Positions 1-64,000 of a DNA stretch of 64,000 bases are shown piece after piece. The translations under genes were made by a program, and so were the position numbers. The DNA is taken from the IMG/VR virus record IMGVR_UViG_3300007516_000010, positions 32,942 to 96,941 of that record. The stretch is one strand, 5' to 3'. Position 1 is the stretch's first letter; the number at the start of each line of letters is the position of its first letter. Source of the stretch: a virus. A model generated the notes under the pieces. That model made no database searches, was not told the origin of the DNA, and saw only the letters and a program-made list of their open reading frames with translations.

Positions 1-8
1 CGACTCGG

Positions 9-638
9 ATGTCGACGGCGTTAGCCACAGTGAGGTTATCGTCGGAAGACGAGTCTGCAGGCAGTAAGCTGGAGCAGAACCTGCAGAGATCCGTATTGTT
101 GGTTACGTCCAAGCTCAATCAGGAGGCAAAGACAAGCGGACACCGTATCATTGGGGTTTACGCTCCGTCGTTCGCATTTAACATTACGTCTAACGGCGAT
201 ACGCTGGTGGTCGTAGCCTTGTGCGCGTTGTTCTTGCAGCCCGAAGAAAGTCATGCCGCCAAAATTGCAAATACACCAGCCCGAAATTCCACCAGTGGCG
301 GTACCAAAGAAGCGGCTATTGAAAAAATCATTGCCCGCTCCTCCCAGCGGTTCACCGCGTCCAGCGGAGCGGACGCCGAAGGTATCAAGCCCTACCGAAT
401 CCTCGACCCTTCCCCGCTCGGCAGTCCGCCGGTCTTCGTTGCCACCCCAGGCGACCGTCGACCATCCGACACCGGCGGCACCCGAGTCGTCCACCAAATC
501 AACGCCTCCTCAAAAGCGATTGATAAAGCGGAAACGGTCTCAACCGTCGCCGACGGCGGAGCCGCCACCACCGGTCAACAAATACCAGTTGTTACTGGCC
601 ACGTTGGGAAATCGCCCTCGATGCGAGGGGTGTTCTGA
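9..638 (+). CDS. Hypothetical protein, possibly cut by the left edge
   Basis: Unrecognised. The reading frame is open to the left edge, so the ATG at 9 may be internal. The first 80 or so residues read like a normal protein, with a hydrophobic stretch around residues 68-76 (LVVVALCALF). Beyond position 253 the frame overlaps another gene whose Lys/Pro-rich repeats argue that the other frame is the coding one, so the tail here may be non-coding or the gene may end through a frameshift. A competing left-edge frame ends at base 68. Low confidence. Confidence 0.3.
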   Translation: MSTALATVRLSSEDESAGSKLEQNLQRSVLLVTSKLNQEAKTSGHRIIGVYAPSFAFNITSNGDTLVVVALCALFLQPEESHAAKIANTPARNSTSGGTKEAAIEKIIARSSQRFTASSGADAEGIKPYRILDPSPLGSPPVFVATPGDRRPSDTGGTRVVHQINASSKAIDKAETVSTVADGGAATTGQQIPVVTGHVGKSPSMRGVF

Positions 639-921
639 TTTGCAGCAGCTTGCTGCGATTCTTCAGCGGGAGATAAACCGATTTCCTGCAGAGGATATAC
701 GGGTGCTCATCGTCAAAGGCGAGCTGTTGCCGCTGACGGTGGAAGAATGCCTGGTACATTTCACAGACGGGGAGGAATCCGCGGTCATACGTTTGCCTGT
801 CCCAGCGGCTACTGCCGAAGTGATTCAGAGTACCGGCGAGCTCGTCGGAAGTCTGGACGACGACATTGACCCTAGTTCAGACTTGACCGGGATACCGGAC
901 GAGGACTTTTTGTTTGGTTAA
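253..921 (+). CDS. Lys/Pro-rich linker protein of unknown function
   Basis: A 222-residue protein of unknown function. The N-terminal half is a disordered, basic, Pro-rich linker with repeated motifs (PKKRLLKK near residue 18 and PQKRLIKRKR near residue 85). The C-terminal half, from about residue 108, is ordered and ends in a very acidic tail (DDDIDPSSDLTG). The repeated basic motif supports this frame over the overlapping one. A strong intrinsic terminator follows, closing the transcription unit. The gene two places downstream (2537) has the same basic-linker style, suggesting related structural roles. Confidence 0.55.
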   Translation: MPPKLQIHQPEIPPVAVPKKRLLKKSLPAPPSGSPRPAERTPKVSSPTESSTLPRSAVRRSSLPPQATVDHPTPAAPESSTKSTPPQKRLIKRKRSQPSPTAEPPPPVNKYQLLLATLGNRPRCEGCSDLQQLAAILQREINRFPAEDIRVLIVKGELLPLTVEECLVHFTDGEESAVIRLPVPAATAEVIQSTGELVGSLDDDIDPSSDLTGIPDEDFLFG

Positions 922-958
922 GTGGTGTTGCTGTGCGTTGCAGCAATCGTTGGTTTCG

Positions 959-986
959 AAGCCGTCCAAATCGGACGGCTTTTTTC
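959..986 (+). terminator. Intrinsic terminator
   Basis: Stem GCCGTCC/GGACGGC (961-967 with 973-979, extended by two A-T pairs), loop AAATC, followed by six T. It lies between the gene ending at 921 and the start codon at 1010. This is the clearest rho-independent terminator in the first 10 kb. Confidence 0.9.
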
Positions 987-1009
987 GTTTTAGGATTGAG
1001 AGAAAAATT

Positions 1010-2461
1010 ATGCTTCATTACAACCACCGCACCGGTGACGGTATGAACGCCGCCCAGCGAGGCTATCGACGCGGTCGTGAGCAATTGCGAGCTGCGAACA
1101 TGTTTCGCTTGGCCCGGGTGTTGATTCGCCCGGATGCATTGTTTTCCTCTCCGGAGGAGAACGAAGTTTCGGTTATTTCTGTGCGAGACGTCACCGCGAC
1201 TGTGGTGATGGACGTCCCTCGCGCTGGCGAATTGCCTAACAGCCGGATGTACCAAACCGGCAAGTTGGTCGTTAGCGAGAACGAGGCGATGCCTTGGAGA
1301 CCTCGGTTGTCCCTCCAGGTTGACACAGCGTGCGATCTCGCTGCAGGCATTGCCTGCCGTGTGCAAGCATCTCGCGACGTCACGACGGATGACACCATTC
1401 TGTCGCCTAGAGCAGGCACCGCGTGGCTGCGAGGCGACGGCAATAGCGTCTTTGTATGTGTAGGTAACTACAGCGTTGACAACGAGATTAGGCCGTTTCG
1501 GGTCGTTAGATTGGCTACGCAAGATTTACAGCATGTCCGGATTGGCGGCCAGCGACCTGGCAGTCTGATTGGCATTCCTGGCACACTGCGTATGGGCCCT
1601 ATGGAAAAGGGCTCGCCGCTGGTTAGATTTGACCGTCCGTTGAAGGTGGAGATCGCCAACCTTGGGCTGGGGAACGAACCTTTGATGCGTGATAACCTCA
1701 GTCACGCAGTTCCGGCTCAGCACGCCCGGGCCATGTTCAAGACCGCGGCCAGCATTGTTGATCAGGCAGACGCGAAAGGTGTTTGTTGTAGCGGCGGATT
1801 CTCCGTCATGCAGGCTGGTTATCTCGATGACCTTGAGGCCGACGGGGTCAGCGGCACTCAGTGGGATAACCGCCAGGCGTCGCTGTTGGGCGCCGGCAAA
1901 CACTTGGGCTTCGCTAAGCCTGTCGAGATCCTGTTCCCTGGTAACGGGGTAATTAAGGAGATCGTGGCTGGCGATCGCGGCAAGCGAGTTTGCCTGGTGA
2001 TGGAAGATGGAACGGAGTATTCCTACCCGTCTGACGCGATACTGACAGCGAGTACCGGCCACTGCAGCCGATATACGCCGATCGGTGTTTGGACGACGCC
2101 TGCTGGTCACGCGATTCGACCAGACAGACTGTCGCACGAGGATGTGTTGTCGCTTTTGTGGGACGCAGCACAACAGCAGGGACATGTCTGTGAGGTGGGT
2201 GACAAAATGTGCTTGATGGCCCCGCAAGGGCTGCTAGGTTCATTGGCCATCCAGGGCGAGGAGGAAAACGGAGTGAGCGACCACTACCTCAGCTTTAGCG
2301 CAGACCTGTGGAACGAGAAGCTTGGCGGTTTCTTACTACCCAGTGAGTCGTTTGAGCAGGATTTCTGGTTGGGCAATGCTCAGTTCGAAACTTTAGTGGG
2401 TGTTGCTGCGGAGTCTGGAACGCGTCCTGCTAGGCGTCAGCTTATAAGCAGACGTAGATAG
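1010..2461 (+). CDS. Hypothetical protein, 483 residues
   Basis: No family recognised. The frame is open from 914, but that upstream part runs through the terminator at 959-986, so the ATG at 1010 is chosen; a GAGAG purine stretch precedes it. The product has no membrane segment and no signal peptide. It contains many short beta-type stretches and ends with a basic tail (RRQLISRRR). It lies two genes upstream of the portal-like gene, so a virion or assembly role is possible but not shown by sequence. Confidence 0.7.
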   Translation: MLHYNHRTGDGMNAAQRGYRRGREQLRAANMFRLARVLIRPDALFSSPEENEVSVISVRDVTATVVMDVPRAGELPNSRMYQTGKLVVSENEAMPWRPRLSLQVDTACDLAAGIACRVQASRDVTTDDTILSPRAGTAWLRGDGNSVFVCVGNYSVDNEIRPFRVVRLATQDLQHVRIGGQRPGSLIGIPGTLRMGPMEKGSPLVRFDRPLKVEIANLGLGNEPLMRDNLSHAVPAQHARAMFKTAASIVDQADAKGVCCSGGFSVMQAGYLDDLEADGVSGTQWDNRQASLLGAGKHLGFAKPVEILFPGNGVIKEIVAGDRGKRVCLVMEDGTEYSYPSDAILTASTGHCSRYTPIGVWTTPAGHAIRPDRLSHEDVLSLLWDAAQQQGHVCEVGDKMCLMAPQGLLGSLAIQGEEENGVSDHYLSFSADLWNEKLGGFLLPSESFEQDFWLGNAQFETLVGVAAESGTRPARRQLISRRR

Positions 2462-2494
2462 GCTGCAGTGACGTTAGGTTACCGTTGTGCTATG

Positions 2495-2522
2495 CTCGCC
2501 CACGGTTTATTTCGTGGGCGAG
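2495..2522 (+). other. Stem-loop directly before a ribosome binding site
   Basis: Perfect 10-bp stem CTCGCCCACG/CGTGGGCGAG with an 8-base loop GTTTATTT. It is followed by TTAAAGG, whose AAAGG is the likely ribosome binding site of the gene at 2537. There is no T run, so it is a poor intrinsic terminator. It could protect an mRNA 5' end or modulate translation. Confidence 0.6.
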
Positions 2523-2536
2523 TTAAAGGTAGAGCG

Positions 2537-3430
2537 ATGACAGGTAAAGCGATTATCCCTAGTGGATACAGCGACGAGTACGGCCAGCCTAAAGAGTTAG
2601 ACGCACCACTGGTTTTTAACGCAGCGGTGGCCGTTAGCTACGACGAGGACGACGAGGAGTTCGATCCCACCGTACCGTTGCCGCCGGAGATTGCGTCGCA
2701 GGCGTTTGCGCTAGCCACGGATAAGTTCAATTCGCTAGACGTTAAGACAAGAGATAAGACGTCAGTAGGTGCTTTGGCTATCCAGTTCGCCAGAGCGCTG
2801 CGTCTGAGGGAGCAGCCGCGGACCAAGAAGCCGCCTGCTGTTCGCGTGACGCAGGACGACCTTCCGGCGACGACCAACAGCCGCAAGAAAGCGGTTAAGA
2901 CGGCGACGGTATCGGAGATCTCGCCGGCGACACCGAAAAAGACTAAGACGGTCAAGCGAGTCATTCGCGTTAAACGGCACGTCGACCAGCGGGTAGACGA
3001 TTCTGGGCCGAGTTTAATCAGCGTTAGACGTCCGGTAGTGACCAAACGCACTCCGGTCATCGTCGCACCTGCCGACGCGTCGCTAGCGTCACTAAAGATT
3101 CCTCGACTAAGTGGTGTTCCTTCGTCGCCGGGCATCGCGATACAGCTGAGGTATACAGAGCAGTCGCAGTTGGTATCTCAGCGGTTCCGAGTGCACTGGT
3201 TGTTGACCTATCTGGACGACGAAGATCAGGTGACGCAGGTAGCAATGACATTTGATCGTCGCTACGGCGAATCTCCTTTCGATGAACTCGAGATCGATTT
3301 CTCACCGTATGAATCGATGCAGCTAGTTATTAGCGGAACACAATCGATGACGTTGGAGGTGTTACGAGGTAAGATGGTCGTCGACCTTGGCGTTTTCAAC
3401 ACCGCAATTTTCAACGTAGTGAGACCATGA
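2537..3430 (+). CDS. Hypothetical protein with basic linker
   Basis: A 297-residue protein of unknown function. The ATG at 2537 is preferred over an in-frame GTG at 2468 because 2468 lies before the 2495-2522 hairpin and AAAGG precedes 2537. An acidic N-terminal part (DEDDEEFDPTVPLP) is followed by a long Lys/Thr/Pro-rich linker (about residues 105-190), then a compact C-terminal domain of beta-type sequence. The stop overlaps the next start (ATGA), indicating translational coupling with the genes leading to the portal-like protein. Confidence 0.7.
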   Translation: MTGKAIIPSGYSDEYGQPKELDAPLVFNAAVAVSYDEDDEEFDPTVPLPPEIASQAFALATDKFNSLDVKTRDKTSVGALAIQFARALRLREQPRTKKPPAVRVTQDDLPATTNSRKKAVKTATVSEISPATPKKTKTVKRVIRVKRHVDQRVDDSGPSLISVRRPVVTKRTPVIVAPADASLASLKIPRLSGVPSSPGIAIQLRYTEQSQLVSQRFRVHWLLTYLDDEDQVTQVAMTFDRRYGESPFDELEIDFSPYESMQLVISGTQSMTLEVLRGKMVVDLGVFNTAIFNVVRP

Positions 3431-3615
3431 TGGATAAATTTGGCGTGATTCAGCCTGGCCGGACACCTGATCCCGAAGATTCTAAGAAATCGAAGGATAG
3501 GGGCAAAAGTGCAGCCGAGCTAGATAATGGTATCCTTCGGGACGTCGCTGACCGCACGCAGGATCATCTGCGATCCAGAGCAGCCGACCCGAACGACCAC
3601 CAACCAACCGGCTAG
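3427..3615 (+). CDS. Small charged protein
   Basis: A 62-residue, highly polar protein (KKSKDRGKSAAELD) of unknown function. Its start overlaps the stop of the preceding gene as ATGA, and its stop lies just before the portal-like start at 3617. Its place directly ahead of a portal gene would fit a small assembly or head-completion factor, but that is only positional. Confidence 0.55.
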   Translation: MMDKFGVIQPGRTPDPEDSKKSKDRGKSAAELDNGILRDVADRTQDHLRSRAADPNDHQPTG

Positions 3616-3616
3616 C

Positions 3617-5506
3617 ATGTACGACAAGCTCACCTCATTCGATTGTCCCGGTAACGCACGGTACAGCGGTAACGGCAGTAGTGCCGCTTACCCGAAGAAC
3701 TTCCTGGATTACGCTAGCACCGCCGTTCCGCAGACGTTCGCGGAGTTACTGGACTGGTCTGAATACGCGTTCTTGGCCACGGGCGACTACAAGTCTCTTT
3801 TCGAGCGGCTATACAACTACTTCATCACTGAGCTGAAGATCTCGTCGATTGACAACGCTAAGAAGCCGATGGATGAAGAGACCGCGAACGAATGGCGGCA
3901 GTTGCTCGAAGACGATCTCAACTGGGGCGAGGTCGCGGCCAGTATGATGCTCAATTTGGGTGTCTACGGTAACGATTTTATCTCTGTTTACGCACCTATT
4001 CGCCGCTTTCTAGATTGCCCGAATTGCGGGCTGCGGATTGATATGAAGACGCTGGCTGACACTAGCGGCAGTGATTTCGGTTATCGCAGCGGTAAGTTCA
4101 CTGCCAGGTGCGTGGGCCAGAAGTGCCGACGAGAGAACCGCGGCACCGAGATATGGTCGCCGCATGATTTGCGATCAAGCCGCCCTGAAGACTTCAAGAT
4201 CAAGCAGTGGCCGACTCGTGAGATGATTATCCATCATTACGCTTGGACCGACCGCACTATTATTTACTGGCGAATTCCTGAGCACTACAAGCGAGCGGTG
4301 CAGTCAGGCGACGTTGAGACACTTGCCGAAGCCGATGTCAACGTGCTTGAGGCTATCGAGAAGAACATGTTGTTCAAGTTCCGTGATGATCGAATCTTTC
4401 ATGCGAAAGAGCCGACCATTACGGGACTGCAAACGCGTGGCTGGGGTTTGCCGAGGTCGATTTTTCTTAACCGTCAGGGCTGGACGCTGCAGCTATTAAG
4501 AAAGAACACGCAGGGGTTGGCACTGGACTGGGTGATGCCGATGAAGATCGTCTCGCCGTCTGCGCAAGCGGTTCCGGTTGGGCGGGGTAATTCGATGAGC
4601 CCTTCGGCGAGCGTTAATCAAGCCGACTTTTCTCGCATGTTCGCTAAGGCGGTTTCGTCTCACCGCAGTAATCCGACGAGTTGGCAGGCAATGCAGATGC
4701 CAGTGGACGCTAATATCCTTGGTGGCGACGCCAACCGGCTGTTTCCTGCGGACATGATCCGTCACGCCAAAGACGAGTTTCTCGACGCCGGCGGGTTTCC
4801 TGTGGAGATGTACCGTGGCACGTTAACGTTGCAGACCGCTCCGGTCGGACTTCGCCTGTTCGAGGCCACCAACAAATCAATCCCGTCGATTCTTAACCGT
4901 GCGGTGAAATTCATCAGCGGACGTGTCTCTGAGTTGGCCAGCCGCGACCCGGTTGTCTGTAAGCACGAGCGAGTCTCGATTACTGACGATTTGGAAACGC
5001 TAATGATGCAGACGCAGATGGCTATGAGCGGAGCTTTGGCGATGAGCGAACCGATGCGACGCATGGGCGTTGACTACCGTGACAACGCACGTCAGACGAT
5101 GCGTGAGACAGAAATCACGCAGGAGCTTCAGGAAGCTGCCCAGGAAGAGCAGATTAAGCGACAGCAGTCCAACGCGGCGATGGCGACTCCACCTGCGGGT
5201 GGAGCCGATCCGGCTGCGGGCGGTGCCGCTCCGGCAGAAGGTGGCGATCCGGCTGCTAACCCAATGGCAGGCATGCTACCCAGCACAGGGTATGTGCCAC
5301 CAATGGCGCCAGACCAGATGGAAGAGGCAGCTACGGCGTTGGCCCAAACGCTCGCCGGGATGGACCCGATGTCACGGGACCGCGAGCTAAAGATCATCCG
5401 CGACCGTTACCAGACGTTCCACGCGATTGTAAGGACGCGGTTGGAGCAGGCGGATCAGCAAATGGGGCAGCAGGGGCGTCAGATGATGATCGGACAAGGC
5501 GGTTAG
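3617..5506 (+). CDS. Portal-like protein
   Basis: A 629-residue protein with the overall pattern of large-phage portal proteins. There is an alpha/beta clip-and-wing type core, and a helical region around residues 410-510 in which a GGFPVEMYRG segment is followed by long amphipathic helices. The end is a Gln/Ala-rich tail with a Pro/Gly/Ala linker. The portal forms the 12-mer DNA gate at the capsid vertex. An unusual four-cysteine cluster (CPNCG near residue 135 and CVGQKC near residue 165) looks like a zinc ribbon inserted in the wing region. ATG at 3617 is preferred; the upstream in-frame codons at 3527 overlap the preceding small gene. Call by pattern only; no terminase was identified beside it. 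Confidence 0.6.
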   Translation: MYDKLTSFDCPGNARYSGNGSSAAYPKNFLDYASTAVPQTFAELLDWSEYAFLATGDYKSLFERLYNYFITELKISSIDNAKKPMDEETANEWRQLLEDDLNWGEVAASMMLNLGVYGNDFISVYAPIRRFLDCPNCGLRIDMKTLADTSGSDFGYRSGKFTARCVGQKCRRENRGTEIWSPHDLRSSRPEDFKIKQWPTREMIIHHYAWTDRTIIYWRIPEHYKRAVQSGDVETLAEADVNVLEAIEKNMLFKFRDDRIFHAKEPTITGLQTRGWGLPRSIFLNRQGWTLQLLRKNTQGLALDWVMPMKIVSPSAQAVPVGRGNSMSPSASVNQADFSRMFAKAVSSHRSNPTSWQAMQMPVDANILGGDANRLFPADMIRHAKDEFLDAGGFPVEMYRGTLTLQTAPVGLRLFEATNKSIPSILNRAVKFISGRVSELASRDPVVCKHERVSITDDLETLMMQTQMAMSGALAMSEPMRRMGVDYRDNARQTMRETEITQELQEAAQEEQIKRQQSNAAMATPPAGGADPAAGGAAPAEGGDPAANPMAGMLPSTGYVPPMAPDQMEEAATALAQTLAGMDPMSRDRELKIIRDRYQTFHAIVRTRLEQADQQMGQQGRQMMIGQGG

Positions 5507-5514
5507 GCGATAGA

Positions 5515-5653
5515 ACGCGAGTGGTGGAATAGGTAGACACACGGAAATGGCGGGTCGAGTACGAGAAAGACGGGTCCGACCGTAGGAGTCGGGTAGCCTA
5601 TGTAGCTGCGTCTATAATCTCGGCTATGCTGGGTGCGAATCCCGGTCTCGCGT
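5515..5653 (+). tRNA. tRNA-Leu-like element with an abnormal body
   Basis: The ends look like a class II tRNA. A 7-bp acceptor pairing joins ACGCGAG (5515-5521) with CTCGCGT (5647-5653). The Leu-type D arm is GTG-GAATAGGTAGA-CAC (5524-5540). The T arm is CTGGG-TGCGAAT-CCCGG (5629-5645). A 5-bp stem with a 7-base loop, CCGAC-CGTAGGA-GTCGG (5576-5592), would carry anticodon UAG, which decodes Leu CUN codons. Position 33 is then G rather than U. A stem TAGCC/GGCTA (5594-5598 with 5622-5626) could be the long variable arm. Oddities are about 35 extra bases between D and anticodon arms and one extra base between T and acceptor stems. It is either degenerate, intron-like or a tRNA mimic. Confidence 0.4.
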
Positions 5654-5665
5654 CTTCAATAACAT

Positions 5666-5693
5666 GCGGCGACAAAATCGATTTTGTCGCCGC
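5666..5693. repeat. Intergenic palindrome, copy 1
   Basis: Perfect 28-bp palindrome: core CGACAAAATCGATTTTGTCG with flanking GCGG and CCGC. It lies between the tRNA-like element and the gene at 5724, ending exactly 30 bases before that start codon. It is one of 12 related copies in the window. Confidence 0.95.
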
Positions 5694-5723
5694 TATCTCT
5701 CTCTCCCTTCCTAAGGAAGTCTA

Positions 5724-6035
5724 GTGGCTAAAAAGAAAGTAAAACCGGCAACCATTACAGCAAGGTCGCGACGCAGCAAGATAACACCGATGGTAGCGTT
5801 GCTGGTACTCGAAGAAAGCAGTCCTTGCGATCCTGAGACATTGATCAACAAGATCAAGATCGATATGCGGTTGACTTCGGATGATGAGTTTGAGTGGGCC
5901 TCGAACTACTCTTTTGTGCCTACCGTGTTGACGCCGCTGCTGGAGAAAGGCTGGGCAATTCGTAAATACGAGCGAGACGGGTACATTTTCTCTATCACGC
6001 CCGCCGGTAAAGCCGAGATCGCTCGGCAGTTTTAG
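5724..6035 (+). CDS. Winged-helix-like small protein
   Basis: A 103-residue basic protein. Its second half (a helix, then ERDGYIFSITPAGKAEIARQF-like wing and terminal helix, residues about 65-103) resembles winged helix-turn-helix DNA-binding proteins of the PadR/MarR kind, where a similar ITPxGK step ends the wing. The N-terminus is a basic tail (MAKKKVK). Start GTG at 5724 is supported by AAGGAAG ten bases upstream. It follows palindrome copy 1 at a 30-base spacing, so it could be expressed from, or bind, such elements. Function inferred from fold pattern only. Confidence 0.5.
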   Translation: MAKKKVKPATITARSRRSKITPMVALLVLEESSPCDPETLINKIKIDMRLTSDDEFEWASNYSFVPTVLTPLLEKGWAIRKYERDGYIFSITPAGKAEIARQF

Positions 6036-6079
6036 CCTAGGCGATCTCAGCTTTACTTCGTTCTCGATAAGCGTAAACC

Positions 6080-7747
6080 ATGGCATCAACACGCGGCGAC
6101 GTTAATATCCACGCGGTACCAGGTGGCAAGGACTATCTCAAACAGACGATGGCTTCTCGTTACAAGGCGACGCTGCGTAAGTCGCCGCAAGCGGGAATGG
6201 CTTCTCCCGTCGGCGTGATCTCGCCAGCTACCCCGATAGCGGGAGAGGTCGTCAAAAGTGCTTTTCAAATTAACAGGGAGGCATTGTTCCAAGAAAACCC
6301 CTCCTACGGGTGGCAAGTAACCGGGAGTGGGGGTGGAAATGGGTCATTTCCAGTAGTTGGTGGGTATGACGCTGTGCTTCATTCAGCTGCAGTAAAAATC
6401 GCTTTTCTAACGACCTCTACCGGTCATTCAGACGGTTGGACCGGCAAATTAGCGGGAATCAGCGAGTTTGCCGGGAACCGTTCGGTCACTCTTAAACACG
6501 CTTTTAGCCCTTGGAGTGCCGTTAAGAGCGTTACTGACCCTGTCTGGGAAGCAGGTTACGGTGCCGCGGACAGTACCGTCAGTGCGATACGCAACGCACC
6601 TCGTGCGGTGATGAACGCGGGTTCGGCGTATAAGCATCAGTTCAATCGGATGTACAACCCCTATTCGCAGGCTTGGAACGAACCGGGGATGAGCGGAGAC
6701 AATATTGGAAGGGCGGCAATGGGGGCCGGATTGGGCGCCGGGGCACTTGCAGCCGGGATGGTTGCCGGACCTGCGGCAGCTGCAGGCGGTGCTGCCCAGG
6801 GAGCGAGAGCACTGCTTACAGGCGGCATGCAGGTTGTCCGTAACATGGCTCCTACCGCGATTAGGCAGGCAGCACAAAAGACCGTGGCAGCTTCCCCGAC
6901 AGCGGCCAGGCTAGCTCAGGCCAGTGGCCGCGGGCTTCAGGCAGTTCAGCAAGGGGCCGGGAAGGCAGTGCAGGTAGTTAAGCAGGTTGCAACCAATCCT
7001 ACAGTTGTTGATGCAACGAAGCGGTTGGGTTTTGGCCAAGGGTACGGCTACGCGGGCGATTTTGCGGGTAGTGCGGCGGATACAGTAGCCGGCCAGGCTG
7101 GTATTGACACCAATGGATGGGGGCAGGCGATTGGCGGGAACTACGGGTTTTTTCGCGGGCTTGGCAAAGGGATACCGGCGGCGGGACCGCTCGGTTCGTT
7201 ACTGAGCCGTACAGAAAAGAAACTTAAACCGGCGGCGGGACAACTGACCACGTACGGAATCGGTGATGCGACTATCGGAAAGATGCAGGAAGAGCTTACT
7301 GACGGCAATATGAACATGTTTCGCCCTACAGATTCGTATCTAAACGCGCAGGATGCGGTATCTCGCAGGATGGATGCCACGGTGTTGGAAGCCACCGGCA
7401 TGACCGTTCCGCAGATAAGGGAGATGGCGGACCGGGCTAAGCCACTTGTAGAGCAGGCATATCAGGAGTACGGCCCGCTCCCGCAGCAACCTTACGCGAC
7501 TCCGGCATCAACAGCGACCGTAGCCCGACCGCAACCACCGCAACCACCACAACCAACGCAGCAACCGCAACCACCGCAACCAACGCAACCACCACAACCA
7601 ACGCCGCAACCGCAACCAACACAACCAACGCAACCAACGACCGTACCCGCTTCTTTGCCGCGAGCAGGTGCCAGCGGCCTTAGCGGACGTAGACCAGGCG
7701 AGAGCACAACTAATTTCATCTCGCGACTAGCTGAAGGCGGTAGCTAG
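6080..7747 (+). CDS. Gly/Ala-rich protein with hydrophobic segments and Pro/Gln tail
   Basis: A 555-residue protein, unrecognised. Residues about 215-250 form a long Gly/Ala hydrophobic segment (GAGLGAGALAAGMVAG), followed by Ala/Gln-rich helices and further Gly-rich turns. Residues about 473-520 are a low-complexity PQPPQPTQ repeat, encoded by tandem CAACC-type units at 7530-7640. This mix is typical of virion proteins that enter or cross membranes during DNA ejection, and the portal-like gene is just upstream. That role is inference. The start ATG at 6080 is the first in frame; there is no strong ribosome binding site. Confidence 0.6.
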   Translation: MASTRGDVNIHAVPGGKDYLKQTMASRYKATLRKSPQAGMASPVGVISPATPIAGEVVKSAFQINREALFQENPSYGWQVTGSGGGNGSFPVVGGYDAVLHSAAVKIAFLTTSTGHSDGWTGKLAGISEFAGNRSVTLKHAFSPWSAVKSVTDPVWEAGYGAADSTVSAIRNAPRAVMNAGSAYKHQFNRMYNPYSQAWNEPGMSGDNIGRAAMGAGLGAGALAAGMVAGPAAAAGGAAQGARALLTGGMQVVRNMAPTAIRQAAQKTVAASPTAARLAQASGRGLQAVQQGAGKAVQVVKQVATNPTVVDATKRLGFGQGYGYAGDFAGSAADTVAGQAGIDTNGWGQAIGGNYGFFRGLGKGIPAAGPLGSLLSRTEKKLKPAAGQLTTYGIGDATIGKMQEELTDGNMNMFRPTDSYLNAQDAVSRRMDATVLEATGMTVPQIREMADRAKPLVEQAYQEYGPLPQQPYATPASTATVARPQPPQPPQPTQQPQPPQPTQPPQPTPQPQPTQPTQPTTVPASLPRAGASGLSGRRPGESTTNFISRLAEGGS

Positions 7748-7888
7748 GAGTCGCTGGCTGTTTATCGACCGACAAACAGGTTAAAGTTGACCCATCTGGG
7801 TCACTTATTTGCCAGTGGTTAGTGATGAACGTGTGTACGTTAGTGGCTAGCCTAGCAGTCCTTCTCTGTCGATACAGGCGAAAGCAGC

Positions 7889-8695
7889 ATGGAAAACGAT
7901 CAGTGGCGGGCGGCGATTATTGTCGAACGCAAAGACGCCAAGTACATGGACATTGGAATTCAGCGACTGCGAGCTGCTGGTTTCGAGAACATCCACGTCA
8001 TGGCTAGTGAAGGGGTGACGATCTCTAAGCGGTATCAACCGATGAGTCACCAAGCCAAAGAATGGACCGACGGGTACTCGCTTTGGAGAGGCGCGATCGA
8101 GTTGTTGGGTAAGATCTACACTTCGCGTTCCCAGCTGTTCCTGCTGATGCGACCCAACTTCCACCTGTGGGGCGATCTGATGCGATATGGTGAATTAACG
8201 ATCGACCAAAGGTTGCTAGCTGTATGGAGTCCGTTCACTCCTAACCGCGTATTTCCCTCAAGTAACCAGACTCGCCCATCTTGCGAGGGTAGCTTTGGTT
8301 GGTGTCCGACCGCGATGAACGCTGACGCTTCTGTTGCAGACTGCTTGATAATGACCGGCCATATGCTTACGTTAGTCGGCCAGTACCTACCAGCGGTGTC
8401 GGCAGGCGGGCAAGTGGGCAGTGCGATTGCTGCGGCAATGGAACGTCAGGGCGTGCCGTTCTATTACCACTTACCAAGCCTGGTGACTACAGCAGAGCAC
8501 ACGCTCGAGGCCGACGACTTTGTCGGTGTTACGTTCGATATGTCCAGGAAGGACATGCTGACGGGTAGCTTTCTTCTCAACCCTAGCACGCCCAGACGTA
8601 GAAAAACAGGAAGTATGACATGCGTACCCTCGAACTCGTACCAGAACGCAAGTTCGCCCCCGACAGTAGTAAAAAAACCGCGACTCGGGTCGTAG
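7889..8695 (+). CDS. Putative glycosyltransferase
   Basis: A 268-residue protein resembling small GT-A-fold glycosyltransferases found in phages and bacteria. It has an N-terminal beta-alpha-beta nucleotide-binding pattern (WRAAIIVERKDAKYMDIGIQ), a central LFLLMRPNFHLWGDL stretch followed by SPFTPN and GWCPT segments, and a late YYHLPSLV motif. Such enzymes typically move a sugar from a nucleotide-sugar onto DNA, virion proteins or host glycans. The last 40 residues overlap the next gene and look like unstructured tail. The neighbouring epimerase-like gene suggests a nucleotide-sugar pathway. Confidence 0.5.
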   Translation: MENDQWRAAIIVERKDAKYMDIGIQRLRAAGFENIHVMASEGVTISKRYQPMSHQAKEWTDGYSLWRGAIELLGKIYTSRSQLFLLMRPNFHLWGDLMRYGELTIDQRLLAVWSPFTPNRVFPSSNQTRPSCEGSFGWCPTAMNADASVADCLIMTGHMLTLVGQYLPAVSAGGQVGSAIAAAMERQGVPFYYHLPSLVTTAEHTLEADDFVGVTFDMSRKDMLTGSFLLNPSTPRRRKTGSMTCVPSNSYQNASSPPTVVKKPRLGS

Positions 8696-9636
8696 TTGCG
8701 GTTTATGGAGCTGACACCCGGATCGGCTGCAAATTGATTGCATTGTTGAGGCAGAACAATCTCGGGGTGCTACCTCGTCCGGTCAGTTGGGCTATCGGAA
8801 AAAGCTCAGCCGAGATCCGTGCGGACGTCGTGGACAAACAACCAGGGGTGATTCTGAACTGTTTGATCGATCCAGACAGCGGAGACCTACCGATCGACGA
8901 GACGGCTGCTTACGTGGCAGTGACACAGTCGCTCGTCTCTCAGGCTAAGCAATTAGGTTGTCGTTACATCCACTGTTCCAGTGCAAGAATTTATGGGCTT
9001 GGCGACAAGCCGGAACACGGCAACTCTTATGCCGAATATGATTCGGTGCTGGTAAAAGGTGATGACCCATGGCGACAGTTAATCGCCGCCACCGAGCGGA
9101 CGGTGATGTTGCACACGTTGCTAGCTAATCCGGTCGCCTCGCGTACAGCGAATGATCGTTTTGGGTTCTACGTAGCCAGATTTGGTCATGTGCTAGGTTT
9201 TGGCGAAACCCGTTCGCAGCGGTTCCCTGCGGTTCACACGCTATCTGCTTGTCTACAGGAAGCATCGCAGAACAACTGCACGCTGATCTGCAACGATCCT
9301 GACCGGCGGATATCACCGGTCAGCGTGGGTACAGCTGCCGGGTGTATCGCGGACTTATGCGAACCGCGTTGTCAGGCACCTTACGGGTTTTACAACGTCG
9401 GGTCCACCGACACCGTTTCGTTGCGAGAGATCTGTACTCAGTTAGCACTGCGGCATGGTGTTTACACTTCGCTGGTGCCTTTCAGCGGCCGACGAGATGC
9501 TAAGGCGGTCTACGGGGTCGACGCTGATCAGGCGGTGAACCCGGCCTGGTGGCTCAGTCGCGGGATGCGAAAGCTGCCCACCTGGAGAGCGGCGGTCGCC
9601 GAGCTGATGGTTGACCGCGATTTGTGCTCGGTCTGA
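8620..9636 (+). CDS. NAD-dependent epimerase/dehydratase-like protein
   Basis: A 338-residue short-chain-dehydrogenase fold resembling dTDP-4-dehydrorhamnose reductase and nucleotide-sugar epimerases. It has a Rossmann start near residue 27 (VVAVYGADTRIGCKLI), then VILNCLIDP, then a CRYIHCSSARIYG serine segment. The usual YxxxK catalytic pair after the SS segment is not evident (YAEYDSVLVKG instead), so it may be a divergent or non-catalytic member. The C-terminal part has the NVGSTDTVSLREI substrate-domain pattern. The start overlaps the preceding gene by 76 bases with GGAAG upstream. Together the two genes suggest sugar modification. Confidence 0.65.
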   Translation: MRTLELVPERKFAPDSSKKTATRVVVAVYGADTRIGCKLIALLRQNNLGVLPRPVSWAIGKSSAEIRADVVDKQPGVILNCLIDPDSGDLPIDETAAYVAVTQSLVSQAKQLGCRYIHCSSARIYGLGDKPEHGNSYAEYDSVLVKGDDPWRQLIAATERTVMLHTLLANPVASRTANDRFGFYVARFGHVLGFGETRSQRFPAVHTLSACLQEASQNNCTLICNDPDRRISPVSVGTAAGCIADLCEPRCQAPYGFYNVGSTDTVSLREICTQLALRHGVYTSLVPFSGRRDAKAVYGVDADQAVNPAWWLSRGMRKLPTWRAAVAELMVDRDLCSV

Positions 9637-9677
9637 CCTGGCAGGGTGAATTACTCAGCCGATCACGTAGGCATTAA

Positions 9678-9712
9678 CCTAGCGGGTGACCCGTTCTCGC
9701 TCACCCGCTAGG
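9678..9712 (+). other. Strong hairpin just before a start codon
   Basis: Perfect 12-bp stem CCTAGCGGGTGA/TCACCCGCTAGG with an 11-base loop, ending 7 bases before the ATG at 9720. There is no T run. It leaves no room for an ordinary ribosome binding site, so it may control translation or act as a processing or binding site. Confidence 0.65.
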
Positions 9713-9719
9713 AATCGAT

Positions 9720-10241
9720 ATGCTAGGCGAATTATTCAAAACCGCGGACGACACCGCCGCGGCTAAGCTTTCCGGAAGACTGATTTTGTCAGATTCCGGA
9801 TGGTTATTATTGACGGTGCCAAACGCACTGGTTCGCGGGGCATTCTCCGCGCTGGCGGTTCCAGGAATCGAGCTACCGCCGCGTAAAAGCGGTTCGGCGT
9901 TGCGGGCACATATCTCGGTGATGAACGCCGAAGAGGTCGCCGCTATACCTGGCAAGATCAACGAACTAGGGAAATCGTATTCCTATCAGCTCGGTCAGAT
10001 CCGCGAAGTCAAGCCGATAGGCTGGCAGGGAATGGAACGGGTCTGGTTCATTCGCGTTGATTCGCCTCAGCTCAAGGAACTGCGAAGAAGCTACGGGCTA
10101 AGTCCGATCCCGATGGGCGGGCGGACCGAGAAACCTTTTCATATTACGATTGCCGTAAGACGCAAGAACGTGTTACGGACCGGATCAATGTCCAAGTTGT
10201 CTCTTTTTAACTCTTTCTCGATAGGAACGAATATTGGATAG
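9720..10241 (+). CDS. 2H phosphoesterase-like protein (possible anti-CBASS Acb1-type)
   Basis: A 173-residue protein with two H-x-S/T motifs, HIS at residues 64-66 and HIT at 141-143. Each sits in a short hydrophobic strand (AHISVM, FHITIAV), the signature of the 2H phosphoesterase fold. That family hydrolyses cyclic phosphodiesters and 2',5'-linked RNA ends. In phages, the T4-type Acb1 protein uses the same fold and motif pair to cut the cyclic nucleotides of CBASS defence. The length is close to that class. Other 2H roles (tRNA or RNA end processing) cannot be excluded. The gene sits beside GP88 and rII-like genes in an apparent early host-takeover cluster. Confidence 0.6.
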   Translation: MLGELFKTADDTAAAKLSGRLILSDSGWLLLTVPNALVRGAFSALAVPGIELPPRKSGSALRAHISVMNAEEVAAIPGKINELGKSYSYQLGQIREVKPIGWQGMERVWFIRVDSPQLKELRRSYGLSPIPMGGRTEKPFHITIAVRRKNVLRTGSMSKLSLFNSFSIGTNIG

Positions 10242-10252
10242 GATGTGCAGAG

Positions 10253-11005
10253 TTGGCTAAACACGCCATAAGCGAGTTCGTGTTTCCTGTTCCTCTACGG
10301 CCAGGAAACGAAAAAACAGGTACAGAGGTCTATACGACCTCGCTACCTCCGGGCAAGACTTGCCCGGGAATGACAGCAGATTGCTGGGAGAAGTGCTACG
10401 CCCGCAAGGGCCATTACAACGGGCCGACGGTAATCAACCGCCTGGCGGTGAACGACGCGATGCGGCAATTGCCCGACTTCGTTCGCAGAGTAACGGGCCA
10501 GATCGTTTCTCAAGGGATTCGATTCGTGCGGGTCCATGCGGCGGGCGATTTTGACACCCAGGAATATATCCAACAGTGGATCGATATCGCCAAGCGAAAT
10601 AAGAACACAGTGTTCTATGCCTACACACGATCATGGTCGGTACCTAGCTTGCTACCCAAGCTGCGTAAGCTGGCCAAGATGCCTAATGTTTCGCTATGGT
10701 TTAGTTGCGACCGGTCAACCGGTATGCCGCCCAAGAGTACGCGGGTTAGGCGTGCGTACATGTCCGTTACCGACAGCGATAAGCCACGGTACAAAGTTGA
10801 CCTATTCTTTCGTGCCGGCAGTCGCAGACAGAAACAGGTCAAGTCAGCCGGTACGTTGGTGTGCCCGGCCGAGCGGACGCCAACTAAAGGCGTTACCTGC
10901 AGTCAGTGTCGAATCTGCATTGATCGCGGCGATTGGCTAGATCAGCAGAATGATCGTTTGCGTGGCAAGGCAATCAGTCTTCCTGTGCTACAGGGAGGCG
11001 TATGA
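10253..11005 (+). CDS. GP88-family phage protein
   Basis: A 250-residue member of the phage gene product 88 family. It has the characteristic TSLPPGKTCPGMTADCWEKC segment near residues 27-50, a RVHAAGDFDTQEYI motif near residues 94-107 and an AYTRSW motif near residue 125. The C-terminal cysteines (CPAERT, CSQCRIC) look like a metal cluster. The biochemical role of the family is unknown; cysteine-rich ends and the conserved AGDF and TRSW motifs suggest a metal- or cofactor-binding fold. The start is a TTG at 10253 after AGGATG. The stop overlaps the next start as ATGA. Confidence 0.75.
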   Translation: MAKHAISEFVFPVPLRPGNEKTGTEVYTTSLPPGKTCPGMTADCWEKCYARKGHYNGPTVINRLAVNDAMRQLPDFVRRVTGQIVSQGIRFVRVHAAGDFDTQEYIQQWIDIAKRNKNTVFYAYTRSWSVPSLLPKLRKLAKMPNVSLWFSCDRSTGMPPKSTRVRRAYMSVTDSDKPRYKVDLFFRAGSRRQKQVKSAGTLVCPAERTPTKGVTCSQCRICIDRGDWLDQQNDRLRGKAISLPVLQGGV

Positions 11006-11253
11006 TGGGATTTCTTCTTCTTTTGGACATGCGAGGGCCCTCGTTCACGCAGGATGGCTACCCTAAGCCAGAACCAGAGCTGAAAAAGATACTGATGAGG
11101 CTCGTCCGCTCGCTAGACAAGGGAACTTCAATCGCACAGTTTGACAACCAGGAGGTGTTGGATTCGCAGCGGCGTCCCTGCGGATCGATATGGGTAAGCC
11201 AGCAGCGATGGACGGACGATGCGATTGACGCCTTGATTCGAGAGCTTGAATGA
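11002..11253 (+). CDS. Small hypothetical protein
   Basis: An 83-residue protein of unknown function, translationally coupled to the GP88 gene by an ATGA overlap. It has a short hydrophobic N-terminus (MGFLLLLDM) and a helical C-terminus (TDDAIDALIRELE). It precedes palindrome copy 2. Confidence 0.6.
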   Translation: MMGFLLLLDMRGPSFTQDGYPKPEPELKKILMRLVRSLDKGTSIAQFDNQEVLDSQRRPCGSIWVSQQRWTDDAIDALIRELE

Positions 11254-11258
11254 CCCTA

Positions 11259-11286
11259 GCGGCGACAAAATCGATTTTGTCGCCGC
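11259..11286. repeat. Intergenic palindrome, copy 2
   Basis: A perfect 28-bp copy identical to copy 1. It starts 5 bases after the stop at 11253 and ends exactly 30 bases before the ATG at 11317. Confidence 0.95.
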
Positions 11287-11316
11287 ATCCACCTAACCCT
11301 TTGAATGAGGATTTCG

Positions 11317-12261
11317 ATGAGTATTATTTACGCGATAGCTAATGACGGCGGTATTTCCGCCTACGTCAACGGCCAGATGAAGGTGGTCGCTCCTGACCAC
11401 CCCAAGTATGAAGACATCTTGCTGGCGTTGGACAAGCAGGATTCCGACAAGTTTTTGAGGTTGGCCGACGTCAGCAGCGCGGTTAATGATTACCTCAGCC
11501 CCAGCGGCAAGTTGGCCGTCAAGAATGGCCAGGTGCTTTATCAAGGTGTTTCGATCGAGTTTGCGTTCACGACGCGGCTACTGGAAATGATGGCCAAGTC
11601 ATTGCCGTATCTGCCTTATGTCCGCTACATCGAGCGAACGATGCGTAACCCGCGGCCACGCTGCGTCGCATCGCTGGATTTGCTAATCAACCGGGCGGAT
11701 GCGAAGTATCCGTTACCGCTGCTTCCTGACGGACGGTTCCTGGCATACAAGCGAGTCCGTCCGGATTACCTGGACCATTACGGCGCTACGGTGCTCTACG
11801 AGCCGCTGGAGGTTAAGTACAAGGATCACCCTTTGGTGGGTGATTTAAACTGGCTGCATGCACAGGAAGGAAACCGCGTCGGGATGCCGATCTGGGAAAC
11901 AGACGACAACTTCCAGCTAGCTTGCTCGGCGGGATTCCACGCTGGCTTGTACGAGTACGTCGAGACGTTTCACAAGGACGACGGCCCGATACTAGCCGTG
12001 GCGATTTGCCCCAGCCAGGTGATCTCAGTTCCACAGGACGCCAGTGCGTTTAAGTTTCGCACACACGCACTGGAAGTGCGGCACATCGTCCCGGAGACGT
12101 TCTTGGACTTGATCTTTGATCCGACTGGCTCGCTTAAAGCGGCCAGGGCTAATTCGACGTTCTATAACGACGCTTGGTCCTGCGAAGAAAGTGAGTTCGA
12201 GTACTCAGAATTTGGCGACGACGACGACGACGAACACGACGACGACTGGTCGCAGATCTAG
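11317..12261 (+). CDS. rIIB: rIIB-like protein
   Basis: A 314-residue protein resembling T4 rIIB and its relatives. The N-terminal half has the pattern of short phosphate- or DNA-binding-like repeats (YVNGQMKVVAPDHPKYEDI). The C-terminal half carries the conserved DGRFLAYKRV and CSAGFHAGLYEYV segments of the family. In T4, rIIA and rIIB are membrane-associated proteins that affect lysis timing and overcome lambda Rex exclusion. The tail is strongly acidic (GDDDDDEHDDDW), encoded by repeated GAC. ATG at 11317 is chosen over 11305 because TGAGG lies 7 bases before it. The rIIA-like partner follows directly. Confidence 0.7.
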   Translation: MSIIYAIANDGGISAYVNGQMKVVAPDHPKYEDILLALDKQDSDKFLRLADVSSAVNDYLSPSGKLAVKNGQVLYQGVSIEFAFTTRLLEMMAKSLPYLPYVRYIERTMRNPRPRCVASLDLLINRADAKYPLPLLPDGRFLAYKRVRPDYLDHYGATVLYEPLEVKYKDHPLVGDLNWLHAQEGNRVGMPIWETDDNFQLACSAGFHAGLYEYVETFHKDDGPILAVAICPSQVISVPQDASAFKFRTHALEVRHIVPETFLDLIFDPTGSLKAARANSTFYNDAWSCEESEFEYSEFGDDDDDEHDDDWSQI

Positions 12262-12285
12262 TCGTTATTTTCGGCTGTAACACCA

Positions 12286-12325
12286 AAGGGCACCCAGGAG
12301 CCGTTCCGGGTGCCCTTGTTTCATT
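12286..12325 (+). terminator. Intrinsic terminator between rIIB-like and rIIA-like genes
   Basis: A 10-bp stem AAGGGCACCC/GGGTGCCCTT with a 12-base loop, followed by GTTTCATTT. The T run is imperfect, but the stem is strong. Its presence rules out the in-frame GTG at 12310 as the start of the next gene. Confidence 0.75.
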
Positions 12326-12384
12326 TCTGGCGGAATTGTTTCAGCAATTCCACCAGCGTTTCATTAAACCATCAGGACCGATCC

Positions 12385-14880
12385 ATGATTCCGGCAATCA
12401 GTACCAATTCTTTTGCGTCGTTCGGGATGTCCGGCGGCGGCAAATGCACGATGCGCAACGCCTCCCATTTGCAGCAGTTGTTCCTTGGAAAGATTTATGC
12501 GGATCCACTGCACGCACTTGTACGCGAGCTATGGCTAAACGCCATCGACAGCATGATTCAGGCGGGTCGGCCCGAGGTTCCGATCGAGGTTTCGCTGCCA
12601 AACTTATTGTCGCCGGTTTACCGGGCGAGGGATTTTGGCGTCGGAATGACGCACGACCAGTTCGAGGCCATCTACAGTGACCTGGGCGGCTCTACTAAAC
12701 GCAGTGATGCCGCCGTCACTGGTTCGTTAGGCCTTGGCTCCAAGAGTCCGTTAGGCTACGCGGACTTGTTTAACGTCTCCTGTTACGACGGAGAGACGGT
12801 TAGACATTACCTGATCTCTAAAGACGTCGACGGCGACATGATGTGGGTCCCTGTCTCATCGTGCCCCAGTGACGAACCGCAGGGAGTCGAGGTAGTCGTT
12901 CCGATTAAGACTGGCGATACCGCTAAGGTTATCCATCACTACTACAAGATCTTGTCGGCACTGAACCATCCCAACATGCCGCAGGTAGCGGTGCCAAACG
13001 TGACTGGGTTATCCGGTGCTCGACCAGAACCAACGGACTGGTCAGACTATCCCTTGACCTCGCCGACGGTTTCGTTCGACGCGTCTAACAGCCGAACAAC
13101 GTCCTTTCGGTTCTTTATGGGTAATATCGAATACCGCGCGAACCTCGAAGCGATGGTCGCGAACGCATCGAAAACCTGGGAAGACCACCGGGAGCTAGTA
13201 CTGGCGACCGCCCGTGAGCTTAAGATTGCCGTCTTTGCACCGATGGACGCCTCGCATGGTCATTGCCCGGTGGACTTCGACGCCGGACGTTACAACGTGC
13301 AGCCGACCGCGAGGTCATCTGACTGGGTCATGTCGCAGCTTGTCGAGGCGGCTGAAAAGTACTGGAAGGCACAAGTAGCCAGGCTCAAAGCGGCGGACGG
13401 CTTGCTGCAACGGTGGTCGCTGTTAGCGTCGCTTGATAAGCAGTACACCGCGGCTATTTTTAAACACCTGGTAGCACGTGCGGGGGTCACCGGCGACGCT
13501 CAGTTGCTTATTCCAGTTAGTAAAAGCCCGCTCAATTTGTTGCTGGAAGCGGCTGGCGACCAGATCGGTACGGGCTGGTTGCCTAGGACCTACACTTCAG
13601 GCGGCTCCGACATGCGAGATGTGTCCCAGAAAATGGCTGGTAAACGGCTGGCCAATCACGCAAAAACGAGGGCGAGAGTGGACGACTTCGTGTCATTGAC
13701 TAGGCAGCTTCGGAGTTCCACCGCCTCGGTGCTAATCATCGACGAGCCGAATAGCTGGCGGCAGCGGTATGAAGCGGATTATGACGCCCGTTTACCGGTT
13801 TTCACGGTGGCTTATGAAGAGTTAGTCGCCGGTAAGCTTGTGCGTAAGCCGACAGCGGCGTCCGCATTTAATCTTCGGCGGTATTTAGAGTCTCACGGCG
13901 TACAGGTAACGCAGGTCAGCGAGTTGCCGGTAATCGAGCGATCTCGTACGGTGAAGCTTAAACGGCGTGAGAAGCAGTTCACGCTGCAGCAGTGCTACAC
14001 CGTCAATTCGTCGATGTTCAATTATCCAGCAAGTGTCTTCCGTCCTTACAGTGGCTACGGTGGCGACACGGACGATAGGTTTCTTTTGCTCCGCGTAAAT
14101 GGACACAGGATCGAAACGTCACCGACGTCTGGGTGGTGTGAGGTGAGTGCTACATGGCATGAAGGTATCACCGCCGCGATGGCAACCGACTTAACACGTA
14201 GCGACACGCAGCACTACAGCGATTTACTCGCTTACCGGCTTTCGGGAGTCAAGTCGTCTGCGATGCCGGACAACTGCGACGACTTGTTCGTTTATTTGCG
14301 GGAGCAGTATCAGTGGCATCTACCGCTGCTGGAGTGCGCAGCCTTGGAGCGGCATTTAAGGGCGGCGTTAAACAACGCTGACGTCATGGAGCATATTGAG
14401 GGCGACACACCGTTTGGCGAGGGTCGTCCGCGGATTCAGACGCCGGTTAACTGGATGCGGTCGATGATGCAAATCTTCGGCCATCGGATGCGGTCGCACA
14501 TCTGCCGTTTCGAGAAGGTATGCGTAGCCTTCTTCGGGCAAGAATACATCGAGAAGCAAGACCAGTGGAAAGCAAAGAACGATCCGGTATGTCGACAGCT
14601 GGCCGAGAACTTTGTCAAGCAGTACCCGCTCTCGCCGATTCTTCCTTTCGGAAACTTTCGAGATACGGTAAAGACTTACCCACAGATGGCCCACCGGCTG
14701 GACCGCAAGGACCATCTGACGGCTAAGGACATCCCTAAACTGCCGATTCTGCCAGAGTCCGAATTGCTGACGAAGCTAGTACCCGATCTGCCGCATTTTG
14801 TCTCGCTGACGTCGTCAAGCTATTCTGGCTGGCTAAAGCGAGACCAAGTATGCAAGACGAAAGTGTTGACGAATTCGTAG
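12385..14880 (+). CDS. rIIA: rIIA-like protein with GHKL ATPase domain
   Basis: An 831-residue protein whose N-terminus is a GHKL-type ATP-binding domain. It has the N-box RELWLNAIDSM (residues 47-57), G1 box RDFGVGMT (82-89) and G2 box GSLGLGSKSP (113-122). T4 rIIA has the same domain at its N-terminus, and its partner rIIB is encoded immediately upstream here. The pair affects membrane energetics, lysis control and escape from host exclusion systems. The gene order (B then A) is reversed relative to T4. The frame is open from 12310, but that stretch lies in the terminator; ATG at 12385 with AGGAC upstream is preferred. The 3' end overlaps the next gene by 31 bases. Confidence 0.75.
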   Translation: MIPAISTNSFASFGMSGGGKCTMRNASHLQQLFLGKIYADPLHALVRELWLNAIDSMIQAGRPEVPIEVSLPNLLSPVYRARDFGVGMTHDQFEAIYSDLGGSTKRSDAAVTGSLGLGSKSPLGYADLFNVSCYDGETVRHYLISKDVDGDMMWVPVSSCPSDEPQGVEVVVPIKTGDTAKVIHHYYKILSALNHPNMPQVAVPNVTGLSGARPEPTDWSDYPLTSPTVSFDASNSRTTSFRFFMGNIEYRANLEAMVANASKTWEDHRELVLATARELKIAVFAPMDASHGHCPVDFDAGRYNVQPTARSSDWVMSQLVEAAEKYWKAQVARLKAADGLLQRWSLLASLDKQYTAAIFKHLVARAGVTGDAQLLIPVSKSPLNLLLEAAGDQIGTGWLPRTYTSGGSDMRDVSQKMAGKRLANHAKTRARVDDFVSLTRQLRSSTASVLIIDEPNSWRQRYEADYDARLPVFTVAYEELVAGKLVRKPTAASAFNLRRYLESHGVQVTQVSELPVIERSRTVKLKRREKQFTLQQCYTVNSSMFNYPASVFRPYSGYGGDTDDRFLLLRVNGHRIETSPTSGWCEVSATWHEGITAAMATDLTRSDTQHYSDLLAYRLSGVKSSAMPDNCDDLFVYLREQYQWHLPLLECAALERHLRAALNNADVMEHIEGDTPFGEGRPRIQTPVNWMRSMMQIFGHRMRSHICRFEKVCVAFFGQEYIEKQDQWKAKNDPVCRQLAENFVKQYPLSPILPFGNFRDTVKTYPQMAHRLDRKDHLTAKDIPKLPILPESELLTKLVPDLPHFVSLTSSSYSGWLKRDQVCKTKVLTNS

Positions 14881-15857
14881 CCATCTTCGGCGACGGCGGG
14901 AAGATAGCAAAGCTGGCCGCCGAATTACCGGCGGTCAGCCAAGTTACGTGGCCAGATCCTTACGAGATCACTGAGCTACGGGAGTTGGCCAAGCAGGGCA
15001 ACGCCGTCGCTCTTGCGATCTACGGACTGCACGATCGTTTCCAGGGAAACGACCCTAAGACATTCTTTCACGCTATTAAAGTGGCCGGGGAGGTCAGCGA
15101 ACAACTACAGAAACTAGCGGATTCCCTGATACCGCCCGCTCGCGACGTGATGACCAACTTCAAGTCGCCGTTCGATCGCGACCCGAAGCGGTACAGTTCG
15201 ATACTGGATCAGGCCGGTACGGTTGCCCAGTGGTGGCCAGGGACGATCGGCGGCGTCCCTAACTTGCCAGGTCCGCTTTCGAGCCTGGCGGTGATGGGTA
15301 CACTCGGCGCTGGTGCCGGGAACCTGACGGGTAGGTTGCTTGCCAATCACCCAGCATTTGATCCAGAGACGGTAACTAGCCGGGCGACGATGATCGGCGG
15401 CCTGCTGGGGTTACTTCCTGGGGCGGCGTCCATGGGAATGAACGCTTTGGCTGGCAAGTCGTTGCTGGGTGACAACGTATTGGGGATGCAGAAGCGTTCT
15501 CTGTTAGATCCGACGCTGTTCTCACGCCCTAACTTGATTCCGGTTGAGCAGCTGCAGCAGATGGTTTGGGAAGACCCCGACGTCGCTGGCCGTCTGCCCA
15601 TTCACATTGCGGCGGCAACGTCGGCTCTTGTCGAAGGGGCTAGTCGGCAGAGCCGCAGCGAAACTCCGTTTATCACCCCTGGCGATATTGCGAGAATGGC
15701 TGTGGGCATGGGTTCCGGCTACACTAGCGGCTTATTGGTCGGTAAGGCCCTGGGCGGGCTGTTCGGAGTTTCCGACGCAGCTCAGCAGGTACTGCGTCGC
15801 TCCGGAGCGGCAGCCGGTCTTTTACAGACATTTGTACCGTTAGCTTTTGGTGCGTAG
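14850..15857 (+). CDS. Gly-rich protein with hydrophobic segments
   Basis: A 335-residue protein of unknown function. There are three Gly/Ala hydrophobic segments: SSLAVMGTLGAGAGNLTG near residue 145, ATMIGGLLGLLPGAASMG near 178 and a C-terminal GYTSGLLVGKALGGLFG near 290-306. The N-terminal region is soluble and acidic. Proteins of this build cluster here (6080, 14850, 16244, 17199), consistent with membrane-active virion or ejection proteins carried with the polymerase encoded just downstream. It begins inside the end of the rIIA-like gene and its stop abuts the next ATG. Confidence 0.6.
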   Translation: MQDESVDEFVAIFGDGGKIAKLAAELPAVSQVTWPDPYEITELRELAKQGNAVALAIYGLHDRFQGNDPKTFFHAIKVAGEVSEQLQKLADSLIPPARDVMTNFKSPFDRDPKRYSSILDQAGTVAQWWPGTIGGVPNLPGPLSSLAVMGTLGAGAGNLTGRLLANHPAFDPETVTSRATMIGGLLGLLPGAASMGMNALAGKSLLGDNVLGMQKRSLLDPTLFSRPNLIPVEQLQQMVWEDPDVAGRLPIHIAAATSALVEGASRQSRSETPFITPGDIARMAVGMGSGYTSGLLVGKALGGLFGVSDAAQQVLRRSGAAAGLLQTFVPLAFGA

Positions 15858-16247
15858 ATGACATTCTTAAAGGGTTCCACCGGTCTTTGGCTTCCCGGCT
15901 CGGCGGACAGTAACTGTACGGAAGCCAGAGGGGTGAGTTTCTACGCGGAGAACGGCATGGTGTGCATGCGTAAGGAGCTGCCAGACGGTAAAGAGGAGTT
16001 TAAGCAGTTGGCCCCCAGCGAGGCCAGGATACGCATGCAGGCGCTCGTAGAGGTTGCCAAGCGATCAAGCGACGTCCACGGGCCGAACCATTCCCAGTCT
16101 AAGTTTTACGAAAACTTTATCGACGGGTATAAACGAGCCATCGTTGCGGCAGAAGAGCAGGGTCCGTATGAGGATCCCAGCAGTCGTCGAGACCGCGTCA
16201 ACCGCCGTCCGAAGTCGTTCGCGATGCCCTCTAAAAGCCTGGAATGA
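15858..16247 (+). CDS. Hypothetical protein
   Basis: A 129-residue soluble protein of unknown function, starting at the base after the preceding TAG. It has a mixed alpha/beta N-terminus (SFYAENGMVCMRKELPDG), a central helix and a basic, Ser/Arg-rich C-terminus (SSRRDRVNRRPKSF). The stop overlaps the next start as ATGA, so it belongs to the same translational unit as its two hydrophobic neighbours. Confidence 0.6.
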   Translation: MTFLKGSTGLWLPGSADSNCTEARGVSFYAENGMVCMRKELPDGKEEFKQLAPSEARIRMQALVEVAKRSSDVHGPNHSQSKFYENFIDGYKRAIVAAEEQGPYEDPSSRRDRVNRRPKSFAMPSKSLE

Positions 16248-16792
16248 TCATGTCCACTGCCGAACAACGCGCTAAGCTCGCCGCCGATATGCTGGGAACC
16301 CTAGTTGATGCGGGGTTGAGTAGGCAGGAAATGATTAGCATGCTGTCGTTCTCCGCTGACGTCCTGGAGAAGCAGGCATCGCAAGGAAAGACGCTTGACA
16401 CCATGGAGTTGGACAAACAGTCAGGTTTGTTTGGTGCATTGGCCGGAGCGTTGCCGATAGATGCGATCAAGGATATCGCTCTTCGCGGGGCGGACAAGGT
16501 GTTTGGGCTTGGCGAGCGTGTAGTAGGCAGTGCGTTGGATACGACCATGAAGTATTCGCCACTGATTGCGGGAGCTGCGTTGGCGACTCCGGTGATCGCA
16601 GGTTACGCCGCAGGTCATGGGATAGGTACTGGCAGCGACAACGGCGATGAGATGGTTCGATCGATTCACCAGCGAGAATTGGTTTCGATGCTGCGGGAGA
16701 ACGCGAGGCTAGCTGAGCAGACTCGCTTGGTTGAGGAGCAGCGACAGAAGCAGTTGGCAGGTAAAAAGCGACCACGCCGTTTCGCTGGCTAA
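16244..16792 (+). CDS. Protein with Gly/Ala hydrophobic segment
   Basis: A 182-residue protein of unknown function. The N-terminal helices (residues 1-55) are amphipathic. Residues 65-90 are moderately hydrophobic (GLFGALAGALPIDAIKDIAL). Residues 107-130 form a likely membrane segment (SPLIAGAALATPVIAGYAAGHG). The C-terminus is a Glu/Gln/Arg coiled coil ending in a basic tail (GKKRPRRFAG). It is coupled to the preceding gene by ATGA; an alternative start is the ATG at 16250. It belongs to the membrane-active cluster before the polymerase. Confidence 0.6.
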   Translation: MIMSTAEQRAKLAADMLGTLVDAGLSRQEMISMLSFSADVLEKQASQGKTLDTMELDKQSGLFGALAGALPIDAIKDIALRGADKVFGLGERVVGSALDTTMKYSPLIAGAALATPVIAGYAAGHGIGTGSDNGDEMVRSIHQRELVSMLRENARLAEQTRLVEEQRQKQLAGKKRPRRFAG

Positions 16793-16799
16793 AGCGTGT

Positions 16800-16825
16800 C
16801 GCCGACAAAATCGATTTTGTCGGCG
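16800..16825. repeat. Intergenic palindrome, copy 3 (GCCGAC-arm variant)
   Basis: A perfect 26-bp palindrome with the same core as copy 1 but arms CGC/GCG in the inverted order (CGCCGAC instead of GGCGAC). It sits 7 bases after a stop codon and 60 bases before the ATG at 16886. Confidence 0.9.
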
Positions 16826-16885
16826 TGAACCCGGAAGTGGCTAGCTGGTACATTGCTTGTGGTATCACTCCACAGGCGAGAAACA

Positions 16886-17482
16886 ATGCACGATAATCAA
16901 TCCAGCGATCAAACTCTCAGCTATCAGCATTTCGATCGCGAGCATGTTCCGTTCAGCGGTCAGATGCCGCAACTGACTGCGGCAGAGTACTCACAGATCA
17001 CACGTCGTGTACGGATATCGGGCTATGGGTTGTTTGACACGTCGGACCCGTCGCAGCGATATTTTGGGAGAACGCTGGCAGATTTGCTTAATCGTGCCGC
17101 ACTAGAACAATACGAGCTCACGGTCTGTCAGCCGTATCATTTTGTTGACGGGGCCGGCACTAATAAAACGCTACGCTTTTATCTTTGGGTGATGTGGTAT
17201 GAAAAAGTTGATCTCGATGCCGCAGCTGCCCGTAAGTTCTCCGAAACGGGCGTCCTTGACACCGAACCTGTTGTCGAAATTGTCACAGACGCCGACGTCG
17301 ACGACGGCCTCAAAAACCTCGGCGGATCCGACCACGGAAGCTTTGCTGCGAGCGGCCAATCTCGACGCGTTCAACAAGATTATCCCCAATCTAGTTCGTT
17401 ATGGGACCGCGTTCGCCACAGGCGGAGCCGCTCTCGCTGGCTTGAACCGTCTGACGAAATTGCGAACCGAGCAGGAGATTGA
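16886..17482 (+). CDS. Hypothetical protein overlapping the next gene
   Basis: A 198-residue frame of unknown function. The first 130 residues read as a normal protein (RTLADLLNRAALEQYELTV, then FYLWVMWYEKVDLDAAAARK). After about residue 155 the sequence becomes Ser/Arg-rich (RHRRSRSRWLEP), as expected for a shadow of the following gene, which overlaps it by 284 bases in another frame. Either the gene has an unusual tail, or the two frames are joined by a +1 shift. The ATG at 16886 has GCGAGAAA upstream. Confidence 0.5.
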   Translation: MHDNQSSDQTLSYQHFDREHVPFSGQMPQLTAAEYSQITRRVRISGYGLFDTSDPSQRYFGRTLADLLNRAALEQYELTVCQPYHFVDGAGTNKTLRFYLWVMWYEKVDLDAAAARKFSETGVLDTEPVVEIVTDADVDDGLKNLGGSDHGSFAASGQSRRVQQDYPQSSSLWDRVRHRRSRSRWLEPSDEIANRAGD

Positions 17483-18092
17483 CAACGAAGAAAGCAATTC
17501 GCAGAACCAGTTGATCCGCGTGATGAAGCATGCCGAAACAGGCTGGTGGGATGCGATTAAAGGCGGTTTGCAGGCAGGCAACCCGGCTGCCACATCACCA
17601 CATGAGTTTCCGATCTACGCACCGGCCGTTGGCATGACGATCGGGGCAGGGCTGATAGGCGGATACAAAGCGACCGACATGGTTCTTTCTCGATTGCGAG
17701 ACAGGGCGGCCAAGAAAGAGATAGCACAGGCACGCAAGGAATACGAAGACGCTATTTTCGGTGCTGGCGGCGGTAGTGGTGTCAAGCTTGCAGGGACCGG
17801 CGGCAGCGAACTATCAAGGCAGTTAACTCGCTTTGTAGATGCGGTGACGGCGATGTTACCGCACGACAAGACAGCCTTAAGCCCTGATGACGCACAGCGG
17901 ATGACTGGTTCGCTTGCGGGACTTTATCTACTGCTTGCTGGCGGCGGTTTGACTGCGGGAGCTTATCACGGCTACAAAGCACAGCGTCGCAATAGCGACA
18001 TTGCGGCGGTCTCCCGGGCAAACAAAGAGCGGCAACTGGCCGACAACCGCCCAGTAACGCTGCTGCCGACGGTTATTTCTCCCCCCAGCTAA
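17199..18092 (+). CDS. Protein with two Gly-rich hydrophobic segments
   Basis: A 297-residue protein of unknown function directly upstream of the polymerase gene. The N-terminal 45 residues are Ser/Thr/Pro-rich and overlap the preceding gene. From residue 47 there is a clear helix (TTEALLRAANLDAFNKIIPN). Hydrophobic segments lie at about 70-82 (TAFATGGAALAG), 142-160 (APAVGMTIGAGLIGG) and 240-258 (LAGLYLLLAGGGLTAGAYHG). A basic amphipathic helix (RLRDRAAKKEIAQARKEYED) separates them. The architecture suggests a membrane-active virion protein. The 22-base gap to the polymerase start suggests co-expression. Confidence 0.6.
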   Translation: MKKLISMPQLPVSSPKRASLTPNLLSKLSQTPTSTTASKTSADPTTEALLRAANLDAFNKIIPNLVRYGTAFATGGAALAGLNRLTKLRTEQEIDNEESNSQNQLIRVMKHAETGWWDAIKGGLQAGNPAATSPHEFPIYAPAVGMTIGAGLIGGYKATDMVLSRLRDRAAKKEIAQARKEYEDAIFGAGGGSGVKLAGTGGSELSRQLTRFVDAVTAMLPHDKTALSPDDAQRMTGSLAGLYLLLAGGGLTAGAYHGYKAQRRNSDIAAVSRANKERQLADNRPVTLLPTVISPPS

Positions 18093-18113
18093 ACATAAAC
18101 CAAGAGTAATTCC

Positions 18114-21100
18114 ATGCTGCAGCCGCCCGTATCTCCTGGTTCGGCGGCTCAGCCAGCCGCGATTTCTCCTATCAAACCACGCTCGCCGCTGATGCCATTG
18201 GCGGACTCTCCCGGCGAAGAAATGCCAGTGGGCGTTAAGCTGCGAGCGACAGACGATCCAGACGCTTTACGTACCGGCGTTTACGACTCGGTGCTGGCAG
18301 CGGCTAGCTCGATGCCTCCAGCAGTGAGTAACACGCACACGCTCAAGCTGACGGATCTGCATTACGCTGAGGATGATCCTGAGTTCAACGCCACCGACGA
18401 GAAGAAGGCGATTCTTTCTGGCAGTAGTCTGAGTCGTCGGTTACGAGGCACGTGGCGGTTGTTTGACAACGGCACAGGTGGCGAGATCGCTGAGCGTAAA
18501 GCGACTGTTGCTAACGTCCCGGCGATTCTGCGAGACGGCTCGTTTCTTCGCGGCGGAACGCGGTACACGATGGGTGTGCAGCAACGGTTGCGTCCAGGTG
18601 CGTATGCTCGCTACCGCAAAAATGGGGAGGCCGAATTGCACGTTAACGCCCGCCAGGGCACCGGGCGTAGTCACCGTTACGTGCTGGAGCCCGAGACAGG
18701 GCACTTCTCTGTGCATGTTGAAGGGGCGAAGATTCCGCTCGTGCCGCTGTTAACTTCGCTGGGCGTTACCCGTGACCAGATGGAGAGTGCTTGGGGCAAG
18801 GAGCTGACGGACAAGAACTTCGCAAAGCAGGATCCTAAAGCGATCGGTAAATTCTATGACCGCTTTGTCCCTAAGTCGCAGCAGAACGCAGAGGACCGGT
18901 CGAATCCTGAGATGGTTCAGGCGAAGATTCGCGAAGCGTTTGAAAAGATCGAGCTGGATGACGAGGTCGTTGGTCACACACTTGGCAGGGCCACGGGCAA
19001 GGTAGACGCTGACAATATTCTGCGGGGCACGACCAAGACGCTGCGGATGTTGCAAGGGCAAGAAGATGCCGACGACCGAGACAACCTGGCGTTTGCCAGC
19101 TACCACGGGGCACCCGAGATATTCGCTGAACGGTTCATTAAAGATTACGGACGGTTCCGCAAGGAACTGCTTTACAAGGCGTCACGTAAAGGCACGCTGG
19201 ACAACGTCCCTTCAGGGGCTTTGGACAAGTACATCAACGCGGCAATTTTCCGTAGCGGACTTGCGCAAGGGTCCGAAGAAATAAATCCGTTCGAAATTCT
19301 CGCCGCTGGAACCAAGGTTACGCGGTTCGGCGAGGGTGGTCTTCCTGACACACTGTCGGCACCTGATGAGTCACGAGAAGTAAGCCCGAGTCAGTTCGGA
19401 TTCATTGACGCGGTGGTATCACCGGAGACTCTCCGCATCGGCATTGACGGTTTCTTGGCTCGTGACACGTTCATCGGTGACGACAACCGGCTGTACAGCA
19501 AACTGCTGGACAGCAAGACCGGCAAGACGGTGCTACGGAGCCCCAATCAGTTGCTCAACAGCACCACTGCGATTGGAGCCTCACCGATCCCTGGCTGGGA
19601 GCTAGCGATGCAAAAGGGTAAGTTGCGGATGGTGAAGGAAGGCACCGCCGAATACCGCATCCCCAGCATGGAAGACACGTTCGGTCAGTTAGCCAGTTTC
19701 ACCCCGATGAAATCTGGCATGTTTGGTCAGCGAACTTCAATGGCGAGTCGTATGGCGGCACAGGCTTTGGCTATCGATAACGCCGAGGCTCCGCTGGTGC
19801 AGACGGGCGTACCGGGTGATGCGGATGAGTCGTTCGAGGAGCGACTGGGTGTACGCCTGGGTGCGATCCGCGCCGAAGAGCGAGGCCGTGTTCTGGAGGT
19901 TTCGCCTGACCACATCTTGGTGCGTTACGCCCACGGCAAAGACAAGAAGTTCAGCCTGGACAACAATCGGCCTGGAGCCCGCAAGAGCGTGTTCCATCAC
20001 GACCCGATGGTTTCCGTCGGCCAGGAAGTCGAACCCAATCAGATGCTCGCTAAGAGTAACTACGTTGATGACAAAGGCACAGCGGCACTGGGCACCAACG
20101 CCCGTACGGCATTGATGGCGTGGGACGACGCGTTCGAGGACGGCATCGTAGTTTCGCAGTCGTTCGCTGACCGCGTGCGGGTACAGCAGGCGTACAAGCA
20201 CCGTATTCAGCCTGGCGAAGGCGAGAAGGTAGATAAGAAGTCGTACCTGCAGGTGTTCGGCAACCGGTACACAGGCGACCAGCTCAAGGCGATCGACAAC
20301 GACGGTGTGATTCGCATCGGTACCACAGTCAAGAGCGGCGATCCGTTGATCCTGGGCGTCCGCAAGCGTGACGGAGCCAAGACCCGTGTGCATCGGCAGA
20401 GCAAGATGGACTTTGGTGACTCCAGTATCCGCTGGGATCACCATAGTGAAGGCGTCGTCACCGACGTGTTCCATAGCGAGAAAGGTTCGCAGGTTGTTGT
20501 CAGGTCGTCTAAATCCCTGGAAGAGGGCGATAAGCTTTGCTACGACGAGCTGACTGAAGTGTTGACCCGCACAGGTTGGAAGCTCGTCGCGGATCTCCGG
20601 TTTGACGATGAGATTTGCTGTCGGAGCGAGGATGGCGGCATCCGCTACGACAAGCCGACCAAGCTTTATCAATACGCGACTGGCGGACGGATGTACCGGA
20701 TAGAGTCGCAACAGATCGACCTGTTCGTTACTGCGTCGCACAACATGTTTGTGCAGCGACGTAATGGTAAAGCATTCGAGTTGTTGCCTACGACGGCTAT
20801 CGCAGGCAAGCGTGTTCGATACGCCAAGTCAGGTAGCTGGGCAGGCAAGAGTCCGGAGTATTTTGAATTCCCTGCGATGCGAGTAAAGGCAGGGCAGTCT
20901 GGTCGCGGGTCACGAGACTTACCGGCGATCCGCTGGCCGTTACGCACGTACCTGATGCTGTTAGGGGTGTACCTGGCTGACGGCAACTGTTCCAAGCAAG
21001 TAAAGAAAGGGAACTGGTTCGTTGACATCACGAAGATCAAAGAGCCAAACCGCACGCAGCTACGGGAGGCATTAACCGCGGCTGGCATTAAGTTCCATGA

Positions 21101-23651
21101 AGCCGCCGGTGGTACCAAAGTTCGTATCCAGAGCAAGCAGCTGTACCAGCACTTCCAGCAATTTGGCCGGGCATGGGAAAAGTTTATCCCTGCCGAAGTG
21201 TTCGATTACGCCAGGGAAGACCTGGAGTATCTGTTCCAGTGGCTGATGTGGGGCGACGGGCACGCCGGCGATAAGTGGCCGATCAGCTACTCATCGACGT
21301 CTAAACAGCTGGCAGATGATGTCAGTCGCTTGCTGCTCCACATCGGCAAGGCAGGCAACGTCAGCTTTAAAGATCCGGAAGACTGCGTGATCCGTGGCAA
21401 GCAGTACAAATGTCGTCGATGTTATTCCGTGGGAATCATCAACACCAAGCTGACGCCGCAGGTAAATCACTCGCACGTCAAGAAGCAATCCGCACAGACG
21501 GAAGAGTACATCGACGGCTACGACAAGCCAGTGTTCTGCGTGGAAGTCCCGACGCACGTGCTGTATGTCCGCCGCAACGGAAAGGCCTGTTGGTCTGGTA
21601 ACTCTGGGCGTCAGGGAAACAAGGGCGTGATCACGGTCAAGCCCGACGAAGAGATGCCACAGGGTGAAGACGGTAAAGCGATCGAGGTAATCTTTAGTCC
21701 GCTGTCAGTACCCAGCCGCGGTAACAGCTCGTTCCCACTGGAGATGTTGCTCGGCAAGATCGCTCGCAAACGAGGCCAGGCGTACAAGATCAAGGACTTC
21801 AAAGGCGAAGACTTGCAGCAGATGGTTCTCAATGAAGCCGACAAGTACGGCGTCAGCGACACCGAGACCTTCATCGATCCTGCGACGGGTAGAAAGATCA
21901 AGGGCGTGTTGTCAGGCGACATGTTCTTGATGGCTCTTCACCACACGGCCGAATCGAAACAGAGTTCTCGCGGGCTGGGGAAATATTCCGCAGAAGATTC
22001 CCCCGCAAAGGGCGGAGAAGAGGGTGCCCAAGCGAAGAGATTCAGTGGCCAGCAGCTTTGGGCTGGGCTATCTCACGGAGCTTATGCCACGTCCAAGGAA
22101 GCGTCACTGCTGCGTGGAACCCGCAATGACGATTACTGGTCGGCGTTCATGGCCGGCAATCAGGTCGCTCCTCCGAAGGTTCCTGTCCAGTACAACGCGT
22201 TCATGGACAGGCTCCGCGCATCGGGCATCAATCCGGTCCGCAGGGGCACCCAGACGCAACTGATGGCGATGACGGACAACGACGTCCGAGACATCGCTGG
22301 AGACCGCGTCGTACGCGTTAACGACACGGTAGAAGTCCACAAGGACATGAAGCCCGTGCCGGGCGGTCTGTTCGATCCGCGACTATTCGGCGATGGGACT
22401 CGCTTCGCAGCGATCGAGTTACCCGAGCGGATGCCCAACCCTGTCTTCGAGGAGCCACTGCGGCGACTGCTGGGTTACACCGAGAAGGATTTCAGGGAAG
22501 TGCTGGGGGGTAAAAAAGAGATACCTGGTTTCGGCAGCGGTCCTGACGCGTTGTTCAAACGCCTGGAGCAGATCGACGTTCCCAAGGAACTTTCCCGTGC
22601 TCGTAACGAGATCGCTGGCACTCGTAAGGTAGCTCGCGACGCAGCGGTCCGGCGGCTGGGGTATCTGAAGAACTTCGAGAAGACCGGTACGCATCCGACG
22701 GATCTGATGATCTCGATGGTTCCGGTGATGCCACCGCGGCTGCGTCCGATCTCCAAGCTTGGCGGCAAGGGCGGCGTCGTGATCAGCGATCCCAACTTTC
22801 TGTACCGCGAGTTGATGCAGGCCAATGATGTGGTCAGCGAGCTCAAAGGTAAGGTCGACGACATCTCCGACGAACGGCTGGCGGTTTACGATGCTCACAA
22901 GGCACTCGTTGGTGTCACCGACTCGACCAACCGCGAGTTACAGCAGCGGAAGGTCAAAGGGATCATCAAGCGTCTTGTGGGGAGCAACCCCAAAAGCGGA
23001 GACATGCAGAGGAAGCTGCTCAGTGGCAACGTCGATACGGTCGGCCGCGGCGTGATCATGCCTGACACGTCGCTGGACATGGACAGCTTCGGTTTACCCG
23101 AGGCGATGGCGTTCAACATGTTTGAACCCTACGTCGCGAGAAACCTGTCGCTTAAGGGGATTCCCCGTATACAGGCGATGGAGCACCTTAAGGCCAGGGA
23201 CAGTGTTGCCCGTAAGGCATTGCTGGAAGAGATAGGCAAACGACCGGTGTCGCTTAGCCGTGCACCGATTCTCTACAAGTATGGCGACATCGCTTTGTTG
23301 CCGCAGTTGGTTAAGGGAGACACGATCAAGCTCAATCCGTTCGTGGTCAAGGGCCTCGGCGCCGATTACGATGGAGACGCTGTCAACCTTAACGTCATGC
23401 ACGGACGCGAAGCGGTAGCTGAAGCGATGGACAGGATGTTGCCCAGCCGCATGCTGTTCGCCACCAAGGACTTTAAGAGTCCGATGTTCACACCCAGCCA
23501 AGACATGCTGCTGGGACTCAACAGGGCTTCCCAGCCAGCAAAGAAGGGAGCCAAGACCCGTTACTTCGCTTCCTTTGAAGATGCCAAATCGGCACTGAAG
23601 CGAGGTGACATCGACCTTGACACACCTGTTCGGTTTCCGAAGACACCGTGA
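18114..23651 (+). CDS. RNA polymerase beta fused to N-terminal beta-prime, with intein
   Basis: A 1845-residue multisubunit-type RNA polymerase subunit, about 1490 residues after intein removal. Residues 1-808 match beta: lobe-like LRGTWRLFDNGTGGE near 110, then EDGIVVSQSF near 678 and EEGDKL at 803-808. After the intein (809-1163) beta continues with SGRQGNKGVI at 1164-1173, the active-site lysine loop, and PLSVPSRGN. Beta-prime begins around 1415 (PGGLFDPRLFG). It includes MVPVMPPRLRPISKL, NVDTVGRGVIMP and the catalytic magnesium site GADYDGD at 1749-1755 (D1751, D1753, D1755), then PSQDMLLGLNRAS. It ends at RFPKTP, near E. coli beta-prime residue 550. The rest of beta-prime is encoded at 52125. 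The N-terminal beta-prime zinc cysteines are absent. The subunit makes phage RNA, either in the infected cell or from the virion. Confidence 0.9.
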   Translation: MLQPPVSPGSAAQPAAISPIKPRSPLMPLADSPGEEMPVGVKLRATDDPDALRTGVYDSVLAAASSMPPAVSNTHTLKLTDLHYAEDDPEFNATDEKKAILSGSSLSRRLRGTWRLFDNGTGGEIAERKATVANVPAILRDGSFLRGGTRYTMGVQQRLRPGAYARYRKNGEAELHVNARQGTGRSHRYVLEPETGHFSVHVEGAKIPLVPLLTSLGVTRDQMESAWGKELTDKNFAKQDPKAIGKFYDRFVPKSQQNAEDRSNPEMVQAKIREAFEKIELDDEVVGHTLGRATGKVDADNILRGTTKTLRMLQGQEDADDRDNLAFASYHGAPEIFAERFIKDYGRFRKELLYKASRKGTLDNVPSGALDKYINAAIFRSGLAQGSEEINPFEILAAGTKVTRFGEGGLPDTLSAPDESREVSPSQFGFIDAVVSPETLRIGIDGFLARDTFIGDDNRLYSKLLDSKTGKTVLRSPNQLLNSTTAIGASPIPGWELAMQKGKLRMVKEGTAEYRIPSMEDTFGQLASFTPMKSGMFGQRTSMASRMAAQALAIDNAEAPLVQTGVPGDADESFEERLGVRLGAIRAEERGRVLEVSPDHILVRYAHGKDKKFSLDNNRPGARKSVFHHDPMVSVGQEVEPNQMLAKSNYVDDKGTAALGTNARTALMAWDDAFEDGIVVSQSFADRVRVQQAYKHRIQPGEGEKVDKKSYLQVFGNRYTGDQLKAIDNDGVIRIGTTVKSGDPLILGVRKRDGAKTRVHRQSKMDFGDSSIRWDHHSEGVVTDVFHSEKGSQVVVRSSKSLEEGDKLCYDELTEVLTRTGWKLVADLRFDDEICCRSEDGGIRYDKPTKLYQYATGGRMYRIESQQIDLFVTASHNMFVQRRNGKAFELLPTTAIAGKRVRYAKSGSWAGKSPEYFEFPAMRVKAGQSGRGSRDLPAIRWPLRTYLMLLGVYLADGNCSKQVKKGNWFVDITKIKEPNRTQLREALTAAGIKFHEAAGGTKVRIQSKQLYQHFQQFGRAWEKFIPAEVFDYAREDLEYLFQWLMWGDGHAGDKWPISYSSTSKQLADDVSRLLLHIGKAGNVSFKDPEDCVIRGKQYKCRRCYSVGIINTKLTPQVNHSHVKKQSAQTEEYIDGYDKPVFCVEVPTHVLYVRRNGKACWSGNSGRQGNKGVITVKPDEEMPQGEDGKAIEVIFSPLSVPSRGNSSFPLEMLLGKIARKRGQAYKIKDFKGEDLQQMVLNEADKYGVSDTETFIDPATGRKIKGVLSGDMFLMALHHTAESKQSSRGLGKYSAEDSPAKGGEEGAQAKRFSGQQLWAGLSHGAYATSKEASLLRGTRNDDYWSAFMAGNQVAPPKVPVQYNAFMDRLRASGINPVRRGTQTQLMAMTDNDVRDIAGDRVVRVNDTVEVHKDMKPVPGGLFDPRLFGDGTRFAAIELPERMPNPVFEEPLRRLLGYTEKDFREVLGGKKEIPGFGSGPDALFKRLEQIDVPKELSRARNEIAGTRKVARDAAVRRLGYLKNFEKTGTHPTDLMISMVPVMPPRLRPISKLGGKGGVVISDPNFLYRELMQANDVVSELKGKVDDISDERLAVYDAHKALVGVTDSTNRELQQRKVKGIIKRLVGSNPKSGDMQRKLLSGNVDTVGRGVIMPDTSLDMDSFGLPEAMAFNMFEPYVARNLSLKGIPRIQAMEHLKARDSVARKALLEEIGKRPVSLSRAPILYKYGDIALLPQLVKGDTIKLNPFVVKGLGADYDGDAVNLNVMHGREAVAEAMDRMLPSRMLFATKDFKSPMFTPSQDMLLGLNRASQPAKKGAKTRYFASFEDAKSALKRGDIDLDTPVRFPKTP
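20538..21602 (+). other. Intein with LAGLIDADG homing endonuclease
   Basis: An in-frame 355-residue insertion between GDKL and SGRQGNKG, exactly inside the most conserved beta active-site loop. The first residue is Cys (CYDELTEVLTRTGW) and the block with TASHNMF carries the usual splicing His. The end is VLYVRRNGKACWSGN followed by Ser as the +1 nucleophile. The usual penultimate His is Gly. Two LAGLIDADG-type helices are visible: LMLLGVYLADGN (about residue 945) and YLFQWLMWGDGH (about 1042). The intein would self-excise to restore GDKLSGRQGNKG and may cut intein-less alleles. Confidence 0.9.
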
Positions 23652-23684
23652 GCCTAGTTTAGGCAAGCAGGTTTCGACCACCAC

Positions 23685-23717
23685 AACAGCCAGGTAATTA
23701 CCTGGCTGTTTTCGTTT
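23685..23717 (+). terminator. Intrinsic terminator after the polymerase gene
   Basis: A perfect 26-bp palindrome, arms AACAGCCAGGTAA and its complement, followed by TTCGTTT. It lies 34 bases after the polymerase stop and closes that transcription unit. Confidence 0.85.
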
Positions 23718-23743
23718 ACACACACACACGAGAAGATCAAAAG

Positions 23744-25021
23744 ATGAATAGCCACCACAAGTACACAAACGCCAACTTCCGCAACGCCACGCTGGTTGAA
23801 GCGTACCGGCTGTACCTCAACAGCAATGACAAGAAGCTATTGACGTCGCTAATGACTGTCGACAACAAGTTTAACGAAGAACTCTATGAAGCGACCGTTT
23901 CCGGCCAGGGGACAGGCGCAGAATTCGTCAGTGAGCCGGCCTTTGTACCGATCTGGCGGTCACAGACGAATTCCGCGCACAACCTGGTGAAGGCCGGACT
24001 GGCGATGCAGTCCACGCAACTGTTTGAAGGACTCCATAAACCTTGCGTCGCAATTACCAGGATGGGTCACCTGATTGCTGCCGGACTGATTTACGGCGGA
24101 GACGCTTGTACGGCAGACCCCGAGTTTAATCATTTCTATGAGCCGATCGTGGGTATCCAGGCGAAGCTGGCGAGGGAGGGTAAATCAGCCGACCTGGCGG
24201 AGGAGCTGGCAGCCGTCTCGAAGGAGGCTACCAGTCTTAAAAGTTTATACCGCAAAACGAAAGACGCGATCGTTAACGCGATGAGCTTGAATACCACTCT
24301 CGCGACCGAGCGGGACCTGTGGACTAAGCGGGCCTATGAATTGCAAAAGGAAGCGGTTTCCACGAAGAAAGAAACCGCCGTAAATACGGCTAAACTGAAG
24401 GCTCAAATAACCCAACTGCACGTCGCGACGGACGAGCAGATTAAGCGACAAGAAGCGCATAACCGTAAAGTAGCTGATGATTCGGCGAGCATCGTCGTTG
24501 AGCGGGACATGTTGCTTCGGCAGGTCGCCAGACTGGAAAAGGCTTCCGTTTCGGCGAGGGAGTCAACCGATAGAAAGATAGCCACACTGACGGCCCAGCT
24601 GGCAGAATCGCAAGACGCGTTGGCACAGAAACCGCAGAGGCAAGCGGCGGAGGTTGCGATTCTGCAGAAGCACCTGACAACCGCTTGCGTCCAGTTAGAG
24701 GCGGCGACGACGAAGATTTTTGAGGCGGAACGCGCCGCCATCCCGGACAAGAAGCAGGCCGCTACCATATTAGCCGCTGTAGAGTTAGCGTTAGCCAAGG
24801 CAGAAGCCGCGTTAGAGGCGAAGACGCAAGAGCTGGCTAAGGCACAAACGTTGGCCGCGAAGCTGGTGAAGAGCAAGTCTGTTACTGTTACGAAGCCAGC
24901 CGCCAAGACACGCAAGCCTGCCAAGCCTGCCAAGCCTGCCAAGCCCGCTAAACCCAGAGCGAAGAAGTCCAAACTGGGCGAAGGTTTAAACCTTAACTTT
25001 GACTGGACAGGAAAAAAGTAA
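23744..25021 (+). CDS. Long coiled-coil protein with Lys/Pro/Ala tail
   Basis: A 425-residue protein of unknown function. Residues 1-145 form a globular domain. Residues about 150-370 are an almost unbroken Ala/Glu/Lys/Gln-rich coiled coil (VERDMLLRQVARLEKASVSA and similar heptads). The C-terminus holds tandem KPAKPAKPAKPAKP units encoded by repeated AAGCCTGCC, a basic tail that could bind nucleic acid. It is preceded by the polymerase terminator, so it starts a new transcription unit. Scaffold, tail or DNA-organising roles are possible; none is shown. Confidence 0.65.
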   Translation: MNSHHKYTNANFRNATLVEAYRLYLNSNDKKLLTSLMTVDNKFNEELYEATVSGQGTGAEFVSEPAFVPIWRSQTNSAHNLVKAGLAMQSTQLFEGLHKPCVAITRMGHLIAAGLIYGGDACTADPEFNHFYEPIVGIQAKLAREGKSADLAEELAAVSKEATSLKSLYRKTKDAIVNAMSLNTTLATERDLWTKRAYELQKEAVSTKKETAVNTAKLKAQITQLHVATDEQIKRQEAHNRKVADDSASIVVERDMLLRQVARLEKASVSARESTDRKIATLTAQLAESQDALAQKPQRQAAEVAILQKHLTTACVQLEAATTKIFEAERAAIPDKKQAATILAAVELALAKAEAALEAKTQELAKAQTLAAKLVKSKSVTVTKPAAKTRKPAKPAKPAKPAKPRAKKSKLGEGLNLNFDWTGKK

Positions 25022-25102
25022 CAGCTGTTCCTCGTTGATTTAAGTGACGCGTTTAGGGAGGAGTAAGAAGGATTTAGTCACTCACTACAAGGAACGGGCA
25101 AC

Positions 25103-25564
25103 ATGCCTCGCAAGACGGAACACTACAGGATATTACGCGGAAAGGTTCGCATAGAAGAATATTTCTGTGACAAGATTAGCGACACTGTCGAGTCAATAAA
25201 GGGTGTCAACCTCATGCGTATTGCGAGGGATGAATCGCTAGCACGATTAAAAGCGAACCCGCGTTGCGGTTTAGCCACAGGAAGCACTGACAGCGAGGAA
25301 TGGTTTGAGTCTGTGAACACCACCGGCTCAACAGCTGCCGGTATGGGGTCGTCCGTTTATTTACCAAGCCGCGAAGAGATTGCCGCCGCGTGTGCAGCAT
25401 TCCGCGTACGCGACCCACGGGGTTCCGTCTATGGGGGTTCACCCGACTACGACATCGGCGTCCAGTTCCCGACTTTCAACGACCTATCCACTCGACGTAC
25501 CACGATCCCGGAAGACGATCGAAAATGCGACTGCCCTTACTGGGGTACCGAAGGAAAAGAATGA
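25103..25564 (+). CDS. Hypothetical protein
   Basis: A 153-residue soluble protein of unknown function, with a basic N-terminus, a helical centre (GVNLMRIARDESLARLKANP) and a Pro/Gly/Asp-rich second half ending in two cysteines (CDCPYW). The ATG at 25103 has AAGGAACGG upstream. Two tiny peptide frames (13 and 12 codons) fill the gap to the next gene and are not counted as genes. Confidence 0.6.
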   Translation: MPRKTEHYRILRGKVRIEEYFCDKISDTVESIKGVNLMRIARDESLARLKANPRCGLATGSTDSEEWFESVNTTGSTAAGMGSSVYLPSREEIAAACAAFRVRDPRGSVYGGSPDYDIGVQFPTFNDLSTRRTTIPEDDRKCDCPYWGTEGKE

Positions 25565-25629
25565 CCGAAAACCAAACTAACCAGGTGAAACCGAATGGCT
25601 AAATACATTGTGGAACTTTACGAACTCCG

Positions 25630-25971
25630 GTGAAAACAGATGCGATACTGCGAGATATTATGACGACCGAAGAATATACGGCTGAAATGTTAAAAGCGTT
25701 GGATTGGCTCAAAAGACTTCCTGACGAAAAAATGATGCTGAGTGCGTTGACCCTGATGTTTTTAAAAGGACGCAACGCCACCGATGAAGCTAGTGCGATC
25801 CCAGATGCGGAGTTGCAGCATTTCGGGGAACACGTTCAAGAAACGTTCGCGTCAGTGGGATTCCTTTTGCTGATGGCTCGCGGAAGCGTTGTCGCAAACT
25901 TTACTGACGGCGTGCCGAAGTATTCAGTTAGCGATCAAGGCATTAAGGAAGCCGATTCGCTTAGTCAGTAG
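25630..25971 (+). CDS. Hypothetical protein, small helical
   Basis: A 113-residue protein of unknown function. It starts at GTG 25630, or possibly the ATG at 25660. It has several helices (EEYTAEMLKALDWLKRLPDE; MMLSALTLMFLKG) and a short C-terminal beta segment (PKYSVSDQGIKEAD) that resembles the wing of small winged-helix proteins. Palindrome copy 4 follows. Confidence 0.5.
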   Translation: MKTDAILRDIMTTEEYTAEMLKALDWLKRLPDEKMMLSALTLMFLKGRNATDEASAIPDAELQHFGEHVQETFASVGFLLLMARGSVVANFTDGVPKYSVSDQGIKEADSLSQ

Positions 25972-26026
25972 AACGCTATCAACCACCTCGCCGCCGCGAG
26001 TTGATTCAATTTCAAAAACAAGCTTC

Positions 26027-26056
26027 AGCGGCGACAAAATCGATTTTGTCGCCGCT
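26027..26056. repeat. Intergenic palindrome, copy 4
   Basis: The same 28-bp palindrome as copies 1 and 2, extended by one A-T pair to 30 bp. The 28-bp unit ends exactly 30 bases before the ATG at 26086. Confidence 0.95.
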
Positions 26057-26085
26057 GTTTCTTTTACTCAAGCAAGGATTAATGG

Positions 26086-26811
26086 ATGACAACGCAGACA
26101 AAAATTGAGTTTTCAGGCTTTACCGCTACTATCTCTCAAGATCCAGACTACCCCGATCCGATGCGAGAGGCTGACGCCCCGGACGTTTTTGCTACCTGGC
26201 ATAGGCGATACGCTTTCGGTGACGACGCATCTGCCAGGTGGAGCCGGGAAGAATACCGTAAGGCGAACATCGGCCAGCATGACTTGGTACTGGACGTCTA
26301 CATGTACGACCACAGCGGAGTCGTATTTTCGCACAGTCCTTTCGCGGACAAATGGGACAGTGGCTGGCTCGGCTGGCACTGGATATCCCAGGAAGCGATC
26401 ATCCGGGACTTCACCGGCGACGTTGAGCTGGCCAAGAAGTGGCTGAAAGCCAGGCTCGAAGTTTTCAACAACTACGTCAGCGGCGACGTTTGGGAAGTGG
26501 TTACCACGGACCCGCGCGGCGAAGAAGTAGACAGCTACTCGTTAGCCGAAGCGATCGACGACGAAAGATGCGCCAGGATACTTGCCGATCTGCGTGTCCT
26601 CGCAGGGAACTGGAAGTACCAGGACTTCGTGAAGCCGATGTCGGCGAACGAGATCCTCACCTCGCTGGTCGAAAGCTTTGGCGAAGCCTTCGACGCTGAC
26701 GAACCGATTAACGGCAGCGACGCCGTTGAGTGGATTTGCGACACGTTACCGCAAGCCCGTGTGTGGCTTGCCAAGCAATCCGCTGTGATAGCGGATTTAA
26801 ACCCTCTTTGA
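26086..26811 (+). CDS. Conserved phage protein of unknown function
   Basis: A 241-residue protein resembling a widespread phage and plasmid family of unknown function. It has a WHRRYAFGD segment near residue 38, followed by VYMYDHSGVVFSHSPFADKW-type and WDSGWLGW segments near residues 71-95. In the family, the YDHSG and WDSG motifs are the most conserved and hint at an unrecognised enzyme. The start follows palindrome copy 4 by 30 bases. Confidence 0.65.
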   Translation: MTTQTKIEFSGFTATISQDPDYPDPMREADAPDVFATWHRRYAFGDDASARWSREEYRKANIGQHDLVLDVYMYDHSGVVFSHSPFADKWDSGWLGWHWISQEAIIRDFTGDVELAKKWLKARLEVFNNYVSGDVWEVVTTDPRGEEVDSYSLAEAIDDERCARILADLRVLAGNWKYQDFVKPMSANEILTSLVESFGEAFDADEPINGSDAVEWICDTLPQARVWLAKQSAVIADLNPL

Positions 26812-26836
26812 TTCTCTATCCAACTAGGAAATTACC

Positions 26837-27613
26837 ATGTCTTTAGTTCTTCACTGCGGCGGCGCAACGGTTACCCGTGATGACGTTTTGAATGTTATCA
26901 CCCCCGAGGCCACCAAGACGCACTTTCCCGTACCGCACAGCAAGCTGCTGGAGTCGATCGAGCGAGTGCTGCAAACCGAAAGCGGCTATCAGATTACCAA
27001 GACGACGCACGCATTGTCTCACGAGGGTAAGCGGTACTTCGGTTTGCTGGAAGTGCAGGCTCCTAACGGCGGCTACGCCGACCGGACACTGATGGTTGGT
27101 TGCCGGAATTCGCACGACCGGTCGTTCGCGATTGACTTTACGCTGGGCAGCCGAGTTTTTGTTTGCGACAATCTGTCGTTCTCAGGCGAGGTAAAGCTGG
27201 ACGGCCACGTGGATCGTCCTGGTTACATCCCCAACACATCCCGCCGCAAGCACACCCGGCACGCGATCAACGATCTTTCGCGGATGGTCAGTGCGACGGT
27301 AGGCCGCCTCGGTGACCACCGTAAGAAGCAAGACTTGCGGATTGCCGCTTACAAGACGGCGGAGCTGAACGACAAGGACACCCACGACTTGGTCATCAAG
27401 GCGGTTGAGTGCAAGGCGATCCCTGGCCAGCAGATCATGGCGGTACTGGAGCAGTGGCGTAAACCAGCTTACGAGGAGTTCGAACCGCGAACCATGTGGA
27501 GCTTGTTCAACGGTTTCACGCACGTTTACAAAGAAGGCAGCCTGGAGCTGACACGTAAGCGGTCGCAGTCGCTGCATGGGCTGTTCGACGCGTACATTGG
27601 ATTGGCCGTTTGA
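26837..27613 (+). CDS. DUF932-like phage/plasmid protein
   Basis: A 258-residue protein with the pattern of the DUF932 family of phages and plasmids. There is a central RNSHDRSFAIDFTLGSRVFVCDNLSF-type segment (about residues 92-118), a helical HAINDLSRMVSATVGRL stretch and a C-terminal segment in which WSLFNGFTHV precedes the tail. Members are common in mobile elements, and their function is unknown. The start is 25 bases after the preceding gene with AGGAAA upstream. Confidence 0.7.
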   Translation: MSLVLHCGGATVTRDDVLNVITPEATKTHFPVPHSKLLESIERVLQTESGYQITKTTHALSHEGKRYFGLLEVQAPNGGYADRTLMVGCRNSHDRSFAIDFTLGSRVFVCDNLSFSGEVKLDGHVDRPGYIPNTSRRKHTRHAINDLSRMVSATVGRLGDHRKKQDLRIAAYKTAELNDKDTHDLVIKAVECKAIPGQQIMAVLEQWRKPAYEEFEPRTMWSLFNGFTHVYKEGSLELTRKRSQSLHGLFDAYIGLAV

Positions 27614-27858
27614 TGGCCGGCCGCTTAAGGTACGCCACGATACTTTTACTACCTAAGAAAAGGTATCAGTCTATTTCCAGCTACCTGTCGGTTAATTTCG
27701 GTGGTACCTGGGAATACGACAACAGTGGGACGTGGCTGTGCGACGATGAACTGCGATACGCCCGCCGAGTGTGCAGTTGCAGCGGAGAAGAAGATCGATG
27801 CACTTGCTTTCCGTCGTTGTGGGTTTATGGCGGACCCAACGGATCGGTGCGGGCTTAA
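27613..27858 (+). CDS. Small Cys-containing hypothetical protein
   Basis: An 81-residue protein with a basic N-terminus and four cysteines clustered late (CSCSGEEDRCTC near residue 54), possibly a metal site. It starts at an ATG overlapping the preceding stop. Unknown function. Confidence 0.5.
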   Translation: MAGRLRYATILLLPKKRYQSISSYLSVNFGGTWEYDNSGTWLCDDELRYARRVCSCSGEEDRCTCFPSLWVYGGPNGSVRA

Positions 27859-27967
27859 GCGATCGCCGCTTCGTGACCAGGATCTGCTATTTTGCTTGCG
27901 AGGGAAATCAACGTCATACTCTGCCGTTGGCCCTTGCTTCCGCAAATCCGAACACGAAGAGAACCTT

Positions 27968-28714
27968 ATGGCCACTACCGAACGCAGCGTCCTTGAATAC
28001 CGCATTGACATCAGTGCTGGTTTACAGATCCCCGAAGATGTCGCCAAACTGGCGGTGCTTATTTCGGTCAGCTCCGACGAAGTGAGTTACGCACCACAGC
28101 TTATGCTGATCGCCACGGATGCTACCGAGTTATTTTTCCGCGTACCGCAGGACGTTGACGTTGAATTGCGTTACGGCTTTGCCGATGACGCGAGAGACGG
28201 CAACAACCAACCTAAGCCGAATATCTCGTGGAGCACTCCGGTGACGATGCGGTCGCTTGATACGCTTCCGCCACCTGAACCGACCGTCTTCGGTAGCGTC
28301 AGCCTGGTTGGCGAATCCAAGGAGCAGGTTGAACTGCTCTCACAGGCTACGACAGCCGCACCGCTGACACCTGTGGAAACCTCGACGCTACCCCCGTGGA
28401 TCGTTCTGCCGGTCGACGTAGCTGACGTCACACTTGTAAGCGAAACTGTCGAGACGGTAGAAACCGCGACATCGGCTCCTGTGGCTACTACCGCGGCACC
28501 AGAAGTTCCTGCCGTTGACGTCCCTGAAGTCACCCAGGCTCCAGTGGCCGAGTCGGCCACTGGATCGCCTATGGTCGAAGTCACCACACCGGCTCCTATG
28601 GTCGAAGTCACCACACCGGCTCCTGAGGTACTGCCAGTGTCAGTCACGACTGCTTCGCCATCCGGCGGTCAGTATGCGGATGGCTCGCCGATTATTAGCA
28701 ACGACTTCAGCTAA
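27968..28714 (+). CDS. Protein with Thr/Pro/Val-rich repetitive tail
   Basis: A 248-residue protein of unknown function. Residues 1-100 form a compact domain of beta-type sequence. Residues about 120-240 are low-complexity Thr/Pro/Val/Glu (VETVETATSAPVATTAAPEV), including a perfect tandem 27-base repeat at 28571-28624 encoding two MVEVTTPAP units. Tails like this occur on surface or decoration proteins of virions. ATG at 27968 has AAGAGAA upstream; the frame is open further left but reads as shadow of the previous gene. Confidence 0.6.
   Translation: MATTERSVLEYRIDISAGLQIPEDVAKLAVLISVSSDEVSYAPQLMLIATDATELFFRVPQDVDVELRYGFADDARDGNNQPKPNISWSTPVTMRSLDTLPPPEPTVFGSVSLVGESKEQVELLSQATTAAPLTPVETSTLPPWIVLPVDVADVTLVSETVETVETATSAPVATTAAPEVPAVDVPEVTQAPVAESATGSPMVEVTTPAPMVEVTTPAPEVLPVSVTTASPSGGQYADGSPIISNDFS
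28571..28624 (+). repeat. Tandem 27-base direct repeat inside a gene
   Basis: Two identical adjacent 27-base units starting ATGGTCGAAGTCACCACACC, in frame, each encoding MVEVTTPAP. This points to recent slippage or unequal exchange. Confidence 0.9.
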
Positions 28715-28739
28715 CGCGGTACTGCCTACTTTATTTCGA

Positions 28740-28774
28740 CGAGCGGCGGGTATTACTCGCCGCTCGTTTCATTT
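28740..28774 (+). terminator. Intrinsic terminator
   Basis: Stem CGAGCGGCG/CGCCGCTCG with loop GGTATTACT, followed by TTTCATTT, located 25 bases after the stop at 28714. Confidence 0.8.
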
Positions 28775-28834
28775 CAGCTAGCCGCTCCATCCAGGTAGAC
28801 TCCGTGCTTTCGACGACCTAACTTGGAAAAACAG

Positions 28835-29089
28835 ATGCCGCCAACCCGTCTACTCGCCGCGTTCATCCTCATGTTCTTCGTCACCGTTTTGGCTGTGACG
28901 GGTTACGCAGAATACATGCTTAAGCTGGAGCTAAAGCTATTTGGGCCTGACGAACGGCTGGGAGTCTTCGGTATTCCCTACACGCCGTTTTGGTGGGATA
29001 CTCTCTGGATCTGTATCGCCGCGGCAGTAGTGGTTTACTGGATGTCGGTGGCTTATCAACTGAAAAAAGCGATCAATCATGGTGATTGA
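28835..29089 (+). CDS. Small two-pass membrane protein
   Basis: An 84-residue protein with two clear membrane segments, LLAAFILMFFVTVLAVTG near residues 5-22 and TLWICIAAAVVVYWMSVAY near 55-74. Function unknown; holin-like or membrane-remodelling roles are conceivable but no lysis genes are beside it. ATG at 28835 follows TTGGAAAAAC. Confidence 0.6.
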   Translation: MPPTRLLAAFILMFFVTVLAVTGYAEYMLKLELKLFGPDERLGVFGIPYTPFWWDTLWICIAAAVVVYWMSVAYQLKKAINHGD

Positions 29090-29178
29090 CTTATTTAACT
29101 TCTCGGCGTCTGGTCTATTCACGCCGGTTCGTCCACTTTCGACCGACCACTAACACACTACTTGAACGGAGCCTCTCA

Positions 29179-29799
29179 GTGAGCACAAACGAAAATGTCT
29201 TGGTCATTCCCTCGGAGCACATCCCTGGGCTATCCAGCTTGTCTGGTTTCGACGGCAACGTCGATTTGGCCGTTCGCCCGGTACTGGAATCTTCCGCACT
29301 ACGGTTCATGCCTCGCTCGGAAGCAGAGACCAACGAGAACTTTAAGCAGATTATCCCTTACGTGATGATCCGCTATTTCAACGAGCACCTGGCGGCCCGT
29401 TATTACACTTATGTCCGTGGGAACGCCCAGGGTGAGGCTAGGCTGCACGCAAAGGTAAGTTTTGGTGTCGGAGGCCACATCAACGATCAGGACTCACAGG
29501 ACCCATTTAAGGCGTTCCTGCCGGGTACTATCCGGGAGATCAAAGAGGAGGTCACGATGCAGACGGATGTGGTCTTCTCGCCTGAAGTGGTCGGCGCCGT
29601 CTACGATCCGACCACGTCGGTGGGCCGGGTTCACTACGGCATCGTGATGGTGTTGCATGCTTCGCATGAGTCAGCGGTAAAGAACAACGACGCATCCGCC
29701 GAGAACATCCGCTGGCAAAGCGTTGTCGAACTGCGTCAGAACACCAATTTGGAAGCCTGGTCGAGGCTGTGCTTGTCCGGTCTGCACCCACCGAAGTAG
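29179..29799 (+). CDS. Nudix-like protein
   Basis: A 206-residue protein resembling phage Nudix hydrolases. A VSFGVGGHI segment (residues 93-101) is followed by REIKEEV (119-125), which supplies the REUxEE half of the Nudix box. The expected glutamate of the first half is displaced by an insertion, so activity is uncertain. Nudix enzymes cleave nucleoside diphosphates linked to other groups and are used to clean nucleotide pools or remove RNA caps. GTG at 29179 with GGAG upstream is chosen. Confidence 0.5.
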   Translation: MSTNENVLVIPSEHIPGLSSLSGFDGNVDLAVRPVLESSALRFMPRSEAETNENFKQIIPYVMIRYFNEHLAARYYTYVRGNAQGEARLHAKVSFGVGGHINDQDSQDPFKAFLPGTIREIKEEVTMQTDVVFSPEVVGAVYDPTTSVGRVHYGIVMVLHASHESAVKNNDASAENIRWQSVVELRQNTNLEAWSRLCLSGLHPPK

Positions 29800-29805
29800 C
29801 TAACT

Positions 29806-29833
29806 GCAGCGACAAAATCGATTTTGTCGCCGC
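29806..29833. repeat. Intergenic palindrome, copy 5 (one mismatch)
   Basis: Left arm GCAGCGAC instead of GCGGCGAC; otherwise identical to copy 1. It lies 6 bases after the stop at 29799 and 31 bases before a strong terminator. Confidence 0.9.
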
Positions 29834-29864
29834 TAGCTTCACAGGGTCATTTTCACTTTCACTG

Positions 29865-29896
29865 GCGGCCTGTCGCATAGTCAGGCCGCTTTTTTC
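29865..29896 (+). terminator. Intrinsic terminator (repeated type)
   Basis: Stem GCGGCCTG/CAGGCCGC, loop TCGCATAGT, then six T. Nearly the same sequence recurs at 43706. It comes directly after palindrome copy 5, showing that the palindrome itself is not the terminator here. Confidence 0.9.
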
Positions 29897-29919
29897 GTTA
29901 ACCAACAAAGAGACAATCC

Positions 29920-30207
29920 ATGCGAGACATGCTCTACGAGTTGTTCGGGCTAATACGTGAGATCATTAAAAGCGCGCTGAGCCCTTTGGGGATCTCGCTT
30001 CTTATCTGCCTGGCGGTTTTCGCTCCCAAGTCCTCGGTAAGAGAGGTCATGGGTCTGACAAGACTAGAACGGGAGGACACCGTCAAATGTATCTTGGCGA
30101 TACATCACGAACTAAACGATTTAAACGACCGGATGAGTTACCTAGAAACCCTTCTAGGCAAATCCTTACCACCGACGAAGGATGATGGCTATGGCGACAG
30201 CCCATGA
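29920..30207 (+). CDS. Small single-pass membrane protein
   Basis: A 95-residue protein with one membrane segment (PLGISLLICLAVFAP near residues 22-36) and a helical C-terminal half ending in a possible short coiled coil (ELNDLNDRMSYLETLLGK). Unknown function. It starts a new unit after the terminator at 29865. Confidence 0.55.
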   Translation: MRDMLYELFGLIREIIKSALSPLGISLLICLAVFAPKSSVREVMGLTRLEREDTVKCILAIHHELNDLNDRMSYLETLLGKSLPPTKDDGYGDSP

Positions 30208-30919
30208 CAAGCACGTGATCGGATGTTTCACCCCGTCACGTGGCAGGCAGCTCATGACACGCGCCTGCATCATGCAAATGATTTCGCAGTCGCGGCGACC
30301 AGACTATTATTCGCTGTTTATCAACGGAAATACGCAAGAGCGTGATTGTTCACTATTCCAGGACCTGCTGACCGCCTACCCGTGGATCAACAAGCATTCG
30401 GGCGGTGAATCGATGCTGACGGTCGAGGTTAAGCATCACGCAATGCAGCCGCTGTTGCACACCGATACGTCGTTGTTCGTGATGATCGACTCAGACGACG
30501 TTTACGACTGCGACTATCTCGAGCGGTACGTACGGATGATTGACGAGTCGCTGGCAGCTAAACCGCAACCAAATGGCTTTTGCTTCAACCTTATTAACCA
30601 ACGCTGGATCGACACAGAGGCTGGACAACCGGTCCTCTGGAAGCACTGGCCGGCGGTGAACGGCCTGGGCATTACCCCGTCGGAGAGAAAAAAGGGCATT
30701 GTTTGCGGCGCTCCGCCGACTTACGTCTTTGACCGTAAAGCCGCAGAGGCTTTGCAGGGGTGGCGAGACCATCCTCGCTACAGCGTAGATACGTCGAGCG
30801 ACCGTAGTTGGCGGAATATGCTGTTCGATGCAGGGATTCCCATCACGTGCGTCGGCACCGTCCCGCCTATCTTTGGTTACGTCCGTCACGAGTCGAACAC
30901 ATGCAAACTAATCAGCTAG
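30182..30919 (+). CDS. GT-A-type glycosyltransferase
   Basis: A 245-residue protein resembling small family-2-like glycosyltransferases. N-terminal HVIGCFTPSRGRQLMTRACI opens the nucleotide-sugar fold. The metal-binding DSDD lies at residues 103-106 (FVMIDSDDVYD), and a later WRDHPRYSVDTSSDRSWRN helix fits the acceptor region. Substrate unknown; likely modifies virion, DNA or host-surface sugars. It overlaps the preceding gene by 26 bases and the following one by 19. Alternative starts are the ATGs at 30185 and 30191. Confidence 0.7.
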   Translation: MMAMATAHDKHVIGCFTPSRGRQLMTRACIMQMISQSRRPDYYSLFINGNTQERDCSLFQDLLTAYPWINKHSGGESMLTVEVKHHAMQPLLHTDTSLFVMIDSDDVYDCDYLERYVRMIDESLAAKPQPNGFCFNLINQRWIDTEAGQPVLWKHWPAVNGLGITPSERKKGIVCGAPPTYVFDRKAAEALQGWRDHPRYSVDTSSDRSWRNMLFDAGIPITCVGTVPPIFGYVRHESNTCKLIS

Positions 30920-31689
30920 TAATGCCGGCGGTTGGCGATGCGGTTAAAGTTTACTGGAATACTCACCGTCGTTGTTTTTCGCTACAAGACAGCGAACGGG
31001 TCAGGGCTTACAGTGACTCGATGCTATTAGCCGACGTCAGTTTTCACGTAGGCCGAACAGGCCGTCGCCGTGTCCTGGTATCTCGCCGCAAGAACGTGCA
31101 CGCCAAAGTGCATGGAACAATCGTCGGTCTGCTCACCGGCGGAGGCAGACAAGTCGAGGTTCGGTACGATCCTTATGTTTGCGGCTTCTTTTATTCGCCG
31201 GAAAACCCCAACGACGAAGTGATCGGCGGCCAGTGGTGCCGCCTAGCTGTTGTGGATGAGCATCCGCAGATTCTGGTAATCAACCCCGTTTTTAGGACAC
31301 AGACGATGGCACATAGCGAGCATCAAATGGACATGCGTCCGACGCCTCCCGACGATCTTTACGCTGACGACCAGGACGGGCTAGGGTCTTTCGCGTTACA
31401 GCCTAACTTCAGCGGGGAGCAATTCGGCAAGGTTGTCTGTTACCCCGTGATCGTCGAAGCCTGGGACCAGGTGATGAGCGGCGGACAGGCGAAACGTAAC
31501 TACTTGACCACCTTCGACGAAGCCGAGCGTAAAACAATCAGCCGGTACCGCAGCAAGTTTCACCGTTGGCACCTGGTCAGCGGAACGCCCAAGCGGGTCC
31601 TGCTTAAGCTACCGACACTAGAACTCTTGATACGAGCCGTTAACTTCTTCGCTGACCCTAAAGCAGATCACTACCGCACAGAGCGGTAA
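30901..31689 (+). CDS. Conserved phage protein of unknown function
   Basis: A 262-residue protein. Its N-terminal part (VYWNTHRRCFSLQD near residue 18, then RKNVHAKVHGTIVG near 62) matches the pattern of a widespread small phage protein of unknown function. The C-terminal 130 residues form a second, unrecognised domain. ATG at 30901 lies inside the end of the glycosyltransferase gene; the frame further upstream is its shadow. Confidence 0.6.
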   Translation: MQTNQLVMPAVGDAVKVYWNTHRRCFSLQDSERVRAYSDSMLLADVSFHVGRTGRRRVLVSRRKNVHAKVHGTIVGLLTGGGRQVEVRYDPYVCGFFYSPENPNDEVIGGQWCRLAVVDEHPQILVINPVFRTQTMAHSEHQMDMRPTPPDDLYADDQDGLGSFALQPNFSGEQFGKVVCYPVIVEAWDQVMSGGQAKRNYLTTFDEAERKTISRYRSKFHRWHLVSGTPKRVLLKLPTLELLIRAVNFFADPKADHYRTER

Positions 31690-31722
31690 CGAAAAACCAA
31701 CTCCAACAATGAGGAGATACAT

Positions 31723-31977
31723 TTGGACGCCGCGGTTAGAAAGTACTTAGAGCTGAGCACAGCCCATATGCCGGGACCGGATCACCAGTTCGGACCTCTG
31801 CGGTCATCGCCGACGGAATACGGCTTCGTTGTCTGGATGATGGAAAGCGTAGATATCGACGAGCTCCCTTTGTGGTTCGTACAGATCTACTCGTTTGCGA
31901 GTTTAAACGACTGCTCGCTGATCGAGTTCGATCGCGACAACGATACCGTTGATCTATTGCCGCAATACGACTGGTGA
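31723..31977 (+). CDS. Small hypothetical protein
   Basis: An 84-residue acidic protein of unknown function, starting at TTG 31723 with GAGGAG upstream. Hydrophobic core segments (GFVVWMMESV; LWFVQIYSFA) alternate with acidic turns. The next gene begins at its stop. Confidence 0.5.
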   Translation: MDAAVRKYLELSTAHMPGPDHQFGPLRSSPTEYGFVVWMMESVDIDELPLWFVQIYSFASLNDCSLIEFDRDNDTVDLLPQYDW

Positions 31978-32000
31978 GCCCGCAACACAAGGAACATAAA

Positions 32001-32519
32001 TTGGACGAGACACTTGAAGAGTTACAGCGGATTCTGGATCAGATGGGGTGTTCTATTTCGCCCTATTTGCTAACCGGATTCGCGAGTTTACTAGACAAAC
32101 ACCGCGGCGGAGATATGTACGGACATGGCTGCCTGCGACGTGGTGGCGGTGGCGTATTCACCTGGCTCAAGTCGCGGCTACAAGAACATGATCTCTTGTC
32201 ACCATGTAACGGCGAGTTTGCGATACCTGATAGCTTAGTCACTGGCGTGCTGCATTTCGAATCCTGGGACGTAGAACGGTACGGGGAGTGGGCCGATCGC
32301 GGAAGCGTCGTCACGGTATTACAAGAAATGCGGGCTGGTGTTCAGCGGTCGCCGCTCAGTCGCCTCAAGGATGCCTCTCCAATCAACCGCACCGCGCACA
32401 AGATCGCGATGCGAAGCGAAAAACAGTGCGTGTACTGTAACAAGCGATTCCGCAATCCCGCGGCACTTCTTATACACCTTAAAACCTCACACGGCGGCGA
32501 ACTCAGTATTTTAGGCTAG
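32001..32519 (+). CDS. Protein with C-terminal C2H2 zinc finger
   Basis: A 172-residue protein whose C-terminus carries a C2H2-like finger, CVYCNKRFRNPAALLIHLKT then SH (C-x2-C-x12-H-x4-H). A helical N-terminus precedes a central part with a Gly-rich loop (RRGGGG). C2H2 fingers are uncommon in bacteria but known in the Ros/MucR group and in some phages; DNA or RNA binding is likely. TTG at 32001 with AAGGAAC upstream is chosen; a GTG at 31974 would add 9 residues. Confidence 0.55.
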   Translation: MDETLEELQRILDQMGCSISPYLLTGFASLLDKHRGGDMYGHGCLRRGGGGVFTWLKSRLQEHDLLSPCNGEFAIPDSLVTGVLHFESWDVERYGEWADRGSVVTVLQEMRAGVQRSPLSRLKDASPINRTAHKIAMRSEKQCVYCNKRFRNPAALLIHLKTSHGGELSILG

Positions 32520-32565
32520 CTACCATGTCAGCGGTCTGCCCACTAACCCTTTCCTAAAGACAATA

Positions 32566-32949
32566 ATGAACAGAACAGATGTTAAAGCGATGTTTCCTGT
32601 GATTACCGCCTTCGCGAACGGCGAAGCCATCGAGTTTCGCTTATCCGCGAAGGACGCGTGGAGGGACGGAGAATCCTTAAGTTTTGATAGCGGCAAGGAT
32701 AACTACCGAGTCAAGCCAAAGCCGTCCTATCGTCCGTTCAGGTGCGCGGATGAGTTTCTTGAGTACACAAACAAACCGGTATGCCGGAAGGCTTGTGCGA
32801 CTTCCTATTTCCTGGCCCAGCGTTTCGACGATAACGACGTGGTACTTAATGGCAGGGTGTACACCTGGAAGGTGCTCCTGGAGGAGTTCCAGTTCTCTGA
32901 CGGTACGCCTTGCGGCATTGCCCTAGACAATGCGACCGCTGCCAGCTAA
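32566..32949 (+). CDS. Hypothetical phage protein
   Basis: A 127-residue protein of a type often seen in phages. The N-terminal half carries an EFRLSAKDAWRDG segment and a YRVKPKP strand, followed by a compact C-terminal domain (FQFSDGTPCGIALD). Function unknown. Confidence 0.55.
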   Translation: MNRTDVKAMFPVITAFANGEAIEFRLSAKDAWRDGESLSFDSGKDNYRVKPKPSYRPFRCADEFLEYTNKPVCRKACATSYFLAQRFDDNDVVLNGRVYTWKVLLEEFQFSDGTPCGIALDNATAAS

Positions 32950-32984
32950 CATCGCTGGCGGCCTATCAATACCGCCGCAGCACG

Positions 32985-33027
32985 TCGCTGCGGCCGGCCA
33001 CAACCCAGGGGACCATGTCGGGTCCCC
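32985..33027 (+). other. Intergenic hairpins
   Basis: Two stem-loops in the 110-base gap: CCGCAGC/GCTGCGG (32985-33003) and GGGGACC/GGTCCCC (33008-33027, loop ATGTCG). Neither has a good T run. They may end or shape the mRNA before the gene at 33060. Confidence 0.5.
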
Positions 33028-33059
33028 ATATTTTGCCCACGTCGGGCAGGAGTCTTTCG

Positions 33060-33386
33060 ATGATCCAAGTGATCGATGGCAAGCGTTACAACACCGAAAC
33101 CGCTGAGAGTATCCATGAACATTCCAATGGGCACTTCGTCGGCGACTTTCGCTTCCGCACCAAAGACCTGATGCGAACAAAGTTAGGAGCGTGGTTCCTT
33201 CACCACGTTGGCGGCGCAATGAGCGACATGAGTGTTAATGTCGGCAACAACGGACGTGGCGGCTCTGAAGACATTGAACCTGTGTCGGATGATGACGCCT
33301 ATGGTTTTCTCGAATCCCACAGCGATTACGAAGGTGCGAGGGCAGCGATCGATAAGTATTTCGCGGAGCGTGTCCAAGACGCTTGA
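33060..33386 (+). CDS. Small hypothetical protein
   Basis: A 108-residue protein of unknown function. It starts at ATG 33060 with AGGAG upstream. Its beginning (IQVIDGKRYNTETAESI) matches a motif seen in many small proteins of mobile elements that bear a YNTETA step. The C-terminus is helical. Confidence 0.55.
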   Translation: MIQVIDGKRYNTETAESIHEHSNGHFVGDFRFRTKDLMRTKLGAWFLHHVGGAMSDMSVNVGNNGRGGSEDIEPVSDDDAYGFLESHSDYEGARAAIDKYFAERVQDA

Positions 33387-33419
33387 TGCAGAGCAACACG
33401 CCGCGAGGCGAGGCAGTGC

Positions 33420-33440
33420 GGGGTTGCAAGTCGCAACCCC
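33420..33440 (+). other. Intergenic hairpin
   Basis: Stem GGGGTTGC/GCAACCCC with loop AAGTC, followed by TTGT, between genes ending at 33386 and starting at 33496. A weak terminator or mRNA end structure. Confidence 0.5.
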
Positions 33441-33495
33441 TTGTATACGACGGGAAGCGTTTCACTTCCCACCACTCAATACCAGGAAAATAGCT

Positions 33496-33897
33496 ATGAC
33501 CAAGACAACCATAACCCTCACAGATCGGCCACCAGTCTTGATCGATATGGACAAATGGGAACTAATCTCCAAAGCCATCGACACGGAGTTCGATAACCAG
33601 TACGAATTTCAGGCGAATATAACCAGCAAGTGGTTTGTGGGGGTGCGTGAGAACGCGGACGGAAGGGCGATTGTCTACGCCACCTATTTGCACAGCAGCC
33701 AACACCAAGGGGCACGGGGATACTCGACAAAGCGAGGCGTCCTATTGCCAGCAGAATGCACGATCGCTGACGTCGTGAACGCGATCAAGGAAGTCTGTAG
33801 CGACATGGAGGGAGCGGCGTGCGCTGGCGAAGACAACAGTCGGTGGCAAACACTCAGCCATGACTGCGTTGCCGATCTCCCGGTTCAAGTGCTTTAA
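33496..33897 (+). CDS. Conserved mobile-element protein of unknown function
   Basis: A 133-residue member of a small family common in phages and plasmids, recognisable by TITLTDRPPVLIDMDKWELI at the N-terminus, FQANITSKW and VRENADGRAIVYATY in the middle, and YSTKRGVLLP. Function unknown. ATG at 33496 has AGGAAA upstream. Confidence 0.65.
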   Translation: MTKTTITLTDRPPVLIDMDKWELISKAIDTEFDNQYEFQANITSKWFVGVRENADGRAIVYATYLHSSQHQGARGYSTKRGVLLPAECTIADVVNAIKEVCSDMEGAACAGEDNSRWQTLSHDCVADLPVQVL

Positions 33898-33903
33898 CAC
33901 TTA

Positions 33904-33931
33904 GCGGCGACAAAATCGATTTTGTCGGCGA
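33904..33931. repeat. Intergenic palindrome, copy 6 (hybrid arms)
   Basis: The core is conserved (33908-33927). The left flank is GCGG as in copy 1, and the right flank is GCGA as in the GCCGAC variant, so outer pairing is lost. It is followed by a strong terminator. Confidence 0.85.
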
Positions 33932-33941
33932 CACACTTCAC

Positions 33942-33980
33942 GCAGGCCACCGGGTAATTCCCCGGTGGCCTGCTTTGTTT
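33942..33980 (+). terminator. Intrinsic terminator
   Basis: Perfect 13-bp stem GCAGGCCACCGGG/CCCGGTGGCCTGC, loop TAATTC, then TTTGTTT. It lies downstream of palindrome copy 6. Confidence 0.9.
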
Positions 33981-34017
33981 AACCAGGCCTATCACAAATT
34001 AGACCCAATATTAACCC

Positions 34018-34260
34018 ATGGCGATGATCGTTAAATACTCGTCCGACGGGATGAAGCAGATTATTCAGGAACAAGCGACGGCGAAAGACTTTGGCAAGCT
34101 CTTCCGCGAAAAGAAGAAAGAGGCCAAGGGCGACGTAGAGAAGCAGGTCGACTGGCTTAGCAATGGGCAGTTCGAGGTTAGCTGTGATCGCTGGGCAGCG
34201 GCACACACGTATCGTCTTCGCCCAGACAACTGGCCGGTTAACAATGGAGAACCGCAATGA
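34018..34260 (+). CDS. Small hypothetical protein
   Basis: An 80-residue, Lys/Glu-rich protein of unknown function, with a helical FGKLFREKKKEAKGDVEKQV region. Its stop overlaps the next start (ATGA). Confidence 0.55.
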   Translation: MAMIVKYSSDGMKQIIQEQATAKDFGKLFREKKKEAKGDVEKQVDWLSNGQFEVSCDRWAAAHTYRLRPDNWPVNNGEPQ

Positions 34261-34715
34261 CACATGACTACCGATATTACTTACAACGCCGAGTCGATTA
34301 CTACGACAGCTTGGACCCGCTAACGACAAGCAGCGTAACGCGAGACCTGATCTTTGCGGCCAACATGGCGCTGAGTAATTACGACGAATTCATGGCCGAG
34401 CATAACCAGCCGCCGACCGACACTCAGTGGCGAGTGATTCGTCACGCCATCCACATGCTCCACATGTGGAGCCAGTTGTGTGCGGAAGCCACGGTGATTC
34501 CCGACGAGAGCTGCAGGGTCTGGCACAAGCAGGCTGAGCGGCAGTGTTACCAAGACTCCTTAACCTCGATGAAGTTAGTCAAGCTCATCGAGGACTACGA
34601 CGTGGTGAACTGCCGGGTGCGGATGGGGTGCGTTTGGTACGACGCCGAGCAGATCCCGCCGGATCAAAAGATCGTGTTCGTAGCCAGCGGACCAGAGGTG
34701 GATGTTACCGGCTAG
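34257..34715 (+). CDS. Hypothetical protein
   Basis: A 152-residue, mostly helical protein of unknown function, coupled to the preceding small gene. It has a His/Met-rich helix (VIRHAIHMLHMWSQL) and a C-terminal beta strand (QKIVFVASG). Confidence 0.55.
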   Translation: MTHDYRYYLQRRVDYYDSLDPLTTSSVTRDLIFAANMALSNYDEFMAEHNQPPTDTQWRVIRHAIHMLHMWSQLCAEATVIPDESCRVWHKQAERQCYQDSLTSMKLVKLIEDYDVVNCRVRMGCVWYDAEQIPPDQKIVFVASGPEVDVTG

Positions 34716-34762
34716 CGTAGCCGGATGGTTTCAGTTTTTACTAACGCACAAAGAGAAAATAC

Positions 34763-35059
34763 ATGTTCAGGCAAGTTGATTTGGCAGATACGGTGGGCAA
34801 GACAGTCCGTGCCGTCGCGGGTATCGGTAACTACACGATAGTCGTGTCGTTTACCGACAACACCTTCAGCGCGATATCCGTGGACAAGCCGGACGATCCC
34901 TTCCTCGACGAGGACGAGGTGTGGATCACCTCAGACGGAAACTTCAGCGTGCTATCGCCTGGCGCTAAAAGCAAGCTCGTAGGTTTGTTCGGCAAAGAGT
35001 CTACGAAGCAAATGCGTGCGGCGGTGAAGGCCAAATCTGCGAATTTGCGAAGCAGATGA
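34763..35059 (+). CDS. Small hypothetical protein
   Basis: A 98-residue protein. The N-terminal beta-rich half (YTIVVSFTDNTFSAISV) is followed by a basic helical tail (KQMRAAVKAKSANLRSR). Function unknown. Its stop overlaps a 26-codon frame. Confidence 0.5.
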   Translation: MFRQVDLADTVGKTVRAVAGIGNYTIVVSFTDNTFSAISVDKPDDPFLDEDEVWITSDGNFSVLSPGAKSKLVGLFGKESTKQMRAAVKAKSANLRSR

Positions 35060-35136
35060 CGAAGAACAATCTGGATGAGCGTCGCGAACTTTATGCGGAA
35101 CTGAAAGCGGAGTTCGAGGTTACCGGCGTCTCTTGA
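35056..35136 (+). CDS. 26-residue peptide
   Basis: A short, fully helical, charged frame (LDERRELYAELKAEFEV) coupled to the previous gene by ATGA. It could be a genuine micro-protein. A 169-base gap without clear features follows. Confidence 0.35.
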   Translation: MTKNNLDERRELYAELKAEFEVTGVS

Positions 35137-35305
35137 ATAACTTGCCGCCGTGATCTGCGAGCGTAAACGACGCACTGATCGCCGATTCTTTGGTTAATTA
35201 ACGCCTCAGCCGGAATTCGCGGTTTCGCGGCTATCGTCTATTGTCGTCTCGTAGTGGACACGACTTACGGCCCGGGCGATGCGCAACCGACAAGGCGATA
35301 ACTAA

Positions 35306-35578
35306 ATGGCGAAGCAGAAGACGACGACGTTATTGGGTGAAGTCCAAGCGATGGACGACTCGAAGGCTGTACCTCGCGACTGGTTTGCGAAGCTCGACCC
35401 TGCTATTAAGGCGGAGTTGTCGGAACTATGTCAAGATTTTCTAGATGGCGGAACGGTAAGACGTAAGTTTGCCACTGCCACTGACATGTATCATTGGCTG
35501 TATAAGAAAGGAATCGTTAGTGTCCGCGCCGACCGGTTCCGGCACTGGCTACGGGAACTAGGTGCGAACCGTGGCTAA
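35306..35578 (+). CDS. Small DNA-binding-like protein
   Basis: A 90-residue protein with a helical, basic C-terminal half (DMYHWLYKKGIVSVRADRFR then HWLREL) that resembles a helix-turn-helix, preceded by a DPAIKAELSELCQDFLDG helix. It overlaps the phosphoesterase gene. Possibly regulatory or packaging-related; not established. Confidence 0.5.
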   Translation: MAKQKTTTLLGEVQAMDDSKAVPRDWFAKLDPAIKAELSELCQDFLDGGTVRRKFATATDMYHWLYKKGIVSVRADRFRHWLRELGANRG

Positions 35579-36560
35579 AAAGTCGCTGCTAGACGACGTT
35601 GCGAAGGTGCAAGACGCGGTTAAGGTGTCGCAAGAGGTTGCGACACTTCGCAACCAGCTAGCGACCGCTCATCGGGTTATCGCCGATCAGCAGGAGCGGA
35701 TTGAGCAGATCAGTCGCAAGCGGTTTCGGATTGGCAAATCGACGGCCAAGAACCGCAACCCAGGGAAGACCCACACACGTGTGATCGTTCCCGACTCGCA
35801 TGGTTGCTTCATCGATAAAGCGGCTGCGGCCGCGTTCCTATCCGACCTGGAGTTGCTTGCACCTGATGAGGTTGTCTGGTTAGGCGACCACATCGATTGT
35901 GGTGGTTTTCTCGCCGAGCATCACACACTCGGCTACGTCGCTCAGGCTGAGTATACGTTCACAGATGACTGCATCGCCGCCAACACGTTCATTGACCAGG
36001 TGCAGGCGATCACCCCCAAGGCCAAGCATCGTTACCTTGCAGGGAATCACGAGCGAAGGCTAGAGACTTGGTGTGCGACGACTTCGCTGCGTAACGCTAC
36101 CGACGCTGCGATGCTTTACCGGCTCTTCTCGGCGCCGGCCGTGCTACACCTCGAAGAGCGAGGCATCGATTACTATGACCAGGGCAAGTTTTATGATGGC
36201 TGCCGAATCCCAGGCACGATTAAGCTCGGCAAGTGTTACTTCACGCACGGGAGTAAGCACGGTAAGAAAGCTGCTGACCAGATGTTAGCCAGGTTCAATG
36301 CCCCGGTATGTTTCGGACACGTGCACAAACTTCTTGCCGCCAGCGACCGCAACGTGAAGGATGGTGAACTGGCGGCCTGGTGTTGCGGTTATCTCGGTCA
36401 ACTACAGCCACTGTGGCGACACACCGACCCGACGGACTGGGTCCAGGGGTATGCGTTTCAGGTCGTCCGATCCGACGGTGAATTTCTCCACATCAACTGC
36501 CCGATCATCGGCGGGAAGTCGTACCTTGTGCAGTTGTCTGAGCGAGTGGGGAAAGCATGA
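35571..36560 (+). CDS. Calcineurin-like metallophosphoesterase
   Basis: A 329-residue protein. After an N-terminal coiled coil (residues about 15-50) it carries the metallophosphoesterase motifs in order: DSHG near residue 74, GDHID near 104, GNHERR near 159, a late THGSKHG and GHVHK near 246. These residues bind two metals and hydrolyse phosphomono- or diesters. Phage members may act on nucleic acids or nucleotides. GTG at 35571 with AGGTG upstream is chosen; GTG at 35562 is possible. The stop overlaps the next start. Confidence 0.75.
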   Translation: MAKKSLLDDVAKVQDAVKVSQEVATLRNQLATAHRVIADQQERIEQISRKRFRIGKSTAKNRNPGKTHTRVIVPDSHGCFIDKAAAAAFLSDLELLAPDEVVWLGDHIDCGGFLAEHHTLGYVAQAEYTFTDDCIAANTFIDQVQAITPKAKHRYLAGNHERRLETWCATTSLRNATDAAMLYRLFSAPAVLHLEERGIDYYDQGKFYDGCRIPGTIKLGKCYFTHGSKHGKKAADQMLARFNAPVCFGHVHKLLAASDRNVKDGELAAWCCGYLGQLQPLWRHTDPTDWVQGYAFQVVRSDGEFLHINCPIIGGKSYLVQLSERVGKA

Positions 36561-36835
36561 AACGACCTCCCGACTTCGTCTGTACACTAGGCGGGGCGGA
36601 GTGGCAGGTTCGTTTCGTTCGCAGGGGACATCCGAAGGTGCCTAAGTGCTGGGGCATCTGTTACTGGGATCATAAAGAGATATACGTCCGCTACGACTTG
36701 TCCGAGCAGCGGGTCAGGGAGGTGCTGTTGCACGAGATGCTGCACGGAACCTGTCGCCTTCTTTTTGTTGCCGAAGAGTGGGTAGACTACACCGCCCAGG
36801 AGCTGGCCGTCGGCATGCGGCGGGCAGGCTTCTGA
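36557..36835 (+). CDS. SprT/HExxH-type small metallopeptidase
   Basis: A 92-residue protein with a zinc-protease motif HEMLH at residues 59-63, preceded by a beta hairpin with the conserved KEIYVRYDLS strand. It resembles minimal SprT-like or other phage HExxH peptidases. The gene is coupled by ATGA to the metallophosphoesterase, suggesting shared expression. Substrate unknown. Confidence 0.6.
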   Translation: MKRPPDFVCTLGGAEWQVRFVRRGHPKVPKCWGICYWDHKEIYVRYDLSEQRVREVLLHEMLHGTCRLLFVAEEWVDYTAQELAVGMRRAGF

Positions 36836-36933
36836 TTCTTTTAACGGCGGCGATGACCGAACGTTCTAGCGACGCGAGGGACACGACGTCCTCTTGATTC
36901 GTCGTTGTTATCAACTCTAACCAGGACAACACA

Positions 36934-37518
36934 GTGACACTCACGGAAAGACAGCAGTCGTCGTCGGATCAGGCCCAGCAGCGGTTTGCCGAAGCGACGC
37001 GTTCGACAGCATTCAATTTGAATCTCGGGATCATGGAAATTCGCCTGCTGCGAGACAACAACTTTCAGTTAGTCCATCGCCGCAGCGCGTCAGAGTTGGC
37101 AGCTCTGCAGCGGTTGGTCGACAAAGGGATGGTACTTACCGAGCCAGGCAAGAAACCAACGCTGTCCGAAGCCGGACGCGTGACCCGCGAATTGCTGGTG
37201 CTTTCCAGGCACATCACCACGGACGAGAATCCACAGCGACTCGAGCCCGATGATCTCCTGCAGATTCTGCGTAACGGGATGCGTCACTACCTCGGCGGCG
37301 GCAACGCTTGGCTCGCTAGAGTATACTTGCGGAAAGGCAATCCGGGCGAAGAATCCGAGCTGAGGATCGTCACCAAGAAAACAGATTACGACGTCTATCC
37401 AGTAGACGCCGGACTGCGGCCATGGATCCACCAAGAGTTCGCCATTCCGGCGTCGGCGATCCGCGAGGTCACTCGTTCGCCAGAGCCGCCAACCCAACCC
37501 CATAACACTGATGGCTAA
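36934..37518 (+). CDS. Hypothetical protein
   Basis: A 194-residue protein of unknown function. It has a helical N-terminus, a region near residues 50-90 that looks like a winged helix (SELAALQRLVDKGMVL then PTLSEAGRVTREL), and a C-terminal Pro-rich tail. The start is GTG at 36934 with AGGA upstream. Confidence 0.5.
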   Translation: MTLTERQQSSSDQAQQRFAEATRSTAFNLNLGIMEIRLLRDNNFQLVHRRSASELAALQRLVDKGMVLTEPGKKPTLSEAGRVTRELLVLSRHITTDENPQRLEPDDLLQILRNGMRHYLGGGNAWLARVYLRKGNPGEESELRIVTKKTDYDVYPVDAGLRPWIHQEFAIPASAIREVTRSPEPPTQPHNTDG

Positions 37519-37521
37519 AAA

Positions 37522-38079
37522 ATGAGAAACATCTTCTTTGGCTTGTTGTTCACCCTCTGCGGTTCCGCACAGGCTCAGGAGCTCAAGGTGATCGCCTTTG
37601 ACTGCTTCGGCACCGTGTTCAACTTTGCGGACCTGCCGCTGCAGGAGAAGCGAGATTACATCCGGCAGCTTAAACAGACGCCGTGGAAGCCACTGGAGCT
37701 GCCCGCGTCGTGGGAGACCATGCCGGCGCATCCGGACAGCCGCGAGGGCCTGGAGCGGCTACGCAGGCATTACGTCGTTGTTACCTGTAGTAATGGCCCT
37801 GCTCCGCTGCTCGTAAAGATGAGCCGAAACGCAGGGATCAACTGGGACATGGTGTTGCCGCTGGAGCTGATCCCGGCGTATAAACCAGATCCTCAAACGT
37901 ACGAGATGATCGCCAAGGTGCTGGGTGTGCTGCCCAGTGAAGTCTTGATGGTGACCGGTAACGAAGGCTCGCCGGACCTTGTCGTACCTCGGACGATCGG
38001 CATGCGGGTGATGCGTATCCGCGGTGAGCCTGGAACCCCGCAGACGATCGGCGAGCTCGCTGATCTGCTAGAACCGTAA
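37522..38079 (+). CDS. HAD-superfamily hydrolase with signal peptide
   Basis: A 185-residue protein. Residues 1-18 form a textbook signal peptide (MRNIFFGLLFTLCGSAQA) with cleavage after AQA. The mature part has HAD motif I (FDCFGT, nucleophile D27), motif II (TCSNG near residue 91), the YKPDP lysine segment near 120 and a GNEGSPDL motif IV, matching haloacid-dehalogenase-type hydrolases. Motif IV lacks the usual double Asp. Export of a HAD enzyme by a phage is unusual and may reflect an acquired host gene. Palindrome copy 7 follows. Confidence 0.7.
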   Translation: MRNIFFGLLFTLCGSAQAQELKVIAFDCFGTVFNFADLPLQEKRDYIRQLKQTPWKPLELPASWETMPAHPDSREGLERLRRHYVVVTCSNGPAPLLVKMSRNAGINWDMVLPLELIPAYKPDPQTYEMIAKVLGVLPSEVLMVTGNEGSPDLVVPRTIGMRVMRIRGEPGTPQTIGELADLLEP

Positions 38080-38095
38080 TAACACCTCAGCCCTA

Positions 38096-38123
38096 GCGGC
38101 GACAAAATCGTTTTTGTCGCCGC
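38096..38123. repeat. Intergenic palindrome, copy 7 (TCGT centre)
   Basis: Arms GCGGCGACAAAA and the complement TTTTGTCGCCGC around TCGT instead of TCGA, so the inner two bases no longer pair. It begins 16 bases after the HAD gene and ends 48 bases before the ATG at 38172. Confidence 0.95.
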
Positions 38124-38171
38124 TGTATCCAGTACTCGACCAACGACCGCGTCAGTTTTATGGAGTAACCA

Positions 38172-38690
38172 ATGGCCGAAGTTTTGTGCAAGATGGGCGG
38201 CATGTTGGTAATCGTCGAGGTGTCGTCGACGCTTGATGATGCTTGCGGGACCTGTCCGCAGTGCCTTGCGAACAGGTTTAGCGTTAACGGCGGTTGGCTG
38301 CAGTGCGATTGCGGCTTCGCCTATTTGATTGCTCATCTGGGCCGGATCGATCTTCCTACCCGGACAACTGTTTCGGCATCCAAACCATTTATCTATCGAG
38401 AAGAAATGTCCACCGACCACCATTCAGTTAAGATTTCCCATTCGGACGCCAAGGAGATGATCAACCATCCGTCGCATTACAACCAGGGCGGCGTCGAGTG
38501 CATTGAGGCGATTCGGTCAGCCTTGACTGAAGAAGAGTTTCGTGGCTTTACCAAGGGCAGCGCGATCCGCTATCTGTGGCGGGCGGAGCACAAAGCCAAT
38601 CCTATCGAAGACCTCAGGAAAGCGGTCTGGTACACCCAGTACGAGATCGATCGCCGCGTTGCTAAAGCAGCAGCAGCAGCAGGCACTTGA
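38172..38690 (+). CDS. DUF3310 protein with N-terminal zinc-ribbon-like part
   Basis: A 172-residue frame. Residues about 95-165 match DUF3310 of phages (INHPSHYNQGGVECIEAIRS, then IRYLWRAEHK and EDLRKAVWY), a family of unknown function. The first 70 residues carry CGTCPQC and CDCG, which look like a metal site. An internal ATG at 38406 preceded by GAGAAGAA could start a DUF3310-only protein, so this may be a fusion or two nested products. The tail is poly-Ala. Confidence 0.65.
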   Translation: MAEVLCKMGGMLVIVEVSSTLDDACGTCPQCLANRFSVNGGWLQCDCGFAYLIAHLGRIDLPTRTTVSASKPFIYREEMSTDHHSVKISHSDAKEMINHPSHYNQGGVECIEAIRSALTEEEFRGFTKGSAIRYLWRAEHKANPIEDLRKAVWYTQYEIDRRVAKAAAAAGT

Positions 38691-38778
38691 GCGAGCCACC
38701 CACGAAACCCTGCCACGAAGTTGTCTGTTTAACGCTGAACCGACAAAAGCACCGAACGACAGAAAACAAGGAAAACGA

Positions 38779-39069
38779 ATGATAGAAGTATGGCAGGTTT
38801 CGCACACGTATAGCTTTCGCTTTCACAAGCTGATGGCCGACAAGGTGACTGACCTCTGCGTCATTGTTAACGGTTCGCGTGTAGCTAAATCATCGGATGG
38901 CACGCGTTACTTCATGACCTTTGCCGACGCGAAAGAGTACGCACTCACCAGGCTGAAAAACGACATCGTGAAGGCCAATAAATCGCTAGCCGTTGCAGAG
39001 GAGAATTTACGACAAGTGACCGCGACAACCCCGGACACGATTAAGACAGCTAAAGGCATTTACGGATGA
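38779..39069 (+). CDS. Small hypothetical protein
   Basis: A 96-residue protein of unknown function. The N-terminal half is of beta type and the C-terminal half is a long helix (ALTRLKNDIVKANKSLAVAE). ATG at 38779 has AAGGAAA upstream; the 88-base gap before it holds nothing else recognisable. Confidence 0.55.
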   Translation: MIEVWQVSHTYSFRFHKLMADKVTDLCVIVNGSRVAKSSDGTRYFMTFADAKEYALTRLKNDIVKANKSLAVAEENLRQVTATTPDTIKTAKGIYG

Positions 39070-39103
39070 GCAGCCAAATTGATATTAGCCGCAGGGCTCA
39101 CTT

Positions 39104-39388
39104 ATGTATATGAATTGTCCGCAATGCGGAAAGACGTGTGGCGAAGGCCAAGACAAGTGCAATTCATGCAAGGACTCCGACGAAGACCAGATCGCCGAGA
39201 AGCTGGTAGCCACATGGGAATGTGTCGTTACCGAGCGAGATGGCGATTCTGTTTGGTGCGATGCATACCCACTGGACGACAGCGGTGATCGCGAGTTTTG
39301 GGAAATCGAAGTGCCCGGAAACAAGTGGACAGAAGGGTTTGCGTTTTACGTCCTACGAGCCGCAGACGTACGGCCTCGCCGAAATTAG
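39104..39388 (+). CDS. Zinc-ribbon-like small protein
   Basis: A 94-residue protein starting with a four-cysteine zinc-ribbon pattern (CPQCGKTC then CNSC, residues 5-22) followed by an acidic, beta-type body (REFWEIEVPGNKW). Function unknown. Confidence 0.55.
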   Translation: MYMNCPQCGKTCGEGQDKCNSCKDSDEDQIAEKLVATWECVVTERDGDSVWCDAYPLDDSGDREFWEIEVPGNKWTEGFAFYVLRAADVRPRRN

Positions 39389-39404
39389 TTACGATTACAG
39401 TTAC

Positions 39405-39477
39405 CGGGCTTTAGTTTAGGAGGTGCAGAACATGAGTAGAATTACTCAAGGCGATGGTTCGAGTCCATCAGGCCCGA
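39405..39477 (+). tRNA. tRNA-like fold with defective anticodon loop
   Basis: All four arms pair: acceptor CGGGCTT/AGGCCCG (39405-39411 with 39470-39476), D stem GTTT/GAAC with loop AGGAGGTGCA, anticodon stem TGAGT/ACTCA, and T arm GATGG-TTCGAGT-CCATC. The anticodon loop has only six bases (AGAATT) and no U before a plausible triplet, so decoding is unlikely. The D loop contains AGGAGG, the ribosome binding site of the ATG at 39432, which itself lies at the base of the anticodon arm. It is either a decayed tRNA or a tRNA mimic controlling that gene. Confidence 0.45.
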
Positions 39478-39665
39478 CTATACGGAAGCGAGACAGGCAG
39501 CGTCTCGCAGGATACGACAGAGCAATACAATTGCTAGATGTGGAGCTATTCGCAATGAGACTCTTTCGCGACCCGGTACTGAAGAAAGCCGTCGCAAAGC
39601 GGGAAGCGATTGACGAGAAACGCCGCACGTTGCGAGCATGGATGAAAGGCTACAAAGAGTCATAA
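39432..39665 (+). CDS. Small basic helical protein starting inside a tRNA-like fold
   Basis: A 77-residue protein of unknown function. The first 16 residues are encoded by the tRNA-like sequence; the rest is a strongly helical, basic segment (RLAGYDRAIQLLDVELFAMR, then EAIDEKRRTLRAWMKG). ATG at 39432 has a near-perfect AGGAGGTG eight bases upstream, located in the D loop. Confidence 0.5.
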   Translation: MSRITQGDGSSPSGPTIRKRDRQRLAGYDRAIQLLDVELFAMRLFRDPVLKKAVAKREAIDEKRRTLRAWMKGYKES

Positions 39666-39701
39666 TAACGTCCAGTGATAACTGGTCTCGGAGAACAAAT
39701 T

Positions 39702-40094
39702 ATGCCAGCAGAAAAAGACGTAGCCAATCGCGATAAAGCTATTCGCTGGGTAGACCTGCCGAAACTATCGCAGATACCAGGGTATTGGAAAGCAATACCA
39801 AACGACGAAACAACGTGGCTTGACGGTGGGGACTTTGAGATTGTCTACGTTTACTTCGACGGGAAATGGTCCGTCATGCGACTTGGGGAATCTACCCGGG
39901 AACGGCTCGAAGATTTCTTATGGATCGGGCCAGTGACGGTGACACGAGAAGCTAAGGCCACGGCCAATGGTCCCGACGTTCAGGGGACGGACCTTGCGTC
40001 CGGCTTCGCGGAGCTTAGGATTAGGACCAGCGATCAAATACTGATGGCCGATACCGGGAGAGCCAACGATCGTAAGAGTCTGGAAAAAAGTTAG
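39702..40094 (+). CDS. Hypothetical protein
   Basis: A 130-residue protein of unknown function. It has an aromatic-rich beta segment (GYWKAIPNDETTW, FEIVYVYFDGKWSVMRLG) and a loosely structured C-terminus. ATG at 39702 with GGAGAAC upstream is preferred over 39675. Confidence 0.5.
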   Translation: MPAEKDVANRDKAIRWVDLPKLSQIPGYWKAIPNDETTWLDGGDFEIVYVYFDGKWSVMRLGESTRERLEDFLWIGPVTVTREAKATANGPDVQGTDLASGFAELRIRTSDQILMADTGRANDRKSLEKS

Positions 40095-40207
40095 CGAATA
40101 GATCCTCGCGATAACGCTTTGCATAACCCGTTTTGCGGCGGAAAAACTAACCACTTCGAATGACTCCGGCCGCAAATCGGGTTCATGCAATTGTTAGGAT
40201 CGCGAAC

Positions 40208-40456
40208 ATGGTATCGGCGACATCGCCCCAAGACATCCAGGAAGCTGAGATAGACGCCGCTTTGACTGAATACGTCAGGCGAATTTACGGAGGCAGCGAC
40301 GGTATTCACGACATGCAGTTGCGAGAAGTCCGTCAGGCGTTCTTGTCGGGCGTCCATTGGCTCAACACTCATCCTGGCTACGTTCCGTCTGTAATGGAAC
40401 GATCGCTCAAGACGATCCTGACACGAGATTCGCATTTGCCTGATTCGTCGCCCTAA
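40208..40456 (+). CDS. Small hypothetical protein
   Basis: An 82-residue helical protein of unknown function (EAEIDAALTEYVRRIYGG). The start is uncertain: ATG 40208 has a weak AGGAT upstream, and ATG 40160 would add 16 residues. Confidence 0.45.
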   Translation: MVSATSPQDIQEAEIDAALTEYVRRIYGGSDGIHDMQLREVRQAFLSGVHWLNTHPGYVPSVMERSLKTILTRDSHLPDSSP

Positions 40457-40509
40457 CTAGATATTTAATCGCACTGCGCAGATTAACGACGGCAGCCCGT
40501 ACTCACCTT

Positions 40510-40539
40510 AGCGGCGACAAAATCGTTTTTGTCGCCGCT
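40510..40539. repeat. Intergenic palindrome, copy 8 (TCGT centre)
   Basis: The same as copy 7, extended by an A-T pair to 30 bases. The 28-base unit ends 33 bases before the thymidylate synthase start. Confidence 0.95.
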
Positions 40540-40571
40540 GTTTCTTTTAAACTACTCAGGAGAATCAGCAC

Positions 40572-41375
40572 ATGCGAGCCTATCTGGACTTGCTTGAAGA
40601 CGTCATCACCAACGGCGAAGGCCACGCCGACCGCACCGGTGTCGGTACCCGGTCGGTGTTCGGACGGACTTTTCGTCACGACATGTCCGAAGGGTTTCCG
40701 ATCCTCACTACCAAGAAGGTTGCGTTCCGCTGGGTAGCGGAAGAGCTGTTTTGGTTCTTGTCCGGCTCAACCAACGCCAAAGACTTGTCCGCCAAGGGGG
40801 TAAGCATCTGGGATGAGTGGCAGCGAGAAGATGGCGATCTCGGTCCGGTTTACGGTAAGCAGTTCAGAGATTTCGGCGGCGTGGACCAGTTGCAAGTGTT
40901 CTTGGACCAGTTGATGTCCAACCCACAGAGTCGTCGGCACGTCATGACACTCTGGAATCCGGTCGACTTGCCTCAGATGGCGTTACCGCCGTGCCACGGG
41001 ATTTCGATCCAGGCCAAGGTACACCAAGACGACAGCCTGTCGCTGATGATGACCCAGCGTTCAGCCGATATTTTATTGGGTGTTCCCTACAACATCACGT
41101 CGTATGGCTTGTTCTTGTCGCTGCTCGGATGGGTGACCGGCCGCAAGACCCGCGAGCTGATCATCACGTTTGGTGACCTCCATCTGTACAACAACCACGT
41201 CGAGCAGGCAACGACTCAGCTGAGTCGTACACCGCATGCGTTACCAAAGCTGGCTATCAAGTCGTCGTTACCGCAGGGGTCGCCGCTGGAGCGGTTGTTG
41301 TCGGTCAAATACGAACACCTAAACCTACGTGCTTACACGCATCATCCGCCGATCAAAGCCGACGTAGCGGTTTAA
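40572..41375 (+). CDS. thyA: Thymidylate synthase
   Basis: A 267-residue ThyA-type thymidylate synthase, which methylates dUMP to dTMP with methylenetetrahydrofolate. The family motifs are in place: RTGVGTRSVFG near residue 21, ILTTKKVAFRWVAEEL near 40, GPVYGKQFRDFGG near 95, the catalytic Cys141 in LPPCHG, QRSADILLGVPYNI near 163 and DLHLYNNHVEQA near 205. Length is normal. It supplies dTTP for phage DNA replication. SD AGGAG lies upstream, after palindrome copy 8. Confidence 0.97.
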   Translation: MRAYLDLLEDVITNGEGHADRTGVGTRSVFGRTFRHDMSEGFPILTTKKVAFRWVAEELFWFLSGSTNAKDLSAKGVSIWDEWQREDGDLGPVYGKQFRDFGGVDQLQVFLDQLMSNPQSRRHVMTLWNPVDLPQMALPPCHGISIQAKVHQDDSLSLMMTQRSADILLGVPYNITSYGLFLSLLGWVTGRKTRELIITFGDLHLYNNHVEQATTQLSRTPHALPKLAIKSSLPQGSPLERLLSVKYEHLNLRAYTHHPPIKADVAV

Positions 41376-41394
41376 CCAACAAAGAGGAGTAATA

Positions 41395-41790
41395 GTGGTA
41401 GAAAAACACGAACCGCTGCTACCGCAGTTAATCACCGTCGCAGCGGAGATGGGCCAGCAGCACACTGTGTTTAATTTTTCGTTGACGATGATACACAGAG
41501 ATCCTTTTGTGTCGGCCGTCGTTCCGCCCGAGTTAGCCGAAGCGGCGCTTTGGTATTCACGGATACACCGACTTACGTGGGGCGAGCTGTTCTCGCAATT
41601 TGTCTTGCATTGGTTACGAACGGGACTGACCGCTAGCGACTACGTCGAGATAGAGCCGCGGCGAGGAAGCCTAGAGTGGTCATCGATTTATAGGCCGAAA
41701 CACGCCTTAATCAGGGTCGAACCAGGATACGCCGCACCGAGAATTGCGATCGACATTGAAAGCGGTTTCCCGTCGGTGCAAGAGTTCTAG
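41395..41790 (+). CDS. Hypothetical protein
   Basis: A 131-residue protein of unknown function beginning at GTG 41395 with GAGGAG upstream. It has a helical centre (WYSRIHRLTWGELFSQFVLH) and a C-terminal beta region (APRIAIDIES). Confidence 0.55.
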   Translation: MVEKHEPLLPQLITVAAEMGQQHTVFNFSLTMIHRDPFVSAVVPPELAEAALWYSRIHRLTWGELFSQFVLHWLRTGLTASDYVEIEPRRGSLEWSSIYRPKHALIRVEPGYAAPRIAIDIESGFPSVQEF

Positions 41791-41814
41791 TAAGAGCTAC
41801 TTGCGGTTAGTTTT

Positions 41815-41866
41815 TCTCAGGTGGTCAGAGCGGGCTACTATGGCTGAGTAGCCCGTCCACCTGAGA
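41815..41866 (+). other. Two-tier hairpin before the sulfotransferase gene
   Basis: Outer stem CTCAGGTGG/CCACCTGAG (41816-41824 with 41857-41865) and inner stem CGGGCTACT/AGTAGCCCG (41831-41839 with 41847-41855), separated by an asymmetric bulge. No T run follows. It ends 12 bases before the GTG at 41878 and covers the expected ribosome binding area. Confidence 0.7.
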
Positions 41867-41877
41867 GAGACTGATTA

Positions 41878-42633
41878 GTGCATCTTGAACCTATCTTCAT
41901 CATCGGCGCCCAGAAGTGCGGCACGAGTACGCTGCATCACTGGCTGACCCGCCACCCTCAGATCGCAGGGGCTCGAGATCGCGATACATGTGTAGAGTAC
42001 AAGGAGCCCGACTACTTTCACGGCTCGAACTGGGACCGTGGGTTTCAGTGGTATCAGAATCTGTTTACGGATGACGGCCGGCGTCCGCTAGACGCAACGC
42101 CTGATTATTTCAGTCGCCCAGCCACGATTGAGTTGATCGCAGACAAGTTTCCCAGGGCCAAGTTTGTATTCTCGCTGCGTTGTCCGGTTCGCCGGGCGAT
42201 TAGCGGGCACAATCATTACTGCCAGGGTTACCAGGATAATCCACTGCTGTGGGACTGGCGATGTCCTGGTGAATCGTTGGAGGCCAATGTGATGGCCGAG
42301 CAGACTAATCCCTTTCCTGCGTATGCCGGTTTGATCGGCAGAGGGATGTACGCCGCTCAGTTGCAAGAGCTCGCCAGGTTCTTCCCACGTGAGCAGATAC
42401 TTGTGCTATTTATGGAGCAGTGGTCAAGCGACACCAGTACCGCTTGGCGGCAACTTAGTGAGTTTCTAGGGCTACAGACTATACCTACACCTGAGATGGA
42501 GATTCAGCATGTGAGAAAGCACGACAGTGGTCCGGTATCCCCGGTGGCGATCGACCTGCTGACACAGGTTTACCGGCCAGCCAACGCGGAGTTGCAGCGT
42601 TGGCTAGGGGTTCCGCTGCCGGATTGGTATTAA
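41878..42633 (+). CDS. Sulfotransferase
   Basis: A 251-residue PAPS-dependent sulfotransferase. The 5'-phosphosulfate loop IIGAQKCGTSTL is at residues 8-19, and the 3'-phosphate site FVFSLRCPVRRAISG is at 96-110 (R101, S109). A C-terminal WRQLSEFLGL helix is typical of the family. The enzyme moves sulfate from PAPS to a hydroxyl or amine, usually on a glycan. With the window's glycosyltransferases it suggests sulfated glycan decoration of the virion or alteration of host polysaccharide. Start is GTG 41878, right after a large hairpin. Confidence 0.85.
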   Translation: MHLEPIFIIGAQKCGTSTLHHWLTRHPQIAGARDRDTCVEYKEPDYFHGSNWDRGFQWYQNLFTDDGRRPLDATPDYFSRPATIELIADKFPRAKFVFSLRCPVRRAISGHNHYCQGYQDNPLLWDWRCPGESLEANVMAEQTNPFPAYAGLIGRGMYAAQLQELARFFPREQILVLFMEQWSSDTSTAWRQLSEFLGLQTIPTPEMEIQHVRKHDSGPVSPVAIDLLTQVYRPANAELQRWLGVPLPDWY

Positions 42634-42695
42634 TTCTTTCGCCGCGTCGATTAGCTTAGTCAAATCAGAGTTAAGTATCTTTAGAGGTAGTCACG

Positions 42696-43052
42696 ATGCA
42701 AGAACAGATTTCCGCAGTGGTTGTGTCCGACGAATCACTGCGATTGGCAGCTACATCGCCCGAGATAGCCGAGCCGGCGAGAGAGGTACTGCATATCATT
42801 GCCGCTGCGATCCGTGACATCACAGGTGAAGTTTGGTCAGTCCCGCCGCCTGGAAGGCATTACGACGTTATTCGCGAGATGCGTTTAGCTGGTTACACGG
42901 GGCCGGTGGCAGGATCGGACCAGCAAGGTTTTTTACTGAACGACGGACGGTTCTGCCGTCGGCAGGCAGCGTACCGTGTCGCCGAGCGAGCCAAGCAAAT
43001 CAAAGACGGCGTAACTACGGGCCGGCATCTCACGACTGACGATCTCTGGTAG
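42696..43052 (+). CDS. Conserved phage protein of unknown function
   Basis: A 118-residue protein. Its second half (WSVPPPGRHYDVIREMRLAG, then GSDQQGFLLNDGRFCRRQAA, ending TTDDLW) matches a small conserved phage family of unknown function. The N-terminal half is helical. SD AGAGGTAG lies upstream. Confidence 0.65.
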   Translation: MQEQISAVVVSDESLRLAATSPEIAEPAREVLHIIAAAIRDITGEVWSVPPPGRHYDVIREMRLAGYTGPVAGSDQQGFLLNDGRFCRRQAAYRVAERAKQIKDGVTTGRHLTTDDLW

Positions 43053-43382
43053 AGATCTGCCTCGTCGCCTTAATCACGTGGGATGTTGGAAGCGGTTTTC
43101 TGCTGTCCTTCGAATTAGAGTAAGCTCCTTCCACGGTTAGTACTTGATAGGCAGCTGGGTACGTGTTTCTTCCCGGCTGCCGGCAGCTAGTGTGTGTGTG
43201 GACTGCGGTTACCGATACAGTAACATCGGGCGAGGACATCCTGCTCGTGCCAGTAGTCGATCGTCGGTAAAAACCCGATGAGCAGCTAGTTGTGGGAGCA
43301 TCGCCGGCGGGATTTATCATTGGTCCCGCCGGCGATACCCGAATGTGTCAGTCAATCATCCTAGACGTTTCAGCGAGATTTT
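43053..43382 (+). other. 330-base gap without a gene
   Basis: No coding frame of credible composition. The main structure is a perfect 12-bp hairpin at 43301-43335. A short GT run (GTGTGTGTG near 43192) and GC-rich inverted pieces (CGGCTGCCGGCAGC) also occur. A small regulatory RNA or long leader for the gene at 43383 is possible. Confidence 0.4.
43301..43335 (+). other. Strong hairpin in non-coding gap
   Basis: Perfect 12-bp stem TCGCCGGCGGGA/TCCCGCCGGCGA with an 11-base loop and no T run. It lies 47 bases before the ATG at 43383. Confidence 0.7.
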
Positions 43383-43679
43383 ATGTCCGAGCCGTTTACT
43401 TACTCCACGCCACAGAAAGTTTGGATTACCAAGCATGCCCTTGATGGCGGTGTCTACAGCGCTATGGCTGTGCTAGATATTCGCAAGGGGCACAAAATAG
43501 CGATCACCAAGTTCAAAACTAACTTCCCTCAGTTTTACCAACCAGGTGAATGGCAAGAGACGCTAGAGTCTGCGTTGCGGAAGGCCGAGCTTATGCGGGA
43601 GCAAAAGCTCAAATCACTGGTCAAAGTCATCTCGATCATTGAACAGATGCAGTTTAAAATCAAAGACGAGGTCGCCTAA
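43383..43679 (+). CDS. Small hypothetical protein
   Basis: A 98-residue protein of unknown function. The N-terminus is of beta type (QKVWITKHALDGGVYSAMAV) and the C-terminus is a basic helix (ALRKAELMREQKLKSLVKVI). A terminator follows. Confidence 0.55.
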   Translation: MSEPFTYSTPQKVWITKHALDGGVYSAMAVLDIRKGHKIAITKFKTNFPQFYQPGEWQETLESALRKAELMREQKLKSLVKVISIIEQMQFKIKDEVA

Positions 43680-43705
43680 ATTACGCCCTAGGCGACTGAC
43701 GTCGA

Positions 43706-43736
43706 GCGGCCTGTCGCATAGCCAGGCCGCTTTTTT
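43706..43736 (+). terminator. Intrinsic terminator (repeated type)
   Basis: Stem GCGGCCTG/CAGGCCGC, loop TCGCATAGC, then six T. Same element as at 29865, differing by one loop base. Confidence 0.9.
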
Positions 43737-43764
43737 CGTTTCTACACCCTTTGCGGGAATAAAC

Positions 43765-44619
43765 ATGATTCGTTTGAAAGTTATTAAGTACTGCCTGAAC
43801 ATCTCCAAGCCAGGCGACGCAACTCAGTACGGTAGTATCCAGCGAACTTGCGAAGAGCTCGGCTACCGCAAGTTCGAAGTTTTTGCTCCGAGCTACCTTG
43901 CTAGCGAGACCCCCGACGCTGGAGAGATAGAAGAGCAGCATTTGTTCGAGTCGCAGTACAACCTTAGTGGTTACCGCGTGCACGACTGGTTTGAGTGCTA
44001 CGAAGCGCACGCAAATAATAAACGGCGAGACGGATACTACCTCGTCGGTGAGACGGACGCAGACATACCCGCTCTGCGCAAGCTGCAGTCGCAGTCGCAT
44101 CGCTGCGGTTACTGCGGGTACACCTACGTCGGCGACAACCCGCCCACTTTCTGTGACGACTGTCTAAGCAATGCGTACCTAGAGGACCATGAGCTGAGGT
44201 TGCTACGGCTAGTCTCGCTGTTGGAGATGCGGGAAACGTCTCTGCTCATTCCTCGCTCGATCAGGGAGCTACGCTGGTCGTCCTTGCGTCCGGAGCTATC
44301 GCCAGCGGAGCTAGACGAATTGCGTCCTCGCTACCAGCATCAGCAGCAACTTCGTTTGGAAAAAGTTCGGCAGCAGAAGATCGCAGAGAACCACGCCAAA
44401 CAAGAGGCGGCTAGGCGAGATTGGTTAGTTGAAGACTGGCTGCTGCGTAACGGAATTAACACTGACAACGTGATTTACTACACACACACGGACGAGTGGT
44501 GCTGGGGCTGGCGTAAGGTGTTGACCATCCCGGAGAAGGAAGCACTCAGGACACACCTGCAGGCGATCTTCAGCGCTGAGTTGTTTGAACGTATGGTGTT
44601 CAAAACTTCGCCAGACTAG
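43765..44619 (+). CDS. Hypothetical protein with central zinc ribbon
   Basis: A 284-residue protein of unknown function. Residues about 115-140 carry CGYCGY and CDDC, a likely zinc ribbon. Flanking helices are Arg/Glu/Gln-rich (HQQQLRLEKVRQQKIAENH). The C-terminal domain has an aromatic DEWCWGWRKV strand. ATG at 43765 follows the terminator and starts a new unit; the frame upstream is non-coding. Confidence 0.6.
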   Translation: MIRLKVIKYCLNISKPGDATQYGSIQRTCEELGYRKFEVFAPSYLASETPDAGEIEEQHLFESQYNLSGYRVHDWFECYEAHANNKRRDGYYLVGETDADIPALRKLQSQSHRCGYCGYTYVGDNPPTFCDDCLSNAYLEDHELRLLRLVSLLEMRETSLLIPRSIRELRWSSLRPELSPAELDELRPRYQHQQQLRLEKVRQQKIAENHAKQEAARRDWLVEDWLLRNGINTDNVIYYTHTDEWCWGWRKVLTIPEKEALRTHLQAIFSAELFERMVFKTSPD

Positions 44620-44655
44620 ATTGTCGGCATTAAGCTCAATACAAAAGGATTTTTC

Positions 44656-45021
44656 ATGGAAATTGACGTAACCCAGGTCGTGCAGGATAGGCAACAGTTT
44701 ATGCGGTGGGACGACGAGTATGTTCGTCAGTACGTACAGCAGCGACCGCTGTTTAAAAACAGCCGAAAGCTGCTGGAGATGGTGCGAGAGTTCTGTGCTG
44801 AATCTGAGTTGTTCGACGTCGACGCTGCCTGGGAAGCGGATTATCAGGAGACGCAGGTTAACCTAGTAGAAGTGGTCATGTGCGATATACGTCAGCTGGT
44901 CAAAACCAATCAGCTGACGGAGCAGACGGTGATCGTAGCGGAATCAGCAGAATTCATCACTCAGGTCGATCAACCCGGTCATACACAGTTTGGCCGCTGG
45001 CTGGTGCAGCTGTTTGAATGA
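44656..45021 (+). CDS. Hypothetical protein
   Basis: A 121-residue acidic helical protein of unknown function (LLEMVREFCAESELFDVDAA). SD AAGGAT lies 10 bases before the start. The glycosyltransferase gene follows after 21 bases. Confidence 0.55.
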   Translation: MEIDVTQVVQDRQQFMRWDDEYVRQYVQQRPLFKNSRKLLEMVREFCAESELFDVDAAWEADYQETQVNLVEVVMCDIRQLVKTNQLTEQTVIVAESAEFITQVDQPGHTQFGRWLVQLFE

Positions 45022-45042
45022 GCAACTCCAAGGAAACAGGCA

Positions 45043-45813
45043 ATGGCAAGCGTGACATTTTTGGTGGTGGCGACGAATGCTTATTTACCGCTAGGTGTAC
45101 GGCTGGTTAAGCGGTTCAACCACTTTTATCATGGCGAGGACGCCGTAACGATACACTTGCTTACGGACGAGGAGCTGGAACCGTATTTACCGCCAGGTAA
45201 CTGGGCACGCGAGCGACGCATACACACTAACTGGGTGGAGGGCACCAGCTCGAAGTTTAAAGAGTTGATCACCTTGAGCCGGTCGTGCGACACAGAGTAC
45301 CTTTACGTCCTAGACGCGGACACAAGCTTTAACCGCCCGTTTGATCTAAAGTGGTTACTTGGCGACACGGTAGCGTGTGAGCACTTTGGCAACCGCGACT
45401 GGATGGCCGACAACGATAAAAAGAATTACGAACGCAATCGTAAGTCGCTGGCATACGTTCCGTATGACACCCCCCATCCTCAGATGTATTACATGGGGAT
45501 GCTGATTGGCGGCAAAACCACGTGTGTTGAAGAGTTTTCGACCACAATGCTCGATTGGCAGACAGAAGATACTCGCACTGGCAATCCAGCTTGCGTGCAG
45601 GACGAGTCGTACATCAACAAGTATTTTCACGTGAATCCGCCGTCGCACGTGGTACCGACTGACGGGTTTCCTTGGGTTATCTCTGACAAAGGCGGTCTGG
45701 GAGAGACTCGCAACGTCAACTTGGGCGTCAGCCGGGTCAAAGCTGTCCTGCAGGAATTTCGAGATCGTCCGTTGATTGACATCAGAAATAACGTAGTTTC
45801 AGCCGTCAATTGA
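45043..45813 (+). CDS. GT6-like glycosyltransferase
   Basis: A 256-residue protein with the layout of family 6 glycosyltransferases, the group of the ABO enzymes. N-terminal SVTFLVVATNAYLPLGVRLV opens the nucleotide fold. The metal-binding DxD is D91-A-D93 (YLYVLDADTSFNRPFD). Later segments YYMGMLIGG and DESYINKYFHVNPPSHVV match the acceptor-binding part. These enzymes add Gal or GalNAc to terminal sugars. SD AAGGAA lies upstream. Substrate unknown. Confidence 0.75.
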   Translation: MASVTFLVVATNAYLPLGVRLVKRFNHFYHGEDAVTIHLLTDEELEPYLPPGNWARERRIHTNWVEGTSSKFKELITLSRSCDTEYLYVLDADTSFNRPFDLKWLLGDTVACEHFGNRDWMADNDKKNYERNRKSLAYVPYDTPHPQMYYMGMLIGGKTTCVEEFSTTMLDWQTEDTRTGNPACVQDESYINKYFHVNPPSHVVPTDGFPWVISDKGGLGETRNVNLGVSRVKAVLQEFRDRPLIDIRNNVVSAVN

Positions 45814-45820
45814 TCCCGGG

Positions 45821-45848
45821 CGGCGACAAAATCGATTTTGTCGCCGCA
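45821..45848. repeat. Intergenic palindrome, copy 9
   Basis: A perfect 28-bp copy identical to copy 1, 7 bases after the stop of the GT6-like gene. The start of the next gene lies 110 bases further on. Confidence 0.95.
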
Positions 45849-45958
45849 CCGCTTATTCGGTCTTACCTGGTGGCAGCGGGCAAAGTTTGTAGCCCTTCGG
45901 CCCGCGGGTATGGTGACTTGCTGGTAGCTGACCGGCGGTGCATCATCAGAGGCGGACA

Positions 45959-46414
45959 ATGCAAGATAAAACAAGGCTACTGAAGATGAGCGATCTTAAG
46001 CTAGCGGCCGCCATGGACGCTGAGCTGTTCGACGATTCGTGGACATCCGAGGACTTCAGCCAGTATATCGCTGATCATACGTGCAAAATCATCGGCACCT
46101 TTCGTGACCGCAAGTTGGTGGGGTACGCCTGCGTCGCGTTTTACGGCCGCCGCATCGCCATAGACCGGCTGTGTATTAACGACGGCGACGACGACGATCC
46201 AGCGACCGTCAAATTAATCGCCGCGATGAAGCAGATTCTTCCTGCCGGCGGTCAGGTACGCCTGGAGATCGAGGTCCAGCTGGAGGACAGTGATACGCTC
46301 GCTCTGTTCAAAGCAGACGGCTTTGTTGCGCGGCCCTGGGCGAATGGCAAGTATGTGCATCCCAGAACCGAACAGGTCAGACTTTGTTATCTTCCCGCTG
46401 TCACGCCACTTTAA
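45959..46414 (+). CDS. GNAT-type acetyltransferase
   Basis: A 151-residue protein resembling RimI-like N-acetyltransferases. It has a LFDDSWTSEDFSQYI helix near residue 23, a KLVGYACVAFYGRRIAIDRL central strand pair and a DTLALFKADGFVARP ending. The Gln/Arg acetyl-CoA loop is degenerate (NDGDDDDPATVKLI), so activity is uncertain. Phage GNATs may modify host proteins or toxins. ATG at 45959 has GAGGCGG upstream. Confidence 0.55.
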   Translation: MQDKTRLLKMSDLKLAAAMDAELFDDSWTSEDFSQYIADHTCKIIGTFRDRKLVGYACVAFYGRRIAIDRLCINDGDDDDPATVKLIAAMKQILPAGGQVRLEIEVQLEDSDTLALFKADGFVARPWANGKYVHPRTEQVRLCYLPAVTPL

Positions 46415-46431
46415 GTAACGAGAAAGTCCAG

Positions 46432-47097
46432 ATGATTAACACAGACCCAGTTGCAACGACGAACACGACAGAACTGCCACGCACTGTTTACGTCGCCGGC
46501 CCGATGCGAGGCATCAAGTATTTCAACTTTCCAGAATTCGATGCAGCTAAAGCTAAACTCGAAGCTGCAGGGTTCAACGTCATATCGCCGGCCGATTTAG
46601 ACCGAGAGGCTGGGTGCAATCCAGGCAGCTTTCATGCGGACTACGACTGGACCGACTTAGCCGCGTGCGGCTTTTTGCTTTCCGATGCTATTGACCGTGA
46701 CATTGAGGCCCTCAAACGCTGCGATGCGATTTACATGCTGCGTGGTTGGGAGCGGTCCAAAGGGGCGAAAGCTGAGAAAGCGTTAGCGGAATGGATAGGG
46801 CTAGAAGTCCTCTACCAGGAATCTGAAGACATTCTCGAAGAAGCACTGCGGATCACCCGGGGCGACCGCAACAACGATTACGGGCATCCTTTCGACGACT
46901 TCACCAAGACCGCCAAGATGTGGTCGGCGATTCTAGGTGTGACTGTTGGGCCGGAGCACGTCGCGATGTGCATGATTTGCATCAAGCTCAGCCGGCAGTG
47001 CAACTCACCTAAGCGAGATAACCTGGTCGACGGGGCCGGCTACTTCCGTACGCTGGACCTGGTCGTGAACCACCCTGACTGGAAACCGGTCCTGTAG
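46432..47097 (+). CDS. DUF4406 / nucleoside-deoxyribosyltransferase-like protein fused to DUF6378
   Basis: A 221-residue protein of two parts. Residues about 15-120 match DUF4406, related to nucleoside 2-deoxyribosyltransferases: VYVAGPMRGIKYFNFPEFDA, then CDAIYMLRGWERSKGAKAE. Residues 128-215 match DUF6378: ILEEALRITRGDRNNDYGHP, MCMICIKLSRQCNSPKRDNL and VDGAGYFRTL. Both are frequent in phages and often joined. A role in nucleotide salvage or in sensing nucleotide derivatives is likely. ATG at 46432 is chosen from the domain start. Confidence 0.8.
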   Translation: MINTDPVATTNTTELPRTVYVAGPMRGIKYFNFPEFDAAKAKLEAAGFNVISPADLDREAGCNPGSFHADYDWTDLAACGFLLSDAIDRDIEALKRCDAIYMLRGWERSKGAKAEKALAEWIGLEVLYQESEDILEEALRITRGDRNNDYGHPFDDFTKTAKMWSAILGVTVGPEHVAMCMICIKLSRQCNSPKRDNLVDGAGYFRTLDLVVNHPDWKPVL

Positions 47098-47146
47098 TCT
47101 GTGTCAGTGATTCGCGTTCAATCTTTATTCTTTGCGGAGCGATCCG

Positions 47147-47419
47147 ATGCGAGTACGGGATGCGGTAATTCGTGCAGACCGGGCCAGAGCCCGCTGCCAG
47201 TCAGCAGGCCGTAACAGGCCTTTCTACCGTCGACAGGCAAAGCGAGCTGAACGGCGACTGGGCCAGGCGATCATCCGGGAGTCGCTTGTCGAGCTTGACG
47301 GCGATGCGGTCCATCGCCGGATAGTGTTTAATGCGGCCGTCACCCGGCGGTCGACAATCTTGCAGAACGACTTGTGGTTGTTCATCGAATGCTTAAATCA
47401 CCCCGGCGACGTGATTTAA
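47147..47419 (+). CDS. Small Arg-rich protein
   Basis: A 90-residue basic protein (AVIRADRARARCQSAGRNRP, then RRQAKRAERRLGQAI) of unknown function. Its TAA stop coincides with the left edge of the first attC-like site, marking the boundary of the cassette-like island. Confidence 0.5.
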   Translation: MRVRDAVIRADRARARCQSAGRNRPFYRRQAKRAERRLGQAIIRESLVELDGDAVHRRIVFNAAVTRRSTILQNDLWLFIECLNHPGDVI

Positions 47420-47498
47420 CGTTCAAAATCACCGTGACCCGGCGGATGATTTCCAATTTCAATAAACCGTAGTCCGGGTCTGCGGTGCATTGTCTGCT
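47418..47498 (-). other. attC-like site 1
   Basis: It contains the 74-base block (47418-47491) repeated identically at 49152-49225. Internal arms CACCGTGACCCGG and CCGGGTCTGCGGTG pair imperfectly. The left outer arm is replaced by the end of the neighbouring gene, and the right end is GTCTGCT rather than GTTCTGCT, so this copy is truncated or altered at both edges. Confidence 0.6.
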
Positions 47499-47758
47499 GA
47501 CCAGTTGAAGCTGTCGACGCACTTCATGGTTTTGTTCTTGCCGTTTACTGGTAGCGTGTAAAGGGCATAGGTTAGTACAGTTTCAGCACCGACTTTTATC
47601 AGTTCATGGGAGTCATTGATGGTTAAAGCAACGCAGTTGACAAGCGGATTACCGCGAGGAAGCGGTAACGATTTCTTGATGCATCCTAAATCGGCTTCGA
47701 TGGAGCTTATCTGCAAAGACAGCGATGGCAGTGTTTTGGGTAGTTCTGAGTTGGACAT
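47459..47758 (-). CDS. Possible minus-strand cassette gene
   Basis: A 99-residue frame of unknown function, ending inside attC-like site 1 as cassette genes often do (last residues APQTRTTVY). The C-terminal half reads like protein (ELIKVGAETVLTYALYTLPV). It overlaps the plus-strand frame 47619-47906 over its N-terminal part, and only one may be real. Confidence 0.35.
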   Translation of the reverse strand: MSNSELPKTLPSLSLQISSIEADLGCIKKSLPLPRGNPLVNCVALTINDSHELIKVGAETVLTYALYTLPVNGKNKTMKCVDSFNWSADNAPQTRTTVY

Positions 47759-47906
47759 GCTTGAGTTCGATAACTTAGTTGAGTATTTAGTGCTGGCTTA
47801 CGGGATATTACCGCTAGACTGCGTCAAGCGAACGTTGTTGGCTTTGGAGCGGCATGCGATGAGTCTTAATACAGGCGGCGTTTCAGTAGCAGAACGCCCG
47901 CGATAA
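47619..47906 (+). CDS. Small cassette-region protein
   Basis: A 95-residue frame of unknown function (SSELDMLEFDNLVEYLVLAY, then LLALERHAMSLN). The end lies inside attC-like site 2. Composition is more protein-like than the opposing frame in the shared region. Confidence 0.45.
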   Translation: MVKATQLTSGLPRGSGNDFLMHPKSASMELICKDSDGSVLGSSELDMLEFDNLVEYLVLAYGILPLDCVKRTLLALERHAMSLNTGGVSVAERPR

Positions 47907-47981
47907 CCGGGCACGAAAGGTAAAATTATGAGTTCAGATAAAGATCAACAGAGTGCTCCGCGTTCATCGGATGGTTCTGCT
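47888..47981 (-). other. attC-like site 2
   Basis: Outer ends AGCAGAAC (47888) and GTTCTGCT (47974-47981), with partly complementary inner arms (CGCGATAACCGGGCAC against GTGCTCCGCGTTCATCGG). The start of the gene at 47928 lies inside it. Confidence 0.6.
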
Positions 47982-48182
47982 CCGGGTGCGGTAGCGGGCG
48001 AGCAGCAAGCATGTACGAGCCTGCCATTTTCAGAGTGGCTAGGCGGTGAAGCCATTACGCCGGAAGAGGCATCGGACAGAACGGGGTTACCAGTCAGCTT
48101 CTTCAACAATACATGGAGAGACGACCCGGATTACATTGCCAAGTATGTGACTCCGTACGAGAAAACGTCAGAGACGGTTTAA
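47928..48182 (+). CDS. Small cassette-region protein
   Basis: An 84-residue frame, Ser/Gln-rich at first, then folded-looking (LPFSEWLGGEAITPEEASDR). It begins within attC-like site 2 and ends head to head with the broken minus-strand gene. A purine stretch (AAAGGTAAA) precedes the ATG. Unknown function. Confidence 0.45.
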   Translation: MSSDKDQQSAPRSSDGSAPGAVAGEQQACTSLPFSEWLGGEAITPEEASDRTGLPVSFFNNTWRDDPDYIAKYVTPYEKTSETV

Positions 48183-48427
48183 GTCGAGGCATCTTCAGAT
48201 GGGAACATCACTATCAGCAGTCCGTCAGAGGATTGATTGATAGCTGCAGTATCGGGAATCCTGTATTCCGACACTAAAGTCGATCCTTGCGACGTTTACG
48301 CAAATAATTTGCCGTCGCGTTTGACTACTCGACAATCGTGCCAAGGGTCTGGACTGCCAGTGATATGAAGCTTGACACTTCCAGCATTCAGCAGGTCTTC
48401 TTCCGATGTGTTACCGTGGTATTGCAT
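48179..48427 (-). pseudogene. Cassette gene broken by an in-frame stop
   Basis: A minus-strand 83-codon frame starting at ATG 48425-48427, 18 bases past attC-like site 3. The first 43 residues (HITGSPDPWHDCRVVKRDGK) are followed by TAA at 48296-48298, after which the same frame continues for 38 protein-like residues (SEYRIPDTAAINQSSDG) to a final stop. One base change would restore it. Either decayed or read through. Confidence 0.5.
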
Positions 48428-48444
48428 GTGTCTTCAGTTTCAGC

Positions 48445-48535
48445 AGCAGAACGTTAACGATCAGCGGTCGACCGTCGCTGATTCTTCAATTCCAAGCGGA
48501 TGATCGGTCGCTCCGTTGCGTCGCATGGTTCTGCT
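48445..48535 (-). other. attC-like site 3
   Basis: Ends AGCAGAAC (48445-48452) and GTTCTGCT (48528-48535). Inner arms GATCAGCGGTCGACC and GATCGGTCGCTCCGTTG are partly complementary. On the minus strand a gene starts 18 bases after its end. Confidence 0.6.
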
Positions 48536-48568
48536 CCGCGTGGAGTGGGGCCGGGGAGAATTAGAGAT

Positions 48569-48904
48569 ATGGTTGAATCTACTGAGAAATCGATTCTCGA
48601 TCCGAATCCGGAAGTTCCGTACAATTGCATTGTGGGCGAACCGTTGCCAGGTGTTAGTGGGCTAGAGTGGCAGGATGAGAGCCTTCTTGAGTCTGGTCAA
48701 ACAGGCTTTTACTTAGTTTACAGCCCAAAAACTCACCAAATCCTCTTTACGCATTTAGTAGGTCCACAAGACCTAACAGTGTTACGCGTAGGTGATCGTG
48801 ACCAGGGTTATCGTCTGCTTGGACCGTTACCCAAGCCGCCGGTATATTTTTGCCCGGGAACAACCAACGGACTTGACATCGACCCTAACTGGCACTGGGA
48901 GTAG
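48569..48904 (+). CDS. Small cassette-region protein
   Basis: A 111-residue protein of unknown function with a well-formed beta-type sequence (QTGFYLVYSPKTHQILFTHL, then LGPLPKPPVYFCPGTTN). It starts 33 bases after attC-like site 3 on the plus strand and overlaps the end of a minus-strand gene by 20 bases. Confidence 0.5.
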   Translation: MVESTEKSILDPNPEVPYNCIVGEPLPGVSGLEWQDESLLESGQTGFYLVYSPKTHQILFTHLVGPQDLTVLRVGDRDQGYRLLGPLPKPPVYFCPGTTNGLDIDPNWHWE

Positions 48905-49124
48905 CGTTATCAATGCACTGTTTCGCTTCAGCTTCCGTGTTGAAAATTAGTGTGCTTTCGACAACGACTTTCGACCATGTATCGGACCTTCCCCAAAACA
49001 TCGCAGGAATCTGTCTGTAAGTCACAGGTGACTCAATAGATCCATGCTCAATCGCTTTGCTTGGCACTGAGGTAGGATCTGACACGATTACCCATTTATT
49101 GTCTCGAAGTTTAAGCGGCTTCAT
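48885..49124 (-). CDS. Small cassette gene
   Basis: A 79-residue protein starting 22 bases after the minus-strand end of attC-like site 4. Pattern: LKLRDNKWVIVSDP, then VTYRQIPAMFWGRSDTWSKV and a terminal EAEAKQCIDNAT helix. Unknown function. A longer frame to 49196 runs into the attC-like site and is less likely. Confidence 0.5.
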   Translation of the reverse strand: MKPLKLRDNKWVIVSDPTSVPSKAIEHGSIESPVTYRQIPAMFWGRSDTWSKVVVESTLIFNTEAEAKQCIDNATPSAS

Positions 49125-49146
49125 AAGTGGTTTCCCAGTCTCAGGT

Positions 49147-49238
49147 AGCAGAACGTTCAAAATCACCGTGACCCGGCGGATGATTTCCAATTTCAATAAA
49201 CCGTAGTCCGGGTCTGCGGTGCATTTTATGGTTCTGCT
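49147..49238 (-). other. attC-like site 4
   Basis: The best-formed site: ends AGCAGAAC (49147-49154) and GTTCTGCT (49231-49238), and inner arms CACCGTGACCCGG and CCGGGTCTGCGGTG pair with a few unpaired bases, as in attC. It holds the 74-base block identical to site 1. Confidence 0.65.
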
Positions 49239-49257
49239 CTACGATGAGCGGCGAGAA

Positions 49258-49491
49258 TCATACGGAGTCAGTAAGATGGCAATAAGCAGCATAAGCAGCC
49301 CGAGCATCTGCATTGGGCTTGATTTTGGTGGTGGAACACCAGGTCAAGAAACCGTCAATTGTTACGTAGGTCTTTACGACGGAGTTAGGGTCATCGAGAT
49401 TACGAAACCGCTCTTCGATGTACTCGACCCACTCATCGTATGTAAGCGTGAATTCTTCCGGGAATGCACGAACGAACAATTTAACCACCAC
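49258..49491 (-). CDS. Small cassette gene
   Basis: A 77-residue protein of unknown function whose stop lies 19 bases before attC-like site 4 in the minus direction, the usual gene-then-attC order. It is charged and helical (PEEFTLTYDEWVEYIEERFR), ending with WCSTTKIKPNADARAAYAAY. Start GTG at 49491. The opposing plus frame is considered its shadow. Confidence 0.5.
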   Translation of the reverse strand: MVVKLFVRAFPEEFTLTYDEWVEYIEERFRNLDDPNSVVKTYVTIDGFLTWCSTTKIKPNADARAAYAAYCHLTDSV

Positions 49492-49521
49492 AACGAGATA
49501 TAACCAGGAAATGCAAAAGCA

Positions 49522-49689
49522 ATGCCCTACTGTAAGGAATGTAAAAGAGAGCTGGACTGCGAGGACACCAACGGTAGAGACCTAGAGACCATGGGCGGTC
49601 TATCTGTCGAATACTACGTGTGCGAAGAATGCAACATCCCCTACGAACTAATAGGGGACAACCTGTACAGAACAGACGACCAATCATGA
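49522..49689 (+). CDS. 55-residue zinc-ribbon-like protein
   Basis: A small protein with two CxxC pairs (CKEC at residues 4-7 and CEEC near 34-37), a likely zinc ribbon. It lies just outside the cassette array. Unknown function; possibly a nucleic-acid-binding adaptor. Confidence 0.5.
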   Translation: MPYCKECKRELDCEDTNGRDLETMGGLSVEYYVCEECNIPYELIGDNLYRTDDQS

Positions 49690-49790
49690 GTTTCAGAGAA
49701 CTAATGAAATTCGCAGCAATATTAACGGATAATCGCTCAGTATTTGCGAGCTTTCCGCTTATTGCCGTGTAACTCTTTTAGGAACCAAAC

Positions 49791-50108
49791 ATGCCGACTA
49801 CGGCACACACTCAATTTCTGGGCGGAGTACCGTGCAACGTCCCCAACCGTACTGACGATGTCGTTACGGGAAGCCCGCACTGGTACGTCTCCTACAACAA
49901 CTACGATCAGGCGGTCTACGGCTCAGACACCACTGCGCTTGTGTTGGGACAAGTTGAATACATTCTCATCTTAAACGGCGACCACCGGGACGGGCTGCGG
50001 GCCTGTATCACAGTTAAAGACCTCGCCACCTCTCGCCTTAATCGTTGCCTAGCGTACGTACGCGAGCACAAAGCGGAACTTAATTTCCGCAGCAATCCGA
50101 TCATCTAA
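49791..50108 (+). CDS. Small hypothetical protein
   Basis: A 105-residue protein of unknown function with a strand-rich centre (VLGQVEYILILNGDHRDGLR). The ATG has TAGGAAC upstream. The 101 bases before it hold no gene. Confidence 0.55.
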   Translation: MPTTAHTQFLGGVPCNVPNRTDDVVTGSPHWYVSYNNYDQAVYGSDTTALVLGQVEYILILNGDHRDGLRACITVKDLATSRLNRCLAYVREHKAELNFRSNPII

Positions 50109-50208
50109 AACAAAAGCGGAGCGGATTTCGTCGAATGTGCATTCGGCGGCTGAGCGTATTCGAACTGGGTATTACCCCGATAGCTTTTAACTCTTACCAA
50201 GGAAGACC

Positions 50209-51135
50209 ATGAATTACTACCTAATCACACTTTCGTGTGAATGTCCCGGGTATACCAGCCACCACCGGTTGCAGTTCGTTATTACAGAGCATGTGACGAG
50301 CACGGCTTCTGGCTTGCTTTCCAACCTATGCGACACACTTACCGACACAAGCGTCAATCCGTATGTTGAATTGTCTTTTGTCAGACTACCTCCAACACAC
50401 GTCAGAATGTTTAGCAGCTACAGCATTGATCAGCTCGAAAAAGTCACAGCCGAGATATCTGTGGCAATTATTGCCTACACCAACAGGCTGCTTCGGTCAG
50501 GCTTTACGCTTGCGGCCGCTCCGCGGCCGGAGGCATCGCCGGAGGCATCGCCAGACAAGGCAGGCAAGACGACGCTGCGGAACACGGTTTTGGCGATGCT
50601 GTTAGCCACCGAAGATAGCGATATCAATTATCAAGAAGCCGCGAGTCTTCGCACAGTTATCGGCGGTGAGCCGCTATATCAATTTAGGCATGCTGACGGC
50701 GAGACTAGTTACGCGGCGATGCAAGACGTGCTGGAGGTCGGCAATCCGCGAAACGAAAGCGACGATGACGAAGATGCGGGGTACATCGGCTTAGTTCCGC
50801 CCGTTGTCGGCATCGACATGTCCGGAGGGCTGGTGACTTCGGTATGGGTTGACGGTTCCCCTGAAAGCAAGTATTTCGTTAACGACTCCGACGACTGGGC
50901 GGAGGTCAACTGGGACATCATTGACTGGGACGCCATTGACTGGGACACAGAGGTAGCCGCGGCCGTCACCGATCAGGTCGAACGCGTGGTCGAATACCTG
51001 CGGGCCTGGCGAAAAGGAGAAATGAGTTCGGAATTATTGTTTTGGCTGATCGACGCGGCCCCGACCGAATTAGTTGATCTTGTTTCGCACGCGATTATCA
51101 CCATCCAAAATTGCGACACGGTGTCCGATAAATAG
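50209..51135 (+). CDS. Hypothetical protein
   Basis: A 308-residue protein of unknown function. The N-terminal domain (1-105) is alpha/beta, followed by an Ala/Pro/Glu linker with duplicated EASPEASP, then a second domain with a striking acidic-aromatic run (NWDIIDWDAIDWDTE near residue 240). SD AAGGAAG lies upstream. Confidence 0.6.
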   Translation: MNYYLITLSCECPGYTSHHRLQFVITEHVTSTASGLLSNLCDTLTDTSVNPYVELSFVRLPPTHVRMFSSYSIDQLEKVTAEISVAIIAYTNRLLRSGFTLAAAPRPEASPEASPDKAGKTTLRNTVLAMLLATEDSDINYQEAASLRTVIGGEPLYQFRHADGETSYAAMQDVLEVGNPRNESDDDEDAGYIGLVPPVVGIDMSGGLVTSVWVDGSPESKYFVNDSDDWAEVNWDIIDWDAIDWDTEVAAAVTDQVERVVEYLRAWRKGEMSSELLFWLIDAAPTELVDLVSHAIITIQNCDTVSDK

Positions 51136-51197
51136 GCGACGCTAGGGGATGCGAGGCTAAGCTGCTACTATCTGGAACAGCTCGACGACAATGCGTC

Positions 51198-51227
51198 GTC
51201 GGCGACAAAATCGATTTTGTCGGCGAC
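51198..51227. repeat. Intergenic palindrome, copy 10 (hybrid arms)
   Basis: The 20-base core at 51203-51222 is flanked by GTCGG and GCGAC, giving one G-G mismatch inside a longer pairing. It lies 75 bases before the ATG at 51297. Confidence 0.85.
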
Positions 51228-51296
51228 CGTACCCACGGTCGCCTGTTCGGGACAACTGCGTCCGCCTTCAATTTTTTTAGCCCCTGGAGCTCCGGC

Positions 51297-51866
51297 ATGT
51301 CTGTTGACCCCGCTCTTCTCGCAAAAGTACGCCAGGCCCTCAATAAGCAGGCGGTCGCTTCACCTGCCGACTTTGGAGGGGCTCCACCGATGCCTCCCAC
51401 AACGGGGATGATGCCTCCAGGAGCCGCTCCTCCGGGCATGGACCCAGCGATGGCTGGCGGTGCTCCGCCTGTCGATCCTGCTACCGGGCAACCGATGGAC
51501 CCCGCAATGATGGACCCAGCGATGGCTGGCGGTGCTCCGCCTGTCGATCCTGCCGCGATGGAACCTGATCCGTTGTTGGAGATGATTAAGCAGATGGCCA
51601 AGGACGTGGCTCAGACCAAGGCACTGATGGCGACGGTTGTCGACCAGCTCGGCATTAAGGTTCCGACCAAGGACATTCTTGCTAGCGGCGAAGACGCTGT
51701 CGCAGAGGCTTCGATGGGGTCGGCCAAGGCGGCTGGTTACATTGACGCGGATTCTGACGGTGAGGCGGTCGTTTTACCGCCTGATGCAGTGGACGCCACG
51801 CAGAAGAAACTTTCGCTGGACGCTTCGTGCCAGTACGCCGCGATGGTGTTTGCTCGCAAAGGGTAG
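51297..51866 (+). CDS. Pro/Gly/Met/Ala-rich protein
   Basis: A 189-residue protein of unknown function. Residues 20-90 are low complexity (PPMPPTTGMMPPGAAPPG) and include a 44-base duplicated DNA unit. Residues 92-120 form a helix (LLEMIKQMAKDVAQTKALMA) that may oligomerise, and the C-terminus is compact. The style matches virion linker or internal proteins. It opens the cluster containing the second polymerase gene. Confidence 0.6.
   Translation: MSVDPALLAKVRQALNKQAVASPADFGGAPPMPPTTGMMPPGAAPPGMDPAMAGGAPPVDPATGQPMDPAMMDPAMAGGAPPVDPAAMEPDPLLEMIKQMAKDVAQTKALMATVVDQLGIKVPTKDILASGEDAVAEASMGSAKAAGYIDADSDGEAVVLPPDAVDATQKKLSLDASCQYAAMVFARKG
51438..51553 (+). repeat. 44-base direct repeat inside a gene
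   Basis: Two identical 44-base copies at 51438-51481 and 51510-51553, 72 bases apart and in frame, each encoding MDPAMAGGAPPVDPA. Confidence 0.9.
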
Positions 51867-51868
51867 TC

Positions 51869-52114
51869 GTGATTCCTAATCGTCCTACGTTATCCGCTAC
51901 TGCTCATTCACTTGGGGCGACCGGCCCCGAAGTCTTGCGGGGCGATGTCTTGGTGGTTCGTAACACCTTCAACGTGCCGATCGCGATCTTCGTGATGTTG
52001 GGACCGCAGCTTCACCAGATGTACTCGATCTGCCATGATCCGCAGGAATTCCAGTCGGCTTTGCGTCAGCATGGAATTGAATCCGGCGCAATCGTTGAAC
52101 CCATGAAAATCTAG
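51869..52114 (+). CDS. Small hypothetical protein
   Basis: An 81-residue protein starting at GTG 51869, 3 bases after the preceding stop. A central hydrophobic strand (NVPIAIFVMLGPQLHQMYSI) is notable. It lies 10 bases upstream of the polymerase beta-prime C-terminal gene and is probably co-expressed. Unknown function. Confidence 0.5.
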   Translation: MIPNRPTLSATAHSLGATGPEVLRGDVLVVRNTFNVPIAIFVMLGPQLHQMYSICHDPQEFQSALRQHGIESGAIVEPMKI

Positions 52115-52124
52115 AGGAACACTG

Positions 52125-54020
52125 ATGTCTGATCTTACCATTGGCCAGCACATGCTGTCGGCTATGCTTCCGCCGGACGCTTATCGTCCTGGCCAGGTGA
52201 TCGACAAGAAAAGCATCAGCCAGATCTTTGGCGACTTAGCGGCCAATCATGCGGACGATTACAAAGAGATATCCCACCAGGCGATGTTGTTCGGGCGGGA
52301 CTCGGCGAAGATGAGCGGCGGCGGGGCGTTCTCGATCCGCCACATGGCGACTCCCAAGCGGGCCCAGGCCAGGCGAGACGTCATTCGGCAAACGATTAGC
52401 GACATATTGCTGACAACTCCCGAAGCGGACCGCGACCAAGCGATTATCGACGTACTGGCCAAGGCTCAGTCGACGGACAAGGACGAGACGGTTGCCGAGG
52501 CAGAGGAAGAAGGTAATCCGTTTGCGACCATGCTCAAAGGAGCCGGCCGTGGAAACCCAGCTAGTATCGCTAGGCTGATCTCCAGCGACTTGATGTACGC
52601 TGACGCGTCTGGCCGCCCAATTGCTATCCCCGTACTTAACTCGTACAGCCGCGGGCTAACCCCGAGCGAATACGCCGCGTCGACGTTCGGTGTACGCAAG
52701 GGACTGGTCGACGCCAAGGTAGGAGTCGGCACGGGTGGCTACGCCGCTAAGCTGTTGCTTGCCGCGGCTCATCGCATGGTTGTCACTGACAACGATGCTC
52801 CGCCAGAGCTGGAAATGCTTTCCGCCGGTCGTGGTTTACCTGTCGACGTCACCGACACTGACAACATCGGAGCTTTGCTGGCGGCCGACACGGGGCCGTA
52901 CCCGCGTAACACTACGATCACGCCAAAGATTCTCGCCCACCTGCAGAAACTCAAGCACGACGAGATCCTTGTTCGCAGTCCACTAACGAGCGTCGATCCC
53001 GCCGGCGGTGTCTACGCCAGGGATGTCGGTTTCCGCGAACAGAACCGTTTACCAGCGATCGGCGAGTCGGTCGGGGTTACCGCTGCTGGGGCAATCTCAG
53101 AACCGGTCACGCAATCCCTGCTTAGCTCCAAGCACAAAGGCGGCCTCGCCGAGGCCCAGTCCGACGAGTTGACCGGGTTCGCTCTCATCGACCGGCTGAT
53201 CAACACGCCCAAGGAGTTCCGCGAGGCGGGGACGCATACGGAAGTCGACGGCAAGGTCGAATCGATTAAGCCCGCTGAGCAGGGCGGCTCGTACGTCACC
53301 GTCGCCGGCCAGCAGTACTATGCTTCGCCCAACGCCAAAGTCACCGTCAACTTAGGCGACGACGTCGAAGCGGGCGACATGCTCACCGGCGGCACACCCA
53401 ACCCGCGGATGGTAATTCGGCACAAGGGGCTAGGTGAAGGTGGGCGGCAGTTGGTCAAGTCGTTACACAAGGCGATCGGCAAAGACGCTCACCGCAGGAA
53501 CATCGAGTTGATTGTGCGTGGTTTGGTCGACCGAGTACGCGTGACTGAGGAGTTCGACGACTATGCACCTGAAGACGTTGTCCCGTACAGCGAGGTGATG
53601 AGCAGGTGGCAACCGCGAGAGGGTTCCAGCGTGGATGGGCTGCACCGAATCCGCGGCAAGTACCTGGAGCAGCCTGTGCTGCATTATTCCGTTGGCACGC
53701 GAATTACGCCGTCGGTAACCAAGATGCTACAAAAGCACAACGTTCAGCAGATCACGACGCATAACTCGCCGCCGCCATTTGAGCCTGAAACGGTTCGGGC
53801 GACCGACGTGCTGCGAACCGATCAGGACTGGATGACGCGGCAGGTGGGAACAGGACTCCAGCGTGGATTACTTGAATCGGCACACCGCGGACGAATTAGC
53901 GACGAGGATTCGACGAGTTTTGTGCCCGCGAGGGCTCACGCAGTAAACTTTGGGAGCGTCGGCAAAGTCCAGTTGTCGCCTCCCAAGCCATCCTCATTGC
54001 CCAACTTAGGCTATCAATAA
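52125..54020 (+). CDS. RNA polymerase beta-prime, C-terminal subunit
   Basis: A 631-residue protein that continues beta-prime where the gene at 18114 stops. The start matches the segment after E. coli residue ~610 (TIGQHMLSAMLPPDAY, then VIDKKSISQIFGDL). GAGRGNPASIARLISSDLMY is near residue 138. The bridge helix ASTFGVRKGLVDAKVGVGTG is near 183-205 and VVTDNDAP near 222. VRSPLTSVDPAGGVYARDVG (near 284) lacks the zinc cysteines, and the trigger loop SEPVTQSLLSSKHKGG lies near 323-340. A beta-prime-like clamp end follows. The equivalent split occurs between rpoC1 and rpoC2 of cyanobacteria and plastids. Together with the 18114 product it would form the catalytic centre. SD AGAGGAA lies upstream. 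Confidence 0.88.
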   Translation: MSDLTIGQHMLSAMLPPDAYRPGQVIDKKSISQIFGDLAANHADDYKEISHQAMLFGRDSAKMSGGGAFSIRHMATPKRAQARRDVIRQTISDILLTTPEADRDQAIIDVLAKAQSTDKDETVAEAEEEGNPFATMLKGAGRGNPASIARLISSDLMYADASGRPIAIPVLNSYSRGLTPSEYAASTFGVRKGLVDAKVGVGTGGYAAKLLLAAAHRMVVTDNDAPPELEMLSAGRGLPVDVTDTDNIGALLAADTGPYPRNTTITPKILAHLQKLKHDEILVRSPLTSVDPAGGVYARDVGFREQNRLPAIGESVGVTAAGAISEPVTQSLLSSKHKGGLAEAQSDELTGFALIDRLINTPKEFREAGTHTEVDGKVESIKPAEQGGSYVTVAGQQYYASPNAKVTVNLGDDVEAGDMLTGGTPNPRMVIRHKGLGEGGRQLVKSLHKAIGKDAHRRNIELIVRGLVDRVRVTEEFDDYAPEDVVPYSEVMSRWQPREGSSVDGLHRIRGKYLEQPVLHYSVGTRITPSVTKMLQKHNVQQITTHNSPPPFEPETVRATDVLRTDQDWMTRQVGTGLQRGLLESAHRGRISDEDSTSFVPARAHAVNFGSVGKVQLSPPKPSSLPNLGYQ

Positions 54021-54053
54021 ATTGGCCCACGCTCGCTACCAGGAACTGCTGTA

Positions 54054-56417
54054 ATGTCGCTGCCTTTGTCCACCCAGGCAAGTCTTAACCTTGCCCAAGA
54101 TGCCTACAAGAAAGCATCTGTTCGGTTTCTCTCTGAGCCGCAGCGATGGGAAACAGCTCGTCAGCTGATCAAGACTGCTGACTTCGGTGAGAACAGCAAC
54201 CCACAATTTGAGAAGGCGTTCGGCGCGATCGCTTTCACTTACCTCCAAGAGAAAGCCCCTGGGCTGCTACCGTACGTAGTCGGCTTTCAGCTGATTGACC
54301 GCTCGGAGCAGGGCCGCAAAGCGATCGGGGCGTTTACCGCCAAGCTCGGTAACCGTGTTATCGACATTCCGATGTTCTTCATCAACGGAGAACTCAAGGG
54401 CCACCAGTTTATGCGGCTGCGAAAGCCCGAACTGTTTATCCCGTTACGGGAAGCCTTCCTGGACTTCTTGTTCAGTAAGCTGCCGCAGGATCTCGGGGAC
54501 GCCTCGGGTTCGTTGTCGGTACCTAGTCCGGTGCGAGCGACGCCCAACATTCAGCCATTCTCCGGCAGCCGCTTCAACAAGAACAGCGAAGATATCGACC
54601 ATGCACATCCCTGGGCGATCGAAGCCGGGACGTTCGAGGCTTATGCGGACATGCGGCTGTCGTTGCGGACGCTCAAAGTAGGTAGCGAACTCAAGCATGG
54701 CCGACCGCTTCCAGGCGTCAACTTGCTAGAGATCATTGGCGAGTCCGAAGAGCTGCTCAAGACGGCAGCTAGGATGGCCGATCAGTATCCTGAATTCGCT
54801 GCTGGCATGTCGCGTCGTCACGGCGATGACTGGATGCATAAAGCTGCTTCGGCGATTGTCGCGTCACGTGTCGCACCGCTGCCGGCGATTTCGCTTCCTT
54901 TAGCCCCTGGGGCTCCGCGAATCGCCGTGGGAGCGAAGCTAGCTATCGATCGGCTGTTCTACCGCGACAAGGTTGCCACGATGGCGACACCGGAGCGTAA
55001 AGAGGCGATGCGAGCAGAGATCGATCGGTTCGGCTTCTTTGTGGATGACCACCGTTCGGCGGACAAGATTGCGGCAGCTTACGAGATCGAAGACCAGAAG
55101 CTGCGAATTGAGCCACCTAACTTGCCGGGCGTGTACCGCGTAGCGTTTGCAGGCGATGAGGTCAAAGAAGCGATCATTTTCCCCAGTCAGTACCGCATTG
55201 ACGACGACAAAGACCTGATCATTGAGACGGGTAAGAAGCGGTTCGCCTTTGGTGAGCGAAACAGTTACATCGTCAGCCACATCGACAGCACCGAAGCGAA
55301 CCGCGAAAGCAAGCTGGATAAACTGCTGACCGGCAAGAAGCGACCCAGCGAGAACGAAGCATTCCTTGTGTTGCTACCGCAGCACCGTATCGCTGGGCCC
55401 TTTGTCGTCAGCGAGAAGCTCGGCAAGGATCGTTACCGGGTATCGTCCTTGTGCGACTGCGGGTCGATGCGAATCAACGAGATTGAGTTTCGTGATACAC
55501 AGCGGCTTGGCGGGCATATCGTCGACGGTATTCTGATTGTCCCCAAGACAGCCAAAGTGTTATCGCTAGGTTCGCTCAAAGCGGATGAAGACGGCTATGT
55601 AGGCTACGCCGAGCGGGAAAACCTGCATGTCGAGTTGTTGTCCAGCAGTCGTATCGAGCTTGGCAACTTGAGCAAGTACGCCAATCTTGAGCTGCTTGTG
55701 AAGAGCGGTGGTCAGGTTGATCTCAACGGCAAGCGGATGAAGCTATCGCACGCACGCAAGGTGCTACTGCAGCAGTGCGGTATGGCTAAGGATGCGGTAG
55801 ACGCTCTTTTAGAGTCTCCGCGACCGATGCGTAGGTTCATCGTCGCCAAGCTCGGTAGCGAGCCATCGCTAGCATTTGAGAAATTTGCCGCTCCGTATTT
55901 CACCCCTGCGGTTGATTTTCCTCAAGAGGACCAGGGCTATTCCAGCGAGAGCGGTCGCTACACGATCGAGAACCCGCAGACGCAGTATAGCTCGGCCGAG
56001 CCCGAACAACGGTTCCAGCCGACGCCGGTAAACGAAGATGTCCCCGGCCAGATGCCAGGCACGGTTAGCGGGACGAACGGCGGTTCAAACTCCGGCATGG
56101 TTTCGCAGAACGAGACCGCTTCGCTGTTTGACACTTCTGGGCTGGTTTCGCTCGTCCGTAACAGCCGTATCGACAGCCAGATTCGCAAGACGACTCAGTC
56201 GCTTCTGCGTGCGATCGACGAGCTAGGTACGGCTCTGTTTGTGTTCTACGCCCATAACGACGAATTCGAGTCGATGTATGGCGAAGAAGCGATGGAGGAT
56301 CTGGAATCGGCCATGATCAGTACTTTCGAGGGCGGTGGCGACCTGTTCATCACGTTGTCTCGCCGCTCCGCCGATCCACACCCTGAACTCGACATTGCGG
56401 ACCTTCCGCACCAATAA
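54054..56417 (+). CDS. Large unknown protein beside the polymerase subunit
   Basis: A 787-residue protein with no family recognised, starting 33 bases after the polymerase gene with AGGAA upstream. The N-terminal 150 residues are alpha/beta (LLPYVVGFQLIDRSEQGRKA, then IPMFFINGELKGHQFMRLRK). The middle (about 350-560) is strand-rich with repeating short domains. Residues about 620-690 are a Gln/Ser/Gly-rich linker, and the C-terminus is helical then acidic. Size and position suggest a virion or polymerase-associated protein. Worth structural prediction. Confidence 0.7.
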   Translation: MSLPLSTQASLNLAQDAYKKASVRFLSEPQRWETARQLIKTADFGENSNPQFEKAFGAIAFTYLQEKAPGLLPYVVGFQLIDRSEQGRKAIGAFTAKLGNRVIDIPMFFINGELKGHQFMRLRKPELFIPLREAFLDFLFSKLPQDLGDASGSLSVPSPVRATPNIQPFSGSRFNKNSEDIDHAHPWAIEAGTFEAYADMRLSLRTLKVGSELKHGRPLPGVNLLEIIGESEELLKTAARMADQYPEFAAGMSRRHGDDWMHKAASAIVASRVAPLPAISLPLAPGAPRIAVGAKLAIDRLFYRDKVATMATPERKEAMRAEIDRFGFFVDDHRSADKIAAAYEIEDQKLRIEPPNLPGVYRVAFAGDEVKEAIIFPSQYRIDDDKDLIIETGKKRFAFGERNSYIVSHIDSTEANRESKLDKLLTGKKRPSENEAFLVLLPQHRIAGPFVVSEKLGKDRYRVSSLCDCGSMRINEIEFRDTQRLGGHIVDGILIVPKTAKVLSLGSLKADEDGYVGYAERENLHVELLSSSRIELGNLSKYANLELLVKSGGQVDLNGKRMKLSHARKVLLQQCGMAKDAVDALLESPRPMRRFIVAKLGSEPSLAFEKFAAPYFTPAVDFPQEDQGYSSESGRYTIENPQTQYSSAEPEQRFQPTPVNEDVPGQMPGTVSGTNGGSNSGMVSQNETASLFDTSGLVSLVRNSRIDSQIRKTTQSLLRAIDELGTALFVFYAHNDEFESMYGEEAMEDLESAMISTFEGGGDLFITLSRRSADPHPELDIADLPHQ

Positions 56418-56425
56418 GGACTATC

Positions 56426-56791
56426 ATGGCTTTTAGCTCTGCAACCTACGTTCCAGGCGACGCCTGGACCACGCCAGACTTCCTCGGCAGGGCGTTAACG
56501 CCGCCCAAGCTGGTTGTCGCCGCGGCGGCTGCCAACGCCACGACGCCTCCAAGTTACTTCGAGTACCGGCAGCGTGCCGGTAACAACGATCCTTTTGTCT
56601 CCATTTCAGTTTCGGCTGCAGGCGGCTTCTCGGTCGTTTTGGAGCGATCCTTTGACGCCGGGGCGACTTGGGGGCTGTTAGCGACTTACGCCGCTAACAC
56701 CGAGACCACACTGGAGCCAGGCGGCCTATTTATGTTACGGTTACGAGTCGTCTCGGGCACTGGCGTCTACTTAGCCCTGCGGCAAGGCTAA
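56426..56791 (+). CDS. Small beta-rich, probably structural protein
   Basis: A 121-residue protein with strand-rich sequence (FVSISVSAAGGFSVVLERSF, then LEPGGLFMLRLRVVSGTG) and an Ala-rich segment, typical of small virion decoration or fibre proteins. It starts 8 bases after the previous gene. Confidence 0.55.
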   Translation: MAFSSATYVPGDAWTTPDFLGRALTPPKLVVAAAAANATTPPSYFEYRQRAGNNDPFVSISVSAAGGFSVVLERSFDAGATWGLLATYAANTETTLEPGGLFMLRLRVVSGTGVYLALRQG

Positions 56792-56850
56792 GTTCTTTGT
56801 CGCTTACAGCTGTCAGCGACTAATGGCGAAAAATTCTAGGGACTTACGAC

Positions 56851-57795
56851 ATGAAGACCGACACTCGCGGGGCGGTCGAACTGCCCATCTCCCGCGGTTT
56901 CGAGCGTATAGCCGAGGTACGGTTAGCCACGGTTCACTTCAATCCATGCGGGTATAAACGCTTGCGGGATACCTACTACGAGTGGTTACCAACGCTCGGT
57001 CCGCTTGCTCCTGCGGTGAAGTGCTACGAGTTGGTGTTTGACGACGACCAACCAGAGATTGAGGGATCGACAGTGCTCCGCGGTACCAGGCGAGAACACC
57101 TGATGTTCCAAAAAGAGCCGCTGGTCAACATCGCTCTGCGAAACTGCGGGCCGGAGGTTAAGTACTTCGCTTGGTTGGACCACGACTTCGTCAACGCTGA
57201 TCCTGACTGGCTGGCCAAAGGCGTCGCTAAAATTGACGGCGGCGCGCTTGCGGTGCAGTTGCTCTCTCGTGCGGTCTGGCTCACCCGTGACCGTCGTCCG
57301 AGTGATATAGCCGTCGGCGCTGTTAAACGGTGGAAGACATCGGCTGATTGCAACGGCAATCCAGGTGCACTGTGGTTAGCGTCGCGAACGTATCTGGACA
57401 TGATCGGTGGACTTAGCTGCGACAACATCGTAGGCGGCGGCGATCAGAACTGGATCGATGCCGCGGTAGGACGTTACGGCTACCATCTGCAGCGGTACAG
57501 TGAGCCACTGAGGCAGACGATGCGTGAGCGGATTCGCACCGCGGCAGGGTTACGCGGCGGGCGAACTGCAGACTACTTAGAGACGGACGCATACCATCTC
57601 TGGCACGGCGAGTTCAGCGACCGAAAGTACAACGAACGTAACGCGATTCTTCGGGATTATGATCTCCGACCAGGCCGCGACTTGCGAATCGACCTGCAAG
57701 GTCTACAGAGCTGGAGCGGACAGGAACATCCAGGATTGCGGCAGGCAGTCGCGGAATACTTTGAGCAGCGGCGGGAAGACGGTGATGAGACATAG
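56851..57795 (+). CDS. GT-A-type glycosyltransferase
   Basis: A 314-residue protein resembling galactosyltransferase-type GT-A enzymes. EVRLATVHFNPCGYKRLRDT opens the fold, the metal-binding DxD is D110-H-D112 (YFAWLDHDFV), and a later GGGDQNWIDAAVGRYGYHL segment is typical of the catalytic pocket. A conserved HLWHG then RKYNERNAILRDYD ends the domain. Its location among virion genes suggests it decorates virion or host glycans. Confidence 0.7.
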   Translation: MKTDTRGAVELPISRGFERIAEVRLATVHFNPCGYKRLRDTYYEWLPTLGPLAPAVKCYELVFDDDQPEIEGSTVLRGTRREHLMFQKEPLVNIALRNCGPEVKYFAWLDHDFVNADPDWLAKGVAKIDGGALAVQLLSRAVWLTRDRRPSDIAVGAVKRWKTSADCNGNPGALWLASRTYLDMIGGLSCDNIVGGGDQNWIDAAVGRYGYHLQRYSEPLRQTMRERIRTAAGLRGGRTADYLETDAYHLWHGEFSDRKYNERNAILRDYDLRPGRDLRIDLQGLQSWSGQEHPGLRQAVAEYFEQRREDGDET

Positions 57796-57800
57796 CGTGC

Positions 57801-57826
57801 CGGCGACAAAATCGATTTTGTCGCCG
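57801..57826. repeat. Intergenic palindrome, copy 11
   Basis: A perfect 26-bp palindrome with the copy 1 core and CGG/CCG flanks. It starts 5 bases after the glycosyltransferase stop and ends 14 bases before the short frame at 57841. Confidence 0.95.
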
Positions 57827-57840
57827 CACCTTCCGCAAGG

Positions 57841-57930
57841 ATGGCAATGAACAAGTACGTACGCAGTATTTATGGCGGGACAATTGCGGCGGTGGTTGAA
57901 GACCCGCCAACTGAAACGGAGCAACCATGA
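57841..57930 (+). CDS. 29-residue peptide
   Basis: A short frame with AAGG upstream and an ATGA overlap with the next gene (SIYGGTIAAVVEDPP). Coupling suggests it is translated; role unknown. Confidence 0.4.
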   Translation: MAMNKYVRSIYGGTIAAVVEDPPTETEQP

Positions 57931-58784
57931 GCAATATTCACATCGGTACCCCTGGACGAACTTACTACGCCAAAGAAACCGGCAGTAGCGTTTCGCCGTG
58001 GTCGACCGGCGTGGTGCCTTACACCGAGTTGCCGCTAGCCGGTGTATTTGCTGCGGCTACGGATAATGGCGAAACGTACGTGATTTACGACCAGCTCACC
58101 GGCAGCCCGCTGGCAACGGACAGCATTGACGGGACTGTCGGCGTGGTAAGCCCGACGGCCGCGGAGATACAGGCGATCGTGGAAGGCGTTATCGGCAACA
58201 GCGGCGTCGGCGAATTCTTCTTAACAGTTCAGGTCAACAGTTCCGTTGCCGGGAACCCAGGGCTGCATAACGTGCGAGTGGCTATTCTCGGTTCTTCCAC
58301 CCGCCAGTTCACCGACGTCATGGGCAACGTTGTTTTTCGCGTTGAAGCGGGTGACTACACACTCAGCTTTGTTGCTCCCCCACAGTACGCAGCCGTCGCT
58401 GACTTGCCCGTGACCAGCGTCACCGCGGACCGTGAGGTCGTCGTCATACTGACGCCTTCGTTCATTCCGTTACCGGATGACCCGCTGCTGTGCAATTGTC
58501 TGCTCATCGTGCTGGATCAGCTGGGTTCACCGATCGCTGGTGCGACGATATCGCCGGTGATGGTTGGGCAAGGAACCGCGGACGGCGGTGCGTTTGTGTT
58601 CAACGAGCCCGTCACGTTTACTACCGACGTAGATGGACGTGTGTTCATGCAGCTGCACCGCAAGCGTACCTACGACTTCTTCGTCAGCGTTACGGACCTC
58701 GGAAGTTTACAGGTGGTAAAACGAATCCCGGATTTGCCGACGCATTTAATCACTATTGGCGGACAAGTCGCCGGAGCCTGCTAG
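57927..58784 (+). CDS. Phage appendage-type protein with beta-sandwich domains
   Basis: A 285-residue protein of the kind seen in phage tail-fibre or baseplate regions. The N-terminal part has GRTYYAKETGSSVSPW. The middle carries a beta-sandwich repeat (VNSSVAGNPGLHNVRVAILG, then FRVEAGDYTLSFVAPPQY). A second sandwich follows (GSPIAGATISPVMVGQG, TTDVDGRVFMQLHRKRTYDF), both resembling carboxypeptidase-regulatory-like folds. Likely part of a virion fibre. Confidence 0.6.
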   Translation: MSNIHIGTPGRTYYAKETGSSVSPWSTGVVPYTELPLAGVFAAATDNGETYVIYDQLTGSPLATDSIDGTVGVVSPTAAEIQAIVEGVIGNSGVGEFFLTVQVNSSVAGNPGLHNVRVAILGSSTRQFTDVMGNVVFRVEAGDYTLSFVAPPQYAAVADLPVTSVTADREVVVILTPSFIPLPDDPLLCNCLLIVLDQLGSPIAGATISPVMVGQGTADGGAFVFNEPVTFTTDVDGRVFMQLHRKRTYDFFVSVTDLGSLQVVKRIPDLPTHLITIGGQVAGAC

Positions 58785-58791
58785 GCATATC

Positions 58792-58825
58792 GTGTCGCCG
58801 ACAAAATCGATTTTGTCGGCGACAC
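58792..58825. repeat. Intergenic palindrome, copy 12 (longest, GCCGAC-arm variant)
   Basis: A perfect 34-bp palindrome: the core with GTGTCGC/GCGACAC flanks, the same arm type as copy 3. It begins 7 bases after the stop at 58784. Confidence 0.95.
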
Positions 58826-58948
58826 CTCCCGCAAGCGTCGCAGATTAGTACCGCTTGATGGCTTCAGGTAGAGTTTGGACGTACGTCTTTCATTGGTCTG
58901 GACGTTTTTGGGTTTCGCAATGCAGTGGGCCGATCACGGGGTCAAACA

Positions 58949-59209
58949 ATGATGGCACTAAGTCCGGGTTATTTCGCCCGAATCAAAATCGTACTCTCTC
59001 AGCTGCTCAATGTAGTTTTCTGCAATGGCGATCCTGACGAGATGCTATCGGCCAGGGCGTATCGCATGCAGCACGTTAGTCGTCGCTGGATGGTTGCGAG
59101 GCAGGTCTTTGACAAGTTGTTCTTCTGGAACACGGAACACTGTTACGAGTCTTACCTATGGGAGAAAAGCCGCAAAGACATCCACAGCGATTACTATCCG
59201 CAGCTGTGA
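58949..59209 (+). CDS. Conserved small phage protein
   Basis: An 86-residue protein matching a common phage family of unknown function found near tail and lysis genes. It is recognised by FARIKIVLSQLLNVVFCNGD, then DEMLSARAYR and KLFFWNTEHCYESYL. The gap before it (58826-58948) has no other gene. Confidence 0.65.
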   Translation: MMALSPGYFARIKIVLSQLLNVVFCNGDPDEMLSARAYRMQHVSRRWMVARQVFDKLFFWNTEHCYESYLWEKSRKDIHSDYYPQL

Positions 59210-59336
59210 CGGCGGTCGATCCGGTTAACCAGACCGACGACGGCGAACAAGGATTTACCAAACCCGCTGGCCTCACTTTTTGTAGTCACACATACCCCGA
59301 TCACTTTCACCGCTTCATTCACGATAGGTCCAATTC

Positions 59337-59741
59337 ATGCCGTACTTCATTTCCGACGTCGTTAAAGACACCGCGTTAACGCACATCAAGACGAACGTAA
59401 CCAGGTTGGTACTGACTGTGGGCGAGCCCACCACCTTTGCCAACGCCAACACCAACAATGGTACTGGCTCTGGCCAGAAATGCGCCGAGGTGACCTTAAT
59501 TGCCGCCGACCTAACTCTGGGCGACGGACCGACCGATGGTCGCAAAGTTGAGTGCGCCGCTAAGAACGCTGTCCCGGTAATAGCCAACGGCACTGTCGAT
59601 CACTGGGCTTGGCTTAACGTGAGCGGCAGTGCGATCATCGCTTACGGTCCTTTGAGCCCGAGCTTAGCTGTGACCACGTCCGGTACCGTCAACATTCCCG
59701 TTCACTCGCACATTTACAGAGACGCAACGGCGATCTCTTAA
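59337..59741 (+). CDS. Small virion-type protein
   Basis: A 134-residue, Thr/Asn/Gly-rich protein of beta character (TRLVLTVGEPTTFANANTNN), typical of phage structural or fibre-associated proteins. Function not established. The 59210-59336 gap shows nothing recognisable. Confidence 0.5.
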   Translation: MPYFISDVVKDTALTHIKTNVTRLVLTVGEPTTFANANTNNGTGSGQKCAEVTLIAADLTLGDGPTDGRKVECAAKNAVPVIANGTVDHWAWLNVSGSAIIAYGPLSPSLAVTTSGTVNIPVHSHIYRDATAIS

Positions 59742-59754
59742 ACCGATACTGAGT

Positions 59755-59806
59755 CGCCGGGCAGAAGCAAATTGCCGCATGACTTGCGGCGGAGTTATAT
59801 CGTGAA
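59755..59806 (+). repeat. Fragment duplicated from the 3' end of the gene at 60932
   Basis: About 50 bases match 61139-61198 closely (AGAAGCAAATTGCCGCA, then GACTTGCGGCGGAGTTATAT). It would encode RSKLPHDLRRSYIVK, a near copy of the end RSKLPQDLRRSYMIK of the later gene. A remnant from recombination. Confidence 0.75.
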
Positions 59807-60091
59807 ATGACAATCTCATACGTCGCGAAAATCGAACCGATCACCGGCGTACTGAGAGTTTACGAATCGGACCAAGCAACCGACCAAGACGAATACCTTT
59901 TCGCGGCAACGGTGGTTTGGCTGAACGACAAGACGATTGAATTAAAGGGCGTGACAAGTGCCGGACTGCCATTGATCGACGGCATTAAAGCACTAAGAGC
60001 CGAAGCCAGGAAACTAGGGATCGAAACAATATGTTGGGAACGTAGGCAGCCTGGAAAGCCGAGTAAGATGGTCTCGATTCGGGTGAAGTGA
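59807..60091 (+). CDS. Conserved small phage protein
   Basis: A 94-residue protein (VAKIEPITGVLRVYESDQAT, then FAATVVWLNDKTIELKGVTS) of a small family common in phages, with a C-terminal ETICWERRQPGK step. Function unknown. Its stop overlaps the next start. Confidence 0.6.
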   Translation: MTISYVAKIEPITGVLRVYESDQATDQDEYLFAATVVWLNDKTIELKGVTSAGLPLIDGIKALRAEARKLGIETICWERRQPGKPSKMVSIRVK

Positions 60092-60621
60092 TGGAACCTA
60101 CACTTGAAGAAAAGTTTGACATGGTGGAAGGGCTGATCATCAAATCGTCACGAATGGTCCGCACGAACACGATGGAAGCCGAAGACGTGGCACAACTGCT
60201 ACGGATGAAACTAGTAAAAGCGGAACGTGCTTTTACGTGGCATGGTGAACCTCATGTCAAATGGCAATGGCTTAGTTTTGTTAAGTCGGTGATTCGTTTA
60301 GGACTGATGGAAATACGAGAAACAATTTATCGCACGGGACGCGGAAAGTTAGCAGAAGGGTTTCACCAAGAGCCTGAGCGAAACATGCTCGGTGAAACGC
60401 TGACAATTTACGACAACGAATACAAATCAATCGACTGGGAAGATTTGAAAGACAGAGCGAAAGACAATCCGGTAGCTTTGGCAAATCTGTTGTTTTTCGA
60501 AGGCAAGTCGTTTCAGGAAATCGCTGATATGTTCGGCAAGAAACCTAATACAATACGTCCCATGACGTGGGGCAAATACAAGCGACAAGCAATCGCTGAC
60601 ATAGAGCGGTACATGAACTGA
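60091..60621 (+). CDS. Sigma-70-like factor (ECF-type pattern)
   Basis: A 176-residue protein with the two-domain pattern of ECF-like sigma factors. An N-terminal sigma-2-like helix bundle (AEDVAQLLRMKLVKAERAF, then WLSFVKSVIRLGLMEIRETI) is followed by a linker. The C-terminal sigma-4-like helix-turn-helix is LLFFEGKSFQEIADMFGKKP with PNTIRPMTWGKYKRQ. Sigma factors guide RNA polymerase to promoters. Here it could act with the host or the phage polymerase. It is translationally coupled to the preceding gene and surrounded by virion genes, which would fit late control. Similarity is by pattern, not search. Confidence 0.6.
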   Translation: MEPTLEEKFDMVEGLIIKSSRMVRTNTMEAEDVAQLLRMKLVKAERAFTWHGEPHVKWQWLSFVKSVIRLGLMEIRETIYRTGRGKLAEGFHQEPERNMLGETLTIYDNEYKSIDWEDLKDRAKDNPVALANLLFFEGKSFQEIADMFGKKPNTIRPMTWGKYKRQAIADIERYMN

Positions 60622-60658
60622 CGATCTCGTACTTAGATAACACACAAGGAAAATAGAT

Positions 60659-60916
60659 ATGCCCTGGACAATAGATTTTAAGCAAGACACCGAGGCCAAA
60701 GGAATTGGCACAGCAACGGCAAACTATGTGGGTGCCGATGACGACTTAGGGATTTCATTTTCTATGTCAACACGACTTAACACAAACGATGGAGCAAGTA
60801 TTGATGCGTTTCTCGACGAAGCATTAGCAACGCTTGAGAAGCATCGATCAACCAGAGTCGAGAAGAATACAGTCATCGACAAACTGACCTTAATCCTCAA
60901 CGAGAAGACTAAATAA
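60659..60916 (+). CDS. Small hypothetical protein
   Basis: An 85-residue protein of unknown function. Beta strands (GTATANYVGADDDLGISFSM) precede a C-terminal helix (SIDAFLDEALATLEKHRS). ATG has AAGGAAA upstream; its stop overlaps the next start. Confidence 0.6.
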   Translation: MPWTIDFKQDTEAKGIGTATANYVGADDDLGISFSMSTRLNTNDGASIDAFLDEALATLEKHRSTRVEKNTVIDKLTLILNEKTK

Positions 60917-61198
60917 TGGCTGATGTAAAAATTGCATACGGCACAGCGGTTGATGCAACCATCACGCTGGCATCGCTGGACACGCTTAGCATGCGGGCAT
61001 GGCTACCGCGTGGCTGACTGGTGGATTGTGGACGAGACGTATCAACCAGCGGGCCGATTGATTGCACGATACGAAGCGGGGCGAGTGCAAGAGTTTACCT
61101 CGCAAACGATTGAAACGACTGAGACAAAAGTCGATCCCGAAATGACGGACAGAAGCAAATTGCCGCAGGACTTGCGGCGGAGTTATATGATCAAATGA
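60916..61198 (+). pseudogene. Broken fusion of two virion-type genes
   Basis: The start (MADVKIAYGTAVDATITLAS) matches the beginning of a common phage virion protein that is normally much longer. Here it stops at 61017 after 33 residues. From about 60990 a different frame continues with protein-like sequence (YRVADWWIVDETYQPAGRLI) and ends RSKLPQDLRRSYMIK at 61198. The join looks like an out-of-frame deletion between neighbouring genes. The same terminal piece is duplicated at 59755. Confidence 0.55.
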
Positions 61199-61590
61199 AT
61201 CTGCAAACACTAAAGACCGAACTGACTACCGATCCGCTTGCACGCGGATACGCGGCAATGGGAGACCAGGAGGCCGCAGTCTCGCTAAACACAAATGATC
61301 GTGAGCCGGAGCGTGACGACATCACCGCTGGCGTGCTTATGTCGGCTTTGGTGCTTGCCGAATACAACGCACTGACCGCCGTGGAACGCAGATACTTTGA
61401 TCTGTTGGTTTCCGCTGGCTCCGTCACGCTTAATTCCACGGTGCGGCAACAGATTCGAGCACTGTTCCCGCAAGGGACTCAGACGAAGCAAAACCTAAAC
61501 GGTGCTCTGAAACGAGTCGGCAGCCGTGCCGATGAGCTTGGCATTGGAAACGTAACCCCATCAGACATTGCGGATGCAAAGCGATTATGA
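61195..61590 (+). CDS. Phage protein, tandem paralogue A
   Basis: A 131-residue protein of a family common near phage tail genes. An N-terminal LKTELTTDPLARGYAAMGDQ motif leads into helices, ending VTPSDIADAKR. The next gene is a divergent copy with the same start and end motifs. Role unknown. Confidence 0.65.
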   Translation: MNLQTLKTELTTDPLARGYAAMGDQEAAVSLNTNDREPERDDITAGVLMSALVLAEYNALTAVERRYFDLLVSAGSVTLNSTVRQQIRALFPQGTQTKQNLNGALKRVGSRADELGIGNVTPSDIADAKRL

Positions 61591-62003
61591 ACAACGCCGA
61601 ACTACTAATCATCAAAGCGGAATTGACAAACGATCCGTTGACGCTTGGGCTGACAATTTTGTCAAGCGATGACGAAGCCAACGCAAATTTACTCAACGAG
61701 ATTCGCGAAACGATCCAGGTGTTTCGTGCGTCAGTTTCCAGCAATAACTTTTCAATCCCCGTTGCCGAATGGTCCGCGTTGAATGCAGGGCAGCAATCGT
61801 GGCTCGACAACCAGCTGAACGATGGCAGCGTCAATCCCGCTGTTTTTGCACCTGAGTTTGAAGCCATGTTTGCGGAGAACACCGCAGCACGTGCATCGTT
61901 TGCAGCGGTAGCGAAAGAGCCTGCAAGTCGTGCAAGGCAATTGCTGGATCGATACGTAAACCTAACCCCTAGCGATGTTGCGAATGCACGAAACGCGGTG
62001 TAA
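61587..62003 (+). CDS. Phage protein, tandem paralogue B
   Basis: A 138-residue protein paralogous to its upstream neighbour (IIKAELTNDPLTLGLTILSS at the start, LTPSDVANARNAV at the end). It overlaps the preceding stop by ATGA. The pair probably arose by duplication and divergence. Confidence 0.65.
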   Translation: MNNAELLIIKAELTNDPLTLGLTILSSDDEANANLLNEIRETIQVFRASVSSNNFSIPVAEWSALNAGQQSWLDNQLNDGSVNPAVFAPEFEAMFAENTAARASFAAVAKEPASRARQLLDRYVNLTPSDVANARNAV

Positions 62004-62005
62004 TC

Positions 62006-62683
62006 GTGGATCGAAATGAAATGTTGCTTCAGGTAACGCTGGAGCTGATAAGAAAAAGCGGGGTCCGCGAATGGGACTCTGAATTAGTGCGAATAGACCT
62101 TGGTCTAGCCGCCGTTGAAATTGTTGAAATTTTACTAGGTGAGTTTAACGCTATGGCATTACCAGACACATTTAAGGTTTCGGCCGGAACCGCACTAACG
62201 ATCAGAAACACGGGCGGCAGTGCGGCGTTATCGTTTGCCTCACTTGCCAACGGCAACGGCACTTCGGCAGGTGGAAGGCAATCCGCTACACTCGACCTTG
62301 GCGTATTGTGGGCACGGCTTTGGAGAATCAATACAGATTTTGAGCTGGCCGCAACACCCACGGCGGGAAACGCGATCAATTTGCTTGCTTCGTATCATTC
62401 GGCAACAGGTGCGGGACAAGGCAACACGTCTGGAAGCGATGCAGCGTACACGGGCTACAGCAATAACATCGATGCAGCAACAAGGCAGCTTGAGCTTATT
62501 GGAGCACACAATTGTACGTCGCAAGCCACGGCAACGGTACAAAGAGCCTTTGCTGGTATTTTCATGCCGAAAGGGCGTTATATGAATGTTGTAGTTGACA
62601 ACCGCAGCGGTGCAGCGTTCCACTCAACGGAAACCAATCAAGTCATCACGCTTACGCCGCTTGAAGAAACGGTAGAAGACTAA
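62006..62683 (+). CDS. Phage structural-type protein
   Basis: A 225-residue frame. From the internal ATG at 62153 (AGGTGAG upstream) the sequence is a beta-rich virion-type domain (GTALTIRNTGGSAALSFASL, then SYHSATGAGQGNTSGSD). The preceding 49 residues are a helical, acidic segment, and GTG at 62006 is a possible start, so nested products or an extended N-terminus are both possible. The last base overlaps the next ATG. Confidence 0.6.
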   Translation: MDRNEMLLQVTLELIRKSGVREWDSELVRIDLGLAAVEIVEILLGEFNAMALPDTFKVSAGTALTIRNTGGSAALSFASLANGNGTSAGGRQSATLDLGVLWARLWRINTDFELAATPTAGNAINLLASYHSATGAGQGNTSGSDAAYTGYSNNIDAATRQLELIGAHNCTSQATATVQRAFAGIFMPKGRYMNVVVDNRSGAAFHSTETNQVITLTPLEETVED

Positions 62684-63504
62684 TGCACATCCCTGGCACA
62701 TACGCTAACGGATTCGCACCACGCGACGGGATGCCGATGTATTCCTGGGCATGGAATAATTGCGTAGCTGCATTTAATCCGGCACTAGGCCCGACTGGCA
62801 TGACTATGCGAGACTGGAGTTTTTATAGAAATCATTGCCAGATCAACCCATCGCATTTTGAGGCTAATAGAGATTGGATTTTAGGGGAAGGTCAACACGC
62901 TTTTCGATCCACTGGTATAAATACGGGAATTAACTTTGGAAATGCCCCGCAGTACACGTTGACAAATCTTACAATGGCTATTTGGATTAAGGCGCGAGAA
63001 ACGCCTACTGATTTGGGTGCAATATTTTCAAAAGGATACCACGTGGGATCAGGCGTTCCTTATTTTCTTGACTTTCGTTCAGGTGTTATTGGAGGTGGAC
63101 TCTATCGCCAATCGGGAAACGCGACTGAGGCGATATCAACGACCACATCGGTGTCAAGCATCATTGGAAAATGGGTCCATGTCGGTTTGACGATGAGCGA
63201 TAAAGTTAGAATTTATCTAAACGGAAAAATGGAAAATGAAACTTCCAGAACATTAGTTGTCAACAACGCGATGACATTGCAGATTGGCGGCATTGATGGT
63301 TTAAGCCGTTTTTCTCCGATAGATTGGAAAGACGCAAGCCTCCATAATATAGCCATGCAGCCGAATCAAATGGCAACCCTCGCACTTCGCCCTGGCATCG
63401 CATACGAACTGGCACCACGTCGCCGCAATTCAACACAAGCAGAAGCGGAATTCAAGGCATACTGGGCCGCAAGACGTTCACAATTGATCGGTGGAGGATA
63501 CTAG
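62683..63504 (+). CDS. LamG/concanavalin-like virion protein
   Basis: A 273-residue protein with a LamG-type lectin-like domain at residues about 85-215: YTLTNLTMAIWIKARETPTD, WVHVGLTMSDKVRIYLNGKM and TLQIGGIDGLSRF. The C-terminus has the ELAPRRRN tail often seen after such domains in phage appendage proteins. LamG folds bind sugars or proteins, which fits a role in receptor contact or virion decoration. Confidence 0.7.
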   Translation: MHIPGTYANGFAPRDGMPMYSWAWNNCVAAFNPALGPTGMTMRDWSFYRNHCQINPSHFEANRDWILGEGQHAFRSTGINTGINFGNAPQYTLTNLTMAIWIKARETPTDLGAIFSKGYHVGSGVPYFLDFRSGVIGGGLYRQSGNATEAISTTTSVSSIIGKWVHVGLTMSDKVRIYLNGKMENETSRTLVVNNAMTLQIGGIDGLSRFSPIDWKDASLHNIAMQPNQMATLALRPGIAYELAPRRRNSTQAEAEFKAYWAARRSQLIGGGY

Positions 63505-63505
63505 A

Positions 63506-64000
63506 TTGTCATACCCAAGAAACAACGCCACGCCTGAGCCAGTCGCAATCGGTGCGGTGATTCAAATATCAGACGGAGCGGTGCAAACCTCTGGCGTCAC
63601 GGTGCGAATCAAGCCTATCGGTGTAGCCGAGGCTGATGGTGCAGGCACTACGGCATATAGCACGGATGGCATCGTTCTTTACACGCCTACGCAGGGCGAA
63701 ACAAACTACACATCTTTTATCCTGATCGCAAAGAAATCAGCGTGCATCCCCGTTGCGATGACAGTGGTAACGTCGGCATCGGCAGTGCCAGGCGTCGCAA
63801 CGCTTGCAGCAATAGTTCACACCGGGGCAACAATTCCAAACGCTCCGACTTCTGGCGATTTAACGACGACAATGAAAGCAAGCGTCAACGCCGAAGTATT
63901 AGACGTGCTCAACGTAGATACTTTTGCAGAGCTTGCAGCGGTGCCATCAGCGACAAGTTCGCTCAAAGATAAAATCACTTGGTTGTTTATGTGGGCAAGG
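63506..64000 (+). CDS. Phage appendage protein, cut by the right edge
   Basis: A partial protein of 165 codons starting at TTG 63506 with GGAGG upstream. It has a beta-sandwich beginning (AIGAVIQISDGAVQTSGVTV) and an ASVNAEVLDVLNVDTFAELA helix followed by SSLKDKITWLFMWAR, a pattern common at the ends of phage fibre proteins. Continuation lies outside the window. Confidence 0.65.
   Translation, partial: MSYPRNNATPEPVAIGAVIQISDGAVQTSGVTVRIKPIGVAEADGAGTTAYSTDGIVLYTPTQGETNYTSFILIAKKSACIPVAMTVVTSASAVPGVATLAAIVHTGATIPNAPTSGDLTTTMKASVNAEVLDVLNVDTFAELAAVPSATSSLKDKITWLFMWAR

Follow-up and report, generated by a model that had tools for sequence, protein, structure and literature searches.

The question raised by this locus is whether a run of inverted repeats and small genes, found between two phage genes, is a piece of an integron that has come to lie in a viral genome, as had been proposed from an earlier reading of the DNA. 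The window analysed here is a stretch of 64,000 nucleotides, positions 32942-96941 of a virus record of 96,941 bases. The array, at 47412-49491, is placed between the end of one phage ORF at 47419 and the start of the next at 49522, and contains four attC sites; of its cassettes, three are complete and one is truncated. We consider it a CALIN, i.e., a cluster of attC sites lacking an integron integrase, representing a fragment of an integron cassette array between two genes of a probably virulent phage, and give this reading a probability of about 0.92. A CALIN requires two or more attC sites within about 3-4 kb; four were found here within 1.8 kb.

The surrounding genes are those of a phage and include genes for an RIIA-like protein, RNA polymerase subunits, thymidylate synthase and a virion protein. 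The phage has no close named relative; its life style is probably lytic and its host presumably Verrucomicrobiota-like. A large RNA polymerase subunit appears to be split over two ORFs that lie 28 kb apart, with positions 139-541 of phrog_25354 matching the ORF at 18114-23651 and positions 677-1098 matching the ORF at 52125-54020. Residues 792-911 of the former ORF match part of a thymidylate synthase PHROG, possibly through a shared intein. A tRNA-like gene at 39405-39478 had no assignable anticodon (ARAGORN).

The original prediction described four repeat sites, three of them with full ends, and a long identical block in two of them, which the sequence confirms. Sites s2, s3 and s4 carry perfect 8-bp outer boxes, AGCAGAAC (R'') and GTTCTGCT (R'). 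Box 8-mers of this kind occur eight times in the 64 kb, six of them in the s2-s4 pairs. Of 72 8-mers with an inverted partner at a distance of 68-118 nt, none but AGCAGAAC forms three pairs, and 100 block-shuffled windows gave at most two such pairs, never three. Site s1 shares its core (47418-47491) with s4 (49152-49225) as 74 identical nucleotides and has lost the outer 8-bp boxes: its R'' box is damaged (AGCAGAC) and its R' box is a hybrid, GTTAAAT, that runs into phage DNA. Rfam gave no match.

Read along the minus strand, an intact site starts with AGCAGAAC, followed by CAT.. and an L'' arm that contains an extrahelical G and then a second small bulge; the remainder consists of a stem with a variable loop, the L' arm and GTTCTGCT. 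This is the architecture of attC sites, with an unpaired central spacer, extrahelical bases on the L'' side and a variable terminal structure. All three intact sites fold, with same-arm bulges at matching places; in s2, the L arm CGAT[G]AAC[G]CGG[A]GCAC pairs against GTGCCCGGTTATCG, and the DNA fold of s4 has a z-score of -5.2. Pairing is kept in the inner arms of s2, s3 and s4 although their sequences differ. When the four sites are aligned, 96% of the pair cells form and five pairs have both members changed; pairing falls to 34-39% if the partner is shifted by one column. This covariation rests on four sequences aligned by the attC model, so the test leans towards the structure. Sites s3, s4 and perhaps s2 look able to act, and s1 probably not.

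Table 1. Features of the array and its edges, in window positions. R1 and R2 are the attC covariance models described in the text; +, plus strand; -, minus strand.
Feature	Position	Strand	Details
Left-flank phage ORF	47147-47419	+	90 aa; TAA stop exactly at left edge of array
attC s1	47412-47498	-	last site of array; R2 25.1 bits, E 1.7e-5 (4.5 kb, unfiltered)
ATTTAAC, left edge	47414-47420	+	minus strand reads G|TTAAAT
Cassette D body	47499-47887	-	ORF 47619-47906 (+, 95 aa) overlapping ORF 47459-47758 (-, 99 aa)
attC s2	47888-47981	-	perfect boxes; R2 19.7 bits, E 4.4e-4 (4.5 kb, unfiltered)
Cassette C body	47982-48444	-	ORF 48296-48427 (-, 43 aa) and convergent ORF 47928-48182 (+, 84 aa)
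attC s3	48445-48535	-	perfect boxes; R1 33.2 bits, E 3.6e-6; R2 37.0 bits, E 2e-7
Cassette B body	48536-49146	-	ORF 48885-49124 (-, 79 aa) and convergent ORF 48569-48904 (+, 111 aa)
attC s4	49147-49238	-	perfect boxes; R1 44.4 bits, E 5.1e-9; R2 47.7 bits, E 3.3e-10
Cassette A gene	49258-49491	-	77-aa ORF; stop about 20 nt before R'' box of s4; phrog_4753
ATTTAAC, probable right edge	49479-49485	+	same heptamer as at left edge; position inferred
Right-flank phage ORF	49522-49689	+	55 aa; four-cysteine zinc-ribbon-like pattern; no family

An attC covariance model had been named as the way to check the prediction, and we built such models from integrons of bacteria. Integron integrases (NCBIfam TIGR02249) are common in Verrucomicrobiota, 81 of 289 genomes having them; we took the DNA flanking twenty of these integrases and sought repeated boxes in it de novo. 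Nine sites from two Verrucomicrobiota arrays, with the variable loops mostly omitted, gave model R1. With R1, 25 integrase regions, of Verrucomicrobiota with few exceptions, yielded 53 candidate sites, and these served to make model R2; the weakest of these 53 training sites may be false. Neither model contains any sequence from the window.

Applied to the whole 64 kb up to E = 10, R1 returned s4, s3 and s1 (E = 0.02) only, all on the minus strand; E-values from these quickly calibrated models are rough, and the argument is carried by the bit scores. With default filters, R2 found s4 and s3 in the whole window and missed s2, and in an unfiltered search of 46.5-51 kb it recovered all four sites (Table 1), the next match scoring 9.9 bits. 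The published CALIN criteria of 20 bits and 3 kb (Qi et al.) were used with another model than the one behind these scores. The match was strand-specific, with s4 scoring 47.7 bits on the minus strand versus 3.7 bits on the plus strand. Thus, a model untrained on the window matches all four sites, which bears out the proposal of an integron-like cassette array in a phage genome.

This home-made model was examined with controls of both kinds. The attC sites of the R46 class 1 integron scored 44.8 (aadA1), 23.0, 16.9 and 15.0 bits with R2, on the strand of the resistance genes, which fixes the meaning of the model strand. R46 has intI1, attI1, resistance genes and canonical GTTRRRY boxes, unlike the phage array. 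As a negative control, R2 found nothing up to E = 1 in 54 loci (387 kb) with chance box patterns, and elsewhere in the phage, as well as in three distant relatives, the attC model gave nothing below E = 1.

Exact scans for the box pair yielded candidates that we rejected. Genome contigs gave 66 matches versus an estimated 58 or so expected, which is chance level. Two scans of viral contigs gave 6 and 49 matches, due to chance or coding sequence, many of them to one conserved 85-nt coding stretch, and in Verrucomicrobiota the pattern occurred in 5 of 388 genomes, with a reversed control pattern at a similar level. The loci from the 49-match scan and from Verrucomicrobiota contained no attC according to the model. 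The 85-nt stretch, with its AGCAGAAC...GTTCTGCT pattern, is common to many phage contigs and is not an attC site.

The R' boxes deserve attention because the consensus GTTRRRY is fitted by s1 (GTTAAAT) and not by s2-s4 (GTTCTGC). Integrase-linked arrays of Verrucomicrobiota also carry R' boxes GTTCGGC, GTTCGCT and GTTCTGC, and since many R' boxes there depart from GTTRRRY, that consensus does not define attC in Verrucomicrobiota. At one such locus, L127, the R' box GTTCTGC occurs and another site has the AGCAGAAC R'' box. The phage array thus resembles Verrucomicrobiota integrons (L119, L127, L131, L133) in attC architecture and in box variants, with a likeness of sites that is structural and not close in sequence. 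Whereas the Verrucomicrobiota arrays adjoin an integrase, the phage array does not. The 96,941-base record, which may itself be incomplete (IMG/VR) so that an integrase might lie outside it, yielded neither an integron integrase nor a tyrosine recombinase. With no intI gene there, the locus is a cassette cluster without integrase and not a complete integron.

According to the covariance model all four attC sites have the same orientation, their top strand being the minus strand. The cassettes thus run counter to the phage genes; the minus-strand ORFs follow the cassette direction and the plus-strand ORFs oppose it. Read in this direction, the site that closes each cassette is s4 for A, s3 for B, s2 for C and s1 for D. 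The expected order of a gene followed by its attC site in the same orientation is found in A, B and C and is ambiguous in D, and the predicted direction of the minus-strand genes agrees with the attC orientation given by the model. The minus-strand ORFs of B and C start about 23 nt past the R' box of s4 and about 18 nt past that of s3, respectively. Three cassettes (B, C and D) also contain opposing plus-strand ORFs, and that of C overlaps s2. In D, the plus-strand ORF has GGGAG upstream of its ATG and appears favoured by its codon score (12.1 versus 1.4 bits); in the other cassettes codon scores were not decisive for strand.

Seven of the eight ORFs examined had no homologues. Searches of Pfam, NCBIfam and PADLOC, and of phage and plasmid records, gave no acceptable match to any cassette ORF; for the proteins of cassettes A and B nothing was found in viral contigs. 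A scan of one Verrucomicrobiota order (12 genomes) found nothing. Nothing indicates the role in defence or anti-defence that had been suggested for the cassette genes, PADLOC being without matches.

The protein of cassette A is the only recognisable cassette protein and matches phrog_4753 (E 1.6e-5, PHROGs). Members of this family are about 100 aa long, have conserved WC and AR..Y motifs and occur both in integron cassettes and in phages; one relative is gp17 of Burkholderia phage Bcep176. When 388 Verrucomicrobiota genomes were searched with a chain of six cassette proteins, one weak match was obtained, to cassette A (E 0.0028 per genome), which by itself could be due to chance. The matching gene is a 99-aa ORF located between attC sites, directly before one of them. 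A search of Verrucomicrobiota with the phrog_4753 family model gave three strong matches, L191, L192 and L193. L193 is the same gene as the 99-aa ORF, with four attC sites around it, and in L192 an attC site directly precedes the gene; L191 had no attC in the stretch examined. Since two of the three strong relatives adjoin attC sites, they provide independent support for cassette A as a gene cassette, of a family that the phage array has in common with Verrucomicrobiota loci L192 and L193.

Two other explanations of the locus were weighed. The repeats might be hairpins of the phage itself, such as terminators, a miniature element or regulatory stem-loops, since they are imperfect inverted repeats and the s1 and s4 cores are identical. 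We give this hardly any credence, because the bulges are asymmetric and at attC positions, the boxes are of the AAC/GTT type, the match to an independent attC model is strand-specific and at the level of the R46 sites, and a cassette-family gene (phrog_4753) is correctly placed beside an attC site. Slightly more weight, yet still very little, goes to host chromosomal DNA misassembled onto a phage contig, or to an element integrated in a host chromosome. The record is indeed a metagenomic virus contig, and the array has a lower GC content (0.49) than the window (0.55), but phage-type genes continue on the same strand to the left and right, the array starts right after the stop of an ORF with phage bias, and the record yielded no integrase or tyrosine recombinase.

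How the cassettes entered is less clear than what they are, and here the edges of the array are informative. The 90-aa ORF on the left, for which no protein family was found, has phage codon bias (LLR +16.4). On the minus strand the s1 core runs to GAACGTT and is followed by AAATCACG, which is the end of the phage ORF, so that the hybrid R' box G|TTAAAT lies directly behind the phage stop codon and precisely where the attC core ends. A hybrid R' box of this sort is what remains after insertion at a secondary G|TT site, and the left junction fits integrase insertion of this kind. Loot and colleagues (2024, Nat Microbiol, cited in PMC11023631) reportedly described cassettes integrated outside integrons at G|TT-type sites, called attG; the left edge has that G|TT form. 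ATTTAAC, which has five plus-strand copies in the 64 kb, recurs about where the similarity of cassette A to the phrog_4753 family ends, and the shared heptamer together with the end of family similarity makes this the probable right edge of the array. If so, the 90-aa and 55-aa ORFs would once have been adjacent, with 37 nt from stop to start. An unoccupied GTGATTTAACCACCAC junction between these two ORFs would favour G|TT insertion; no empty-site relative was found, the relatives of the flank genes being distant and without attC, so we infer the junction.

The same edges allow a different mode of entry, by illegitimate or microhomology recombination through the shared ATTTAAC instead of by an integrase. 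This would leave the locus a CALIN, and we put it only a little short of an even chance. ATTTAAC is present at both proposed edges, and the gene of the first cassette, A, is about 17-20 N-terminal residues shorter than its relatives, which clean insertion of a whole cassette would not cause; because of this truncation, such recombination is nearly as likely a route of entry. Off-target and illegitimate recombination have also been considered for phage CALINs (Qi et al., PMC9892861). On the other hand, an integrase would be expected to join the DNA precisely where the attC core ends, and it is there that the left junction falls, on a G|TT that fits GTTRRRY.

Among the integrons tested, those of Verrucomicrobiota are most similar to the array, which presumably derives from a host chromosomal integron; the likeness to planctomycete attC sites suggested at the outset is a conjecture. 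Integron integrases recombine the folded single-stranded bottom strands of attC sites, cutting in the AAC of the R box (PMC11023631; PMC11641012). The bottom strand of the array is the plus strand of the window; during replication or entry it would become single-stranded and form hairpins. A host IntI acting in trans could then bind the R and L boxes and cut within the AAC of the R box, upon which a cassette would be excised as a circle or inserted into another attC, an attI or a secondary G|TT site. Having no integrase of its own, the phage would depend on that of its host. It may in this way serve as a cassette shuttle among hosts, with host cassettes varying its accessory genes. The full scenario, in which a lytic phage lineage takes up cassettes delivered by a host integrase at a G|TT behind a phage gene and carries them among bacteria of the Verrucomicrobiota/Planctomycetota kind, is doubtful at present. 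If true, a host integron would act as supplier of exchangeable accessory genes to a lytic phage lineage. The array may also be partly decayed and no longer mobile, in view of the lost R'' box of s1 and the apparent truncation of the first cassette gene.

Seventeen CALINs were reported in phages, virulent ones included, in the first description of such phage-borne clusters (Qi et al. 2023, PMC9892861), and published examples are those of Tetrasphaera phage TJE1, Pseudoalteromonas phage PH101 and Polaribacter phage P12002L. This kind of arrangement is therefore not new: the presence of cassettes in a phage, the main point of the original prediction, is real here, and such cassettes in lytic phages had been published before. 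Like the published CALINs, the array is an attC cluster with small cassettes and no integrase in a phage of probably lytic type. It differs from them in that the phage encodes RNA polymerase subunits, the R' box is GTTCTGC instead of GTTRRRY, and one edge site is a hybrid. IntI1 recombined five of six attC sites tested from virulent phages (PMC9892861), and by analogy activity of the candidate sites described here is plausible.

The locus is thus a further, well-supported instance in which a large and probably lytic phage contains integron cassettes, and it is tied to the chromosomal integrons of Verrucomicrobiota by a gene family and a box variant found in both. As such, it supports the view that cassettes can travel between bacteria by way of phages, and its hybrid edge site gives a direct handle on whether integrases insert cassettes into phage DNA.
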